A stretch of 64,000 nucleotides of DNA from Burkholderiaceae bacterium (GTDB lineage Bacteria; Pseudomonadota; Gammaproteobacteria; Burkholderiales; Burkholderiaceae): contig JAHFQJ010000006.1 in assembly GCA_023266335.1 (NCBI GenBank), forward strand, positions 1 to 64,000, in the 5' to 3' direction. Made by a program: the position numbers and the translations under genes. Shown in pieces: positions 1 to 64,000 of this stretch (position 1 is its first letter; every line of letters starts with the position of its first letter). The notes under the pieces are model-generated. The model did not search any database. It saw only the letters and a list, made by a program, of their open reading frames with translations, and had not been told where the DNA came from.

Positions 1-142
1 CTTTAAAATTTACTAATTTACACCCCCCCCCCTCCAAATTTACTAAATTTATTAGCTCATTTCTAGCATTATCACTTAAATCAGGCACAATATTATTATT
101 TTGACTATAAGCTTCAGCTAATTCACATGTTATGCACTTCAT
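1..142 (-). CDS. Hypothetical small protein, cut by the left edge, with an internal poly-G tract
   Basis: An open frame runs on the minus strand from an ATG at 142 to the window edge, so only the first 47 codons are visible. It begins MKCITCELAEAY, with a C-x-x-C pair at residues 3 and 6, and no known family is recognised. The frame crosses a run of ten G (minus strand) at 23-32, read as consecutive Gly codons. The tract lies between near-copies of an AAATTAGTAAATTT-like sequence. A gain or loss of one base in the tract would change the frame, so this could be a phase-variable gene, or simply non-coding DNA. No clear Shine-Dalgarno site was seen. Whether it is translated is uncertain. Confidence 0.3.
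   Translation of the reverse strand, partial: MKCITCELAEAYSQNNNIVPDLSDNARNELINLVNLEGGGCKLVNFK
23..32. repeat. Homopolymeric C tract (10 C)
   Basis: Ten consecutive C on the plus strand, followed by T and CC. In DNA this AT-rich a run of ten C is striking. Tracts of this kind are classic slipped-strand sites in Neisseria and Campylobacter. Here it falls inside the small minus-strand frame at the left edge. Confidence 0.9.
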
Positions 143-253
143 ATTTACTTTCCAGTATAAATAAAAAAATATAGAATAAATTACCTTAATTAAAAATTAA
201 TAATCTAAATAAATTAAATATAATAATAAAAGTTGATTTATGTATATATTAAA

Positions 254-1423
254 TTAATCTAAGAACTTATGCAAGCGTAACTCATTTAAAGCTGATTTAA
301 TATCCAAATGATATTTTTTAGCATTTTCAACTATAGTTATAATTTCATCACTATCAATATTTATACAGATATATAAGCAGTTTTTAATATGATTTATGCA
401 TGCTTTTATATCAATATTGTGATAATACTCCGCATAAATCATGCATATATCTAAAATATAATTAAATCTATCTTGACGCCGGATTGCATCGCCTATCTCA
501 ATAACATCTAATGTTGTATTATAATAATCTTTATTGAAATGAGCTATATTTGTTACAGCTATAATAGTTTTATATAATTTAGCTATAATTTTTGATATAT
601 CAATTAATTCTTTTCTTAACTTCAGATTTATACAAATCGGGCTTATATTTGTATTTCTACATAATCCTATATGCAATAGTATACATAAAAATATTTTATC
701 TGCATCTATATGATTGATAGTTGTATCTGTTTTTGATATAAATTTTAAAAATTTTATGTGTTGCTCAAAATCTATAATAAATTCAGGCAAAATCACATGC
801 AATGCACCGCAATTGTATAATACTTCCAATAATTTATGCGGATATTTTTCTGCTAAGCCCTTATTAATTTCCTGCCAAACTCTTTCAGAAACTAAAGCAT
901 CAACTTCCCCACTATCTGTCATATTCTGCATTAATTTTAAAGTATTATCATACACAGAAAAATTATATCTTGCTGCAAAACGGGCAACACGTAAAATTCT
1001 AACAGGGTCTTCACTAAATGATAGTGATATATGGCGTAAAATCTTATTTTCTAGATCTTTTTTACCATTAAAAGGATCAATTAAATTATCTAAACTTAGT
1101 TGCTGATGATGATTATCAACAGGTAAAGCCATAGCATTTATAGTTAAATCACGCCTAAGTAAATCTTGCTCTAAGGTAATATTTTTATCGGTATAAAATT
1201 TAAACCCCTGATAACCTTGAGCTGTTTTACGCTCTGTGCGGGCTAAAGCATATTCATTTTTTGTAATTGGATGTAGAAATACTGGAAAGTCTTTGCCAAC
1301 AGGGATATAACCCAAAGCCAACATTTCTTGAATAGAACAGCCAACAACTACATAATCTAAATCTTGGCTGTCAATTCCCATTAATAAATCACGGACAGCC
1401 CCGCCGACTAGGTAGATTTGCAT
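254..1423 (-). CDS. cca: CCA-adding enzyme (tRNA nucleotidyltransferase)
   Basis: Adds or repairs the 3' CCA end of tRNAs, using CTP and ATP without a nucleic acid template. The 389-residue protein has the class II nucleotidyltransferase head: GGAVRD at 7-12, the metal-binding DLDYVVV stretch at about 21-27, and the DLLRRDLTINAMAL block near residue 90. The C-terminal half lines up with the region where betaproteobacterial Cca enzymes carry an HD phosphohydrolase, but the expected H-D pair is replaced (LLHIGLC) and the downstream His-rich segment is gone, so that extra activity is probably lost. It sits alone on the minus strand, just downstream of a decayed gene. Confidence 0.93.
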   Translation of the reverse strand: MQIYLVGGAVRDLLMGIDSQDLDYVVVGCSIQEMLALGYIPVGKDFPVFLHPITKNEYALARTERKTAQGYQGFKFYTDKNITLEQDLLRRDLTINAMALPVDNHHQQLSLDNLIDPFNGKKDLENKILRHISLSFSEDPVRILRVARFAARYNFSVYDNTLKLMQNMTDSGEVDALVSERVWQEINKGLAEKYPHKLLEVLYNCGALHVILPEFIIDFEQHIKFLKFISKTDTTINHIDADKIFLCILLHIGLCRNTNISPICINLKLRKELIDISKIIAKLYKTIIAVTNIAHFNKDYYNTTLDVIEIGDAIRRQDRFNYILDICMIYAEYYHNIDIKACINHIKNCLYICINIDSDEIITIVENAKKYHLDIKSALNELRLHKFLD

Positions 1424-1434
1424 ATAATTTTTTA

Positions 1435-1765
1435 TTAATTTAAACTAAAAGCCACATTATATGCCTCTTTTAATTCATATAATTTAGGGCTTTGAATAAT
1501 TGAGTTAGGCGCTACAGAAAACCATTGTGTAGTATAATCAATTAAAACAATTTGTTTTAAATCAAATTTAATATTGTAACTTAAGCCAGTCTGCTATAAG
1601 CTACTTTATTTTTTGATTTACAAATAGCAAATTCTCCATATCTACTTTTTGACTATCAGCGTAAACTACCTCGACACTAAATTCATCATTATATTCACTT
1701 TCATAAACACTTATAACTAAATCAGGTCTTGCTTTTAATTTTAGATTTTTTTCAGTACTACTCAT
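1435..1765 (-). pseudogene. Decayed gene of unknown function, translationally coupled to the preceding small gene
   Basis: An ATG at 1765 overlaps the end of the upstream secreted-protein gene and opens a 54-codon frame (MSSTEKNLKLKARPDL...) that stops at 1601. Protein-like sequence then resumes in a different frame (...LIDYTTQWFSVAPNS...) to a stop at 1435, about 45 codons. The simplest reading is one gene of about 110 codons broken by frameshifts. Alternatively the 54-residue product is real and the rest is relic. No family is recognised. The 8-bp start/stop overlap shows that it once belonged to an operon with the gene at 1758-2063. Confidence 0.4.
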
Positions 1766-2063
1766 TCAAATATTTAACATAATAATTAGTAATTTGTATA
1801 CAACTACTCATGTACTCACTAGGATCTTTATTAAGTCTGTTAGCTTCATTTATTAAAAATTTATTAATAAATTCATCACCATTTAATATTTTATTTTTTT
1901 GTTGAAAATCTACCATAAGTTTAAATATACTACAGGCACCTGTAATTTTTGCAATACTAATATCTCTTTTAGAATTAATTTCGTATGGAAGCTCTTGTGC
2001 AAATATTTTATTATTAAATAAAGCAAGTAAAGGTATAATTAATAAGAATTTTATAAATTTCAT
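1758..2063 (-). CDS. Small secreted hypothetical protein
   Basis: A 101-residue protein that I do not recognise. Residues 1-22 form a typical Sec signal peptide: a Lys start, then a hydrophobic core (FLLIIPLLALF), then a likely cleavage after IFA. The mature part is small, with two Cys residues (ITGACSIF and YMSSCIQI) that could form a disulfide in the periplasm. It lies 77 bp downstream of rpsJ, where rplC would be expected, and its end overlaps the start of a decayed frame. Its codons are as A/T-rich as its surroundings. Confidence 0.6.
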   Translation of the reverse strand: MKFIKFLLIIPLLALFNNKIFAQELPYEINSKRDISIAKITGACSIFKLMVDFQQKNKILNGDEFINKFLINEANRLNKDPSEYMSSCIQITNYYVKYLNE

Positions 2064-2140
2064 AGTATATTGATATATAATAAAAAAGATTGCATAAAAA
2101 AATTATACAATCTTATTATTTTTTAAGCTAATTAATATTT

Positions 2141-2488
2141 TTAATGTAGTGTAATTTCTACATCAATACCAGCAGCCAAATCTAATTTCATTAAGGCATC
2201 AACGGTTTTATCTGTTGGGTCAATAATTTCAAGTAAGCGCTGATGTGTTCTTATTTCAAACTGGTCACGTGAAGTTTTATTTACGTGCGGACTACGTAAA
2301 ATATCTATTCTAGAAATACGGGTTGGTAATGGAACTGGACCACGCACGATAGCTCCAGTACGTTTTGCTGTGTCAACAATTGTTGATGTAGCTTGGTCGA
2401 TTAAACGATAATCAAAAGCTTTTAAACGTATACGGATTTTTTGTTTACTAGTTTTAGAACTCTGATTTTTATTTTGTGGTTGAGACAT
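2141..2488 (-). CDS. rpsJ: 30S ribosomal protein S10
   Basis: S10 is part of the head of the 30S subunit and, with NusB, acts in transcription antitermination. The 115-residue protein contains the family core [43 protein letters not shown] and [11 protein letters not shown]. The stretch around [12 protein letters not shown] is the form found in Burkholderiales and supports that placement. It has a polar N-terminal extension of about 12 residues ([12 protein letters not shown]...) compared with the usual 103-residue protein. It follows tuf, as in the usual str/S10 order, but rplC and the rest of the S10 operon do not follow. Confidence 0.97.
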
Positions 2489-2678
2489 TTAATTTTTCCT
2501 TAAAAAGAGCGAAAAGAACGTTATTTTTATTATTCTGCATTGTAATAAAATGATGCAGTTAATTTTCTTAAATTACCATCGATATATTCTTCAATTATCA
2601 GAACTTTGTATTTTTGTTTTGCATATACAATAATGTGGAATAATCTTAGGCAATCTAGGCATAATTATTATCCAAATG

Positions 2679-2706
2679 AACAAAGAGTATTTTTATACCC
2701 TTTGTT
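2679..2706 (-). terminator. Hairpin between tuf and rpsJ
   Basis: An inverted repeat of 12 bp with one mismatch (AACAAAGAGTAT / ATACCCTTTGTT) encloses a 4-nt T loop (plus strand) 20 bp past the tuf stop. No strong U run follows on the transcribed strand, so it may pause or process the mRNA rather than end it. The 237-bp gap between tuf and rpsJ holds nothing else I can support. Confidence 0.4.
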
Positions 2707-2725
2707 TAAAAGCTTAATCTAATAA

Positions 2726-3916
2726 CTAAGCAATAATTTTAGAAACTACGCCAGCACCAACAGTACGACCACCTTCACGGATGGCAAAACGTAAGCCGTC
2801 CTGCATTGCAATTGGAGCAATTAATTTAACAATGATGGTTACGTTATCACCAGGCATAACCATTTCTTTACCTTCTGGTAAAGTAATAGAGCCAGTTACG
2901 TCAGTTGTACGGAAATAGAACTGCGGGCGGTAGTTATTAAAGAATGGAGTATGACGTCCGCCTTCTTCTTTTGATAATACATAAATCTCGCCTTCAAAAT
3001 CTGTATGAGGCTTGATACTACCTGGTTTAGCTAATACTTGCCCGCGCTGTACATCTTCACGTTTTGTACCACGTAATAAAATACCAGCATTATCACCTGC
3101 TTCACCTTGGTCAAGCAATTTGCGGAACATTTCAATACCGGTACAAATAGTTGTTTGTGTATCACGGATACCTACGATTTCAATTGAATCGCCAACTTTT
3201 AAAATACCACGTTCAATACGACCAGTTACTACAGTACCGCGGCCAGAGATAGAGAATACATCTTCTACCGGCATTAAGAATGTACCATCAACAGCACGTT
3301 CTGGTGTTGGAATGTATGTATCTAAAGCTTCTGCTAATTTTTTAATCGCACCTAAACCTAAATCACCTTGATCGCCGTCCAAAGCTAAACGCGCAGAACC
3401 ATGAACAATAGGCACGTCATCACCAGGGAAGTCATATTTAGATAACAACTCACGAACTTCCATTTCTACTAATTCTAATAATTCAGCGTCATCTACTAAA
3501 TCACATTTATTTAAGAACACGATAATATAAGGTACACCAACTTGACGTGCTAACAAGATATGTTCACGTGTTTGCGGCATAGGACCATCAGCTGCTGAAC
3601 ATACTAAAATCGCCCCATCCATTTGAGCTGCACCTGTAATCATATTTTTAATATAATCAGCATGCCCTGGGCAGTCTACGTGTGCATAATGGCGAGCTTC
3701 TGTTTCATACTCAACGTGTGCTGTATTTATTGTAATACCGCGTGCTTTTTCTTCTGGAGCAGCATCAATTTGGTCATAGGCTTTAGCTTCACCACCAAAT
3801 AATTTTGCTAATACAGTTGTAATTGCTGCTGTTAAAGTCGTTTTACCATGGTCAACGTGACCAATAGTACCAACGTTTACGTGCGGCTTTTTACGTTCAA
3901 ATTTTTCTTTAGCCAT
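2726..3916 (-). CDS. tuf: Elongation factor Tu
   Basis: GTPase that brings aminoacyl-tRNA to the ribosomal A site. The 396 residues match the family length. The G-domain motifs are all present: GHVDHGKT at 19-26, DCPGHADY near 80-88, NKCD near 135 and the SA-type motif GSARLAL near 173. They are followed by the two beta-barrel domains and the usual ending [10 protein letters not shown]. It lies 34 bp after fusA in the str operon. Its codons are less A/T-extreme than those of flanking non-essential genes, as expected for a highly expressed gene. A second tuf copy may exist elsewhere but is not in the window. Confidence 0.98.
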
Positions 3917-3950
3917 TTTTTATACCTCTTAAAAAAACAATGGTTTAAAA

Positions 3951-6059
3951 CTATTTTGCACGTGCAGTAATAACCGCATCGGCAACATTCTTAGGAGCTT
4001 CAGCATAATGCTTGAACTCCATACTATAGGTAGCACGACCTTGAGTTGCAGATCGCAAATCTGTCGAGTAACCAAACATTTCAGATAATGGTACTTCAGC
4101 TTTAATTGCTTTACCGCCACCAACCATATCATCCATGCCTTGTACAATACCGCGACGAGATGATAAATCACCCATTACCGTACCAGTAAATTCTTCTGGT
4201 GTTTCCACTTCAACCGCCATCATTGGTTCTAATAACACAGGTTTTGCTCTGCGCATACCTTCTTTAAAACCAATACTACCAGCCATTTTGAATGCATTCT
4301 CATTTGAGTCAACATCGTGATAAGAGCCAAAATGCAGTGTTACTTTTACATCAACTACAGGATATCCAGCAAGTACACCTGCCGGTAATGTATCGATAAT
4401 GCCTTTATTTACTGCTGGAATGTATTCACGAGGAACAACACCACCCTTAATAGCATCAATAAATTCGTAACCCTTACCTTGCTCATTTGGCTCTAATTTT
4501 AACACAACGTGTCCATATTGACCAGCACCGCCGGATTGCTTAATGAATTTACCCTCAGCATTTTCACATATAGCACGAATTGTTTCGCGATAAGCAACTT
4601 GTGGTTTACCCACATTTGCCTCAACGTTAAACTCACGTCTCATGCGGTCTACTAAAATTTCTAAGTGCAATTCGCCCATTCCAGAAATAATAGTCTGACC
4701 GGATTCTTCATCTGTACGAACTCTAAATGATGGATCTTCTTTAGCAAGACGTTGTAATGCTAAGCCCATTTTCTCTTGATCTGCCTTAGTTTTTGGTTCA
4801 ACGGCTTGAGAAATTACAGGCTCAGGGAATACCATACGCTCTAAAATTATTACATTATCAGGATCAGATAGGGTATCTCCTGTTGTAACCTCTTTCAAAC
4901 CAACGCAGGCTGCAATGTCACCGGCACGTACTTCTTCAATTTCTTCACGCTCATTTGCGTGCATCTGTACAATACGTCCAATACGTTCTTTTTTGCCTTT
5001 GATTGGATTATATACTGAATCGCCCTTTTTAATTGTTCCAGAATATACGCGTACAAAGGTTAATTGACCAACAAATGGATCATTCATTAATTTAAAGGCT
5101 AAACCAGAAAATTTTTCATCATCGCTAGCTTTACGGCTAGTTATTTCCCCATCTTCAGTTTCACATTTTACCGGAGGAATATCTGTAGGAGCAGGCATAA
5201 AATCTATTACAGCATCAAGCATAGCTTGAACGCCTTTGTTTTTAAATGCAGTACCACACATCATCGGTACAATTTCACTTGCAATTGTACGTTGACGAAT
5301 AGCTGATTTAATATCTTCTTCAGATAAATCACCATTTTCTAAATATTTATTCATTAATTCTTCTGAAGCTTCAGCTGCAGTTTCAACTAAATTGGAACGC
5401 CATTTTGTACATTCTTCCAATAATTCTGCTGGAATTTCTGCATAATTAAAAGTCATACCATGGTTTGCTTCATCCCAAAATATAGCTTTCATTTTAATTA
5501 AGTCTACCACACCTTTAAAGCTATCTTCTGCACCAATTGGTACTTGAATTGGAATAGGATTGGCTTTTAAGCGGGTACGCATTTGCTCATAAACTTTGAA
5601 AAAGTTTGCACCGGTTCTATCCATTTTGTTTACAAATGCTAAACGCGGTACTTTATATTTATTAGCTTGACGCCATACAGTTTCTGATTGAGGCTGAACA
5701 CCTCCAACAGCACAATAAACCATGCATGCACCATCAAGTACACGCATAGAGCGCTCAACTTCAATTGTAAAGTCTACGTGTCCTGGGGTATCAATAATAT
5801 TAATACGGTGAGGCGCATAATTGCCTGCCATACCTTTCCAAAAGCAGGTTGTAGCAGCTGAGGTAATGGTAATGCCGCGCTCTTGTTCTTGCTCCATCCA
5901 ATCCATGGTGGCCGCCCCGTCATGCACTTCACCAATTTTATGATTTACGCCCGTATAAAATAAAATACGTTCCGTAGTTGTTGTTTTACCCGCATCAATA
6001 TGAGCAGAAATACCGATGTTACGGTACAGCTCAATTGGGGTCTGTCGTTGTTGAGACAT
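3951..6059 (-). CDS. fusA: Elongation factor G
   Basis: Ribosomal translocase and, with RRF, recycling GTPase. At 702 residues it has the normal family length. The P-loop is AHIDAGKT at 19-26, with DTPGHVDF near residue 90 and NKMDRTGA near 144, followed by domains II to V and the GELHLEI and SYHDVDSNE blocks. It is the third gene of rpsL-rpsG-fusA-tuf-rpsJ. The gap from rpsG is 352 bp, unusually long for this operon, and contains a possible 59-codon frame ending 3 bp before this start. Confidence 0.98.
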
Positions 6060-6062
6060 AAT

Positions 6063-6242
6063 TTAAAGCCTTATTTTAACTAGCCTCTTGTTTATCAATT
6101 TTTTTACAAGAGGCTGAATTTCATTTTTAGTAATAGTTTTTTTGTTTTTTAAAATGCATGTGAGATATTTGCGAATGTCATCAACACTATTAACATCTAT
6201 GTTTTTAAGCCATATACATGCTGGTTTATACTCATTAACCAT
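6063..6242 (-). CDS. Possible 59-residue protein between rpsG and fusA
   Basis: A frame from ATG at 6242 to TAA at 6063 fills much of the 352-bp rpsG-fusA gap. It would encode a basic 59-residue protein (MVNEYKPACIWLKNIDVNSV...). There is no Shine-Dalgarno site before the ATG and no recognised family. Its end contains a perfect 9-bp inverted repeat (GCCTCTTGT at 6083-6091, ACAAGAGGC at 6106-6114), which may instead be a regulatory or processing hairpin just upstream of fusA. The open frame could be chance in AT-rich DNA. The rest of the gap (6243-6411) shows only a short AAGTTT/AAACTT palindrome. Confidence 0.25.
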   Translation of the reverse strand: MVNEYKPACIWLKNIDVNSVDDIRKYLTCILKNKKTITKNEIQPLVKKLINKRLVKIRL

Positions 6243-6411
6243 GTGTTAAGTTTAAAACTTGGAGTAAATGATATTTTTTTGTCTTTCGTTGATACAAGTA
6301 CACAAAATCGTGCAAGATTCATCATAATTTGTACTAGAAAAGCTACATTTCATTTTTATAAATACCTTCTAAAACTTAAAAATAAACACATAAACATTCT
6401 AATTAAAAACA

Positions 6412-6879
6412 CTAAAACCTAAAATGCGAGAATGCTTTATTTGCATCAGCCATACGATGAACTTCATCACGTTTTTTCATAGCTCCGCCCTTACCTTCAG
6501 CAGCTTCCATCAATTCAACTGCTAAACGTTTAGCCATTGATTTTTCACTGCGTTTTTTAGCAGCTTCACGTAACCAGCGCATCGCCAATGCCGAACGGCG
6601 CGATGGACGCACCTCAACAGGAACTGGGTAGTTAGCTCCGCCTACACGGCGGGTTTTAACCTCAACAACAGGTTTTACATTATTTAATGCAGCTATAAAA
6701 ACATCTAATGCATTTTTACCGCTTTGTTCTATATAGGTAAATGCACCATATACAATACGCTCTGCAATAGCTTTCTTGCCGGAAAGCATAATTACATTCA
6801 TAAATTTAGCAACTTCTATGCTGCCAAATTTTGGATCAGCGAGTATTACCCGCTTGGTAATTTCACGACGACGTGGCAT
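6412..6879 (-). CDS. rpsG: 30S ribosomal protein S7
   Basis: Primary 16S rRNA-binding protein that organises the 30S head. The 155 residues match the family. It begins [20 protein letters not shown] and contains [21 protein letters not shown], with the closing block [16 protein letters not shown]. It is the second gene of the str operon, 128 bp after rpsL. Just upstream is an 8-bp hairpin (GATTTTAT / ATAAAATC, 6911-6930) in the intercistronic region. In E. coli the corresponding rpsL-rpsG region is where S7 represses its own operon; a similar role here is inference only. Confidence 0.97.
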
Positions 6880-7007
6880 GTCGTACTCCTTTCAGTTAGG
6901 CATAGCCTTTGATTTTATATAGATAAAATCACTTACTCAATATAAAAATCTCGTCTATTTTAGATAAAACTTATTTATATTGTCCTAGATTATAAAAATA
7001 CGCTAAA

Positions 7008-7391
7008 TTATTTTTTAGCTGCTTTAGGGCGCTTAGCTCCATATTTAGAACGTGATTGATTACGTTTTGCAATACCTTGCAAGTCCATAGCTCCACGCAC
7101 TAAGTGATAATTCACACCTGGTAAGTCTTTAACTCTACCACCGCGTAGTAATACTACCGCGTGTTCTTGCAGGTTATGACCTTCACCCATAATATATGCA
7201 ATTACATCTACACCCGTTGTAACCCTAACTTTAGCTACTTTACGTAACGCAGAGTTTGGCTTTTTAGGTGTAGTTGTATATACACGTGTACATACGCCTC
7301 GACGTTGAGGGCAAGCCTTTAACGCCGGACTTTTACTTTTAGCACGTAGTTTCGCACGACCTTTACGTACTAACTGATTGATCGTTGGCAT
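7008..7391 (-). CDS. rpsL: 30S ribosomal protein S12
   Basis: Decoding-centre protein of the 30S subunit. The 127 residues include the loop [18 protein letters not shown] near residues 40-56, [25 protein letters not shown] near 80-100 and the basic tail [15 protein letters not shown]. The Lys positions altered in streptomycin resistance carry the wild-type residues. It is the first gene of the str operon and is transcribed away from uvrC. A good promoter lies about 70-95 bp upstream. In most relatives rpoC precedes it; here rpoBC is about 26 kb away. Confidence 0.97.
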
Positions 7392-7459
7392 TGTGTATCC
7401 TTCTATTAATAAATAACACCTTATCCGGCACTAATTTTTTAGCCACAAGATAACCCGTC

Positions 7460-7487
7460 ATTGTAACATGTTTTTATTTGTATGCAA
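7460..7487 (-). promoter_or_regulatory. Probable sigma-70 promoter of the str operon
   Basis: On the minus strand a TTGCAT -35 box (7482-7487) and a 16-bp spacer precede a TACAAT -10 box (7460-7465), which also carries an upstream TG (TGTTACAAT). Transcription would start about 60 bp before the rpsL ATG, which fits the first gene of a strongly expressed operon. Confidence 0.55.
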
Positions 7488-7493
7488 AGGGAA

Positions 7494-7548
7494 TAGCTAA
7501 GCTTTTTCAGCAAATTTAATAATAAATTTTATATTTTAAGCTTAGCTA
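7494..7548. promoter_or_regulatory. Perfect 11-bp inverted repeat in the rpsL/uvrC divergent region
   Basis: TAGCTAAGCTT at 7494-7504 is repeated in inverted orientation as AAGCTTAGCTA at 7538-7548, with a 33-bp A/T-rich centre that itself contains AAATTT...AAATTT. It lies between the divergent rpsL and uvrC genes, just upstream of the rpsL promoter. It could be an operator or a cruciform-forming site. The function is unknown. Confidence 0.45.
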
Positions 7549-7616
7549 AAGTACGTTATTATAAAAAATGCTACAATTGTATTAAATCAACCCGTAATGT
7601 ATTAAAAATATAAGAA

Positions 7617-9515
7617 ATGAATTTTACTATTTCTGAAATTAAAAATATCCCGCCTAATGCGGGCATATATAAATATTATGATATAAATAATAATTTACTG
7701 TATATTGGTAAAGCTAAGAATTTATCTAAAAGAGTATCGAGCTACTTTATTAATAGAAGTTTGCCTGAACGTACGTTACGCATGGTGAGTCAGATTAGCT
7801 ATATATTTATTAGTGTTACATCCTCTGAAACTGAGGCATTAATTTTAGAAAATCATCTAATTAGAAATGAAAAACCTAAATATAATATTATTTTTAGAGA
7901 TGATAAAAGCTATCCCTATTTAAAAATTTCCCCTCATAATTATCCGCGTTTAAGCGCATTCCGCGGAAAAAATATAGATAACAGTATTTTATTTGGACCT
8001 TATCCTAATTCTTATTCATTAAGGGATAATATTCAAATGCTGCAAAGAATATTTAAGCTTAGAACTTGTGAAGATTCTACTTTTAATAACCGCAGTAAAC
8101 CATGTATATTATTTCAAATTAAAAGATGCAGTGCTCCTTGTGTAGATTTTATTTCGCAAAAAGATTATCAGCAGGATGTTCAAAAAGTAATCATATTTTT
8201 AAATGGCAGTCATAAAAAATTATTTTTAGATTTAGAAAATAAAATGCTCGATTATGCTCAAATTAGAAATTACGAGCAAGCAGGATTAATTCGTGACCAA
8301 ATTAAATCTTTATCTGATTTATTTAAGCAGCAGAATATTGATATTGGGAAAAGTATTAATATTGATGTAATTGCTGCCGCTGTTCAATTTAATAAAATAT
8401 GCATATCGGTTGGAATTATTAGAAATGGTAAACATTTGGGTTATAAACATTTTATTCAGAATATGGATATTATCCATAATGAATTAGAATTAGAAGTAAA
8501 AATACAAAAAGAAAATATTTTAGAAAATAAAAATAATTTAAATAATCAGGAAGAAGAGTTTTTAAATATTAGCAATAGTCAGGAATTAATTATCATTTAT
8601 ATTGAGCAGCAGCTTGATTATATTAATAAAACTATTCCTAATTTACGTATATTAAGTGAAGAATTGTGTGATGAAAACTGGAAAAATATTCATGAGTTTA
8701 TGCCTTATTTAAAGCCATATAAATTACAAAATACTTATACAAAGTCTTGGATAAAAGATGCAAAATATAATGCAGAATTACATTTAAAACAATTTTTTAA
8801 TAGTCAAAATAATACAAAACAACAATTGCAGGCTTTAAATACCTTGTTAAATTTAAATACAGTCAATCCGCATATTGAATGTTTTGATATTAGCCATACT
8901 GCAGGAGAATTTACTAAAGCCAGCTGTATAGTATTTAAAGATGGCAATTTTGATAGAAAGATTTTTAGGCATTATAATATTATTACCGCAAACAAAGGTG
9001 ATGATTTTGAAGCCATGAAACATGCTGTGATTAAAAGATATAAAGATACTGCTGCATATGAATTGCCGAATTTAATATTAATTGATGGTGGACTTGGGCA
9101 AGTTCATGCTGTAATGAAAGTTTTTGAAATGCTTAACTTACCTTCAAAGAATATTGTTGGTATTTCTAAAGGAGAAAAACGCAAGGTTGGTTTAGAAACT
9201 TTGGTATTTGCTGATGGAAAGCCTTCAATTACACCAAGTTTGAGTAATTTAGGTTTGGTTCTATTGACCAAAATTCGTGACTATGCACATGATTATGCCG
9301 TTTTAAAAATGCGTAAAAAAAGAGATAAAATACAATACACTTCGGAATTAGAAAAAATAGAAGGGGTTGGTTTAGTTAAGAAAAAACGCTTGATTGCTCA
9401 TTTTGGAGGAATTAGAGGCATTCAAGAAGCAACTGTTAATGAAATTACACAAGTGCATGGGGTTAATCAGCAGTTGGCCGAAAGAATTTATAACTATTTT
9501 CACAATTATATCTAA
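7617..9515 (+). CDS. uvrC: Excinuclease ABC subunit C
   Basis: Makes both incisions during nucleotide excision repair, together with UvrB. Domains in order: an N-terminal GIY-YIG nuclease (NAGIYKYY, LLYIGKAKNLSKRV, residues 14-45), a Cys-containing region (RTCEDS, CILFQIKRCSAPC), a UVR domain that binds UvrB (about 190-235), the RNase H-like endonuclease (ECFDISHTAGEF, LILIDGGLGQVHA) and C-terminal helix-hairpin-helix motifs (LEKIEGVGLVKKKRL, VHGVNQQLAERI). At 632 residues it is slightly longer than the E. coli protein. The excess is an Asn/Glu-rich insertion near residues 295-325. It is divergent from rpsL. Confidence 0.97.
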   Translation: MNFTISEIKNIPPNAGIYKYYDINNNLLYIGKAKNLSKRVSSYFINRSLPERTLRMVSQISYIFISVTSSETEALILENHLIRNEKPKYNIIFRDDKSYPYLKISPHNYPRLSAFRGKNIDNSILFGPYPNSYSLRDNIQMLQRIFKLRTCEDSTFNNRSKPCILFQIKRCSAPCVDFISQKDYQQDVQKVIIFLNGSHKKLFLDLENKMLDYAQIRNYEQAGLIRDQIKSLSDLFKQQNIDIGKSINIDVIAAAVQFNKICISVGIIRNGKHLGYKHFIQNMDIIHNELELEVKIQKENILENKNNLNNQEEEFLNISNSQELIIIYIEQQLDYINKTIPNLRILSEELCDENWKNIHEFMPYLKPYKLQNTYTKSWIKDAKYNAELHLKQFFNSQNNTKQQLQALNTLLNLNTVNPHIECFDISHTAGEFTKASCIVFKDGNFDRKIFRHYNIITANKGDDFEAMKHAVIKRYKDTAAYELPNLILIDGGLGQVHAVMKVFEMLNLPSKNIVGISKGEKRKVGLETLVFADGKPSITPSLSNLGLVLLTKIRDYAHDYAVLKMRKKRDKIQYTSELEKIEGVGLVKKKRLIAHFGGIRGIQEATVNEITQVHGVNQQLAERIYNYFHNYI

Positions 9516-9603
9516 AAATAATTTTCATTAATCCGAATAGCTGTACAGCTAAACATACCTCTAAGCTAGCCATGCCTGAATAGGAATGACTGGCTCTAAA
9601 AAC

Positions 9604-10794
9604 CTACAGAACTTTTTTAATGCAGTCAGTAACATAATCAATATTTTTACTATTTAAGGCCGCAACACAAATACGTCCAGAAGAAACTGCATATATTGCA
9701 AATTCTTGTTTTAATCTCTCAACTTGAGCTGAAGTTAAACCAGAATATGAAAACATGCCTTGTTGTTTATTTACAAAACTAAAATCAGAATTTAATGATA
9801 ATTTTTCAACAAAAGCATTGCGCATTTGTTTAATCCTCACTCTCATTTCTGCTAATTCTTGTTCCCATAAGCTAAATAAATTTGGCGTGTTTAACACCGC
9901 AGAGACTAAACTTGCCCCGTGTGTTGCTGGATTTGAATAGTTTGTCCTAATTACTCGCTTAACTTGACTTAAAACTTTAGCTTTTTCATCAGAATTTTCT
10001 GCAATAATTGTTAATGCACCAACACGCTCGCCATATAAGGAAAATGATTTAGAAAAAGAACTGCTTACAAAAACTGGTAAACCGCTATCGCTAAATAAAC
10101 GTATAGCTGCGGCATCTTCATTAATACCCTCGCTAAATCCTTGATATGCCATATCTAAAAAAGGAATTAATTTATTTTGCTGACAAACTTTAACTACCTG
10201 CTTCCAATCTTCTTCGTTTAAATCAGCACCTGTCGGATTATGACAGCAGGCATGCAAAACAATAATTGTATGAGCAGGCATTTTCTGCAGGCTTTCTAAC
10301 ATAGCCGGCACATCGGCTAAATGCGTCTGGTGATTATAATAGTCATAATTTATTACTTCAAAACCTGCCATTTCAAAAATAGCCTTGTGATTTTCCCAAC
10401 TTGGATTACTAATAGCTACCTTTGCACTTTTATTACCAAAATGTTTTAAGAAATCTGCACCAATTTTTAATGCCCCAGTACCGCCGACTGCTTGTACAGT
10501 GATACTTCTGTTAATTAAATTCTGATTATTTTGAAACAATAAATTTTGTACGCCAGTGTTATATGATGCTAATCCCTCAATTGGTAAATAGCCGCGGGGC
10601 AAATTTTTCTGTACTCTTTCCAATTCTGCTTGAGATACTGCTTTTAACAATGGAAGTATCCCATTATCATCACAATATACACCAACGCCCAAATTTACTT
10701 TATTACTGCGTATGTCAGAATTAAATGCTTCGTTTAAACCTAGGATAGGGTCTCTAGGTGCTAATTCTAATTCAGAAAAAAAACTCATTTTCAA
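9604..10794 (-). CDS. tyrB: Aspartate/aromatic amino acid aminotransferase (class I)
   Basis: PLP-dependent transaminase that swaps amino groups between 2-oxoglutarate and aspartate, tyrosine or phenylalanine. The 396 residues follow the Iα aminotransferase pattern: APRDPILGLNEAF near the start, YLPIEGLASYN, HACCHNPTGADL near residue 180, and SSSFSKSFSLYGERVGAL near 245-262 with the Schiff-base Lys and phosphate-binding Arg. It ends in the Arg-containing GRICVAALNS region. The internal start at Met3 is also possible. AspC and TyrB cannot be told apart with certainty from sequence alone. A repeat element lies immediately upstream. Confidence 0.85.
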   Translation of the reverse strand: MKMSFFSELELAPRDPILGLNEAFNSDIRSNKVNLGVGVYCDDNGILPLLKAVSQAELERVQKNLPRGYLPIEGLASYNTGVQNLLFQNNQNLINRSITVQAVGGTGALKIGADFLKHFGNKSAKVAISNPSWENHKAIFEMAGFEVINYDYYNHQTHLADVPAMLESLQKMPAHTIIVLHACCHNPTGADLNEEDWKQVVKVCQQNKLIPFLDMAYQGFSEGINEDAAAIRLFSDSGLPVFVSSSFSKSFSLYGERVGALTIIAENSDEKAKVLSQVKRVIRTNYSNPATHGASLVSAVLNTPNLFSLWEQELAEMRVRIKQMRNAFVEKLSLNSDFSFVNKQQGMFSYSGLTSAQVERLKQEFAIYAVSSGRICVAALNSKNIDYVTDCIKKVL

Positions 10795-10811
10795 CTCTCC
10801 TGATATTTAGC

Positions 10812-10938
10812 TATACTAATTGCAGTTCATTTTGCGACGAGGCAGAAGGAATAAATTACGAAGACTATGTACGTATTAGTACACTGAGGAGTAATTTTGA
10901 CGCCAACGAAACTCGCAAATTGAAATCTGATTAATATA
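10812..10938 (+). mobile_element. MITE-like repeat, copy 1 (127 bp)
   Basis: Full-length copy of the interspersed element. It begins TATACTAATTGCAGTTCATT and ends with the inverse of the other terminus (...TTGAAATCTGATTAATATA). The interior carries AAATTAC/GTAATTT and GTAC...GTAC inverted repeats, so the whole unit can fold on itself. It lies between the aminotransferase start and the queF end. Confidence 0.75.
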
Positions 10939-10981
10939 TATTATATAATAGCTAATATTTTATCAAAAGCTTTAATAGCAA

Positions 10982-11815
10982 TTATTGTCTAGCTAAACGT
11001 TTAAATTTTGGCATCTGCATATTGGTATTGCTTCTAAATGGGTTAATATCCAAACCACCACGCCTTGTATATTGTGCATAAACCCACAATTTAACTGGTT
11101 TACATTTCTGCATAATATCATAAAAAATATGCTCTACGCATTGTTCATGAAATTCTTGATGATTTCTAAATCCAATTAGATATTTTAATAAACCCTCTTG
11201 ATTTATTTGGCGTCCGTTATAACCTATTTGTATAGTTGCCCAATCAGGCTGACCTGTAACTAAACAATTACTTTTCAGTAAATCAGAATATAAAACTTCT
11301 TCAATCCGGTTATCTGATTCTAAAAATAACAAGTTAGAATCAGGAATATATTTCTCAATTTCTATATCTAATCTATCTAAACATAAGACTTGAGGTTGAG
11401 CTAACTGATTCTTAAACTGCTTATCAAATTCATTAGGCTGAAAAATTCTCACATTTACCATACCTTGAACAGCAGATTTTAAATCATTTTGCAGAATACT
11501 TTTAATTTTTTCGATATTTTCAAATTTAGTCTGATTAAATGAATTTAAATAAAGCTTAAAAGATTTAGATTCAACAATGTTTATAGTATTTGAATCAAAA
11601 GTAAACTCTAAAATAGCAATTTGAGGTTTACCTTTTATATTTAACCACGAAAATTCATATGCATTCCAAATATCAGCACCAAAAAAAATATTATTATTTA
11701 ATATGCCAATTTCTTCTCTTTTTGGTTGTCTGGGTATTGGAAAAAGCAAATTGTAATTATATTGCTGCGAATATTCAGTTTTTGCAATATTTTTTCCTAA
11801 AATAGAATTATCCAT
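10982..11815 (-). CDS. queF: NADPH-dependent 7-cyano-7-deazaguanine reductase
   Basis: Reduces the nitrile preQ0 to the amine preQ1, the last step before insertion of the queuosine precursor into tRNA. The 277-residue length is that of the two-domain (YqcD/E. coli-type) QueF. The catalytic half contains LKSNCLVTGQPDWATIQI with the thioimide-forming Cys184 and Asp191, then FRNHQEFHEQCVEHIF with the NADPH/substrate His-Glu pair near 223. The protein ends in the RRGGLDINPFRS block. It starts 21 bp after the glycan ligase stop, so it is probably co-transcribed with it. Confidence 0.95.
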   Translation of the reverse strand: MDNSILGKNIAKTEYSQQYNYNLLFPIPRQPKREEIGILNNNIFFGADIWNAYEFSWLNIKGKPQIAILEFTFDSNTINIVESKSFKLYLNSFNQTKFENIEKIKSILQNDLKSAVQGMVNVRIFQPNEFDKQFKNQLAQPQVLCLDRLDIEIEKYIPDSNLLFLESDNRIEEVLYSDLLKSNCLVTGQPDWATIQIGYNGRQINQEGLLKYLIGFRNHQEFHEQCVEHIFYDIMQKCKPVKLWVYAQYTRRGGLDINPFRSNTNMQMPKFKRLARQ

Positions 11816-11836
11816 AGTATTTTATATTTGTATTTT

Positions 11837-13693
11837 TTATAATTTATATTTATCTTTTAGTATACCAGCAAATTTTTTCAGATTCTTATCATTTGTTAAC
11901 AACTTATTTTGAGTTAAATTATAAATATTAGATGCATATTCTTTTTTATTTTTAATATCAACAAAATTTAATATATTATTTAATACAAAAAAAGCTTTAT
12001 CGATTTGCCCTTCTCTAGCTAATAATACTATATAATTTTTTATTAAAGTTGGCGATGGAAGAAAATGAACTGCATTATCTGCCATACTTAAATGAATACG
12101 ACCGAACATTGAATCCATATATTCAGGCAAAAGATTGAATATTGTTATAGTATCAGAATAGGGATAAAGTATAAATGCAGATTTGGTTTCATAAATGTTT
12201 TTATTTTTAGATATATAAGCATAGTCTATAGTTATTAGGGTTGTATATGCGATAGAAATTATTAATAAGCTTGATAAAATTATGCGGCTTTTTTTCAGAA
12301 AATATATATATTTATTGCTGGTGTAGCCAATAACTAAACAAGCAGGAATAACAAAAAATAAATAATTTTGCGGATACTCAAGCATTCCATGACCAATTAA
12401 GCATGCAACCACGCCTAAAGCAAATGTTTGTTTACTTTTTTGAATATATTCATTTTTATTATTTAAGCACGATTTTAGTGTGTTAATTGTCCACATTAAT
12501 ATTGGTATGAAGCAAATTAAAAAACCGATCATTCCAGTTTTTGCTAGAAAATCAATAACAATATTATGACTGCTGTTAGCAATCTCTCCGTTTGGTGCTA
12601 AGGGTGAATTAATAAACTGCGTCCATGAAAAATTACCATAGCTTACTCCAAGCATTGGATTTTGCATGAACATTATCCATCCATGTTTACGTAGTGTTTG
12701 TCTTAAGCTATTAGCAATCTGTGTATTTTCATTTCTTTCTATTAATGTAGCAATATTTAAATGGTATGCTGATTTAGAAAAGGAAATAAAATATATAATT
12801 GCTATTATACTGATGAAAATAAAAGCAGAAATTAATATAATAGGCTTGGGTTTAGATGATGATTTATAATATAGGCTTAATACTACAGCAAATGTCAGCA
12901 TGTGTAAGTATATACTTCTTGAGGCAGGAAGAACTAAACCTATACATAATAAAAAGCCCGCGATAAAATAAATATATTTTTGTTTTAAAGATATATTCTT
13001 TTTTAAATTAATATAGTTTATCCCAATATAAATCCATGAAATTATTGACCAAGCCATAAAAGTGACCATATGATTTGGCTGATTAATATTTGCATAGGGT
13101 CTCAAATTAATTTTTTCGTTAGGCACAGATAAAATATATTCAACAGTAAAATTTTTACCTAAATTTTTAGTCAGATTATAAATAAAAGAATTTATTGGAA
13201 CAGCTAAATTCAAAGCCTGCAATATCATTATTATAGAACTTATAATACCAATGCCTAAAAATATGTAAGATAAAGCTGTATTTAAATTAAATCCTTTTAA
13301 TTTTAAATTATATCCAATACAAAAAGCTAAAAACACACATACACAATAAGCAAATGCTATGCTATTAAGCATTACTATACTTGAATATTGATTATAAATA
13401 ATTATATGGTAAATTATGATTAAGCTTAATAAAACCGGCATAAATGCTATGTTAGGTATGCGAGGAAATATTTTATGTTTATCATTAGGCTTTATGTCAT
13501 TATCTAATCTAAGAGCAAAGTCTTTACGGTTATAGAAATTTAGGCATAATACAAATAAGCCTGCTGCACTAATAACTTCTATGTAAAAGGTAGGAATTGG
13601 ATTGGTATGAATAGGCAGTAAAGTACATGCTAATATTAAAAATATACCTAAATAACTGGTATACTGCATAAATTTATAAGATTTGTTTGTCAT
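11837..13693 (-). CDS. Wzy/PglL-type O-glycan ligase or polymerase, membrane protein
   Basis: A 618-residue membrane protein with roughly a dozen hydrophobic helices in residues 10-440 and a soluble C-terminal tail of about 150 residues. A large loop contains LRKHGWIMFMQNPMLGVSYGNF and NSSHNIVIDFLAKTGMIGF. This His-containing pattern is typical of the Wzy_C family, which includes O-antigen ligase (WaaL) and the pilin O-oligosaccharyltransferase PglL. The Burkholderiales/Neisseria-style size and the SSHN block favour PglL, which transfers lipid-linked glycans to proteins in the periplasm. It lies downstream of waaA and the FAD oxidase, with a small repeat element between. Confidence 0.75.
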   Translation of the reverse strand: MTNKSYKFMQYTSYLGIFLILACTLLPIHTNPIPTFYIEVISAAGLFVLCLNFYNRKDFALRLDNDIKPNDKHKIFPRIPNIAFMPVLLSLIIIYHIIIYNQYSSIVMLNSIAFAYCVCVFLAFCIGYNLKLKGFNLNTALSYIFLGIGIISSIIMILQALNLAVPINSFIYNLTKNLGKNFTVEYILSVPNEKINLRPYANINQPNHMVTFMAWSIISWIYIGINYINLKKNISLKQKYIYFIAGFLLCIGLVLPASRSIYLHMLTFAVVLSLYYKSSSKPKPIILISAFIFISIIAIIYFISFSKSAYHLNIATLIERNENTQIANSLRQTLRKHGWIMFMQNPMLGVSYGNFSWTQFINSPLAPNGEIANSSHNIVIDFLAKTGMIGFLICFIPILMWTINTLKSCLNNKNEYIQKSKQTFALGVVACLIGHGMLEYPQNYLFFVIPACLVIGYTSNKYIYFLKKSRIILSSLLIISIAYTTLITIDYAYISKNKNIYETKSAFILYPYSDTITIFNLLPEYMDSMFGRIHLSMADNAVHFLPSPTLIKNYIVLLAREGQIDKAFFVLNNILNFVDIKNKKEYASNIYNLTQNKLLTNDKNLKKFAGILKDKYKL

Positions 13694-13785
13694 AGATATC
13701 TTCTGAGTTTTATTTATAGAAATATACTATAAATTATTATGTTTATTAACCTAAAACTTACCTTGTTGTAGTATTTAGACTATAT

Positions 13786-13846
13786 TGTACAATTAGATTT
13801 CAATTTGCAAAATTTATTGTCTTCAAAATGAACTACAATTAGTATA
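13786..13846. mobile_element. MITE-like repeat, internally deleted copy (61 bp)
   Basis: Both termini of the interspersed element are present (AATTAGATTTCAATTTGC on the left, AATGAACTACAATTAGTATA on the right), but nearly all of the interior is missing. The right terminus overlaps the end of the FAD oxidase gene and provides its TAA stop. Confidence 0.6.
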
Positions 13847-15236
13847 TATTATTAAAAATAATACCTGGGTTAAGAATATTTTTAGGATCTAAACAGTTTT
13901 TAATATTTTTAGCTAAATTAAATTCCATATCTGAAATGCTGTTTTTTAATATCATAGGCTTTAAACGTCCAATTCCATGCTCTGCAGCAACAGACCCGCC
14001 AAGCCTTAATATTTCCTTATAAATACAATCTTGTATTTTATGTTTATTTTTAAGCCCGCTAAATACATTATAATGCAAATTGCCATCACCAATATGACCG
14101 AATATAACAAATCTGGAGCTTGAATCAATCTGCAGTATTTTTTCAGGAATTATTTGTATAAATTCATTGATATTTTCTAAATTTAAGCTAATATCATGTT
14201 TAATATTTCCGCCCAATTCTTTTTGTGCAGCTGGAATGCTATGCCTAATATCCCATAATTTACTTTTATTTTCAATATCACTTGGTAAATATTCTTCTAC
14301 ATAAATCAAATTTTCTGCAACTTTTTTTAGTTTTTGCTGTAAATTTGTTCCAATTGGTTCTCCGTGTTCTTCTAGCTCTAATAAAACATGCCATTCATAA
14401 TTAGCAAAATTTTGATTAATTATATTTATTTTTTCAGGAAAAACATTACCAACACATTGAATGCTTGTGTAATTCATTATTTCAAAGCTGCTGACTGCTT
14501 GAGCATAATACTTCTGAATATATTTAAATAAATTCATTGCTTGTTCAAAATTATTAATGCCAATCCAGACAGCATGGTATTTTTTGGGTAAAGGATATAA
14601 CTTAAGACTAGCACTAGTTATAATGCCTAGTGTGCCTTCAGCACCAATAAAAAGATGTTTTAAATCATAGCCCATATTATTTTTATATAAATGATGGGAG
14701 CTATTGTATATACTGCCATCTGCTAGCACCGCTTCAATACCTAAACATAATTGCCGGCTGTTTCCATATTTTAAAACAGCTACTCCTCCAGCATTAGTTG
14801 AAAGATTTCCGCCAATTGTACACCATTCTTCTGATGGTAAGGATAAGGGATAAAGAACATCGTTTTTTGCAGCAATATTTTGAATTTGTCTTAGAGTACA
14901 TCCTGCCTCTACATGAATAGAATTATTCATTAGGTTAATTTGTCTGATTTTATTTAGATATTTTAAATTTAATAAAATTTGAGTTTTGCTTTTATCTGTA
15001 ACTGAACCACCGCATAAGCTGGTATTGCCACCTTGAGTGATAATAGCAATATTATAACGGCTGCATAACTTAACAATTTCAGATATTTGTGAAATATTTT
15101 GAGGAAATACAACGGCAAGAGGGTAGCCAATAAAATTTTTCCGCCAATCTTGGCAATATTCTATGGGAATATTTTCCGTGATAACATTGTCATTTTTAAC
15201 AATATTGATTAACTGCTCGATTATACTATCATGCAT
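13839..15236 (-). CDS. FAD-linked 2-hydroxyacid dehydrogenase (GlcD/D-lactate dehydrogenase family)
   Basis: Flavoprotein of the FAD-linked oxidase family (PCMH-type FAD domain followed by an FAD-oxidase C domain), oxidising a D-2-hydroxyacid such as D-lactate, glycolate or D-2-hydroxyglutarate. Seen: VITQGGNTSLCGGSV near residue 62, SLPSEEWCTIGGNLSTNAGGVAV near 135, IGAEGTLGIIT near 197, and the C-terminal HIGDGNLHYNVF and AEHGIGRLKP blocks. The 465 residues match the single-subunit members. The exact substrate cannot be settled from sequence. Its start overlaps the waaA stop by 8 bp, indicating coupling. Its stop codon is supplied by a repeat-element terminus. Confidence 0.85.
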   Translation of the reverse strand: MHDSIIEQLINIVKNDNVITENIPIEYCQDWRKNFIGYPLAVVFPQNISQISEIVKLCSRYNIAIITQGGNTSLCGGSVTDKSKTQILLNLKYLNKIRQINLMNNSIHVEAGCTLRQIQNIAAKNDVLYPLSLPSEEWCTIGGNLSTNAGGVAVLKYGNSRQLCLGIEAVLADGSIYNSSHHLYKNNMGYDLKHLFIGAEGTLGIITSASLKLYPLPKKYHAVWIGINNFEQAMNLFKYIQKYYAQAVSSFEIMNYTSIQCVGNVFPEKINIINQNFANYEWHVLLELEEHGEPIGTNLQQKLKKVAENLIYVEEYLPSDIENKSKLWDIRHSIPAAQKELGGNIKHDISLNLENINEFIQIIPEKILQIDSSSRFVIFGHIGDGNLHYNVFSGLKNKHKIQDCIYKEILRLGGSVAAEHGIGRLKPMILKNSISDMEFNLAKNIKNCLDPKNILNPGIIFNNIY

Positions 15237-16515
15237 GTTGTTTTATTATATCCATTAATTTTTTTGTAGCTCCTTGATATGCTTCAACAAATTTTTTAGC
15301 ATTTATACCTAATTGAGCTTTATTATGTAAAATTTCATCTAGGTTATGAAATGCATCAACTGGGTGTGTAAACCTAAAACATGCATGCATTTCAATAGCT
15401 CTATTTGTAGCTTCAAGAAAATTATAGGTATGTTCGCCAACTAAAACCACTCTGCCCTGTATGGCTGGTTCTAATATATTTTGTCCTCCAAAAGGAAGCC
15501 AGCTTCCGCCCATAATTACAATATCACTTAGCTCAATATAAAAAGGCATTTCCCCCATGGTATCGCCTAATATTACTTCATATTTAATATTTTCGTTGCT
15601 AAAAACTTTTTCAAGGTCTGTACGTAAAGTATAGGCTATTTCTTTAGATTGTAAATATTGTTTTATATTATGCAGCCGGTGCAGGTGTCTAGGTAAAATT
15701 ATTAAATTGCAAGGTTTATCCGCGTCTAGCCATGCTTGAATTAAAATTTCTTCTTCGCCTTCTCTTGTACTAGCCAATAAAGCTACAGATTTTTGTGTAG
15801 TGAATAATTTATATTCAGGGTGAGCAGTAAAACATTTAGTTTTTTCTTCTGAAACACCAACAGGCAGGCAGTCAAATTTTAAATTCCCCATTAATACAAT
15901 ATTTTCTGCACCTAATGATTTATAATAATCAAAGTCTATTTGTGTCTGAGCTGCAATAGTATTAAAGCAAGATAATATCTTTGTGATATACGGCTTTACA
16001 TATAGCATTCTTTTATAGCTTTTTGGCGACATTCTTGCATTGGCTAAAATTAATTTAACATTATTATTTCTGGCACATAACAATAGATTTGGCCAAATTT
16101 CGCTTTCTAAAATAATACCTATTTTAGGATTAAAATATTTAAAAAATCTTTTTACCAATAATGGCGCATCATAGGGAATATATGCTTGATATAATATTCT
16201 ATCATTTATAAACTGGGATAATATTTGCTTTGCAATATCTCTGCCTGTGGGGGTTGTATTTGTAAGCAATATATTATAACTTGGATATTGAGCAACTAAC
16301 TCTTGAATTAAATTTAAGCAGGCTTTAGTTTCACCAACTGATACTGCATGTACCCAAATATATGGTTTATTGTTAGGAAATGTAGATTTATCATATATTC
16401 CAAATCTTTCTCCTATATTTTGTATATAGCCTTTATGCTGTTTAGATTTATACCATAAGCGTAATAATATAAAAGGTAAAAGAAAATAGCTAATTATCCT
16501 ATAAAGTAATATCAT
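15229..16515 (-). CDS. waaA: 3-deoxy-D-manno-octulosonic acid (Kdo) transferase
   Basis: Inner-membrane-anchored glycosyltransferase that adds Kdo from CMP-Kdo to lipid IVA, the first core step of LPS synthesis. The 428-residue protein has a hydrophobic N-terminal anchor (IISYFLLPFILLRLWY), the family block YIWVHAVSVGETKA near residue 53, ILESEIWPNLL near 137, LIILPRHLHR near 273 and GGQNILEPAIQGRVVLVGEHTYNF near 343. Its presence shows that the organism makes LPS. It is the first gene of a minus-strand run that continues into the FAD oxidase. Confidence 0.95.
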   Translation of the reverse strand: MILLYRIISYFLLPFILLRLWYKSKQHKGYIQNIGERFGIYDKSTFPNNKPYIWVHAVSVGETKACLNLIQELVAQYPSYNILLTNTTPTGRDIAKQILSQFINDRILYQAYIPYDAPLLVKRFFKYFNPKIGIILESEIWPNLLLCARNNNVKLILANARMSPKSYKRMLYVKPYITKILSCFNTIAAQTQIDFDYYKSLGAENIVLMGNLKFDCLPVGVSEEKTKCFTAHPEYKLFTTQKSVALLASTREGEEEILIQAWLDADKPCNLIILPRHLHRLHNIKQYLQSKEIAYTLRTDLEKVFSNENIKYEVILGDTMGEMPFYIELSDIVIMGGSWLPFGGQNILEPAIQGRVVLVGEHTYNFLEATNRAIEMHACFRFTHPVDAFHNLDEILHNKAQLGINAKKFVEAYQGATKKLMDIIKQHA

Positions 16516-16575
16516 GAAATGATTATATAGTTATACACACTTCTAATTAGAGTGATAATTATGCTTAAAATTCAA

Positions 16576-16702
16576 TATACTAATTGGATTTCAACTTGCG
16601 AACTTCGTTGCAGTCTAAATTACTCCTCAATGTACTAATATGTACACAGTCATCGTAATTTATTCCTGTCGCCTCGTCGTAAAATGAACTGCAATTAGTA
16701 TA
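16576..16702 (-). mobile_element. MITE-like repeat, copy 2 (127 bp, reference copy)
   Basis: Best-preserved copy. The two ends, TATACTAATTGGATTTCAAC and (inverted) TATACTAATTGCAGTTCATT, form imperfect terminal inverted repeats that match at about 22 of 26 positions. Its length equals copy 1 in opposite orientation. It fills much of the 397-bp gap between waaA and cas9; the rest of the gap is plain A/T-rich DNA plus a terminator at 16881-16896. Confidence 0.8.
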
Positions 16703-16880
16703 TTAATTGAAGCTTTTTATATACTTAAAAATTATAATTTTGTGTATGCACAAGTGATAAAAAGATAGATTTTAAAAGCTTATATATTTTTTTACAAGTT
16801 TTTAATTTTAAATTGTATCTTTATTTATACAAATTTATTTAAATATTGATTTTATTAAAAATAAATTATTTTAATTTAAA

Positions 16881-16896
16881 GCTCAATGTCTTGAGC
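16881..16896. terminator. Hairpin terminator after cas9
   Basis: GCTCAA, a TGTC loop and TTGAGC form a 6-bp hairpin 17 bp past the cas9 stop. It is followed by seven or more T on the plus strand and by TTTAAATT on the minus strand, so it can act in both directions. Confidence 0.6.
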
Positions 16897-16912
16897 TTTT
16901 TTTATTTAATAA

Positions 16913-19900
16913 CTATTTATTGTGATTAATTTCTATAACTTGTCCAATTGGATTAACTAAAACTTTTTTAGCTTTCCACTTTTCAATTAAACTGGCAGGA
17001 GATGCTGACTGCATAATTAATGAATTACTTTTTAATTTTGCTCTATCTCTTGCATCGCAATTTGTTTCAAAATGTTCATTAAATACTATTGAACCATTGT
17101 TTATTTTTTGTATGTAAACTAATTTATCTTCTTTATTATTTTTATCAGTAATTTTCAATATATCTCCTGAAATTAAACGCATAATTAGTTTATTTCCGCA
17201 AAAGCTATTTTTTTGATAATCCTTTGTCTTCATAAATTTTTGGTATTCTTTTTGGTTTGCCTGATAAGTGGTAATTAATTCACCACTATACTTTCCCTTA
17301 TCATCTAAAAAAATCTCATAGCAATAATTACTTCCTAACTTATAGTATTTGTAGGTTTCATTTTGTGTATTTTGTATACCAATTACTGAGTTTTCTTTGA
17401 CTGCATCTTTTTTAGTTCCTGTTTTTTGATACTCTTTTTTATCATAAATAAACTCTTTAATATTATTTTCCTGTATCATGAAGCGTGCTGATTCTTCATG
17501 TAATCTACTTTGCGTTCCATGATCAGGTTTATGACTAACCACAATTTGATTTATTTTATATTCTAAATCACCGCGTAAAGTTTTTGGAACATCTATTTGA
17601 ATTATACTATTATCAATTTTTTGTTTTTCTTTAGGGGATAAATGACTAGTATCACGTTCAAAATTACTTATTTTTTGTACTAAACTTACATCTGCTAAAG
17701 CAATCATTACTGCATCTAAAGCGTGATGGCGGTTATCATTACGGTTTTTTTGTTTTTTCTTAGCATCACTATATTTTTTATTTGCATTTTCTTGTTCTTT
17801 ATCAGATAAACCATCTAGATTTTCGCTAATTAAACTTTTAAAATAATCAAATAATTGTTTGCCTAAAGGAATATTTACAATATCTTTTAACATGGCTAAA
17901 TATTTTAACTGCCCCTCAGGTAAATTATCTAAACCTTTAATTTCTAAATTTTCAATATCGCTTTCAATATTTCCTTTGACTTCTTTTTGTTCAGCTGTCC
18001 ATAATAAATTATTTAATTTCCATTCATTCCGCATATGTGCAGTAATTTTTCCGCTTGGAATAGCCTGCACACAATTATTGCGTATTGGCTTGCCTGTTAT
18101 ATCTTTTTCATCATATAAAGACTGTAAATACATACGTGTAACCCGTGCCATATACCTTGTATCATTTAATAAACGTTCCTGCGGTTTTCTATCAGTATTA
18201 TTATTTAAATAATTTACACCTTGTTCTAAACATTTCCATTGCTTCCAAGCGGGTAAAGTTTCAACCCGTTTCGTAAAGCTTTCTATATTTTGCCCGGTTT
18301 TAACTGCCCATTCCCATGGAGTTAAATTTGATTTATCGCGGTTTGCGCTTCTTTGCACTAAAAGTTTATTTGTTTTAGCATCATCAAAACTGCGGCTGCG
18401 CGGTAAAATGTGGTCAACTTCCCAATCATTCCACTGAATTTTAAAATTAGCACATTCTTTAGGTAATCTTACCCCAGTGTAGATACACTGTGGATTTTCC
18501 ATCTTACATAATTCTTTGTATAATTGCCATTTTTCAATGGATAAAGGTGTAGGTACAATTCCTAAACTTAATAAATCTTCTTTTATTTCATTTTTTTCAT
18601 ATTCATTTTTAGTTTGATTTTTAATAATACCTTCAACACTTTTTTGACCTAAACATAAATCACGGGCAAGCTCAATATGAATAAAATCGGGCTTCCCTTG
18701 ATTATGCTCGAAACATTTTTTATATTTTTTTAATAAAAGATTTACAACTTTTCTCACTTCATTTAAAGCAATGTGTACACTCGGATTTGTAATTTTGCCT
18801 AGTTCTATTTCCTGAACATGATTATCATGCAAATTTGAGCGTTTATCACCTTGAATTAAATCAAATAAATTTGTCTGCGGAATACAATATTCCCCAATAA
18901 CTTTGGCATAATACGGCAATTCATTTAAGCCAATCGGGTTGTCATAATGACGATCTTTAAAACAGCAATTTATTTTAGCCTCATGTTGCGAATATCCTTG
19001 TTTTAAATATTCAAGCATCTGCTGCATGGCTTTAGTGCTTAAACTTGCATAATCATCTTTTATTTTTATATGGTTTAACTTATCAATAACTTCATCTGTA
19101 AAATTAAATTTTTCTTTTATTTTATCAGTAAAAAAATTTTCTAATTCAGTTTCAGAATATCTTTTGCTCTTAATAATTTCATTTTCTTGTTGAGATAAAA
19201 AATGTTTATCTTGACTAATCAAGCTGACTAACTCATCTAATTCATTTAAATTAAAGCTATCAAATTTTTCTTTACCCAAAATTTCAATTAATTGAGTACA
19301 AGTTGCAGCCCCTTCAATAGCCTCTTTCTTTTTATTATCTAAATTTGCTTTCCATTTATCCGCTTCTTTTTTATTTACGAATAACGATTGTATTAATTTA
19401 GTGAATTTAATTTTAAACTTATCATCAAGACAATTTTTATCTAATAATATACTAATCAATTGTTGTTTTTCCGCTAAATTTAATGCATAGATATTTTTTT
19501 CAGGGTTGTGAATAGACAGCTTTAATTCTAAATTGTTAATTTCTGCCCAAATTCTATATAATTCTGTAGTCGGCAGGCATAAAGCAGCCCGTTTTTCATT
19601 TTTAATATAAGTACAATGCCCAACAGCCGGCGTTTTTAGCGGTCTTTGAAAAAATATAACTTTACGGATTTTATTTTTAATTTCCTGATTTAAAATTGCC
19701 GGATAAAATTCAGCTTGCTTATCCCATAATACATTAAACTCATCTAAAATCATTTTACGGTCAAAATAATTTTCATAGCTGTCAATTTTATCACTATCTC
19801 CTCCGTCTTTATTTTTTCTATGTATTTTCTTGCACAATGTACTGTCTCCATGGCTAAAACGATCCCATAATAATTGACCTACAGTTGTGAGATTATTTTT

Positions 19901-20488
19901 GTATATATCTGCATATAAATTAGCAATAGTTTTTTTGACAGGACTGGAATTTTTATTTTCAAATGTTCCATCTTTCATGTCTTGAATATTCTGCTCTGTT
20001 AGAACTTCTGCATTTTCTACCTTTTGTAAGTCTTTACGGCTGCTTTTAAAGCCCCGGCGCTGCTGTAAATGAAATAATGCTCTGCCTAATTCAAATAAAC
20101 TAATTTGCTGATTAACGCCATCAGCTCTTAATTTGTAAGGATTTCTTTTTTGTAAATTTTTAGCTTGTGCTGTATCTTTAGGCATTAAGCCAATTTCCTG
20201 TAGAAAATAAAATAAGTGCATACGCCTGCCGCGTTTACGGTCAATTTGCCGGCGGGCTTGGCGTGCATCTCTTCTTGTTTTAGCTAAACTATCCCCTAAA
20301 CCACCTGTTTTACTTGAATTTCTGCCGTCGCTAAAAATCCGGCTTCCCATACCTATTATTGAATCATATATATAATAAGGTTTTTCATCTGGATTATTTA
20401 TATTTCGGTTCGATAATTTAACAATCGCCCAGCCAATACTGCTAGTACCTAAATCTAAACCTAAACGGTAAATATATTGATTATGCAT
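16913..20488 (-). CDS. cas9: CRISPR-associated endonuclease Cas9 (type II-C-like)
   Basis: RNA-guided double-strand DNA nuclease. The 1191-residue protein has all catalytic parts: RuvC-I LGLDLGTSSIGWAI with Asp12, an Arg-rich bridge helix (RRDARQARRQIDRKRGRR, about 75-92), RuvC-II IHIELARD with Glu606, an HNH domain VDHILPRSRSFDD with His693 and Asn707/Asn716, and RuvC-III NRHHALDAVMIAL with His922 and Asp925. It should therefore be active. The absence of csn2 and cas4 and the Neisseria-like array organisation point to type II-C, although it is longer than the roughly 1080-residue Neisseria enzyme. Unusually, it is transcribed away from cas1-cas2, in the same direction as the tracrRNA just upstream. 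Confidence 0.97.
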   Translation of the reverse strand: MHNQYIYRLGLDLGTSSIGWAIVKLSNRNINNPDEKPYYIYDSIIGMGSRIFSDGRNSSKTGGLGDSLAKTRRDARQARRQIDRKRGRRMHLFYFLQEIGLMPKDTAQAKNLQKRNPYKLRADGVNQQISLFELGRALFHLQQRRGFKSSRKDLQKVENAEVLTEQNIQDMKDGTFENKNSSPVKKTIANLYADIYKNNLTTVGQLLWDRFSHGDSTLCKKIHRKNKDGGDSDKIDSYENYFDRKMILDEFNVLWDKQAEFYPAILNQEIKNKIRKVIFFQRPLKTPAVGHCTYIKNEKRAALCLPTTELYRIWAEINNLELKLSIHNPEKNIYALNLAEKQQLISILLDKNCLDDKFKIKFTKLIQSLFVNKKEADKWKANLDNKKKEAIEGAATCTQLIEILGKEKFDSFNLNELDELVSLISQDKHFLSQQENEIIKSKRYSETELENFFTDKIKEKFNFTDEVIDKLNHIKIKDDYASLSTKAMQQMLEYLKQGYSQHEAKINCCFKDRHYDNPIGLNELPYYAKVIGEYCIPQTNLFDLIQGDKRSNLHDNHVQEIELGKITNPSVHIALNEVRKVVNLLLKKYKKCFEHNQGKPDFIHIELARDLCLGQKSVEGIIKNQTKNEYEKNEIKEDLLSLGIVPTPLSIEKWQLYKELCKMENPQCIYTGVRLPKECANFKIQWNDWEVDHILPRSRSFDDAKTNKLLVQRSANRDKSNLTPWEWAVKTGQNIESFTKRVETLPAWKQWKCLEQGVNYLNNNTDRKPQERLLNDTRYMARVTRMYLQSLYDEKDITGKPIRNNCVQAIPSGKITAHMRNEWKLNNLLWTAEQKEVKGNIESDIENLEIKGLDNLPEGQLKYLAMLKDIVNIPLGKQLFDYFKSLISENLDGLSDKEQENANKKYSDAKKKQKNRNDNRHHALDAVMIALADVSLVQKISNFERDTSHLSPKEKQKIDNSIIQIDVPKTLRGDLEYKINQIVVSHKPDHGTQSRLHEESARFMIQENNIKEFIYDKKEYQKTGTKKDAVKENSVIGIQNTQNETYKYYKLGSNYCYEIFLDDKGKYSGELITTYQANQKEYQKFMKTKDYQKNSFCGNKLIMRLISGDILKITDKNNKEDKLVYIQKINNGSIVFNEHFETNCDARDRAKLKSNSLIMQSASPASLIEKWKAKKVLVNPIGQVIEINHNK

Positions 20489-20599
20489 AAAAATCCCTAG
20501 TAAATAAAAATATTTTTTATTGAGCGTTTTTCAAGAATAGTATTAAAAAAATAAATAATCAAACACTGTCCAAAAATAGCAACATTTTCTATAAAATGG

Positions 20600-20700
20600 A
20601 AAAGCCCCTAATAAATTAGGGGCATCATTTGGTGACTTATACAAAAGTAATAGTCTTATTACTCTATTCTAAGCACTATTTCTGATATGAAATAATATAC
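20600..20700 (-). ncRNA. tracrRNA
   Basis: Lies between cas9 and cas1 on the minus strand. Positions 20661-20696 form an anti-repeat that matches the 36-bp CRISPR repeat at 29 of 36 positions. Four of the seven differences are G:U-compatible in the RNA duplex. Next comes a perfect 7-bp nexus-like hairpin (AGTAATA / TATTACT, 20646-20663), then an intrinsic terminator (GCCCCTAA / TTAGGGGC, 4-nt loop, 20604-20623, followed by TTTT on the minus strand). The order anti-repeat, hairpin, terminator is canonical. The 5' end is not defined by the sequence. Confidence 0.88.
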
Positions 20701-20841
20701 ATAAATTCTAGTACAAATTTAATTAAATAAAAAGTTATTCCCTAGTAAAAATTAATTATGTTGTATTTATAAAACAATACTTGGCTTATTTTTTATAAAA
20801 AATAAAATGATAATTATCCACATTACATTATGGGGGTAAAA

Positions 20842-21807
20842 ATGATAGGTAAAATTCTAGAGATTGCCAATAACAACCGTTTTTTATCTTTAAAACGAGG
20901 CTGTATGAATATTAGCGACAGCAAAACAAAGCAAAGCATTGCTGATATTCCATTAGATGATATTGACGGAATAATTTTAAGCGGTCATGGTTTATGGCAT
21001 TCTACAAATTTACTGGCTAAGCTTGCACATTTAGGCATTACAGTGGTGATTATAGATAGTCATTACAAACCAATTGCCATAGTAATTGGTATTTCAAATA
21101 ATACATTACAAGGTCAAAGAATAATTGCACAGCACGATGCAAATTTATCTATGAATAAACGTTTATGGCAAGAAATCGTACAAACTAAATTATTATTTCA
21201 AACTAGTTTACTAGCTTATCATAAAAGCGACAAGACAAATCAAGTAAAATTATTAATCAAAAACGTAAAATCCGGAGACCCAAGTAATTTAGAGGCACAA
21301 GGAGCCAGATATTACTGGCAGGGCTTAATGCAGAAAATTTATCCTGATTTTAAACGTGAGCAAGATTCAAATGATAGTATAAATATTGCTTTAAATTACG
21401 GTTATACAATTTTACGCACTGCTGTTGCAAAAAATATTTTGGCAGCTGGTTTACATGCCGGATGGGGCATACATCATTGCCACCCTAATAATACAATGCC
21501 GTTAGCTGATGATTTGATGGAACCTTTCAGAGCATTTGTTGATGCAAAGGTTTATGCTTTGTCTAAAGGGGGATACTTAAACGATAACGACACAATTAAT
21601 AATATTGCAAAAAAATCTTTAGCTGATGTGATATATACGGATATTTTAATATTGGGAGAAACAAAACCTCTGATTAATTATTTACAAACTTTAGCACAAA
21701 GTTTAGTCAGAATTTATATGAATGAAGGAAAAATATTAGCATTTCCAGAGGTTAAAAAAATTCATTGGGAAGATTTTGAAGAGATTCATAGGAATGAAAA
21801 ATCATGA
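20842..21807 (+). CDS. cas1: CRISPR-associated endonuclease/integrase Cas1
   Basis: Forms the spacer-integration complex with Cas2. I choose the ATG at 20842 because GGGGGT precedes it at proper spacing; an in-frame ATG at 20830 lies inside that ribosome-binding site. The 321-residue product resembles type II Cas1. The metal ligands are visible as Glu151 (DPSNLEAQGARYYW), His212 (GWGIHHCHPNN) and Glu227 (LADDLMEPFR), matching Glu149/His205/Glu220 of Streptococcus pyogenes Cas1. It is divergent from cas9 and the tracrRNA and overlaps cas2 by 4 bp (ATGA), so the two are translationally coupled. Confidence 0.95.
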   Translation: MIGKILEIANNNRFLSLKRGCMNISDSKTKQSIADIPLDDIDGIILSGHGLWHSTNLLAKLAHLGITVVIIDSHYKPIAIVIGISNNTLQGQRIIAQHDANLSMNKRLWQEIVQTKLLFQTSLLAYHKSDKTNQVKLLIKNVKSGDPSNLEAQGARYYWQGLMQKIYPDFKREQDSNDSINIALNYGYTILRTAVAKNILAAGLHAGWGIHHCHPNNTMPLADDLMEPFRAFVDAKVYALSKGGYLNDNDTINNIAKKSLADVIYTDILILGETKPLINYLQTLAQSLVRIYMNEGKILAFPEVKKIHWEDFEEIHRNEKS

Positions 21808-22139
21808 GCATAATGTCAGGATATAAAATTATGTGGATGTTTGTATTATTTGATTTACCTGTTGTAACAAAATCACAAAGAAAAAGTGCCTCAAAATTTA
21901 GAAATGATTTATTAAATTTAGGATTTTTAATGCATCAATTTTCTGTATACATTAAACGATGCCCCGGTAGAGAGAAAGTAGATTCATTAATTACAAAAAT
22001 AAATAAGAAGTTACCCCATAATGGAAAAGTGGATATTATCTGGATAACAGATAAACAATTTGCTGATTCTATACAAATTTGGGAGGGTATACATACTGAA
22101 AAAGATGTCAAAAAAGAAGAAAATTTGATGATTTTTTAG
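21804..22139 (+). CDS. cas2: CRISPR-associated protein Cas2
   Basis: Structural partner of Cas1 in spacer acquisition, with a ferredoxin-like fold. The 111-residue protein has the N-terminal beta strand MWMFVLFDLPV with the conserved Asp17, then QRKSASKFRNDLLNLGFLMHQFSVYIKRC, as in type II Cas2. Translation may start at the overlapping ATG at 21804 or at Met4 (21813). It ends 36 bp before a bidirectional terminator and about 70 bp before the first CRISPR repeat, so adaptation genes and array are directly adjacent. Confidence 0.95.
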   Translation: MSIMSGYKIMWMFVLFDLPVVTKSQRKSASKFRNDLLNLGFLMHQFSVYIKRCPGREKVDSLITKINKKLPHNGKVDIIWITDKQFADSIQIWEGIHTEKDVKKEENLMIF

Positions 22140-22175
22140 TGTAAAATATAGAATTATTCACTACTAAAAACGATG

Positions 22176-22200
22176 AAACCCCTTGATTATCAAGGGGTTT
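22176..22200. terminator. Bidirectional terminator between cas2 and the CRISPR array
   Basis: A perfect 11-bp stem (AAACCCCTTGA / TCAAGGGGTTT) with a 3-nt loop, only 10 bp from the first repeat. It can end the cas1-cas2 message on the plus strand and the crRNA transcripts arriving from the array on the minus strand. It also occupies most of the space where a leader would lie. Confidence 0.8.
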
Positions 22201-22210
22201 TAAGTTTGCG

Positions 22211-23803
22211 ATTATATCACATCAGAAATAGTACTAAGAAGAGAACGATATTTGACCTTTACTGGGTTTGTAGTTGATTATATCACATCAGAAATAGTAC
22301 TAAGAAGAGAACGAACTTAGTTCATCTGATGAATAATGCATTATTATATCACATCAGAAATAGTACTAAGAAGAGAACGATAGACTTCTCTCCAATGGTC
22401 GGAGTCTTTATTATATCACATCAGAAATAGTACTAAGAAGAGAACTATTTAAAAAAAATAATAATAGTTATTATAATTATATCACATCAGAAATAGTACT
22501 AAGAAGAGAACTTGATGCAACAGATGGGGATACGGTTAAATCATTATATCACATCAGAAATAGTACTAAGAAGAGAACTACTTATAATATATATTTGCTA
22601 TAATTAAAATTATATCACATCAGAAATAGTACTAAGAAGAGAACGGTTATTCCCTTACGGTGTTTTATTCTCCAATTATATCACATCAGAAATAGTACTA
22701 AGAAGAGAACATCAAGCGTTATATCAGGCGTAACTAAGTCATTATATCACATCAGAAATAGTACTAAGAAGAGAACAACCCTTCAATACATGGTTCAGTA
22801 AATTCTATTATATCACATCAGAAATAGTACTAAGAAGAGAACAAGGCGGCGAATGTCAATTACAAGATTTGGCTATTATATCACATCAGAAATAGTACTA
22901 AGAAGAGAACAAGGGGGCCGCGATAGAAGATTGCGCTAAAATTATATCACATCAGAAATAGTACTAAGAAGAGAACTATTATAATGTTGTGATTTAAATC
23001 TGCTATATTATATCACATCAGAAATAGTACTAAGAAGAGAACATTGGTATTTGATAATCGAAATTTGAATTTATTATATCACATCAGAAATAGTACTAAG
23101 AAGAGAACGAGCCGTTTGTGGGGATTACACAGAAATAAATTATATCACATCAGAAATAGTACTAAGAAGAGAACTGGCGTTATTGGGCATATTGGCATAT
23201 ACTATTATATCACATCAGAAATAGTACTAAGAAGAGAACAACTTCCCGATTAATTAAGCAGAATATATTATTATATCACATCAGAAATAGTACTAAGAAG
23301 AGAACAGATAATTCTCAGCATTCTTCTCAATGGCATTATATCACATCAGAAATAGTACTAAGAAGAGAACACAATAGTATGCTGTGTGCCATTTGTTTGA
23401 TTATATCACATCAGAAATAGTACTAAGAAGAGAACTTTTTAAAAAAGAAATATTTCTTAATCTCAATTATATCACATCAGAAATAGTACTAAGAAGAGAA
23501 CTATAACTCTTTAGGGTGTACAAAAAACCCAATTATATCACATCAGAAATAGTACTAAGAAGAGAACACAAGCAGGAAACCACGAGTTGTATTTCAAATT
23601 ATATCACATCAGAAATAGTACTAAGAAGAGAACTAGGTTTCTATATTAAAATTTTGCCTAGCCATTATATCACATCAGAAATAGTACTAAGAAGAGAACC
23701 AAACCGGAAACCATGAGTTATATTTCAAAATTATATCACATCAGAAATAGTACTAAGAAGAGAACCCTAGCAAAAGTTTCAGGTGTTCCAAATATTAATT
23801 ATA
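22211..23803 (-). promoter_or_regulatory. Extended -10 promoter inside every CRISPR repeat
   Basis: On the minus strand every perfect repeat ends in TGATATAAT, an exact match to the extended -10 consensus TG-n-TATAAT, placed so that transcription would begin a few bases into the next spacer. The degenerate end repeat keeps TATAAT but has CGG in place of TGA. The same design in Neisseria and Campylobacter type II-C loci gives each crRNA its own promoter. That it works here is inference. Confidence 0.75.
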
Positions 23804-23833
23804 CCGCATCAAGAATAAGACCGATTATAATAT
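22211..23833 (-). CRISPR. CRISPR array: 24 perfect 36-bp repeats plus one degenerate terminal repeat, 24 spacers
   Basis: Perfect repeats start at 22211 and recur to 23730-23765; on the plus strand each begins ATTATATCACATCAGAAATA and ends in AAGAGAAC. A degenerate repeat at 23798-23833 keeps only parts of the first half (ATTATA, GCATCA). Spacers are 29-32 bp, mostly 30 (17 of 24). The crRNA sense is the minus strand, as shown by the tracrRNA anti-repeat: each repeat reads GTTCTCTTC... and ends TGATATAAT. Spacers 23568-23597 and 23700-23729 are near-duplicates. Open frames across the array are produced by the repeats and are not genes. Confidence 0.99.
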
Positions 23834-23849
23834 AAACACGTTCTAATAC

Positions 23850-24473
23850 CTAATGCAGAGTTGGTTTTTCTTTGCTATTATTACTGCTATCATTTTCTTC
23901 ATCAAAACTAACATTATTAGCTACTGAAATCATATTATCATATTCATCGCCAATATAACCATTTTCAAGTTCTTCTTCTGAAGCATCTCTAATATCAATT
24001 ACCACAATATCAAATCTTATTGCCATTCCTGCTAATGGATGATTGGCATCTAAAATTACTTTATCCCCCACAATATCAGTTACTGTATAAAAATCATTTT
24101 CTGAATCATCATCAGAATTTTCATCTATATATTCTTCCTCATTTTCTGGCGCATGAATTTCTATGTCGTCGTCATCACCGGGAATACCCTCAAATACCAT
24201 TCCTACGGCTAAATCTGCGGGGAATCTAGATTTATCTTCTAGTGCTAACAAGTCAGCATTGTATTCGCCAAATGCATCATTTGGTTCTAATTGAATCTTT
24301 AAATTAAATCCAATTTCTTTATTTTCAAGCTGTTCTTCAATTTTCTCAAAAATTCCGCCACCATTTCCATGTAAATATACAGATTGCTGAAAATCGTCAT
24401 CTAATAAGCTATTATTTTGAGCATCAAACATCTTGTATTTTAAAGTTACAACTTTATTCTTGCCAATTTTCAT
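23850..24473 (-). CDS. slyD: FKBP-type peptidyl-prolyl isomerase, SlyD family
   Basis: Cis-trans prolyl isomerase and chaperone acting on folding proteins. I prefer the ATG at 24473 (MKIGKNKVVTLKYKMFD), giving 207 residues; in-frame ATGs at 24491 and 24509 lack support. Seen: YLHGNGGGIFEKIEEQL, DAFGEYN and the closing FKBP half NHPLAGMAIRFDIVVIDIRDASEEEL. Between the FKBP halves, the insert-in-flap region carries a strongly acidic addition (PGDDDDIEI, ENEEEYIDENSDDDSEN) not seen in typical SlyD. The tail is Asn/Ser/Glu-rich rather than His-rich, so metal binding is unlikely. It is divergent from the RoxA-like gene. Confidence 0.85.
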   Translation of the reverse strand: MKIGKNKVVTLKYKMFDAQNNSLLDDDFQQSVYLHGNGGGIFEKIEEQLENKEIGFNLKIQLEPNDAFGEYNADLLALEDKSRFPADLAVGMVFEGIPGDDDDIEIHAPENEEEYIDENSDDDSENDFYTVTDIVGDKVILDANHPLAGMAIRFDIVVIDIRDASEEELENGYIGDEYDNMISVANNVSFDEENDSSNNSKEKPTLH

Positions 24474-24544
24474 ATTTTTAAAATTCCTCATTTGAGTAAA
24501 GGCGTACAAAAAGGTAAAATATATATTTACACAATATTTATATT

Positions 24545-25690
24545 ATGATTGATATTAATTTACCGCAAATTTTATTAGGCGGTTTGAATGCAAAGCAGTT
24601 TATGCAGGAATATTGGCATAAAAAACCATTGTTAATAAAATCGTGTATTCAAAATTATAAATCAATTATAACTAAAAACCAACTTTTTGACCTAGCATGC
24701 CAAGATAATATTAAAAGCCGCGTTATTCAGCAAAATAATAAAACAAAAAAGTGGCATGTAAAGCAATCGCCTTTATCTTCTTTACCAAAAACTAATAACC
24801 CATGGACAGTATTAGTTACAAATGTGAATGAATATAATGATGAAATATATAAATTTATGCAAAAATTTGCATTTATTCCATATGCAAGGCTTGATGATGT
24901 AATGGTAAGTTATGCTACAGACGGTGGGAGTGTGGGGGCGCATTTTGATACATACGATGTATTTTTATTTCAAGGTATGGGTAAAAGGTGCTGGCAAATT
25001 AGCTCACAAACTGATTTATCTTTAGTACCAGATAGCCCGCTGAAATTACTGCAGAACTTTGCTCCGGAACAAGAGTGGATTTTAGAAGAAGGAGACATGT
25101 TATATCTTCCGCCTCATTATGCTCATCATGGAGTTGCATTAGGTGAATGCATGACTTACTCAGTGGGCTTTAGAGCGCCTGCACTAAATGAATTGATTTT
25201 TGAATATTTTATGGATATGGTTGCATTACTTGAAGATTATGATATTCCTAATACAATTTATAGTGATGCTGACCAGCCGGCAACCATTAAACCCGGAGAA
25301 ATTCCGCAGAAAATGGCGGATTTTTTACAGACTAGCCTCGATAATTTAGTTATGCCGAGTGCTAGCCACTTGTTAGGGACATATTTAACTAAATTAAATG
25401 ATGAAAGTATTTTTGAGGATTATCTAAACAATACTCAAATTTTAAGTTTGATAGAGTTTTCACAAAAAACAAATATAATTAATATGCATAATGCAAGTAA
25501 AGCAAATTATGATAAGGAATATTTTTATATAAACGGCGAACGTTCAATATGTGAAATAGAGCATATAGAATTATTACATTCGCTTGCAGATGAGCGAATA
25601 TTAAATATATTATCTATAAAAAAACATGCATATTTAATACAGGAAGTATATGAATGGTATAGTAACGGCTGGCTTATAATTAAACAATGA
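24545..25690 (+). CDS. roxA: JmjC-type ribosomal oxygenase, RoxA/YcfD-like (L16 arginine hydroxylase)
   Basis: Fe(II)/2-oxoglutarate-dependent oxygenase; E. coli YcfD hydroxylates an arginine of ribosomal protein L16. The 381 residues contain the N-terminal FMQEYWHKKPLLIK block typical of the family. The JmjC cupin has the iron triad His133 and Asp135 (GAHFDTYDVF) and His194 (LPPHYAHHGVA), with WQISSQ and YSVGFRAP strands around it. A C-terminal winged-helix-like region of about 150 residues follows, as in YcfD. The 24-bp gap to cmk suggests one transcript. Confidence 0.87.
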   Translation: MIDINLPQILLGGLNAKQFMQEYWHKKPLLIKSCIQNYKSIITKNQLFDLACQDNIKSRVIQQNNKTKKWHVKQSPLSSLPKTNNPWTVLVTNVNEYNDEIYKFMQKFAFIPYARLDDVMVSYATDGGSVGAHFDTYDVFLFQGMGKRCWQISSQTDLSLVPDSPLKLLQNFAPEQEWILEEGDMLYLPPHYAHHGVALGECMTYSVGFRAPALNELIFEYFMDMVALLEDYDIPNTIYSDADQPATIKPGEIPQKMADFLQTSLDNLVMPSASHLLGTYLTKLNDESIFEDYLNNTQILSLIEFSQKTNIINMHNASKANYDKEYFYINGERSICEIEHIELLHSLADERILNILSIKKHAYLIQEVYEWYSNGWLIIKQ

Positions 25691-25714
25691 AATAAAAACC
25701 AATTAAAATTAATC

Positions 25715-26410
25715 ATGAATAATAAAATAATAACTATAGATGGACCAAGTGCATCGGGTAAAGGCACAATTGCCAAAAAAATTGCAGATATTTTGGGGTT
25801 TAATTATCTAGACAGCGGCGTATTATATAGAATACTTGCGTATATATACTCATCTCAACCAGATTTTAGTCATGATATTAATACTGAAAATATTCAGCAA
25901 TGCCAGCAAATCCTTATTGATAAATTTAACCACAGTAAAATTCTCTTTGAGAATAATAATATCTTCTTAGAAAATATTAATATCACAAGCTTTATCCGTA
26001 GTGAAACCATTGGAACATTAGCTTCTATATTGGCAGCTAACCAAAATATTAGAATACAGTTATTAGATTGGCAAAGAAAATATGCACTAGCACAAGGTTT
26101 AGAAGGTCTAGTTACAGACGGCAGAGATATGGGAACAGTGGTATTTCCTAATGCTAAATGTAAAATTTTTCTTATAGCAGATGTAAATAAAAGAGCACAA
26201 AGGCGTTACGAACAGATTATATCTCAAACAAAAAACCAAGATGTCAAATTAAATGACATTTTGTTAAATCTTAAACAAAGAGATGAAAGAGATATAAACC
26301 GCTCAAGCTCGCCTCTAAAACCTTCTAATGATGCATTTATACTGGATAATAGCAATTTAACTATTGAAGAAACAGTCAATATAGTGCTTACTTATTATAA
26401 AACAGTATAA
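25715..26410 (+). CDS. cmk: Cytidylate kinase
   Basis: Phosphorylates CMP and dCMP with ATP in nucleotide salvage. The 231 residues begin with the P-loop IDGPSASGKGTIAKKIA (8-24), then LDSGVLYRILAY, the CMP-binding VTDGRDMGTVVFPNA and the lid RDERDINRSSSPLKPSNDAFILDNSN. It lies 24 bp after the RoxA-like gene and runs convergent, with a 2-bp gap, into the M23 peptidase gene. In most Burkholderiales rpsA follows cmk; it is absent here. Confidence 0.96.
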   Translation: MNNKIITIDGPSASGKGTIAKKIADILGFNYLDSGVLYRILAYIYSSQPDFSHDINTENIQQCQQILIDKFNHSKILFENNNIFLENINITSFIRSETIGTLASILAANQNIRIQLLDWQRKYALAQGLEGLVTDGRDMGTVVFPNAKCKIFLIADVNKRAQRRYEQIISQTKNQDVKLNDILLNLKQRDERDINRSSSPLKPSNDAFILDNSNLTIEETVNIVLTYYKTV

Positions 26411-26412
26411 AT

Positions 26413-28149
26413 TTAATTAGATATGCTTAAACTTTCGGAAGCAGATAAATTATTTTGTTCTAATTTAAATGATTCTCTAATATTTTGAGCATATTCCTTA
26501 TTTTTAATATTTATATAATCCCTAATCAATTTTTCTTGTTCAGAAGAATCTAAATGCATAAATTCCGGACTGATAATTTTAACCTCATTTTCAATATTTT
26601 TATATCTTTCATCATCTTTAGAAATATTCAGTGGTGTTGGATACCAAATATTTTGTACAGATTGATTATTTGCAGATGAATTATTTACAGAAATATTTTT
26701 ATCTAAATTGTAAGCAATATTAATAGTATCTTGTTTACTATTCCACCATAAAATTGGATTAACCAGCTTTCCTTGTTCATTTTTTATTTGGTAATGCACA
26801 TGTTGAGCATACTGTGTTCTGCCCTCCGGACCTCTGCCTCCCATTTTACCGATTACATCACCAATCTCAATTTTTTGCCCTGCTTTTACTGTTTGCGAAT
26901 CAAGATGTAAAATTTCATGAGATACATCGTTTATATCTTTAATTTTTACAGTTCCATAACCAGAATTTCCATTTGCAAAAGTTACAATACCTGCTACAGG
27001 TGAATGAACATCAGGATGAGTTAAATTTATGCCTGACTGATTGCCTATATAATTAAAATCAATACCGCCATGATAATTATGCTGATTATTAATTTTCCTA
27101 TATCCAAATTGGCTGGTAATATGAACACTTTCTGCATTAATATCAGGTAAGACTGCTTTTAATACATGATTAAATTTATCAGATATTTCTTGTGATTGCT
27201 GCTGCTCAAGCTTTTCCTGCACATTATCAGATAAAATATAATTATCTTTTAAATTAGAAGTATTATTAATAGAAGTTTCTAGATATTTAGCCAGATTAAA
27301 TTTATTAATATCTTTTTGGGTTAAATCTTCATCATTATGCTGATTAATTACTTGTATATTTTTAATTAAATCACTTTCTGGTGCAAACTTATGTATCACG
27401 CTTTGAATATTGTTTATTCTCCTCATTGTATCAGCTGGCTGTGATTGACCATAATTTACAGCAAGCTTGAAATTAATCATATCCTGAATATCAATTTCAC
27501 CTTCAGATTTAAAAACACGGTTACTAAACGGAATTTCAATTTCAGTTTCTGCCGGCTGATTCAGCATAGTTACTAATTGCTCGGGAACGCTATATCCTTT
27601 TGGATCAACTGCTCCAAATTGGTTAAATGTATCTGAAATTATTAATTGCGCACTAAGCGTATTTTGAATAAATGTTTTAGTTTCAGGATTTTCGATATTG
27701 GTAATTATATTTTTCGTATGTGCAGATTTTTGATATATTTGTTCAAGATAGTCTTGATTAATTATATTCATGCCTTCTGTACTAGATAAAGCTAAATTTA
27801 ATTTTGATTTTACTGCCTTATAAAACTCTTTATCTAAAGTGCTAAAATTTTTATGCGGTTTGTATAAATTACCGCAAATTTGTTTAATTTCATCATTAGT
27901 AAATATATTTCTTCCATTATCATCAGACGATGTTTTTAGTATTTCTTCAAAGATGGATTGATTTTGTTTGCTGGAAATATCTCTCTGGATACCTCCAAAA
28001 CTTAATCCGCTATTTTGTTTTACGGCATTGCTGATTTCATATGCACCATATCCATTTCTCAATTCATTTAACATCATCATTTTATGAATATAAAATGCTA
28101 AACCATCGTCTTTATTTAATGAGTCACCGCCTGTAAATTTTTTTGCCAT
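26413..28149 (-). CDS. M23 (LytM-type) metallopeptidase with a long unknown N-terminal region and no signal peptide
   Basis: The M23 domain (about 340-470) has a complete zinc site: His360 and Asp364 (NYHGGIDF) and His450/His452 (QHVHYQI), plus His415. It should cleave peptidoglycan cross-links. The first 340 residues are mostly helical, hydrophilic and unrecognised (GYGAYEISNAVKQNSGLSFGGIQRDIS), and there is no Sec signal or membrane anchor at the start (MAKKFTGGDSLNKDDG). Ordinary chromosomal M23 proteins are exported. A cytoplasmic start suggests delivery by a lysis or secretion system, as for phage lysins or type VI effectors, but no such genes are nearby. About 110 Gln/Asn-rich residues follow the peptidase. 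Confidence 0.75.
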   Translation of the reverse strand: MAKKFTGGDSLNKDDGLAFYIHKMMMLNELRNGYGAYEISNAVKQNSGLSFGGIQRDISSKQNQSIFEEILKTSSDDNGRNIFTNDEIKQICGNLYKPHKNFSTLDKEFYKAVKSKLNLALSSTEGMNIINQDYLEQIYQKSAHTKNIITNIENPETKTFIQNTLSAQLIISDTFNQFGAVDPKGYSVPEQLVTMLNQPAETEIEIPFSNRVFKSEGEIDIQDMINFKLAVNYGQSQPADTMRRINNIQSVIHKFAPESDLIKNIQVINQHNDEDLTQKDINKFNLAKYLETSINNTSNLKDNYILSDNVQEKLEQQQSQEISDKFNHVLKAVLPDINAESVHITSQFGYRKINNQHNYHGGIDFNYIGNQSGINLTHPDVHSPVAGIVTFANGNSGYGTVKIKDINDVSHEILHLDSQTVKAGQKIEIGDVIGKMGGRGPEGRTQYAQHVHYQIKNEQGKLVNPILWWNSKQDTINIAYNLDKNISVNNSSANNQSVQNIWYPTPLNISKDDERYKNIENEVKIISPEFMHLDSSEQEKLIRDYINIKNKEYAQNIRESFKLEQNNLSASESLSISN

Positions 28150-28227
28150 TATAATAATCCCCTAGTATTCTAATTATAATTAGAAAATTATTATATATCA
28201 TTTCTATTTTTAATAAAAAAATTAATG

Positions 28228-31032
28228 TTAAGCGATTTTACCATGGCAATTTTTATACCTTTGACCACTACCACATGGACAAGGCTCATTTCTGCCAATA
28301 TTTAACATATTTTCATTCTCATTGCCATTATTAGTTAAGCTTTGAGTTTCATCTATTAAATTTAATCCTAGTTTATTTCTTAATTCAATATCGCTATTTT
28401 CTGCACTGTTTAAATTTTGCTCATATATATCTGATTCTAGTGCCGGCTGTATGTTAACAGTGAAAATAGTCTGCACAATCTTATATTTAATATCCTTCAA
28501 TAAAATATTAAATAACTCAAAAGCTTCTTTTTTATATTCCTGCTTTGGATCTTTTTGGGCATAACCGCGTAAATGAATACCTTGCCTTAAATGTTCTAAA
28601 TTAGCTAAATGTTCTCTCCAATAGTGGTCTATACTTGATAACATTACACTGCGTTCAAAATCATTAAACCCTTCTTTTCCAACCAATTCAACTTTATTTA
28701 TATAACTTTCTACGGCTTTTTTCTGTATAAATTCTAAAATATCTTCTGCACTGATATTAGAAGCACTTTGAATTTTATGTTTAATATCAATACTCATCTG
28801 CCATTCCTGCATCAGGATATTGTGCAGTTTTTCTACTTGCCATTGCTCTTCTAATGATTGTGAAGGGATATGCTCTTCAACTAAATGAGTTATAACATCA
28901 TCGGTTAAATCTTTAACTAATCCGCTGACTTCACTTTGTGATAAAATTTGATTACGTAAGGTATATATTTCTTTACGTTGTTCGTTAGATACATCATCAT
29001 ATTGTAATAATTGTTTGCGTATATCAAAATTTCTGCCTTCTACTTTGCGTTGAGCGCTTTCAATCGAGCGTGATACCATACGTGCTTCAATCGGCTCATC
29101 TTCAGGCATTCTCAATCTAGTAAATAAAGCTTTTAATTTTTCTCCGCCAAATATGCGCATTAAATCATCATCTAATGATAGATAAAATCTAGATGAACCT
29201 GGATCGCCTTGCCTACCAGACCTACCACGCAGCTGATTATCGATGCGCCGACTTTCATGTCTTTCTGTACCAATAATATGCAATCCACCAAAACTTTTTA
29301 TTAGTGCATGTTCTTCCTGCCATTTTTGTTTTATGGATTCTATACTCATCTCATTTGAATTTGTGGCATAATTTTTGCCTCCATCATGTTCTAAATCTAA
29401 TTGAGAAGAGTATATTTGTTCATTTTTAGTTTGAGCTGCCTCTTCCATAGATTTAATAATATTCTCTATATTACCGCCCAGAATAATATCTGTACCTCTA
29501 CCTGCCATATTTGTGGCTATAGTTATCATGCTTTTTTTGCCGGCTTGAGCAATAATATCAGCTTCTTTGGCATGTTGTTTGGCATTTAAAACTTGGTGAG
29601 ATAAATTTTCTTTATTTAATAATTCAGAAATATATTCTGAATTTTCAATTGATGTAGTACCAACTAGTACAGGCTGTCCTCTTTCATAACAGTTTTTAAT
29701 ATCTTTAATTACTGCACGGTATTTTTCTGTAACACTTTTAAAAATTTGATCTTGATAATCTTTTCTTATGATAATTCGGTTAGGCGGAATAATTACTGTT
29801 TCTAAGGCATAAATTTCTTGAAATTCATATGCTTCAGTATCAGCTGTACCTGTCATTCCTGCTAATTTAGCATACATTCTAAAGTAATTTTGGAATGTAA
29901 TTGATGCCATAGTTTGGTTTTCCGGCTGAATTTCTACGCCTTCTTTAGCCTCAACTGCTTGATGTAAGCCTTCAGACCATCTGCGCCCTGACATTAAACG
30001 CCCTGTAAATTCATCAACGATAATAATTTCACCATTCTGAACTACATAGTGCTGATCTTTATTAAATAAATAATGTGCTCTTAGTGCAGCATATACATGA
30101 TGCATTAATGTAATGTTATGAGGAGAGTATAAATTATCTCCTTCTTCAATTAATCCAATTTTATTTAAAATTTCTTCTGTTTTCTCATGACCTTGCTCAG
30201 TTAAAAAAACTTGATTACTTTTTTCATCAATTATAAAATCTCCAGCTTTTTCAATACCTGTACCATCAGATTTCTCTTCTCCAATTTGACGGCTTAGCAT
30301 AGCTGGTATTACATTAATTTTATTATATAAGTCAGTATGATCTTCTGCCATACCTGAAATAATAAGGGGAGTGCGTGCTTCATCAATTAAAATAGAATCT
30401 ACTTCATCGACAATGGAAAAACTCAAACCTCTTTGAACTCTATCTTTTTGGTTATACACCATATTATCTCTTAGATAATCAAAACCAAATTCGTTATTTG
30501 TTCCGTAGGTTATATCTGCTTGATAGGCTTCTTGCTTTAATTTACTTGGAATATTTGAAAGATTAATGCCGACAGTAAGCCCTAGAAAATGGAATAATTT
30601 GCTCATCCATTTAGCATCACGTTCTGCTAAATAATCATTTACCGTGATAATATGCACGCCTCTATCTGAAATTGCATTCAAATAAGCAGGAAGGGTTGCC
30701 ATCAAAGTTTTACCTTCCCCAGTACGCATTTCAGCTATTTTACCAAAATGCAGTGCCATACCGCCAATAAGCTGCACATCAAAATGCCTCATACCCATTA
30801 TACGTCTTGAAGCTTCACGGCATACAGCAAAGGCTTCAGGAAGTAAACTATCTAAACTTTCATTATCAATATACCGTTGTTTAAACTCAATTGTTTTTTG
30901 TTTAAGAGCTTCATCACTTAATTCTACTAAACCTGCCTCTAATGCATTTATTTTTTTTACAATATTTTTATAATATTTTATTAGTCTATCATTGCGGCTG
31001 CCAAAGATTTTTCTGAATAATGTACTTAACAT
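28228..31032 (-). CDS. secA: Preprotein translocase ATPase SecA
   Basis: Motor that drives unfolded preproteins through SecYEG. The 934 residues show Walker A MRTGEGKT (GEGKT 105-109), the DEAD-type box [17 protein letters not shown] near 210, the preprotein cross-linking region, [12 protein letters not shown] and [20 protein letters not shown] in the second ATPase domain. The C-terminal zinc site [14 protein letters not shown] (Cys918, Cys920, Cys929, His930) binds SecB and lipids. It is of typical beta/gamma-proteobacterial length and is flanked by a 313-bp gap holding a repeat element. Confidence 0.98.
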
Positions 31033-31185
31033 GAGTTTATATGCTTTTTATAAAAGATTAGATACAACCTGTAATAATACTAATATTTTGGCTAGTTTAC
31101 AATACTTTTCAAGAAATGTATGAGATAAAAATACACAAAAAAGTCATATTTATTAGATAAAAATTTTTAAATTATCAAGAATAAC

Positions 31186-31312
31186 TATACCAATCGCATT
31201 TCAATTTTCGAACTTTAGCGTCGTCAAAATTACACCTTAATGTAATAATATGTACATAGTCGTTATAATTTATTCCTACCAACTTTTTGTAAAATGAACC
31301 ACAATTAGTATT
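31186..31312 (-). mobile_element. MITE-like repeat, copy 3 (127 bp, diverged)
   Basis: Same orientation and length as copy 2, but with more substitutions (CATTTCAATTTTCGAACTT on the left, AATGAACCACAATTAGTATT on the right), so probably an older insertion. It fills the middle of the 313-bp gap between secA and hpnD; the rest of that gap shows nothing I can name. Confidence 0.7.
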
Positions 31313-31345
31313 TATAATAAGCTAGTACTCCAAAATTAATATAGT

Positions 31346-32191
31346 TTATTTAGCTGCAAAAAGCCAGACTTTAACTGCAATCAATAATTTTGTAAGCGGA
31401 CTTAAGCTAACTTTTTGGTGTAAAACTTGATATTGCGTGTCAATAATTTCATCTAATAATCTTTTATAAATTGCTCCCATAATTAATCCTGCTCTTTGAC
31501 AAATTCTATCTTCAAAAGGTAAATTATTAATTGCATCCTGATAAATATCATATGCTCTTTGGGCTTGAAATGACATTAGTTTATAAAAATTATCGGAGTA
31601 TTCTCTATTAACAATATTTTTCACAGTTACATTATAAGATTGTAAATCATTAATAGGTAAATATATTCTGCCTCTGCCGGCATCTTCTCCAATATCCCTT
31701 ATAATATTAATTAATTGTAAAGCTAACCCTAATTTTTTAGCATATTCTATAGTTTTTTGGTTTTTAAATCCAAATATATGGGCAGAAATTACTCCAACCA
31801 CACCAGCAACTCTCCAGCAATATTGCTCCAGATTAATAAAATCTATATATCTATTTTGAGTTAAATCTTGCTCCATACCATCAATGATGGTGTCAAACCA
31901 TTCTTTTTTTAGGGTATAATTTTTGATAGTCTCTAATAAAGCATATCCAACGGGATGAGTAGGCTGATTATTATAAACTCTTCTTAGTTCCTGCCTCCAC
32001 CAGTTTAATCTATGCAGAGCAAATTGCGGGTCATTAGGTTCATCAACAATGTCATCAATTTCTCTGCAAAAAGCATACACACTAAAAATAGCAAGGCGCT
32101 TTTCTTTTGGTAAAGGCAAAAAGCTATAGTAAAAACTAGTGGAGCTATTTGCAACTTTTTGCTGACAATATTGCTGATAAGTTAAATTCAT
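31346..32191 (-). CDS. hpnD: Presqualene diphosphate synthase HpnD
   Basis: Trans-isoprenyl diphosphate synthase-like enzyme that condenses two farnesyl diphosphates to presqualene diphosphate in the bacterial HpnCDE squalene route. The 281 residues contain the first Asp-rich motif FCREIDDIVDE near residue 44 and the second LINIIRDIGEDAGRGRIYLP near 163. The N-terminal SFYYSFLPLPKEKRLAIFSVYAFCR block is typical of HpnD. It lies 92 bp after hpnC. The pair implies squalene and probably hopanoid synthesis; hpnE and the cyclase are not in the window. Confidence 0.92.
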   Translation of the reverse strand: MNLTYQQYCQQKVANSSTSFYYSFLPLPKEKRLAIFSVYAFCREIDDIVDEPNDPQFALHRLNWWRQELRRVYNNQPTHPVGYALLETIKNYTLKKEWFDTIIDGMEQDLTQNRYIDFINLEQYCWRVAGVVGVISAHIFGFKNQKTIEYAKKLGLALQLINIIRDIGEDAGRGRIYLPINDLQSYNVTVKNIVNREYSDNFYKLMSFQAQRAYDIYQDAINNLPFEDRICQRAGLIMGAIYKRLLDEIIDTQYQVLHQKVSLSPLTKLLIAVKVWLFAAK

Positions 32192-32283
32192 ATAGTGTTA
32201 TGTCTGTTTTATTGATATATGTTCGCTTTTAGTTAAGCATTTATATACTCGTTATGTTTACCATGACGGATACAAATACATAA

Positions 32284-33396
32284 TTACTTTACTATTGCTT
32301 TAGTAATAATTGTAACCCAATCATACCATTTTAGTATAGGGCGTTTAGTGAAAACATTATAATCAATTTTATGAAGCTTATTACAAATTATATTAGCTGC
32401 ATATATTATGCATTTTAATTCCTTATTCATTCTAAAAGGCAGTTGATTACATAAGGGTAGACCGGATAATAACATGTCTTGTGCATATTTAACTTGAGTA
32501 TGCATCATTTGCTGCCATTTCATCCAGCAGCTATGCTTTTTAGGATCATTATTTTTTGAAAATTTACATAAACCTTTAATATCATCTAGGCTTAGATTGT
32601 TTTCATATAAAATATCGTAAGATAAATAAAAACGGTTTTTCAGATAATCTATTTCAACATCCTGATAAAAATTAATCAGCTGTAAAGCGGTGCAGATACT
32701 ATCACTATATCTAGTATTAGCATTATTATATCTTTTGTATAATTCTAATAAAATTCTTCCCACCGGATTAGCTGAATAATTGCAGTACTCTAAAACTTGC
32801 TGTTTAGTCTGATAATTGTTTTTAATTACATCTTGCCTAAATGCATGTATTAAATGCTGAAAATATTTTATCGATAAATTATGGTTTTTGATTGTATTAT
32901 CAAGATTAATAAATAGGGATTTTACATCAGTATGATATAGTTCTGAAAACTCAACATTAAAATTATGCTCTTTGTCTTTAATGGCAGATAATTCGTTACT
33001 TTGAATGTAATTTAGACATTTGCTGTACAAATAAAGCTTTTTTAATCTTTCATAGGGTAAGTATTCTCCTTCATCTGCTATATCATCTGCACTTCTAGCA
33101 AATTTATATATATGCTGGACTGCCTGACGAATGTCTTTAGGTAAGAATAAGCTAGCTATAGGAAAGTTTTCATAGTGCTTTACACTATTAATAATATTTT
33201 TCAAACCAAATACTATTTTCATTACCTTTGAATTTATGCATGCAATAAGGTTAAAATTATTTTTTATTCTACTATTAGTAGTGTTTGTATTATAATTTTT
33301 GCATCTGCTTTGCTGCGGGTTGGATATAGATGTAGACGGAGGTATAAATTTAATTTTTAATTTAAAGAGTTTATAAAAGATATTAATAATTTTCAT
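32284..33396 (-). CDS. hpnC: Hydroxysqualene synthase HpnC
   Basis: Squalene/phytoene synthase-family enzyme that converts presqualene diphosphate to hydroxysqualene. The HpnC signature is clear: VKHYENFPIASLFLPKDIRQAVQHIYKFARSADDIADEGE with the first Asp motif, and ALQLINFYQDVEIDYLKNRFYL with the second. The open frame gives 370 residues, but the first 57 (Lys/Asn/Ser-rich) have no counterpart in the family. An ATG at 33225 (MKIVFGLKNI...), preceded by AAAGG at short spacing, is the more likely start and gives 313 residues. It is followed by hpnD. Confidence 0.9.
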   Translation of the reverse strand: MKIINIFYKLFKLKIKFIPPSTSISNPQQSRCKNYNTNTTNSRIKNNFNLIACINSKVMKIVFGLKNIINSVKHYENFPIASLFLPKDIRQAVQHIYKFARSADDIADEGEYLPYERLKKLYLYSKCLNYIQSNELSAIKDKEHNFNVEFSELYHTDVKSLFINLDNTIKNHNLSIKYFQHLIHAFRQDVIKNNYQTKQQVLEYCNYSANPVGRILLELYKRYNNANTRYSDSICTALQLINFYQDVEIDYLKNRFYLSYDILYENNLSLDDIKGLCKFSKNNDPKKHSCWMKWQQMMHTQVKYAQDMLLSGLPLCNQLPFRMNKELKCIIYAANIICNKLHKIDYNVFTKRPILKWYDWVTIITKAIVK

Positions 33397-33535
33397 TGAC
33401 TAAATTTTAAATTTGAGAATTTTTAAATTATATGTTTATATTTATATAAAATATATTTGAGTTATTTTATCGTCAAACAATTAATTAAAATCCATAAGAT
33501 AATAACTATCTTATGGAGTGTAAATTCAGGAGTTA

Positions 33536-33674
33536 TATACTATATCAGATTTCAATTTTTAAACTTCGCTGTCGTCAAGATTATCAAAATTACTTCTCAA
33601 TATACTAATATGTATATATCTGTCATAATTTATTCCTGCAGCCTTGCCTCAAAATGAACTATAATTAGTCTATA
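33536..33674 (-). mobile_element. MITE-like repeat, copy 4 (about 139 bp)
   Basis: Same orientation as copy 2, with a small internal duplication or insertion near 33580 (TCAAGATTATCAAAATTAC). Its inner end abuts the rpoC stop, and its outer end lies in the 278-bp gap before hpnC. Termini are recognisable (ATCAGATTTCAATTT, AATGAACTATAATTAG) but diverged. Confidence 0.68.
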
Positions 33675-36600
33675 CTATGAATTATCATCATGATAATTTT
33701 CATCTCCATTTTCATTTTCATCTTTTATAGAAAAATCTTCTTCTTCATTTTCTACGTCAATTTCACCAAGCATTTGACCCAGTGCTTGACTTAAAGCTGA
33801 AAAATTTGACTTATTTGAGCTAGCATTTTCATTAAAATTTGCTGATGGATTATCGACAGAATCTTCTCTATCATCAATTACACTGTCTTTAAAAATTTCA
33901 GAAATGTCTAATCTTGATGCCCTTGAAGATTTTGGTTTATCATCTTGCTTCTCTGCCTTAAATTTCTCGCCAAATACTGAAGTTACTAATGCTGCTGTAT
34001 CTTCGTTTTGCAAGTCCTGCTGCATTAAAGAATTAAACTTGTTTTTATCTTCTAACTCTTTATTTTTTCTTGCTCTATGATAAGCTAAACCAGTACCTGC
34101 AGGTATGAGACGACCTACAATTACATTTTCTTTTAATCCGCGTAAATCGTCTACTTTCCCCATGATTGCTGCTTCAGTTAATACACGAGTAGTTTCTTGG
34201 AATGAAGCTGCTGAAATAAATGAATCAGTTGATAAAGATGCTTTTGTAATACCAAGTAATAAATTAATATAATTACAAGGGCGTTTACCTTGATTAATCA
34301 TTTGTTCATTCATGATTAACATTTCAGAACGCTCTACTTGTTCGCCCATGATAAAGCCGGTATCTCCTGAATCAGAAATTTGAACACGTCTTAACATCTG
34401 GCGTACAACAACTTCAATATGTTTATCATTGATTTTTACACCTTGGAGACGATATACGTCTTGTACTTCATCTACAATATAACGTGCTAATTCTTCAACC
34501 CCTTTCAAGCGTAAAATATCATGCGGATCTGCCGGACCATCTACAATCATTTCACCTTTGTTAACTACTTGTCCATCGTGAACTAATACTTGCTTATCTT
34601 TAGCAATTAAAAATTCGTTAGTTTCGCCATCTAAATCAGTAATTACTAAGCGCTGCTTACCTTTTGTATCTTTACCAAATGAAACAGTTCCTGTAACTTC
34701 AGCTAAAATTGCTGCATCTTTTGGCGCACGTGCTTCAAATAATTCAGCAACTCGCGGTAAGCCACCTGTAATATCTCTAGTTTTTTGAGATTCAGTTGGA
34801 ATACGTGCTAACACTTCACCAATACCTACCTGTTGCCCATCTTTAACGGTAATTAATGCACCTACAGGAAATGAAATAGTTACAGAATGGTCTGTACCTG
34901 GAATTTTTATTTCATGCCCTTTTTCATCGATAATTTTTACTTGAGGTCTTACATTTTTTAGACTTGTACTGCGGCGTTTCCCATCAATTACTACAAGAGT
35001 TGATAAACCCGTAACTTCATCTACCTGTTTTGCAACAGTTACACCTTCTTCAATATTTTCAAAACGTATTGTGCCGGTATATTCAGTAATAATAGGTCTA
35101 GTCAATGGATCCCAGCTTGCTAATTGAGTGCCGGCTTTAATATTTTGATCAGATTTTACTAATAATGTTGCACCATAAGGTATTTTATGGCGTTCACGTT
35201 CCCTGCTGTTATCATCATTAATAACAACTTCACCGGAACGGGAAATTACAATTTGTTCACCTTTGGCATTTTTTACAATACGAATACCATTGGTTAATAA
35301 TATATTACCATTAGATTTAGCTTCAACACTAGAAACTACAGCTGCCCGCGATGCTGCACCTCCAATATGGAATGTACGCATTGTTAACTGCGTTCCAGGT
35401 TCGCCAATTGATTGGGCTGCAATAACGCCTACAGCCTCTCCTGAATCTACCAAGCCTCCACGCCCTAAATCACGTCCATAGCATTTTGCACATAAGCCGT
35501 GTCTGGTTTCACAAGTTAATGGAGTACGTACTCTTACTTCGTCAACACCTAGGCTATCAATTAAATCTACTAAATCTTCATCTAATAAGGTTCCAGCATA
35601 AATAGCTGTTTCTTGAGTTTCCGGATTTACAACATCGGCTAGAACAACACGTCCCAATACTCTATCACGCAGTGCCTCAACTACTTCACCGCCTTCAATT
35701 AAGGCTTTCATAGCTACACCATTATTTGTACCGCAATCGTCTTCTGTTACAACTAAATCTTGTGTAACATCAACTAAACGGCGTGTCAAATAACCGGAGT
35801 TAGCCGTTTTTAATGCTGTATCCGCTAAACCTTTACGCGCCCCATGAGTTGAAATAAAGTATTGTAATACGTTTAGTCCTTCTCTAAAGTTTGCCGTAAT
35901 TGGTGTTTCAATAATAGAGCCGTCTGGTTTTGCCATAAGACCGCGCATACCTGCTAACTGTCTAATCTGTGCAGCAGAACCCCTAGCACCTGAATCTGCC
36001 ATCATATAGATAGCGTTAAATGATTCATGTTTTACGGTATTGCCGTCTCTATCTATTAAATCTTGTTTAGAAATATTCTCCATCATGGCTTTACCTACCG
36101 CATCAGAGGTTGAACCCCATATATCCACCACGTTGTTATAACGTTCCTGGTTGGTAATTAAACCTGAAGAATATTGTTTATCATATTCTTTTACTTTTTG
36201 AGCAGCTTGATTAATAATTCCTTCTTTTACATTTGGAATTAACATATCCGCAATAGAAATAGAAATACCGCCGCGTGTAGCAAACGTAAATCCAGTCTGC
36301 ATTAAATTATCAGCTAAATCAACAGTTGCCTGCAAGCCACAACGTCTAAAAGCTGTATTAATGAGTTTTGAAATTTCCTTCTTTTTAAGAGTTTTATTAA
36401 TATTATCAAACTCTAAGCCCTTAGGTAAAATTTCTGAAAGAATAGCACGCCCTACAGTAGTATTCACTAATCTAGTTTTTGCTGTAAATTTTTCATCACC
36501 TTTTGCATTTTTATTTGTTAATGCATATTCAGTAATTCTTACTTTAATGTGTGAGCCTAATTCAACTTGACGTGTATCATAAGCACGGCGCACTTCAGAT

Positions 36601-38192
36601 GTATCTGAAAATACCATGCCTTCACCTAAGCCATTAATTCTATCACGGGTTAAATAATATAAACCGAGTACAATATCTTGAGATGGTACAATTGACGGAT
36701 CACCACTGGCCGGGAATAATAAATTATTAGAAGCCATCATTAATGTACGTGCTTCTAATTGTGCCTCTAGTGAAAGCGGAACGTGAACTGCCATTTGGTC
36801 ACCGTCAAAGTCGGCATTAAATGCTGCACAAACTAAGGGGTGAAGCTGAATCGCCTTACCTTCAATTAATATAGGTTCAAATGCTTGAATACCTAATCTA
36901 TGCAGGGTTGGAGCGCGGTTTAATAATACAGGATGTTCCTTAATTACATCTTCTAAAATATCCCAAACTACAGCTGTTTGATTTTCAACTTCTTTTTTAG
37001 CTGCCTTAATTGTAGTAGCAATGCCTTGCTCTTCAAGCTTATTAAAAATAAATGGCTTAAATAATTCTAATGCCATTAATTTTGGTAAACCGCATTGATG
37101 TAATCTTAATGTTGGACCTACTACAATTACAGAGCGTCCTGAATAGTCTACACGCTTACCTAATAAGTTCTGACGAAAACGTCCGCCCTTACCTTTAATC
37201 ATATCAGCTAAAGATTTTAACGGGCGTTTATTTGCACCAGTCATCGCTTTACCACGCCTGCCATTATCCATTAATGAATCAACAGCTTCCTGCAGCATAC
37301 GTTTTTCATTACGTACGATAATTTCAGGAGCTCTTAATTCTAATAAACGGCGTAAGCGGTTATTACGGTTAATTACTCTGCGGTATAAGTCATTTAAGTC
37401 TGATGTTGCAAAGCGACCGCCGTCTAGTGATACTAAAGGGCGTAATTCCGGCGGCAGTACTGGAATAACATCCATAATCATCCATTCCGGTTTAATTCCG
37501 GAACGTTGAAAGGCTTCCAATACTTTTAAGCGTTTTGCTATTTTTTTAATTTTAGCATCACTGCTGGTTTGCTCTAATTCTTGATGCAGAGTTTTAACTT
37601 CTTTTTCTATATTAATATTTGCGAGAAGTTGTTTAATCCCTTCCGCACCCATTATTGCATCAAATTCACCTTCACCGTACTCCTCACATTTTGCAGTATA
37701 ATCATCTTCACTCATGATTTGCCCAGTTTTTAGCGGAGTTAAACCACCTTCAACTACAACATATGCCTCAAAATATAAAACTCTTTCAATATCTCTTAAA
37801 GCCATATCTAATACCATGCCTAAGCGTGAAGGCAAGCTTTTTAAGAACCAAATATGAGCTACAGGAGTTGATAAATCAATATGACCCATACGTTCACGGC
37901 GTACTTTAGATAAAGTAACTTCTACACCGCATTTTTCACAAATAACACCACGGTGTTTTAGACGTTTATATTTACCGCATAAACATTCGTAGTCTTTAAT
38001 TGGACCAAATATTTTAGCACAGAATAAACCGTCTCTTTCAGGCTTAAAAGTACGATAGTTAATTGTTTCGGGTTTTTTTACTTCGCCATATGACCAAGAA
38101 CGAATTTTTTCAGGTGATGCTAAACTAATTTTAATTGCATCAAATTGTTCATTTTGCTGTGTTTGCTTAAATAAGTCTAATAATGCTTTCAT
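33675..38192 (-). CDS. rpoC: DNA-directed RNA polymerase subunit beta'
   Basis: Largest subunit of RNA polymerase. The 1505 residues include the N-terminal zinc site Cys70/72/85/88 ([19 protein letters not shown]) and the catalytic Mg site [12 protein letters not shown] with Asp461/463/465. The second zinc region [19 protein letters not shown], the trigger-loop region and [11 protein letters not shown] near the end are also present. The tail after that point is about 129 residues, roughly 80 longer than in E. coli, and strongly acidic ([19 protein letters not shown]). It is the last gene of the rpoB...rpoC run and is separated from rpoB by three small genes, the last ending 13 bp before this ATG. 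Confidence 0.98.
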
Positions 38193-38205
38193 TATTATTT
38201 AACCT

Positions 38206-38463
38206 TTATAAATTAAAGTTCGAATAGGTAAGATTTCTCGGATTTTGCATGCAATCTTTAACTTCCTTAAAATCTATTTCATCTATAACAGCACATTCTG
38301 TATGCCATTCTGCACATTCAGAGGGTTTTATATGTATATTTCTATCATCATCATTACCATTTTTTAGAGTAAGATTTATATTCCATGGAGTATTATCACC
38401 GGACATAACCCGCCCAATTTTTTGCTGAGGTCTGATAGGCATTTCACAAATTACACAAGACAT
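38206..38463 (-). CDS. Small Cys/His protein (85 aa) with CxxC...HxxC pattern, between rpoB and rpoC
   Basis: Unrecognised 85-residue protein. It begins MSCVICEMP with Cys3 and Cys6 and has Cys50, His54 and Cys57 (SECAEWHTECAV), a spacing that suits one zinc ion in a treble-clef or RING-like finger. There is no signal peptide or membrane segment. It starts 23 bp after the related 93-residue gene and ends 13 bp before rpoC, so it must be made from the rpoB-rpoC transcript. A regulatory or polymerase-associated role is possible but is only inferred from position. Confidence 0.7.
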   Translation of the reverse strand: MSCVICEMPIRPQQKIGRVMSGDNTPWNINLTLKNGNDDDRNIHIKPSECAEWHTECAVIDEIDFKEVKDCMQNPRNLTYSNFNL

Positions 38464-38486
38464 TTTTACCCCTATCTAATATATCT

Positions 38487-38768
38487 TTAATGATCTTCAT
38501 GCATCTCTCTGGCAATTCCAGCATTTGTTAAATCTTGAGATATATCATCGTAATCCTCAGCACTACCAGCATAATATTCCGCCACACATGATACATGAGC
38601 AGCAACTAAACTACCTGCCTCTAATGCAAATGTAGAGCCACATATATATGCATTTTGAGTAGAATTTGTTAAATTCTTGAAAAGCACATGCTTTTCAGTG
38701 CAAACACTTTCCCAGCATTCAATACAAGCAAAATTAGCTCTATTACAATCTTCAATGCTTATTGCCAT
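38487..38768 (-). CDS. Small Cys/His protein (93 aa) with CxxC...HxxC pattern, between rpoB and rpoC
   Basis: Unrecognised 93-residue protein. Cys15-x2-Cys18 (FACIECWE) and His58-x2-Cys61 (AAHVSCVAEYY) repeat the pattern of the 85-residue neighbour, suggesting paralogy or at least the same zinc-finger type. Cys8, Cys23 and Cys43 are extra. The tail is acidic (SAEDYDDISQDL, REMHEDH). AGAGGAAATAAG upstream of the ATG gives a good ribosome-binding site. It lies on the same strand as rpoB and rpoC within a gap that is nearly always short and empty in other bacteria. Confidence 0.7.
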   Translation of the reverse strand: MAISIEDCNRANFACIECWESVCTEKHVLFKNLTNSTQNAYICGSTFALEAGSLVAAHVSCVAEYYAGSAEDYDDISQDLTNAGIAREMHEDH

Positions 38769-38801
38769 TTTCTTATTTCCTCTAAATCAATGATTAATTT
38801 T

Positions 38802-38891
38802 CTATTGGTGAGATAGAATTGTAGATGGATAAGCATGACCAAAATCTTTATGAATATATGTACATGTTTCTGCACCAATATATAATGCCAT
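38802..38891 (-). CDS. Possible 29-residue peptide directly after rpoB
   Basis: A short frame (MALYIGAETCTYIHKDFGHAYPS...) whose ATG at 38891 overlies the spacer just after the rpoB stop. AGGAAG, overlapping that stop, is a good ribosome-binding site. It is too short to assign to a family. It may be a real leader-like small gene, or a relic of a third member of the Cys/His set. It lies 33 bp before the 93-residue gene. Confidence 0.4.
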   Translation of the reverse strand: MALYIGAETCTYIHKDFGHAYPSTILSHQ

Positions 38892-38893
38892 AA

Positions 38894-41800
38894 TTACTTC
38901 CTATCCAAATCAATATCAATACCTAATGAACGAATTTCTTTAACTAATACATTAAATGATTCAGGCATGCCGGCATCAATAGAAAAATCACCTTTTACAA
39001 TATTTTCATACATTTTAGTCCGTCCGTTTACATCATCAGACTTAACCGTAAGCATTTCTTGTAAAATATATGCAGCTCCATAGCCTTCAAGCGCCCACAC
39101 CTCCATCTCACCCACACGCTGACCGCCAAACTGGGCTTTACCGCCAAGAGGCTGCTGTGTTACTAAAGAATATGGACCAGTTGAACGGGCATGCATTTTA
39201 TCGTCAACTAAATGATGAAGTTTTAATACATACATACACCCCACAGTTACAGGTCTATCAAATATTTCACCTGTCCTGCCGTCATATAATCTTACTTGCT
39301 GGCGGTTTTCTGTAAGTTGTATTTCTTGTACAATTTCTTCAGGGTATGCAATTTCCAGCATTTTAGATATTTGTTTTTCACTAGCTCCGTCAAATACAGG
39401 AGTAGCAAATGGTATACCATTTCTAAGATTTTCAGCCAGATCTAAAATATCTTTATCACTAAATTGCTTAAATTCTTCTATTCTTCCCGTGCCGTTATAG
39501 ACTTCTTCAATGAATTTTTTAATTTTAGTCAGCTTTTCTTGTTTATCCAGCATTTCATTAATGCGGTCGCCAATTCCGCGCGCAGCCCAACCTAAATGTG
39601 TTTCTAAAATCTGCCCAACGTTCATACGTGACGGCACACCAAGCGGATTTAGAACAATATCCACTGTTTTACCATTTGCCATATAAGGCATATCTTCTAC
39701 AGGAACAATTCTAGATACAACCCCTTTATTTCCATGACGCCCCGCCATTTTATCTCCAGGCTGTAATCTGCGTTTAACTGCAATATAAACCTTAACCATT
39801 TTGATTACGCCAGCTGGCAATTCATCACCTTGGGTAAGTTTTTTGCGTTTTTCTTCAAATAATCCATCAAATTCTAAGCGTTTTTGATCAATAGTTTCTT
39901 TGATTGATTCCATTTGATTTTTAAGTTCTTCATTCTCTACACGAATATCAAACCACGCAGAATGACCAATACTAGATAAATAATCTTTAGTGATTATAGT
40001 GCCCTTTGCCAATTTATTTGGACCACCATTAGCGGCTTTACCCTCTAAAACTTTTGCTAAACGTAGGTATGCATCGTTCTGGAAAATACGGATTTGGTCA
40101 TTTAAATCAGTACGGAAACGTTTTAATTGGTCGTCAATAATCGACTGTGCCCTTTTATCGCGTGTTTCACCTTCTCTGGTAAATACCTGCACATCAATAA
40201 CTGTACCATACATACCAGTTGGAACACGTAAAGAAGTATCTTTTACATCACTAGCTTTTTCACCAAAAATAGCCCGTAATAATTTTTCTTCAGGAGTTAA
40301 TTGAGTTTCACCTTTTGGAGTAATTTTACCTACTAATACATCACCGGCTTTTACTTCAGCACCAATATATATAACCCCGCTTTCATCTAGTCTACCTAAT
40401 TGATGTTCAGATAAATTAGAAATATCAGCTGTAATTTCTTCAGAGCCTAATTTTGTATCACGGGCAAATATTGATAGTTCTTCAATATGAATAGATGTAT
40501 AACGGTCTTGAGCAATAACTTTTTCAGAAATTAAAATTGAATCCTCAAAGTTATAGCCATTCCATGGCATAAATGCTACCAGCATATTTTGACCAAGAGC
40601 TAATTCACCTAAGTCAGTTGATGCCCCATCAGCTAATACATCTCCTTTAGAAATAGAATCACCCTTTTTAACTATAGGAGTTTGATTTATATTAGTATTT
40701 TGGTTTGAGCGTGTGTATTTAGTTAAGTTATAAATATCTACACCAACTTCACCAATAATTGTTTCATCATCATTTACTTGTATGATAATACGGTTTGCGT
40801 CAACATATTCAACTATACCGCTGCGTTTTGCAGTAATTACTGTGCCGGAGTCAATTGCTACAATGCGTTCTACACCAGTTCCTATTAATGGTTTATCTGC
40901 ACGAAGACAAGCCACAGCTTGGCGCTGCATATTTGCACCCATCAATGCACGGTTTGCATCATCATGCTCTAAGAATGGTACTAAAGAAGCCGCTGCAGAT
41001 ACAATTTGACTTGGAGCAACATCCATATAATTAATTCTATCCGGCGGAACCATAATTGTTTCGCCATTATTGCGTGATGAAACTAACTCATCTATTAAAT
41101 TACCTTCTTTATCCAAAGTAGCATTTGCTTGTGCAATTGTATATTTAGATTCTTCAATTGCAGATAAATAATCTACAATATCAGTTACCTTACCATTTAA
41201 TACCTGTCTATATGGAGTTTCTAAAAAACCATATTCATTGAGACGTGCATATAAAGATAAAGAATTAATTAATCCAATATTTGGACCTTCAGGCGTTTCA
41301 ATCGGGCATACTCGTCCATAATGTGTTGTATGTACATCACGTACTTCAAAGCCGGCACGTTCACGAGTTAACCCGCCTGGACCTAAAGCAGAAACACGGC
41401 GCTTATGTGTGATTTCTGAAAGAGGATTAGTTTGATCCATAAATTGAGATAATTGACTTGAGCCGAAAAAATCTCTAATTACACTTGAAATTGGTTTAGA
41501 ATTGATTAAATCATGAGGCATTAAATTATCAGAATCCGCCATACCTAACCGTTCTTTAATCGCACGTTCTACGCGGACTAAACCAGCTCTAAATTGATTT
41601 TCTACTAATTCACCAACGCATCGTACACGTCGGTTGCCTAAATGATCAATATCATCAACTTCGCCTCGCCCATTACGCAATTCAACTATCATTTGGATAG
41701 TTTTTATAATGTCATCTTGTGTTAATACTAAAGGACCTTCTTTGCCTTCAATACCTAATCTAGCATTCATTTTCATGCGTCCGACACGAGATAAATCATA

Positions 41801-43012
41801 ATTAGAATCATCGTGAAATAAACGTGAAAATAACATATTTACTGCATCTTCTGTTGGCGGCTCACCTGGTCTAATCATTCTATAAATTGCCATTTGAGCA
41901 GCTTTAGTATCTGTAATATCGTCATTACGTAAAGTTTGAGATATATAAGCACCTTCAGTTAAATCATTAGTATAAATTGTATGAATAGACTTTATACCAG
42001 CCTCTCTAAGAGAAGCTAATAATGGTTCTGTAATTTCATCATTTGCAAAAGCTAATACTTCACCGCTACTTTTATCAATAATATTAGTTGCTAATACCTT
42101 ACCAATTAAAAAATCTTCAGGTACTGTAATACTTTTAGTTTCAGATGTTACTAAATCTCTAACATGTTTAGCATTGATACGTTTATCTTTACCAACGATT
42201 AATTCGCCATTTTGATTATAAATATCAAAGCGTGTAACTTCACCACGCCAGCGTTCGGCTACAAATTCTACTTTAGCTGATTCTTTTAATAAAGATATTT
42301 TATCAAACTTATAGAATGTATCTAAGATTTTTTCATTATCATAACCTAAGGCTTTTAACAATGTACTAATGTACATTTTACGGCGGCGATCAACTCTGAA
42401 ATATAATAAATCTTTAGCATCAAACTCAAAGTCTAACCACGAACCGCGGTAAGGAATAATACGTGCTGAAAATAATAATTTACCAGATGAATGTGTTTTA
42501 CCTTTATCACTTTCAAAAAACACACCCGGCGAGCGATGTAACTGCGATACTATTACACGTTCTGTACCATTAATAATAAAAGAACCAACCGGAGTCATTA
42601 ATGGAACTTCTCCCATATAAACTTCTTGTTCTTTTACTTCTTTAATTTTGTCATGATTTTCTCTATCCATTAAAACTAAGCGCATACGGGCGCGCAAACC
42701 GGATTGAAATGTTAGTCCGCGGATTTGACATTCTTTTATATCAAATAATGGCGAAATTAATGAATAATTTATAAATTCTATACGTGCTAAACGATTATTA
42801 GATACAATTGGGAAAATTGATGTAAATACTGATTGAAGTCCAATATTTTCACGTTTAGTAATTGGAGTATCTTCTTGTAAAAACCCGCAATATGAATTTA
42901 ACTGCATTTCTAGAAGGTAAGGAACTGTGGTAACAGCTACGCTTTGACCAAAACTCTTGCGGATACGTTTTTTCTCGGTATAAGTATAGTGATTAGATTT
43001 TTGCTTTTGCAT
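38894..43012 (-). CDS. rpoB: DNA-directed RNA polymerase subunit beta
   Basis: Second-largest RNA polymerase subunit and site of rifampicin action. I place the start at the ATG at 43012 ([22 protein letters not shown]), preceded by GGGG at good spacing and matching the family start; the frame is open 10 codons further from a GTG. The product has 1372 residues. Seen: the rifampicin region [31 protein letters not shown] with wild-type residues, GHNKGVVSR-type [18 protein letters not shown], and [14 protein letters not shown] near the end. Normally rplJ-rplL precede it; here a UbiH-type gene does, and three small genes follow before rpoC. Confidence 0.97.
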
Positions 43013-43034
43013 GAATACCCCGTTGTTATAGAAA

Positions 43035-43122
43035 AACCACACTCTAAAAGTGGTTCATAAACTTGGGCTGATTTGGTGATTGGCCTCTACCAATCGCTGG
43101 CTGACAGCATTAAGAAAATGCT
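43035..43122 (-). promoter_or_regulatory. Structured rpoB leader with terminator-like hairpin
   Basis: In transcript order there are three hairpins: AGCATT/AATGCT (43106-43122), GATTGG/CCAATC (43078-43095) and AACCAC/GTGGTT (43035-43055). The last is followed directly by a U run (GTGGTTTTTC) about 20 bp before the rpoB start, so it looks like an intrinsic terminator or attenuator. The region is less A/T-rich than its flanks. It could be the relic of the rplL-rpoB junction or an active leader. Confidence 0.5.
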
Positions 43123-43307
43123 CGACCAAATAACGCCATAATAATCCTCGATTGTAACATATCCATTGATAAATAGATACTTTACACATGAATTGATGTT
43201 TTATGTATAGGTAAAATTATAATTCTAGCCATGCTTGAATCTGATTTGCTCTGAATATGATTGAGATTAAGACGGGTATATTATTATAAGTAATGATTTT
43301 TGGTGCT

Positions 43308-44480
43308 TTAATTAGCAATTTTTGTCATTAATTTTTGTAGAAATGAGCTTTTACTAAGTGCTTTTAGAGAAAATCTAATTATATTTTCACCTAATGACAA
43401 ATTATTAATATGATATATACTGTGTGTTATGGTAGCTATTTTGTACATATCAATTAACCGTCTTGACTGATATTTAATTAATCTTGATTTAATTTGAATG
43501 GTAGAACAAGAATTATCTAATCTATTTAATAATTCATCTACATCTCTTAAGCCCAAATTTAATCCTTGTCCAGCTAATGGGTGAACTCTATGAGCAGCAT
43601 CTCCAATAAGCACTATATTATTATGAATTAATTTTTGAGCTAATTTTAATTGCAACTGGATTTGTTTATATTGAGCATTATCATATTCAACAATTTCATC
43701 AATGCCTAACTTTTCTAGATATTGACAATTTTTATGCAGAGCTTCTAACAGATTTTCTTTTTTATCTTCCAGGTTATTCACACTCCAAATAAGAGCATAT
43801 TGATGCTGATATTTACTATTATTTTGTAGTGGCATTGGTAAAAGAGCTAATATATTTTTATTATTAAACCACTGATAAGCTTTATTAAAATGAGGTATTT
43901 TGGCACTTAAAATAGACGTGATAGCATAATGGGTATATTTATATTCTAAATAATTAGGATTTAAGCTATTATTAAAATAATTACCATCAATTTGAGTGCA
44001 GACTATTAAATCGACACTTAATTTGTTAATATTTTGCTGATTTAAGAATTCATTATAGAAAATAATGTTTTTAGGTTTGCCGTCAAAATTATCTATGCAT
44101 TCAATTTTATTGATATTTGCATTAATTTTGTGTAAACGCGGCATAAAGCTTAAAGCAGAATTTAAAATATTATCTAAATCTTTACTAGAAATAATATACG
44201 CTAATTCATTTATTAAAACTGAATAAGCACTCAACTCCAAATTAATTTCAGAGTTTTGTCCTAAATTAATACTATTAACTTTTTGTAAATAATTATGTGG
44301 AATTATATGCCATAAATTTAATTTTTCTAAAAGAGTAATTGTGCTTTTTGAGATAGCAATTGGTCTATCAACTGGAGTATGCGAATTTGCTATCCAAGTA
44401 ATATCATGCTTAGTAGTCTGCATCAACCCTAATAATAAAGTTTTTGCAGCAATTGAGTTACCGTAGACAGCAATGTGCAT
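43308..44480 (-). CDS. UbiH/UbiF/COQ6-family FAD-dependent hydroxylase
   Basis: Aromatic-ring hydroxylase of ubiquinone synthesis by family. The 390 residues contain the second FAD motif NIVLIGDAAHRVHPLAGQGLNLGLRDVDEL near 280-310, the hallmark of the group. The N-terminal nucleotide fold is degenerate (AVYGNSIAAKTLLLGL instead of GxGxxG), and the protein is Asn/Lys/Ile-rich, so it evolves fast. Which ring position it hydroxylates cannot be told; Coq7, for C6, is encoded 7 kb away. It is third in the run hslU-grxD-this gene, with gaps of 17 and 31 bp. Confidence 0.82.
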   Translation of the reverse strand: MHIAVYGNSIAAKTLLLGLMQTTKHDITWIANSHTPVDRPIAISKSTITLLEKLNLWHIIPHNYLQKVNSINLGQNSEINLELSAYSVLINELAYIISSKDLDNILNSALSFMPRLHKINANINKIECIDNFDGKPKNIIFYNEFLNQQNINKLSVDLIVCTQIDGNYFNNSLNPNYLEYKYTHYAITSILSAKIPHFNKAYQWFNNKNILALLPMPLQNNSKYQHQYALIWSVNNLEDKKENLLEALHKNCQYLEKLGIDEIVEYDNAQYKQIQLQLKLAQKLIHNNIVLIGDAAHRVHPLAGQGLNLGLRDVDELLNRLDNSCSTIQIKSRLIKYQSRRLIDMYKIATITHSIYHINNLSLGENIIRFSLKALSKSSFLQKLMTKIAN

Positions 44481-44511
44481 TGTTACTCCAAATCGTTTAT
44501 ACTAAACTTAG

Positions 44512-44835
44512 CTAATTATTAATAATATTTTTATCTTTTAATAATTGCAGCAATTCACCAGATTGAAACATTTCATACATAATGTCCGAACCTCCAATAA
44601 ATTCCCCTTTAATATATAATTGAGGAACCGTAGGCCAGTTTGAATATTGTTTAATTCCTTCTCTAATTTCAGGATCTTCCAATACGTTAATATCAATAAA
44701 ACTTACGCCGCATGTTTTTAGTATTTGTATAGCTCTGCCGGAAAATCCGCATTGCGGAAAATTTTTATTGCCCTTCATAAAAAGTACAATATCATTTTTT
44801 TTTATTAACTCATCAATTTGTTGGTTAATTGTCAT
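44512..44835 (-). CDS. grxD: Monothiol glutaredoxin, CGFS type
   Basis: Binds and transfers [2Fe-2S] clusters with glutathione. The 107 residues have the active site CGFS at 29-32 in KGNKNFPQCGFSGRA, the TVPQLYIKGEFIGGSDI block with the cis-Pro, and the usual length. It is expressed between hslU and the UbiH-type gene, 17 bp after hslU. A run of nine A near residues 11-14 encodes Lys-Lys-Asn in frame. Confidence 0.95.
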   Translation of the reverse strand: MTINQQIDELIKKNDIVLFMKGNKNFPQCGFSGRAIQILKTCGVSFIDINVLEDPEIREGIKQYSNWPTVPQLYIKGEFIGGSDIMYEMFQSGELLQLLKDKNIINN

Positions 44836-44852
44836 GATTATTCCTTTATTAA

Positions 44853-46217
44853 TTATAAAATATAGCGTGATAAATCTTGATTTTGAGATAAATCCTTAAG
44901 ATATAAATCAACTTGTTCTACATTAATGTTTATATCTTTTTCTAATAAATTTGGTGCATTAAATGAAATTTCTTCTAATAATTTTTCCATAACTGTATAT
45001 AAACGTCTTGCACCTATGTTTTCAATACTTTCATTCACTAGATAAGATATTTCAGCGATTTTCTGAATAGCATACTCATCAAAGTGCAGGTTAATTTTTT
45101 CAGTCTGAAGCAATGCCGTATATTGTTTAATTAAGCTCGAGTCGGGTTCTGTAAGTATAGCTTTAAAATCGTCTATAGATAAAGAGTTTAATTCAACACG
45201 TATTGGAAACCTGCCTTGTAATTCAGGTATTAAATCAGAAGGTTTAGATAAATGAAAAGCACCAGAGGCTATAAATAAAATATGATCTGTGTTAACCATT
45301 CCGTATTTCGTGGTTACCGTCGTCCCTTCTACTAAAGGCAGTAAGTCTCTTTGAACGCCTTGACGCGATACCTCAGCATTACTATTTCCGCGGGCTACAA
45401 TTTTGTCAATTTCATCTAAAAACACAATGCCGTTTTGTTCTACATTATGTAAAGCTTGAGCTTTAATTTCCTCTTCATTAATCAACAGACCAGCTTCTTG
45501 TTCCATAAGTATTTTATAAGCTTGGCTAACGGGTAAAGTTTGCTTAGTTGTTTTATGCAGCGCCCCGCCAAATAAATCTTTTAATTGTTCCAGCGTATCT
45601 TCCATACCTGGAGGTACGAATATTCCTTCAGTTTTTGGAGTAGAAACCTTAACTTCAATTGTGATTTCCTTATCGTCAAAGCGCCCTTCTCTAAATTGTT
45701 TGCGCAATAACTGCCTAGTACTATTTTTTTCTTTTGAATTTAAGTCTGGTTGAGAATCTAGATCTGCAGATATATCGATTGAACTTGTTAAGTTGTCTTT
45801 TGTTGGTAAAAGTATATCTAAAATTTTTTCTTCAGCTCTTGATTCCGCAAGGACTTTCTTTTTCTTAATTGCTATTTTCCTCTCTTCTTTAACAGCAATA
45901 TCTATTAAGTCACGAATGATTGTATCAACATCTTTACCTACATATCCAACTTCTGTAAATTTGGTAGCCTCAACCTTGATAAATGGAGCATTAGCTAACT
46001 TAGCTAAACGCCTTGCAATCTCGGTTTTACCTACGCCGGTTGGACCAATCATTAAAATGTTTTTTGGTGTTATTTCTGTACGCATTGGTTCTGCAACCTG
46101 CTGCCTGCGCCAACGGTTTCTTAAAGCAATTGCTACTGATTTTTTAGCATTATTCTGCCCAATAATAAATTTATCTAGTTCAGAAACAATTTCTGCTGGT
46201 GTCATAATAGATGTCAT
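44853..46217 (-). CDS. hslU: ATP-dependent protease ATPase subunit HslU
   Basis: AAA+ unfoldase of the HslUV protease. From the first ATG at 46217 it has 454 residues; the frame extends three codons further to a TTG. Seen: [27 protein letters not shown], Walker [15 protein letters not shown], the pore motif GYVGKDV, Walker [12 protein letters not shown], and the C-terminal SRYIL tail that docks into HslV. The inserted I domain lies between about 110 and 240. hslV, which normally precedes it, is not adjacent: the next gene upstream is metF in the opposite direction. No clear ribosome-binding site was seen. Confidence 0.95.
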
Positions 46218-46323
46218 ATTTAACAATTCTAATATAATATAAGAATTAGAAATTATAACATATAAATCAATATTTGATGTGTATTCAGATTACTTGTTAA
46301 TACTGATTTCTCGTTGGTCAACA

Positions 46324-46364
46324 TTTATTCCTGCTGCCTCGTCATAAAACGAACTACAATTGGC
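46324..46364 (-). mobile_element. MITE-like repeat, terminal fragment
   Basis: TTTATTCCTGCTGCCTCGTC followed by AAAACGAACTACAATTGGCA matches one end of the interspersed element in the orientation of copy 2. The other half is missing or too diverged to recognise. It lies in the hslU/metF divergent region, about 90 bp upstream of metF. Confidence 0.55.
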
Positions 46365-46451
46365 ACACATGCAATAAATAAAATAGATAATATTGTTAAT
46401 ACATGACAAATTATAGTAGACTGATATATTATACTCAATATAGATTATCCC

Positions 46452-47315
46452 ATGTTCAGCATAGAATTTTTTCCTCCCAAAACTGAAGCAGGTTTTGAAA
46501 AATTACAAACTACAATAAATTCTTTAAATATCATGAATCCGCAGTACTATTCAGTAACTTACGGCGCAGGAGGGTCCACGCAGGAAGGAACGCATAGAAC
46601 CATTCAGATACTTCAGAATAGTAAATTAGATGCAGCACCGCATTTATCATGCGTTGGAAGCTCTAAGCAAGAACTTATAGACCTTATTTTAAAATATAAA
46701 GCACAGGGAATTAGGCGTCTAGTTGCATTAAGAGGAGATTTACCTTCAGGTATGGGACGCTTTGGTGAATGCCGTTATGCCAGTGATTTAGTGAGTTTAA
46801 TTAGAGAAATAAGCGGAGATTGGTTTCATATAGAAGTAGCCGCTTATCCAGAAATGCATCCGCAGGCAAGCAGTCCACAAAGTGATTTACAAAATTTTAT
46901 CTACAAAATAAAATCAGGGGCAAATAGTGCAATTACCCAATACTTTTATAATGCTGATAGTTATTTCAGATTTATTGACGAATTACACAAAAATGGAATA
47001 GATATACCAATTACTGCTGGCATTATGCCAATTAATAACTATACTCAATTAGCTAGATTTTCTGATGCCTGTGGAGCTGAAATTCCGCGTTGGATGCGTT
47101 TAAGATTACAACACTATTATGACGATATAGAAAGTATGCGCAAATTTGCATCTGAAGTTGTAGCTAGCTTATGTCAAAAATTAATTGACAATGAGGCAGC
47201 AGGTATACATTTTTATACATTAAATCAGCCAGAGCCAACTCTGAACGTTTATAAATACCTCGATATTAAACCAAAAAATATATATAATAACGGCGGAATA
47301 TCCGCTTTTGTATAA
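46452..47315 (+). CDS. metF: 5,10-methylenetetrahydrofolate reductase
   Basis: FAD enzyme that makes 5-methyltetrahydrofolate for methionine synthesis. The 287 residues begin FSIEFFPPKTEAG with the catalytic Glu, then SVTYGAGGSTQEGTHRT, HLSCVGSSKQELI, RLVALRGDLPSG and ITQYFYNADSYFRFID, in family order and at family length. No Shine-Dalgarno site is evident. A terminator hairpin follows at 47354-47387. It is divergent from hslU. Confidence 0.97.
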   Translation: MFSIEFFPPKTEAGFEKLQTTINSLNIMNPQYYSVTYGAGGSTQEGTHRTIQILQNSKLDAAPHLSCVGSSKQELIDLILKYKAQGIRRLVALRGDLPSGMGRFGECRYASDLVSLIREISGDWFHIEVAAYPEMHPQASSPQSDLQNFIYKIKSGANSAITQYFYNADSYFRFIDELHKNGIDIPITAGIMPINNYTQLARFSDACGAEIPRWMRLRLQHYYDDIESMRKFASEVVASLCQKLIDNEAAGIHFYTLNQPEPTLNVYKYLDIKPKNIYNNGGISAFV

Positions 47316-47353
47316 TCACTCTGCTCGTTGAATTTACTTAGTGAAGAAGCAAG

Positions 47354-47387
47354 AAGCATAAAACACTTAATAGGCTTTATGCTTTTA
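47354..47387 (+). terminator. Intrinsic terminator after metF
   Basis: A 9-bp stem AAGCATAAA / TTTATGCTT with a 13-nt loop, 39 bp past the metF stop, continuing into TTTAT. Nothing else is recognisable in the 192 bp between metF and rpsT. Confidence 0.65.
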
Positions 47388-47507
47388 TATCTCTAATATA
47401 TAATCTATAAATAAATAATCCATCAGACCTGAACTGTATACGAAGCACATTGAGGCATATTTGCACACCACTCGCCAATTACATCAAATCTGGTTTAGAT
47501 ATAAGAA

Positions 47508-47771
47508 TTACTGCATAGCTTTAATTGCGGCAGATAATCTAGATTTATGTCTAGAAGCTTTGTTTTTATGGAAAATATTTTTATCTGCAATACTGTCAAT
47601 AGTTTTTTGTGTTTGCGGAAATAATTCTAACGCAGCTTTTTTATCACCTTGCTCAATAACTTTTAATAAAGTTTTGATAGCAGTACGGAATTTTGAACGC
47701 AGCATAGAGTTAACTAAATTGCATTTTACTGCCTGGCGGGCGCGTTTACGTGATTGAGCTGTGTTAGCCAT
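47508..47771 (-). CDS. rpsT: 30S ribosomal protein S20
   Basis: Primary 16S rRNA-binding protein of the 30S body. The 87-residue, Lys/Arg-rich helical protein begins [21 protein letters not shown] and ends in the family block [25 protein letters not shown] upstream of the ATG is a good ribosome-binding site. It is a single gene, convergent with metF, as rpsT is often monocistronic. Confidence 0.97.
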
Positions 47772-47930
47772 GTGTTTTCCTTTGTATACTTATAAAAATA
47801 AAATGTAAATATATCGTGCTAGAGACACATAGCACTTGAAGGGTCATTATACCATAATATAAAATTAACATGCAAATATAAACGCAGACTTAATTCAAGT
47901 GTGATGAATATGGGTTAAATCAGTAGAGTT

Positions 47931-48254
47931 CTATTTAACTAAATATTGTAATTTATTTTGAACATTATGCCATTTATCTGCGTCAGGCATTGCATCTTCT
48001 TTTTTGGTAATATTTTCCCATTTTTGAGATAACTCTATATTTAATTGAATAAATATTTGCTGCTCTTGCGGCACGTCATCTTCAGCAAAGATCGCATTTT
48101 CTGGACATTCAGCTACGCACACAGCACAATCTATGCATTCATCAGGATCAATCACCAAAAAATTTTCACCTTTACGAAAGCAGTCCACGGGGCACACATC
48201 AACACAGTCAGTATGGCGGCATAAAATACAATCTTCAGTTACAACATGCGTCAT
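47931..48254 (-). CDS. fdxA: 7Fe ferredoxin FdxA
   Basis: Small cytoplasmic electron carrier with one [3Fe-4S] and one [4Fe-4S] cluster. The 107 residues show Cys9-x7-Cys17-x3-Cys21-Pro for the 3Fe site and Cys40-x2-Cys43-x2-Cys46-x3-Cys50-Pro for the 4Fe site. Extra Cys12 and Cys25 complete the exchange of ligands typical of FdxA. The C-terminal 50 residues (IFIQLNIELSQKWENITKKED, PDADKW) are the conserved FdxA tail. It is divergent from the rubredoxin gene. Confidence 0.95.
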   Translation of the reverse strand: MTHVVTEDCILCRHTDCVDVCPVDCFRKGENFLVIDPDECIDCAVCVAECPENAIFAEDDVPQEQQIFIQLNIELSQKWENITKKEDAMPDADKWHNVQNKLQYLVK

Positions 48255-48469
48255 AATTTACCTTTAATTATTATTTGTTGTTATAGTTATATTTTATCCT
48301 AAAATAAGTTTTTCAGCTATAAATTCTATGTTAGAATATATTAAAATAGAATCTGTATTGAACCAGCATTGCTGACATAAGCATATATTACAACTATTTC
48401 ACATAAGCGGACATTTGTGTTAAAAGCAATTATTTTGGTAAAATAAGGTTTAATTATTATGGGGGAGTA

Positions 48470-48640
48470 ATGGAATATCAAACTTTAGTCTGTTTAATTT
48501 GCGGATGGATATATGATGAGGAACAAGGTTATCCGGAAGATGGAATTCCGCCAGGGACTAAGTGGGCAGATGTGCCAATTAATTGGCTTTGCCCAGAATG
48601 TAATGCACGCAAAGAAGATTTTGAAATGATGGCAATTTAA
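48470..48640 (+). CDS. Rubredoxin
   Basis: A 56-residue electron carrier with one Fe bound by four Cys: Cys8-x2-Cys11 (LVCLICGWIYD) and Cys41-x2-Cys44 (NWLCPECNARKEDF). The PEDGIPPGTKWADVP core is textbook rubredoxin. GGGGGAG precedes the ATG. In Burkholderiales a very similar gene usually stands near thiamine or hemL genes; here it is alone between fdxA and dsbA. Two redox carriers side by side may share regulation. Confidence 0.95.
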   Translation: MEYQTLVCLICGWIYDEEQGYPEDGIPPGTKWADVPINWLCPECNARKEDFEMMAI

Positions 48641-48793
48641 TTCTATGGTAATAAAATTAATTGAAAATACATAACTTACTTCTGAACTTTAAGTGCCTAT
48701 GTATATCTAACATTTAAAATTTTATCAATGAAATAAACATGAAGATTAATTGATTTGAGTATCTAAAAATCTATAATTGTCTAGGAGCTTATA

Positions 48794-49480
48794 GTGAATA
48801 AAACAAAAACATTAGCTGGTATTTTGTGCATTATATTTGCAGAGATGGCAGCTGCTAGCCCTCAAAAACCTGAAGCTAATTTTGATTATCATGTAATTCA
48901 TGACAAAACTACATCGATAGTCACAGGGTCAAAGCAAGCTATTAATAAAGTAGAAGTTGTTGAATTTTTTTCATATGGATGCGGACATTGCTTTGCTTTT
49001 GATCCCTACTTAAAATCTTGGGTAGAAAAAAACAAGCAAAATATAATTCTTAAGAGAGTTCCAGTTGGTTTTAATAAGGCTTATGAAAAATATCAAAAAT
49101 TATTTTATAGCCTAGAATCTATAGGCAAGTTAGAAGCATTACATGAGAAAACATTTAATGCTGTTCATCAAGAGAATAATCCATTACAGACAGACGATGA
49201 TATAACTAAATTTGCAAATAAAAATAACATTGATGCAAAACAATTATTAGCTGTTTATCATTCATTTAGTATTGCGGCTAAAGCTAAACAAGCTTCAAAA
49301 ATAGCTGATGATTACCAAATTGATGGAGTGCCTACTGTTTTAATAGGCGGCAAGTATGTAACTTCATCGCAAATGGTGGGCGGCAGAGATGAGGTATTGC
49401 AAGTTATGGATTATTTAGTAAATCTATCTAAGAAAAATAATAGCAATAATGATAATTCAACTGATAAAAAATCTAAATAA
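48794..49480 (+). CDS. dsbA: Thiol:disulfide interchange protein DsbA
   Basis: Periplasmic oxidase that introduces disulfide bonds into exported proteins. It starts with GTG; GGAG lies upstream. Residues 1-21 are a signal peptide (TLAGILCIIFAEMAAA). The active site is CGHC with Cys63 and Cys66 in VEFFSYGCGHCFAFDP, and the cis-Pro is in DGVPTVLIGG. Length is 228 residues. The last 15 or so residues are an Asn/Asp/Lys-rich tail (NNSNNDNSTDKKSK) with no counterpart in the family. Confidence 0.95.
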   Translation: MNKTKTLAGILCIIFAEMAAASPQKPEANFDYHVIHDKTTSIVTGSKQAINKVEVVEFFSYGCGHCFAFDPYLKSWVEKNKQNIILKRVPVGFNKAYEKYQKLFYSLESIGKLEALHEKTFNAVHQENNPLQTDDDITKFANKNNIDAKQLLAVYHSFSIAAKAKQASKIADDYQIDGVPTVLIGGKYVTSSQMVGGRDEVLQVMDYLVNLSKKNNSNNDNSTDKKSK

Positions 49481-49503
49481 AGTCTAATTAATTAGGAGTC
49501 AAA

Positions 49504-49681
49504 AATGGCTAAATTTGAAATAAAAAAAACTGTGAATAATAAATTTTACTTCATACTGAAAGCTAAAAATGGAGAAATAATATTGCAAAGTGAAACCTAT
49601 CACTCAAAGCAAGGTGCAGAAAATGCTATAGACTCAATTAAAGAAAATGCTCCAATTGCAACTATAGATGACCAAACTTAA
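49504..49681 (+). pseudogene. DUF1508 (YegP-like) protein gene with a single-base frameshift
   Basis: AGGAG precedes an ATG at 49504. The frame reads MAKFEIKKTVNNKFYFILK and then stops within two codons. In the next frame the family sequence resumes exactly, AKNGEIILQSETYHSKQG and DSIKENAP, to a TAA at 49681. One extra A in the AAAA run at 49558-49561 explains it. Restored, the protein would be 58 residues, one DUF1508 unit, a small beta-rich domain of unknown function. Either the gene is freshly inactivated, or the base count is wrong, or slippage during transcription restores the frame. Confidence 0.8.
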
Positions 49682-49854
49682 TATCAATTATGTTTACCTT
49701 ATTGCTTGTTAATCAGCTAATTTGACAACATTAAGGTACTGGATAAAGCTAACTGGTTAAAACTGCGCTCATTCCCCCTTATTTAAAATACTTATATGCA
49801 TTGCAAAAAATATGCTACAATACGCCATTAGATCTGCATAAATAATTATAATCT

Positions 49855-50337
49855 ATGTTATCTCCTCAAGCTTTAAAAAAAATTGATATAGAAATTGCCA
49901 AGTATCCTATGGAACAAAGGCAATCTGCCGTAATGTCTGCACTTGCAATTGCACAAAAAGAAGTTGGGCATGTTTCGCCTGAAGTAATTGAATTTATTGC
50001 TGATTATCTGCATATGCCAGCGATTTGGGTACAAGAAGTTTCCACTTTTTATAATATGTATGATAATTCTTCTGTAGGTAAATATAAACTTACAGTTTGT
50101 ACTAATTTACCATGTGCATTATCAGGTGCAGATGAAGCCGCAAATCATTTAAAACAAAAACTAGGCATTGATTTTGGTCAAACTACAGCATGTGGAACAT
50201 TTACACTTAAAGAAGGTGAATGTATGGGAGCATGCGGCGATGCTCCTGTATTATTAGTAAATAACGAACGTATGTGCAGTTTCATGAAAAATGATAAGCT
50301 TGATGATTTAATTAATGAATTAAAAAATAACAACTAA
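49855..50337 (+). CDS. nuoE: NADH-quinone oxidoreductase subunit E
   Basis: Subunit of the NADH dehydrogenase module of complex I, carrying the [2Fe-2S] cluster N1a. The 160 residues contain the four ligands Cys82, Cys87 (VCTNLPCALSG), Cys123 and Cys127 (KEGECMGACGDAP). The thioredoxin-like fold sequence WVQEVSTFYNMYD is also present. It is followed by nuoF after 40 bp. nuoA-D, which should precede it, are absent. Confidence 0.97.
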   Translation: MLSPQALKKIDIEIAKYPMEQRQSAVMSALAIAQKEVGHVSPEVIEFIADYLHMPAIWVQEVSTFYNMYDNSSVGKYKLTVCTNLPCALSGADEAANHLKQKLGIDFGQTTACGTFTLKEGECMGACGDAPVLLVNNERMCSFMKNDKLDDLINELKNNN

Positions 50338-50377
50338 ATTTATAAAATATAACTCTGCTTTTAATTAAGATAAAATT

Positions 50378-51664
50378 ATGACTTGCTTACATCAAAGACA
50401 TATAAATCCAGTTCTTTTAGCTAATTTAGATGGTAATAATTGGGATATTGACAGCTATGAAAAAAGAGGTGGCTATGCTCAATTAAGAAAAATTCTAGAA
50501 AATCAAGTTTCTCAAGACGAAATAATTGCTATTATGAAAACATCCGGACTGCGCGGTCGTGGCGGTGCAGGTTTTCCTACGGGTTTAAAATGGAGTTTCA
50601 TGCCGCGTAATTTGCCGGGGCAAAAATATCTTGTATGTAACTCAGATGAGGGCGAGCCAGGTACTTTCAAAGATAGAGATTTAATCCGCTATAATCCGCA
50701 TTCTATTATCGAGGGCATGATAATCGCCGGATATACAATGGGAATTGATATTGGTTATAATTATATTCATGGAGAAATTTGGGCTGAATATAAACGCTTT
50801 GAAGAAGCATTAGAGCAAGCCAGAGATAAGGGCTATCTTGGCAAAAGTATTATGAATTCAGGCTTCAGTTTTGATTTATATGCTCATCATGGTTATGGTG
50901 CTTATATTTGTGGCGAAGAAACAGCTTTATTAGAATCATTAGAAGGTAAAAAAGGACAGCCAAGATTTAAGCCCCCATTCCCTGCCAGCTTTGGGTTATA
51001 TGGCAAACCAACTACGATTAATAATACAGAAACCTTTGCTTGTGTGCCATTTATTTTAGCCATGGGTGGGGAAGAATATTTAAATTTAGGCAAACCTAAT
51101 AATGGCGGAACTAAAATATTTTCAGTATCTGGTGATGTAAAATATCCAGGCAACTACGAAATTCCAATGGGTACTCCATTTAGTAAATTATTAGAATTAG
51201 CTGGCGGGATGCGAGATGAAATACCATTAAAAGCTGTAATTCCCGGTGGTTCTTCTGCACCTGTAGTGCCGTCTGAGATTATGATGAGTTTGACTATGGA
51301 TTATGACTCAATTGCTAAGGATGGCGGTTCAATGTTGGGTTCAGGGGCAGTTATTGTAATGAATAATACACGCTGCATGGTAAAATCTTTACTGCGCTTA
51401 TCATATTTTTATTATGAGGAATCTTGCGGGCAATGCACACCGTGCCGTGAAGGTACAGGCTGGCTGTGGCGTATTATTGACCGTATAGAACATGGAGAAG
51501 GCAGACCACAGGATTTAGATTTATTAAATGATATTGCCGGCAATATTCAAGGGCGTACTATTTGTGCATTAGGCGATGCAGCGGCTATGCCGGTTCGAGG
51601 TATGCTTAAGCATTATTGGAAAGAATTTGAATATCATATTCATAATAAAAAATGTTTAGTATAA
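50378..51664 (+). CDS. nuoF: NADH-quinone oxidoreductase subunit F
   Basis: NADH- and FMN-binding subunit of complex I, with the [4Fe-4S] cluster N3. Seen: the nucleotide-binding [20 protein letters not shown] near residue 60, the FMN region [42 protein letters not shown], and the cluster motif [14 protein letters not shown] near residue 350. The 428-residue length is normal. A coq7 gene in the opposite direction follows after a 100-bp gap with a weak hairpin (AGCAG/CTGCT), so nuoG-N are not linked. Confidence 0.97.
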
Positions 51665-51764
51665 AACATATAGGCAGAAATCATAATATAAATTCTTCTT
51701 GTGATAAGTATAAAAATAGCAGTGTAGAAGCTGCTTTAGTTTTATCAGATCTATTTATTGCTGG

Positions 51765-52445
51765 TTAGACATAATATGCAACTATTGTCATAACCTTTGC
51801 CATTCCCTTCATCATAAACGTAATTAATTCCGGCAATGTATTTGCCCCAATTTGCTTGGCATAGTTTGCGTGTTCTGCTTCGTCTTGTGCCATTTTTTCT
51901 ACAATTTTTTTAGATAAAATGTCCTCTTGAGGTAATTTATCCAAATGGCTTCTTAGGTGTGACTCAACTTGCTTTTCTGTTTCAGCGGCAAATGCTAAAC
52001 TTGAAGCATCACTAACTTTGCTGACTGCTAAACCTAATGCAAATGCACCTGAATACCATAGCGGATTTAAATAACTTGTATGAGAATTTAAATGTTGTAA
52101 ACGCATATAGCATAAGTTTAAATGTTCTATTTCTTCTAGTTCTGCTTTTTTTAGAAAATTTATAACATTAAAATCTTTAGCGCCAAACTGCTGACCTTTA
52201 TATAAAGCTTGAGCGCAAACTTCGCCTACATGGTTAACTCTCATTAAACCTGCACTATGTTTTTTTTGTATATCTGTTAATTTTTTATCATTATTATGGA
52301 TTTGATTGTTATCCATACTAAATTTATCATAAATAATATTATCAGTTGATGATGTATATTCAGATTCATTTTGTGCTATAGGAATATTATGTATTATTCT
52401 TACAAAATCATCTATCGTTGTTATTAGTTTATCGATATTAAACAT
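51765..52445 (-). CDS. coq7: Demethoxyubiquinone hydroxylase Coq7
   Basis: Carboxylate-bridged di-iron monooxygenase that performs the C6 hydroxylation in ubiquinone synthesis. Iron ligands are visible in GLMRVNHVGEVCAQALY, KAELEEIEHLNLC, AAETEKQVESHL and AQDEAEHANYA. The 226 residues exceed typical Coq7 because of a polar insertion at about residues 25-54 (Asn/Asp/Ser-rich). It stands alone, convergent with nuoF, and adds to the ubiquinone theme of the UbiH-type gene at 43.3 kb. Confidence 0.93.
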   Translation of the reverse strand: MFNIDKLITTIDDFVRIIHNIPIAQNESEYTSSTDNIIYDKFSMDNNQIHNNDKKLTDIQKKHSAGLMRVNHVGEVCAQALYKGQQFGAKDFNVINFLKKAELEEIEHLNLCYMRLQHLNSHTSYLNPLWYSGAFALGLAVSKVSDASSLAFAAETEKQVESHLRSHLDKLPQEDILSKKIVEKMAQDEAEHANYAKQIGANTLPELITFMMKGMAKVMTIVAYYV

Positions 52446-52563
52446 TTTATATCCCCATAATTTAAATTACTTAACCTGCCAAATTTTGAACTGGAAACCA
52501 AATTAAAAACCTAACAGCTAATTTTACCAAGCGAGTAATTAATTTAATATTATAGCAAATTAT

Positions 52564-53241
52564 TTATACAATGAGCTTAGCTCGATATATTCCCCGTAAC
52601 GAGTTAAACCATAAAATAGATTTGCTATCTTTAAGCTCTTCTATTTTAATCGACCGGCATGATATAAGGTTATTATATAATAAATATTGGCGCATAGTTC
52701 CAGCAAGTAATCCATGAAGTACGGGCGGAGTAATGAATTGATTATTTTTATCTAAAATAGCAATATTTGCACGGCTGGCTTCAGTTATATACCCATATTT
52801 ATCATATAAAATTATATCACCAAGTTCTATATTGCTGTTTTCTTTGGTTCCTTGATATAAATTATCATGATAAATCCGCATAGTTGTTTTATTTATCCAA
52901 AATTCTTTATTGCTATCATTATATTCTATACATTTTTGAGATAAAACCAGATTTAGCTTATTATTATTTAATCCGTATAATGGCATATTATTAATAGGCT
53001 GCACAGTGTAAGTGATTTCTCCATTTTTATAGAATAATAATCTAAGGCAATATTTTATATTATTTTGATATTTATGATTTAACTCAAGGTGTAATTTATT
53101 AAAAATATTTAATATGTTTTGATATGATTTATAATTAAATCTTAAATTTTTAGCGCTATGATATAATCTTTGTATATGGTAGTTTTTTAGATATATGTTA
53201 TGACCATAATACAACATGGTTTCTAATAGTTGAAAATCCAT
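52564..53241 (-). CDS. pabC: Aminodeoxychorismate lyase-like class IV aminotransferase
   Basis: PLP enzyme of the branched-chain/D-amino acid transaminase fold, likely releasing p-aminobenzoate for folate. The 225 residues show LETMLYYGHNIYLKNYHIQRL, NKTTMRIYHDNLY with the likely PLP Lys, ITEASRANIAI, TPPVLHGLLAGTMRQYLL and the closing WFNSLRGIYRAKLI. These wordings match the PabC half of PabB-PabC fusions common in betaproteobacteria, here as a separate gene. It starts 16 bp after the copper chaperone gene, so they are co-transcribed. Confidence 0.8.
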   Translation of the reverse strand: MDFQLLETMLYYGHNIYLKNYHIQRLYHSAKNLRFNYKSYQNILNIFNKLHLELNHKYQNNIKYCLRLLFYKNGEITYTVQPINNMPLYGLNNNKLNLVLSQKCIEYNDSNKEFWINKTTMRIYHDNLYQGTKENSNIELGDIILYDKYGYITEASRANIAILDKNNQFITPPVLHGLLAGTMRQYLLYNNLISCRSIKIEELKDSKSILWFNSLRGIYRAKLIV

Positions 53242-53257
53242 TTTAATAAATAAAATT

Positions 53258-53710
53258 TTATTTTTCTGAATAATATATAGGTTTTACAGTTATATTAATA
53301 CGATGCTTAATAATACTATTTTTATCATCTTTAAAATATAATATTAGCGGAACTTGGTTGCCTGCTTGAAGTTTTTGCTTTAATCCAAATAACATGAGAT
53401 GATATGCACCATTGAGATTAGTAATTTTATCTTTTGGAATATTGACAAAATCAATCTCATGCATGTACATAGTGTTATTTTTTATTGACATAGTATGGAT
53501 TTCTGATTTAGATGCCAAAGAACTTTCTACTTTAAATAGTTTTAAATCTTTATTGGATTTTATACTTAAAAATATACCGCTGGCAGTTTGTTTTGCGACA
53601 GTTGCTCTTGCCCATGGATTGATAATAGTTAACTCATCAGAGTTTGCATATATATTATCAGAAATAATAATAGCTGTTATTATCAAAAAAAATCTTAAAA
53701 AAAACTTCAT
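53258..53710 (-). CDS. Periplasmic copper chaperone PCu(A)C
   Basis: Delivers Cu(I) to the CuA or CuB site of cytochrome oxidase. The 150-residue protein has a signal peptide (residues 1-22, FFLRFFLIITAIII...) and the family motif: His72 and Met74 (EIHTMSI), Met residues near 81-83, and HLM at 104-106 (GAYHLMLFGL). The opening INPWARATV of the mature protein is also typical. It is the first gene of a pair with pabC, with a repeat element just upstream. Confidence 0.9.
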   Translation of the reverse strand: MKFFLRFFLIITAIIISDNIYANSDELTIINPWARATVAKQTASGIFLSIKSNKDLKLFKVESSLASKSEIHTMSIKNNTMYMHEIDFVNIPKDKITNLNGAYHLMLFGLKQKLQAGNQVPLILYFKDDKNSIIKHRINITVKPIYYSEK

Positions 53711-53744
53711 AATTATTAGAATTGAGATTGTGGTTAATTTATAA

Positions 53745-53869
53745 TATACTAATTGCAGTTCATTTTACGGCGAGGCGCTAGGAATAAATTACGACGACTA
53801 TGTTTATTAGTACATTTAGGAGTAATTTAGACAACAACGAAGTTCGCAAATTAAAATACGACTAGTATA
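53745..53869 (+). mobile_element. MITE-like repeat, copy 6 (125 bp)
   Basis: Orientation as copy 1, beginning TATACTAATTGCAGTTCATT. The far terminus is diverged (AAATTAAAATACGACTAGTATA) and overlaps the end of the GspK gene, giving that gene its last codons (Lys-Ile-Tyr) and TAG stop. Confidence 0.72.
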
Positions 53870-54965
53870 TTTTGTTTGCTGATGAGCCTTCTAAGTACTC
53901 ATCAATGCTTTTAGTTAATTTATTAATGCGTGCAAATATTTTTTTTGAATATTTCCCCTGTTCTACTTTTCCATAAATATCCATATATTGTGTTTTTGTA
54001 TCTAAACAATTTTGTGCTGTATTGATGGAATTTGTATCAGAATAGCTAACTTGTAAATAGTTTACCACATCACTAATATTTGCAGCATATATATTTGGAT
54101 TATTTTTAAAGAAATCTGGTTTTCCCATAGTTGGAATTAGAGACTTCAAAATAATAGGTGCGGCAGTATTTGCATTTATTTTCACATCATAATCTAAAAA
54201 TGTAATATATTTATCTAATTTTTGAATATCCTCTTTAGTATAACCGACTCCTAATAAATCACTTGGGTATCTAAGATTAATTCCGCCTAATATTTTTATA
54301 AGCGACGGCTTTTGCTGCTCTTCTAATTCCAATATATTTAATTTAGGCAGAGTCATATTATAGCTTGAAAAAATATAATATACAGTTTGCCATGCCAAAT
54401 TTGGATCAATTTTTAAATTAGATAATAGATTTTTATATGCATAAAAGTATTTATCATTTAATCCGGCTGGAACTCTTCTGACTACATTTGTGCCTGCACT
54501 ATTATTTTGCCAATTAATAATGCTGTTTACATTAAATTTGCTTTGAGTATCTTCCATGTAGGCTGATAAATATATATATTCATTTTCTTCAACTATTTGA
54601 TTATCATATAATAAACTGCTTATGTTTAAATGATCAATTTTCCATATATTTTCTGCTGCATAATCAAAATCATTATTATCTGAACTAAGTGCTATTTTTG
54701 CCCATGATAATGCTCCTAAGCTTAATCCCTGAAGATTTTGCATAGTTTTTTGCTGTTTTACCCGAGTAATGATTAAATCTTGTTTATGAATAATATATGC
54801 AGCTAAAGAAGTAGTGACGGTTACAAGAAATAAAGCTAATATAATTGCCATTCCTTTTTTATTCATTTTATTTTTATACATAAATATGCTTTGAATATTT
54901 TGAAGCTTTATTTTAGTAAAATTTCCTGCTATGGTATTAAAATTTCCTGCTATGGTATTATGCAT
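53862..54965 (-). CDS. gspK: Type II secretion minor pseudopilin GspK-like protein
   Basis: Tip component of the T2SS pseudopilus by family. The frame allows 367 residues, but a start at Met29 (54881, MYKNKMNKKGMAIIL) or Met34 is likelier. The N-terminus then gives the prepilin form: short basic leader KKG, cleavage before Met, and a hydrophobic helix AIILALFLVTVTTSLAAYI. Further in are the GspK features MEDTQSKFNVNS, TLPKLNILELEE and VKINANTAAPIIL. No other gsp gene is in the window; pilC and pilB precede it. The end of the gene lies in a repeat element. Confidence 0.78.
   Translation of the reverse strand: MHNTIAGNFNTIAGNFTKIKLQNIQSIFMYKNKMNKKGMAIILALFLVTVTTSLAAYIIHKQDLIITRVKQQKTMQNLQGLSLGALSWAKIALSSDNNDFDYAAENIWKIDHLNISSLLYDNQIVEENEYIYLSAYMEDTQSKFNVNSIINWQNNSAGTNVVRRVPAGLNDKYFYAYKNLLSNLKIDPNLAWQTVYYIFSSYNMTLPKLNILELEEQQKPSLIKILGGINLRYPSDLLGVGYTKEDIQKLDKYITFLDYDVKINANTAAPIILKSLIPTMGKPDFFKNNPNIYAANISDVVNYLQVSYSDTNSINTAQNCLDTKTQYMDIYGKVEQGKYSKKIFARINKLTKSIDEYLEGSSANKIY
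54918..54960. repeat. Tandem duplication, 21-bp unit, two copies
   Basis: TTTCCTGCTATGGTATTAAA occurs twice in direct repeat with a 21-bp period. It encodes a repeated Asn-Thr-Ile-Ala-Gly-Asn-Phe in the possible 5' extension of the GspK frame. Because the period is a multiple of three the frame is kept, but the segment precedes the likely start. Confidence 0.8.
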
Positions 54966-55129
54966 GTTAAGTCAGGTATCCAGCATGCTTTAGGGGAATA
55001 ATAAGATATTGTACCTGATTTTATCTATCTGTGATTTTATATAGATAAAACTTATATGTAAAAATATCAGTGTGGGAAATAAAAAATATAAAGCATTATA
55101 TATGAAATAATTATCTTTACATTTTAATA

Positions 55130-56404
55130 TTAGAAAGCTTTACCAATACTAAAGAATGGTAAATACAGAGCAACTAAGATTGTACAAATAATTACCCCTA
55201 ATATCACAATAAGCAGAGGCTCAATTAAGGTAGACAAACTAGCAATTGATGTATCTACTTCTTCTTCATAAAAATCACCTACTTTATTAAGCATACTATC
55301 TAATGCACCTGACTCTTCTCCGCTTGCTACCATTTGTGTAACCATATTCGGAAATAATTGAGTTGCCCTCATAGCTACTGTTAGACTAGTTCCCTTGGTT
55401 ACATCGCTTTGAATGTTGTAGGTAGCTTTTTCATAATTAATATTACCAGATGCACCAGCTACAGATTCTAATGATTCAACAATTGGAATACCAGATGAAA
55501 ACATTGTACCTAAAGTACGGCTCCACCTTGCAATTGCAGCCTTTCTAATGATAGAACCAAATATAGGCAAAGAAAGCATCATTTTATCCTTTGCTTCTCT
55601 AAGTTTTTCAGATCTTTTAAGCTGAGCCTTTAATACAAAAATCATTACTATGGGGGCTGCTAAAATAAGCCATATATATCTTACCACAAAATCTGAAATA
55701 CTCATGATAATTAAAGTAGGAGCAGGTAATTCTGCACCGAATGAAGCAAAAATTTCTTTAAAAGTTGGAATAATAAATACCATTAAACCAACTACTATAA
55801 TAAATACCACAGCTAAAATAAAAATTGGGTATATCATAGCTTTTTTTAGTTTTGAAATCATGGCTAGATTTTTTTCTAAGTACGTAGCTAAACGTTCAAG
55901 TAAATTATCTAATACCCCAGTTTGTTCACCGGATTCTACAAGGTTGCAGTATAGCGTGTCAAAGTAATCAGGATGAGCTCTTAAAGAATTTGCAAAACTG
56001 CTTCCAGATTGAATATTTAACTTTACGTCATTAATTAATCTTGAAAATGCGGGATTTTCATGTCCTCTAGAAATAATATCCATTGCCTGCATTAACGGCA
56101 AGCCAGCTTTTAATAAAGTAGATAATTGACGGGTAAAATATGCTATATCTTTTCTACTAATTTTTCGTGGTCTAACTGTTCTAATTTTTTTAAGTTCAAT
56201 TGACATAAGCTGCTGTTTTTGCAGTATCTTCATTGCTTCTTTTTCATTTTTAGCACGAATTTCGCCATTAATAAAAGCTCCCTCAACATTACGAGCCTTC
56301 CATAAATAATCTATTTCCGTACTGCCTAAAGCAAGCTTAATTTTTGCTTTATTTAATTTATCATCACTTGGGGATGTCTGATTTTTGTTGTTATAACTAC
56401 TCAT
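55130..56404 (-). CDS. pilC: Type IV pilus inner-membrane protein PilC
   Basis: Inner-membrane platform of the type IV pilus machine that couples PilB/PilT to pilin movement. The 424 residues show the PilC/GspF double repeat: ISRKDIAYFTRQLSTLLKAGLPLMQAMDII in the first half and ARWSRTLGTMFSSGIPIVESLESV in the second. Three hydrophobic segments are visible (about 190-220, 240-260 and 395-420). The N-terminal YLWKARNVEGAFINGEIRAKNEKEA form is that of PilC rather than GspF. It follows pilB after 271 bp; pilD does not follow. Confidence 0.9.
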   Translation of the reverse strand: MSSYNNKNQTSPSDDKLNKAKIKLALGSTEIDYLWKARNVEGAFINGEIRAKNEKEAMKILQKQQLMSIELKKIRTVRPRKISRKDIAYFTRQLSTLLKAGLPLMQAMDIISRGHENPAFSRLINDVKLNIQSGSSFANSLRAHPDYFDTLYCNLVESGEQTGVLDNLLERLATYLEKNLAMISKLKKAMIYPIFILAVVFIIVVGLMVFIIPTFKEIFASFGAELPAPTLIIMSISDFVVRYIWLILAAPIVMIFVLKAQLKRSEKLREAKDKMMLSLPIFGSIIRKAAIARWSRTLGTMFSSGIPIVESLESVAGASGNINYEKATYNIQSDVTKGTSLTVAMRATQLFPNMVTQMVASGEESGALDSMLNKVGDFYEEEVDTSIASLSTLIEPLLIVILGVIICTILVALYLPFFSIGKAF

Positions 56405-56675
56405 ATTTTACCTTTTTATTTATTAGTATGGTATTTATAATCAAAATACTATAAATCTGATTGAGACAAGTATAGCATACTAGAGCTAAATTTTAAGTAC
56501 AACGGGCTATGGCAATTTATTATCACTTAGCTATAGTATAGTGAATTTTAGCTAAAGCTACAGTTATTACTTTATTCTTATATAAATCTGTATTAATATG
56601 CACACATTATTTTAAAATTGCAACTAACCTATTAAGATATTTTTAATATTTAAGCAATTATATATAATATTAGGA

Positions 56676-58442
56676 TTAAGAATTAGTTACTGATAAAATT
56701 TCTTCTAGGCTTGTGATGCCCTGCATTACCTTTAATAATCCAGACTCTCTTAATGAAAGTATCCCTTCCTTAGCCGCTTGCGTAGAAATATCCAAAACAC
56801 TTCCATGTGCTAAAATTATACGCTGCATTTCTTCACTAATTGGCATAATTTGATAAATACCAACACGCCCTTTATAGCCCATGTAGTTACATTCGTTGCA
56901 GCCTACAGCTTTATATGCTTTCCATGACTTATCTGCAATTTGTTCTGATTTAAACCCAGCATCTTCCAATGAAATTTCCGGATATTCCATTAGAACTTTA
57001 CAATGCTTACATAATCTGCGCGGTAAACGCTGTGCTGTAATTAAATGTACACTAGATGCAATATTAAAACTTGCTACGCCCATATTAGATAAACGCATAA
57101 GAGTGGATGGAGCATCATTAGTATGTAGTGTTGAAAATACTAAATGTCCTGTTTGAGCTGCCTTAATTGCTATGTCTGCTGTTTCAAGATCTCGAATCTC
57201 TCCTACCATTATTATATCCGGATCTTGACGTAAAAATGAGCGTAAAGCAGATGAAAAATTCAATCCAGCTTTTTCATTAATATTTACTTGATTAATACCA
57301 TGTACTTGAATTTCAACAGGATCTTCAGCTGTTGATATATTAATAGCCCCATTATTTAATATGCTTAGAAATGTATATAATGACACTGTTTTACCGCTTC
57401 CGGTAGGTCCTGTAACTAATACCATTCCATAAGGTCGGTTAATTGCTTCGGTAATAAGTTTTTTTTGCTTTTCCTCATATCCAAGAGCATCTATATTAAG
57501 TTTGCTGCTATGACCTTCTAAAATACGCATTACAACTTTTTCACCAAATACAGTGGGTAATGTTGAAACACGAAAATCAATGTTTTTAGGTCCGTCGCCG
57601 GAGGAATTATTTTGATTTACTATGCTATCTAGACTTATTTTCATACGCCCGTCTTGCGGAACACGTTTTTCAGATATATCAAGCTTTGATAAAACTTTAA
57701 TACGGGTAGAAAGTTTGTCTTTAATTTCAATAGGAGGCTGAGAAACTTCGTGAAGCATGCCGTCTATACGAAATCTAATTCGGTAATCTTTCTCAAAAGG
57801 TTCAAAATGTAAATCAGATGCTCCCATTTTAATTGCTTCTGCAAATATTTTTTGCAAGAATTTTACAGCTGGGCTATCATCAATATCACTTTCACTTCTT
57901 TTTAAAGTATTTGATATATTAGACTTTATATTTTCTTCATAGGCAATCTTTAATGCCATCTTAGAGAGCTGTTTTGCTGCTAAATTATTAATTTCCTCTT
58001 CTGTAGGCAGAGCCTTTAAAGGTTTTAAATCTTTATCAATAGCTAATACATTTTGTAGTTTCTCATGGTTTACTACGATAATATCTAAATTTAATTTTAA
58101 ACGCTGCTCTATTTTTTCTAATAATGTTTTATCAAGCGGATTACTCGTGGCTAATACTAACCTGTCATTACGTCTTGCTAATGGAATAATTTTAAGATTT
58201 TTTAAAAAAAGTGAATCAACCAGAGTTGGAGGCAATTTTTGGAGATCTACTCTATCCAAATCAAGTAAAGGCATTCCTGCGTTTGTGCTTATGAATTCTG
58301 CTAGCTCATCTGCATTAATTGCATTAATTTTTAATAAGCTATCTATTTCGGTAGATTTTTGTTCACTAATCATAGTAGTAATTTGTGAGCTTTGTTCTTG
58401 TGTTATTTTGCCTTTTTGGGTAAGTAAGGTTATTAAATTCAT
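56676..58442 (-). CDS. pilB: Type IV pilus assembly ATPase PilB
   Basis: Hexameric ATPase that powers pilus extension. The 588 residues have an N-terminal MshEN-type domain (about 1-140), SDLHFEPFEKDYRIRFRIDGMLHEV, Walker A GPTGSGKT at 345-352, DPVEIQVHGINQV, Walker B LRQDPDIIMVGEIRD and a four-Cys zinc site (CKHC ... CNECNY). The wording before Walker A is that of PilB rather than GspE. The 271-bp gap to pilC holds only a short TTAGCTA/TAGCTAA inverted repeat. Confidence 0.92.
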   Translation of the reverse strand: MNLITLLTQKGKITQEQSSQITTMISEQKSTEIDSLLKINAINADELAEFISTNAGMPLLDLDRVDLQKLPPTLVDSLFLKNLKIIPLARRNDRLVLATSNPLDKTLLEKIEQRLKLNLDIIVVNHEKLQNVLAIDKDLKPLKALPTEEEINNLAAKQLSKMALKIAYEENIKSNISNTLKRSESDIDDSPAVKFLQKIFAEAIKMGASDLHFEPFEKDYRIRFRIDGMLHEVSQPPIEIKDKLSTRIKVLSKLDISEKRVPQDGRMKISLDSIVNQNNSSGDGPKNIDFRVSTLPTVFGEKVVMRILEGHSSKLNIDALGYEEKQKKLITEAINRPYGMVLVTGPTGSGKTVSLYTFLSILNNGAINISTAEDPVEIQVHGINQVNINEKAGLNFSSALRSFLRQDPDIIMVGEIRDLETADIAIKAAQTGHLVFSTLHTNDAPSTLMRLSNMGVASFNIASSVHLITAQRLPRRLCKHCKVLMEYPEISLEDAGFKSEQIADKSWKAYKAVGCNECNYMGYKGRVGIYQIMPISEEMQRIILAHGSVLDISTQAAKEGILSLRESGLLKVMQGITSLEEILSVTNS

Positions 58443-58552
58443 GACATTACCTCTATGTTTATCTACTATTACTATTGATTATAATACATATTCTAATTTT
58501 TACATGTTATTTACTATATATGTAACACTTATAATAAATTAAATATATTTAC

Positions 58553-58572
58553 TATGCTAATCTGATTTCAAT
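58553..58572 (+). mobile_element. Possible solo terminus of the MITE-like repeat
   Basis: TATGCTAATCTGATTTCAAT matches 17 of 20 bases of the element end TATACTAATTGGATTTCAAT. The opposite end is not found nearby. It lies in the 384-bp gap between pilB and bamB, whose only other notable content is the palindromic repeat at 58712-58765. Confidence 0.35.
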
Positions 58573-58711
58573 GCAATAATTACGCTGCTTTACCATAAAT
58601 ATAATTAAGAAAAATTATTATGCTTATAAAAATAAATCTTAAAACTACTAATTTACTGCGATTTAACAAGTAATTTGAAAAATAAACTGAATTATTATCT
58701 AATATCAAAAT

Positions 58712-58765
58712 ATGACCATTCCCGCATCCATAGATACCTGCCTCCGCAGGTATGACACTCGTTCT
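58712..58765 (-). repeat. Palindromic intergenic repeat of the 'VIPAEAGI' type
   Basis: Contains a perfect 8-bp stem ATACCTGC / GCAGGTAT with a 4-nt loop (58734-58753), flanked by CCCGCATCCATAG and GACACTCG. Read on the minus strand it translates to SVIPAEAGIYGCG. This is the signature of a widespread family of short palindromic repeats that are often mistaken for small genes in proteobacterial genomes. It is clearly more GC-rich than its surroundings. Confidence 0.7.
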
Positions 58766-58826
58766 AACAGGCATATTTATCTGGTATCACGATTAATGAT
58801 ATCAAATTAGTTGCTCAATCCACAAT

Positions 58827-59969
58827 TTACTTATTAATCTTTAAACCATAAATTTTACCGCTATTGGTGTGAAGAACAATTAATGAGCCAATTTTTATCA
58901 TAGGTACACTATTATCATCTAATTTAAATTGCCCGACCAAACCACCACTATTTTTATCTATAAGATGTAAATAACCTTTAAAATCATTAAATACCAAGGT
59001 ATTATCTATCAAAATCCCATCTTTAATTTTACGGTTAGTTAAATCTTTTTGCTGCCATTTTATATTTCCTGCATAATCAAAAGAACTGATTTGCCCAGAT
59101 GTATTCACTGCGTAAATACCAAATGAATCATTTACAAGATTTTGCGATGTAGAAAATGGTACTTCCCATGACATTTCGCCATTATTTAAGTCAAAGCAGC
59201 CTATTTTACCTTGATAGCTTGCTGTACATGCTGTTTCTGCATAAATAGCAGGCGATGAAACTATATCATTAATACGTTCAGACTCGGTAAAGCCTTTGCT
59301 GTAGCTTAAAGTTTGCTCCCATTTTTGAGCTCCGGTATTAATATCTAATAATACTATTTTTGCATTATGAAAACCTGCAAGGATAAATCCTTTCTTTGGT
59401 GATATCATTGAATTACGCTTGCTGTGCAGTAGTAATCCTTGAGATACTCTCTCATATTGCCAAATTAATTTTTGAGTATCTAAATTAAAAGCAATGAGTT
59501 TATTAGAGGCAGTACGTAAAATTACCACATTTTCAGCAATAAACGGAGCAGATTGAATAGAAGTATCTAAATTAGCTGTCCATAATTGCTGTCCATCATT
59601 TGCATTTAATATAATTAATTGATTTTTAGCATTTACTAGAGCTACATATTTATCACTTGCAGCTGCTCCAAGACGAATTTTTTTAACTTTAGTTTGCCAA
59701 AGTATATTCCCGCTTTGGCTATTTATCCTTGTAACACTTCCATTATCACTTGCTGCTATTACATCTGTATTAACAGTAGCTAAAATGCTTTGTCCAACCT
59801 CTTCAGATAATGGGTCGCCAATATTTTGCTGCCAAACAACAGATAAACTTTGGTTTGATTGAGTAATCTGCGGCAATGGAAACGGCTTTTCTGCATCATT
59901 AGCATTCCATATTGAACATGCAGTTAATACTGTTAGACTAGCTAAGGAAAGTAGCAATTTAGTACGCAT
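58827..59969 (-). CDS. bamB: Outer membrane protein assembly factor BamB
   Basis: Lipoprotein of the BAM complex that inserts beta-barrel proteins into the outer membrane. The 380 residues begin with a lipoprotein signal whose lipobox LTAC ends at Cys18. Eight-bladed propeller repeats of the PQQ type follow (SGNILWQTKVKK, DGQQLWTANLDT, TQKLIWQYERV, TGAQKWEQTL, NGEMSWEVPF). Length and repeat number match BamB. It is 282 bp downstream of proS on the same strand. The usual neighbours hisS and der are absent. Confidence 0.93.
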   Translation of the reverse strand: MRTKLLLSLASLTVLTACSIWNANDAEKPFPLPQITQSNQSLSVVWQQNIGDPLSEEVGQSILATVNTDVIAASDNGSVTRINSQSGNILWQTKVKKIRLGAAASDKYVALVNAKNQLIILNANDGQQLWTANLDTSIQSAPFIAENVVILRTASNKLIAFNLDTQKLIWQYERVSQGLLLHSKRNSMISPKKGFILAGFHNAKIVLLDINTGAQKWEQTLSYSKGFTESERINDIVSSPAIYAETACTASYQGKIGCFDLNNGEMSWEVPFSTSQNLVNDSFGIYAVNTSGQISSFDYAGNIKWQQKDLTNRKIKDGILIDNTLVFNDFKGYLHLIDKNSGGLVGQFKLDDNSVPMIKIGSLIVLHTNSGKIYGLKINK

Positions 59970-60201
59970 ATATCCGCTTGTGAAGTTAAACCTTCTAAGA
60001 TTTTAGCTTATTTAGCTTTTTTTTGGAAGGATTGAGTATATGAATTCTCAATTAAAGATTTGAGAATATTAAATATAGACAGGTATTTTATAAGAATAAA
60101 CCTTATAAATAAAAATCTTTTATTATTAGTAAATTTACACAGCCTCATACCTGCGATGCTTGTATAATTTGACGCATACAGAGCATGCTGGTTTACAAGA
60201 T

Positions 60202-60235
60202 ACCTGCCGTCGTAAAATGAACTACAATTAGTATA
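60202..60235 (-). mobile_element. MITE-like repeat, terminal fragment
   Basis: CGTAAAATGAACTACAATTA plus GTATA is an almost perfect element terminus in the orientation of copy 2, 17 bp past the proS stop. The rest of the element is absent. The remaining proS-bamB gap (about 230 bp) holds only A/T-rich DNA with GCATGC-type short palindromes. Confidence 0.6.
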
Positions 60236-60251
60236 CATGCAGTTAATATTC

Positions 60252-61994
60252 TCATGTTTTTACTTTATCAGTAATAAATTCGTAAATTTCATCAATACTT
60301 ACCTTCGTTGCCTCAATTTCTGTGCGGCGTTGATATTCAATATTCCCTTCAGCTAAACTTTTATCGCCTATAACTATGCGGTGAGGTATTCCAATTAACT
60401 CCCAATCGGCAAACATACTGCCAGGTCTTTCACCTCTATCATCTAAAATTACATCAATTTCTCTTGATAATAAGAATTTATATAAATCATTGGCTGTTTT
60501 TTTTACAGTTTCACTTTTATCATATCCAATTGGGCAAATTACAATTTCAAATGGTGCAATATTTTGAGGCCAAACAATGCCTTTTTCATCATAATTCTGC
60601 TCAATGGCTGCTCCTAAAATTCTTGTTACGCCAATGCCGTAGCAACCCATGACCATTGGTTTATTTTTACCATCACTGTCTAAAAAATTTGCCTGCATAT
60701 CTATAGAATAACGTGTTCCAAGCATAAATACATGTCCAACTTCTATACCTCTACAAATAGCTAAATTACCTTTGCCGTCTGGGCTAGCATCACCCGCTGT
60801 TGCATTGCGCAAATCAAATATTTGGTGAGGTTCAGGCAAATCTTTACCCCAATTGCAACCTGTATAATGGTAGCCTTCATCATTAGCACCACATACAAAA
60901 TTACTCATTTTTGCTGCTGTAGTATCTGCAATTACAGTTACTTTATTTGTATCAATTCCAACTGGACCTAAATAACCAGCTTTTCCTCCAAAATTGTTTT
61001 GAATTTCTTCTGGGCTTGCCCAACGGAAATCTGCTAAATCCGGAGAGATTTTTTTCAATTTAATTTCATTTAAATCATGATCACCACGTATTAATATTAA
61101 ATAAATTTTAGTTGTTTTAAGATTATTATTTATGCTGTCAAATGCAATTACTAGTGATTTAATAGTTTGAGTAATATCTAAATTTAAAAATTCAGCTACA
61201 TCTTCACAAGTACTCATATTTGGAGTTGCAGCTTTTACTAAATTTTGTTCTGGTAATGCACGTTTTTCAATTAGGCATGGAGCAGGTGCTGCTTCAATAT
61301 TGGCAGCATAATCTGAGTTTGGACAATAAGCTAATGTATCTTCGCCTGTTTGAGCAATAACGTGAAATTCACAACTTCCAATACCTCCAATTGATCCCGT
61401 ATCTGCATCAACAGCTCTATACTCTAAGCCTAATTTTTGAAAAATATTATGATAAGCATTAAACATTTTTTGATATGAAATTTTCATTCCTTCTTCATCT
61501 TTATCAAATGAGTATGCATCTTTCATTACAAATTCTCTGCCTCTCATAATACCAAAACGCGGACGGCGTTCATCTCTAAATTTCGTTTGAATTTGGTACA
61601 AGTTTATAGGCAATTGTTTATGGCTTTTTATATCAGCTCTAACAATAGCTGTTACTACTTCTTCTGAAGTCGGCTGTAATACAAAATCATTTTCATGTCT
61701 GTCTTTAAAGCGTAATAATTCATCACCGAATTTTTCAAATCTGCCAGTTTCCTGCCATAATTCTGCAGGCTGTACGACTGGCATGACACATTCTAAAGCC
61801 CCTGCTTCATTCATAGCAGTACGTATAATATTTTCAACTTTTCGAATAATACGTAATCCCATCGGCATATATGTGTATATACCGGCTCCCATTTTTTTGA
61901 TTAATCCAGCACGCATCATTAGCTTATGCGATATAATTTCCGCATCTGCCGGAGCTTCTTTTTGAGTGGTAACTAAGAATGATTTAGCTTTCAT
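60252..61994 (-). CDS. proS: Prolyl-tRNA synthetase
   Basis: Class II synthetase charging tRNA-Pro. The 580 residues are of the bacterial type. Motif 2 reads [27 protein letters not shown], and a YbaK-like editing insertion lies between motifs 2 and 3 (about 225-390, [12 protein letters not shown]). Motif 3 lies in [18 protein letters not shown], and the anticodon-binding domain closes the protein ([26 protein letters not shown]). It is divergent from rppH, a pairing seen widely in Burkholderiales. Confidence 0.97.
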
Positions 61995-62064
61995 AAAAAT
62001 GTCAAGATATGATACAATGTTGTATTATAATACTAATGCTGCTTTACATCAATAAAAGGTTAAA

Positions 62065-62541
62065 ATGCTAGATAGAGCTGGTTATCGTCCTAATGTATGT
62101 ATTGTCTTGATTAATAGTAAACAAAATGTGCTTATGTGCAGACGTGCCAATGAGAAAGCTTGGCAATTTCCTCAAGGCGGAATTCTATACCAAGAAAGAC
62201 CTATTGATGCTATGTATCGTGAGTTATTTGAAGAAATTGGTTTATTACCGCAACATGTTAAAGTATTAGGTCGTACACAAGAATGGCTGCGTTATGACGT
62301 ACCAAAAGAACTTATCCGCCCCTATCACCGCGGAATATATAAAGGGCAAAAACAAATCTGGTATTTATTAAGCTTAGCTGATGAAAATGCTAAAATAAAT
62401 TTATATACAAGCAATAAGCCGGAATTTGATGCAACAGATTGGTGTGATTATTGGCAAGCTAGTGAAATTGTTGTAGATTTTAAACGAGATGTTTATGCAT
62501 TAGCTATGTATGAGCTGTATAAATTTATCCAAATTAATTAA
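62065..62541 (+). CDS. rppH: RNA pyrophosphohydrolase RppH
   Basis: Nudix hydrolase that removes pyrophosphate from the 5' end of mRNAs and so starts their decay. The 158 residues begin MLDRAGYRPNVCIVL and contain FPQGG followed by the Nudix box with RELFEEIGL (about residues 38-61), RTQEWLRYDVP and KGQKQIWYLL, all typical of RppH. AAAGG precedes the ATG. It is divergent from proS. Confidence 0.95.
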   Translation: MLDRAGYRPNVCIVLINSKQNVLMCRRANEKAWQFPQGGILYQERPIDAMYRELFEEIGLLPQHVKVLGRTQEWLRYDVPKELIRPYHRGIYKGQKQIWYLLSLADENAKINLYTSNKPEFDATDWCDYWQASEIVVDFKRDVYALAMYELYKFIQIN

Positions 62542-62677
62542 ATAAGTATAGAGCATAAAAGCTGGTTTTAAATTCAGATTTATGCCATTTTTTAATGAAT
62601 CCTTAATATTTGCCTAAATAGCATTTATATTTGTCTTTGATATATTCATGAAATACTTCCTGCAAATTGTACGCAAG

Positions 62678-62697
62678 CTTAATCAGATTTCATTTTG
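62678..62697 (+). mobile_element. Possible terminus fragment of the MITE-like repeat
   Basis: CTTAATCAGATTTCATTTTG resembles the right-hand terminus of copy 1 (14 consecutive matching bases, TTAATCAGATTTCA). No second terminus is seen. It is the only notable feature of the 264-bp rppH-sdhE gap. Confidence 0.25.
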
Positions 62698-62805
62698 AAT
62701 TTTACCCTATTTTGATTAAAAGAATTGATTATCACTAATTTATATTGCATAGCAATAAAATATTATGTAATATAGATATATTAGCAACAGCTTATTTTTA
62801 CTCAC

Positions 62806-63084
62806 ATGTCACAAGTAAATAATATAATAGATACAAATTCTTTATCTAAATTAAAATGGCGTGCAAGAAGAGGAATGCTGGAAAATGATATAGTCTTAAC
62901 TAAATTTTTCAATAAATATGAGAAGACTTTAACCATTAATCAGGCATATTCTTTAGAACAGCTGCTTGATTTAAGTGATAATGATTTACTAGATTTAATT
63001 TTGCAAAAAACCAATACAAGACCGGAATGGCAAAATAATAATGATATTTTAGATATTCTGCAAAAATTACAAACAGTATATTAA
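62806..63084 (+). CDS. sdhE: Succinate dehydrogenase assembly factor SdhE
   Basis: Small helical protein that promotes covalent attachment of FAD to SdhA. The 92 residues contain the signature WRARRGMLENDIVLTKFF (RGxxE at 22-26), then SLEQLLDLSDNDLLDLIL and RPEWQ. It is followed by gltA after 25 bp, the order seen in Burkholderiales, but sdhCDAB, which usually precede it, are replaced by rppH. No clear Shine-Dalgarno site. Confidence 0.92.
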   Translation: MSQVNNIIDTNSLSKLKWRARRGMLENDIVLTKFFNKYEKTLTINQAYSLEQLLDLSDNDLLDLILQKTNTRPEWQNNNDILDILQKLQTVY

Positions 63085-63109
63085 ATAATTAAAAGCAAGG
63101 ATAGATTTT

Positions 63110-64000
63110 ATGACTGATTATGCCAACACACAAAAATATGCAACGTTATCTTTTTCAGATGGAACTCCTAGCTTAGAGATGCCTTTATATAGTGGTTCTG
63201 TTGGACCAGATGTAATAGATATACGCTCTCTGTACAACAAAACAGGTAAATTTACTTATGACCCTGGATTTTTATCAACAGCTGCTTGTGAATCAAAAAT
63301 TACTTATATTGACGGGGATAAAGGTGAGTTACGTTACCGCGGTTATCCAATTGAACAATTAGCACAAAAACACTCATTTCTAGATGTGTGCTATTTATTA
63401 TTAAAAGGCGAGTTACCAGACTCAGCACAGCAGCAAGAATTTGTAAATACTGTAACACGCCATACGATGGTGCATGAACAAATGCAGTTTTTTTTACGCG
63501 GATTTAGAAGAGATGCACATCCAATGGCAGTTTTAACAGGATTAATTGGTGCAATGGCAGCATTTTATCCCGATGCTATTGATGTAGTTGATCCTGTTCA
63601 GCGTGAAATATCAGCAATTAGATTAATTGCTAAAATGCCGACCCTTGTTGCAATGTCTTATAAATATTCTATCGGGCAGCCGTTAGTATATCCAAATAAT
63701 GGATTATCTTATACAGAAAACTTTATGCGTATGATGTTTTCTAATCCTTGTGAAGACTACAAAATAAATGATGTTTTAGTAAGAGCATTAGATAGAATAT
63801 TTATCTTACATGCGGATCATGAACAAAATGCTTCAACATCTACAGTAAGGTTAGCGGGTTCTAGCGGAACTAATCCATTTGCAGCTATTGCAGCTGGTAT
63901 TGCATGCTTATGGGGACCAGCACATGGCGGAGCTAATGAAGCATCTTTAAATATGCTCCAGCAAATTGGCAGTGTTGATAAAATTGGTGAATTTATTAGT
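63110..64000 (+). CDS. gltA: Citrate synthase (C-terminus cut by window edge)
   Basis: Condenses oxaloacetate and acetyl-CoA to citrate in the TCA cycle. The first 297 codons are visible and in frame to the edge. Seen: [33 protein letters not shown], typical of the large Gram-negative (hexameric) type. Also present are [19 protein letters not shown], the active-site [14 protein letters not shown] and [15 protein letters not shown]. About 130 further residues are expected beyond the window. AAGG lies upstream of the ATG. Confidence 0.97.

Follow-up and report, generated by a model that had tools for sequence, protein, structure and literature searches.

Few bacterial gene pairs are as stable as rpoB and rpoC. 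What, then, occupies the 701 bp that separate them in this relative of Burkholderia, and do the small genes found there serve the polymerase between whose largest subunits they are encoded? The window, which is the whole stretch of 64,000 bp that was analyzed, belongs to an AT-rich genome of 1.96 Mb (about 31% G+C), whose GTDB family, judged from the named loci, is apparently Burkholderiaceae. To judge how unusual the split is, the rpoB-rpoC gap was compared with that of relatives. Both samples used were chosen by similarity to the RpoB of this genome, the larger one being fetched with it, and therefore they are no census; the gap ranged from -4 to 232 bp in the 76 proteobacterial loci and from 1 to 127 bp in 29 genomes drawn from its family or order, whereas it is 701 bp here. 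Thus, among the relatives sampled, the spacing at this locus is unusual.

A first-pass annotation of the sequence had described three small frames in this interval, all on the same strand as rpoB and rpoC and each with a good ribosome-binding site. The coordinates were confirmed, with every gene concerned on the minus strand (Table 1). The successive gaps from rpoB to a 29-codon frame, to a gene for a 93-residue protein, to a gene for an 85-residue protein and to rpoC are 2, 33, 23, and 13 bp. A Shine-Dalgarno-like sequence was found before each start: GGAAG for the 29-codon frame, GAGGAAA for the 93-aa gene, AGGGG for the 85-aa gene, and AAAGG for rpoC. The first of these overlaps the stop codon of rpoB.

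Table 1. Features at the rpoB-rpoC locus and copies of an interspersed repeat (positions refer to the window unless another stretch is named)
Feature	Position	Strand	Remarks
rpoB	38894..43042	-	Stop at 38894; at most 75% identity to RpoB proteins from its GTDB family; longest frame begins with GTG at 43042, likelier start an ATG ten codons in
29-codon frame (P0003, 29 aa)	38802..38891	-	Gene-like codon score; status uncertain
93-aa gene (P0002)	38487..38768	-	Coding-like; C15-x2-C18 ... H58-x2-C61; paralog on contig C25
85-aa gene (P0001)	38206..38463	-	Coding-like codon usage; C3-x2-C6 ... H54-x2-C57; ends 13 bp before rpoC
rpoC	33675..38192	-	Start at 38192; 75-93% identity across proteobacteria over the first 120 residues
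MITE-like copy of a ~127-bp interspersed repeat	33534..33672		Abuts the rpoC stop codon
Further MITE-like copies	10812-10938, 16575-16702, 31186-31311, 53739-53873		In the window
MITE-like copies on other contigs	L175:3200-3335, L167:15984-16110 and more		

Next, we examined whether the small frames are genes. The codon-usage scores of the 93- and 85-aa frames were within the range of real genes of the window and above those of all 800 to 865 off-frame segments of equal length. When the 701 bp were shuffled 5,000 times, an ATG frame of at least 85 codons arose in 0.3% of the trials, and two such frames never arose together. The 93- and 85-aa frames are genuine genes. The 29-codon frame also had a gene-like codon score, reached by 0.8% of the off-frame segments, but its reality is uncertain because it is short and no relative of it was found; it showed no similarity to the 93- or the 85-aa protein either. 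No terminator-like site was found in the rpoB-rpoC gap, and promoter-like sites were no commoner there than in shuffled sequence. Because of these two results, and because the genes are only 2 to 33 bp apart, the small genes are likely to be cotranscribed with rpoBC; the earlier proposal that they are made from the same message as the polymerase is, on these grounds, very probable. An Rfam scan of the window gave nothing at the gathering score, and weak snoRNA matches in the gap, lying far below the cutoff, were rejected.

The two larger proteins had been described as sharing a Cys-x2-Cys pair followed by His-x2-Cys, and both motifs were found as described. With composition held, this Cys/His pattern arose by chance in 0.17% and 0.6% of shuffles of the two proteins. 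In 509 kb, about a quarter of the genome and chosen so as to include contig C25, it occurred in 3 of the 136 coding-like small open reading frames, namely, those of the 93-aa protein, the 85-aa protein, and a 94-aa protein encoded on C25. The last is the single clear paralog of the 93-aa protein in the genome: the two are 29 to 31% identical, found each other reciprocally in a whole-genome search (E values of 5e-5 and 1e-4) over most of their length, and aligned with a z score of 9.5 to 14.7 against shuffles. C15, C18, H58, and C61 are kept between them, as is C43, whereas Cys8, Cys23, His27, His91, and His93 of the 93-aa protein are not. This conservation of the putative zinc ligands supports part of the first-pass annotation, which had suggested zinc fingers. 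Its other claim, that the adjacent pair is related by duplication, fared differently: duplication is clear between the 93-aa protein and the C25 paralog, to which it is not linked, whereas the 93- and 85-aa proteins have the motif in common and no significant similarity (global z score of 0.34). The 85-aa protein was marginally similar to the C25 paralog (global z score of 3.3, P = 0.003; local P = 0.07), and BLAST comparisons of it gave E values of 17 and 0.86. Since only these three of the 136 small open reading frames carry the motif, and two of them lie side by side, a common ancestry of the 93- and 85-aa proteins is plausible.

Relatives were then sought outside this genome. Searches of more than 1,000 other genomes yielded no relative of the 93-aa family. 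A profile of all three proteins found nothing beyond its own genome among 399 genomes of the order, nor did a profile built from the clear homologs, namely, the 93-aa protein and the C25 paralog, in 398 genomes of the family and in 369 genomes of the class. One weak profile match (E = 0.007) contained a stop and was rejected; matches of the 93-aa protein in 100 relatives, with E values of 0.02 to 2.8, were treated as chance since many had stops or lacked the ligand residues. For the 85-aa protein, no homolog was found by sequence. Profile searches of Pfam, NCBIfam, and PHROGs identified no family for the small proteins and gave only subthreshold noise, with no match of either larger protein in PHROGs. 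The 93-aa protein had no match in phages or plasmids, the C25 protein had none in phages, the 85-aa protein had only subsignificant Streptomyces matches in plasmids, and neither the 93- nor the 85-aa protein matched viral contigs. The lack of homologs outside this genome in these searches, together with a 29-codon frame that has no relative, would fit inserted DNA whose decayed or nonfunctional remnants are open by chance. However, the codon usage is that of real genes, ribosome-binding sites are present, two frames of this length never arose together in the shuffled interval, and the ligands are conserved in the paralog on C25; we regard this explanation as highly improbable.

Structure prediction was of little help in assigning a fold. 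The AlphaFold2 single-sequence models of the two proteins had a mean pLDDT of 42 and 38, which is too poor to confirm a fold and makes the models unusable; in the low-confidence model obtained for the 93-aa protein, strands precede a helix that begins at the His. Because the models are so poor, what can be said of the domain comes from the ligand pattern: each protein probably has one Cys2-His-Cys metal site, with zinc held in a treble-clef-like domain. The order of the ligands is that of LIM and treble-clef Cys2-His-Cys sites. The spacer of a LIM half-site is 16 to 23 residues; the one here is longer, there is one site only, and no profile matched. A search of PDB sequences matched the 93-aa protein weakly to C2H2 zinc finger arrays (PRDM9, E = 0.005), with no stretch passing alone, and these matches were rejected because the 93-aa protein has no second His pair. 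The three proteins with the motif are all acidic, with net charges of -11, -4, and -5. Therefore, binding to protein would suit them better than unspecific binding to nucleic acid.

Could these be polymerase proteins? The first-pass annotation had suggested that the products could bind the polymerase, tune its assembly, or act as small regulators. As lineage-specific accessory factors, they would use the zinc domain to bind the core enzyme, whose assembly or activity they would tune, and their position between rpoB and rpoC, the tight spacing, the good ribosome-binding sites, and the gene-like coding frames all agree with this. Small zinc-containing partners of the polymerase are also known, namely, DksA/TraR and the archaeal Rpo10 and Rpo12. 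DksA/TraR has a four-cysteine zinc site and a coiled coil. The proteins studied here resemble it in being small and bacterial with one putative zinc site; they differ in that a His replaces one Cys, in the 39 to 47 residues between the ligand pairs, and in having no Pfam match. Against the DksA/TraR models of Pfam and NCBIfam, no match was found (E values up to 1), and among Pfam families and solved structures no match to a polymerase-binding family was obtained. The surroundings of the paralog weaken a polymerase role further because it is unlinked to polymerase genes. Gene names read from translations place the C25 paralog by itself, about 290 bp downstream of the frame of a YadA-like adhesin; a small gene and orn face it, and no polymerase gene is nearby. 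The operon cluster is moreover scrambled throughout (see below), which accounts for the position of the insert. A role on RNA polymerase thus found no support beyond the genomic position, from which it is possible, and accessory factors of this kind seem to us quite unlikely. That the lineage has turned two of its own zinc proteins into stoichiometric partners or regulators of RNA polymerase, with their genes set between those of the two largest subunits, is more doubtful still.

The adhesin frame upstream of the paralogous zinc motif gene (L147:2-1507) lies at the edge of the contig and covers the C-terminal part of a trimeric, YadA-like adhesin. Such a neighbor, the restriction of the family to one lineage, its divergence, and an AT-rich genome of about 2 Mb would all suit a fast-evolving family of host interaction or conflict, for example, effectors or immunity-type proteins. 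However, a single adhesin neighbor is weak evidence, no signal peptide or other export signal is evident in these small acidic proteins, neither locus has an evident toxin partner beside it, and, with only three members found, the family is not an expanded one. We therefore hold a function in host interaction or conflict to be unlikely.

We next considered the surroundings of rpoBC. This genome no longer has the ancestral secE-nusG-rplKAJL-rpoBC-rpsLG-fusA-tuf-S10 cluster in one piece. secE-nusG-rplKAJL lies on another contig, C37 (L158 544-5592; rplL was identified by profile and the other genes were read from translations), apart from rpoBC, and lnt starts 10 bp after rplL. Upstream of rpoB are genes for an FAD-dependent oxygenase, a glutaredoxin, and an HslU/ClpX-like ATPase. 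After rpoC come a MITE-like repeat and two squalene/phytoene synthase genes. Farther downstream, an interval of 26 kb that includes secA, a type II CRISPR-Cas locus (Cas9), and other genes separates rpoC from the rpsL-rpsG-fusA-tuf-rpsJ run; this run ends in a poly(A) polymerase gene, not in rplC. At the insert itself, no DNA repeat or trace of a mobile element was found.

Because the whole cluster is rearranged, the position of the insert can be explained without a functional link to the polymerase. We favor, with moderate confidence, the explanation that the 93- and 85-aa genes are two lineage-restricted genes for single-site, zinc finger-like acidic proteins that came to ride in the rpoBC message through operon invasion and are not directed at the polymerase. 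The small genes would have landed between rpoB and rpoC as the secE-rpoBC-str-S10 cluster was invaded and broken up; they would be transcribed within the rpoBC unit, translated from their own ribosome-binding sites, and tolerated as passengers. Their products, acidic single-domain proteins of the cytosol, would most likely serve as small adaptors or regulators that bind protein and have no part in polymerase assembly. As a counterpoint, the intact state of these genes in an essential operon could reflect selection for that very position.

In the part of a study of this cluster used here, secE-rpoBC-str-S10 breaks by the insertion of a few genes and then by full separation (PMC8046335). Neighboring operons become separated there as they are here, where this has happened on both sides of rpoBC. 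The insertions in that part of the study lie between operons or between rplL and rsmC and consist of genes of known families, and an insertion between rpoB and rpoC is not among the examples described in it. The insert fits one more event of cluster breaking, unusual in hitting the most intimate pair. Because rpoB-rpoC is so stable a pair, the insertion would show how far operon invasion can go. Small single-domain proteins with zinc finger motifs have been described in archaea, such as the one-domain micro-proteins of Haloferax, under 70 aa (PMC6562870), and Brz of Halobacterium, whose gene immediately precedes its target, bop (PMC2253796). The proteins studied here are like them by description, but they are bacterial, longer than the Haloferax set, and have a metal site that is putative. 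Should the products bind the polymerase, they would be lineage-specific transcription factors of a new kind; otherwise, the locus would be a clean case of orphan small genes riding on an essential message.

Several other features were observed in the window. The type II CRISPR-Cas locus between rpoC and rpsL (Cas9 of 1,191 aa) and an adjoining array of short repeats occupy positions 16913-22139 and 22173-23835. Small frames with no Pfam match are also present in the str cluster, one of 59 aa with a weak coding score just before fusA (6063-6242) and one of 101 aa with a signal peptide-like start after rpsJ (1758-2063). The repeat of about 127 bp that abuts rpoC looks like a MITE family: it has inverted ends of the ACTAAT type, and its copies, about 70 to 88% identical, occur in many of the genome stretches that were read.
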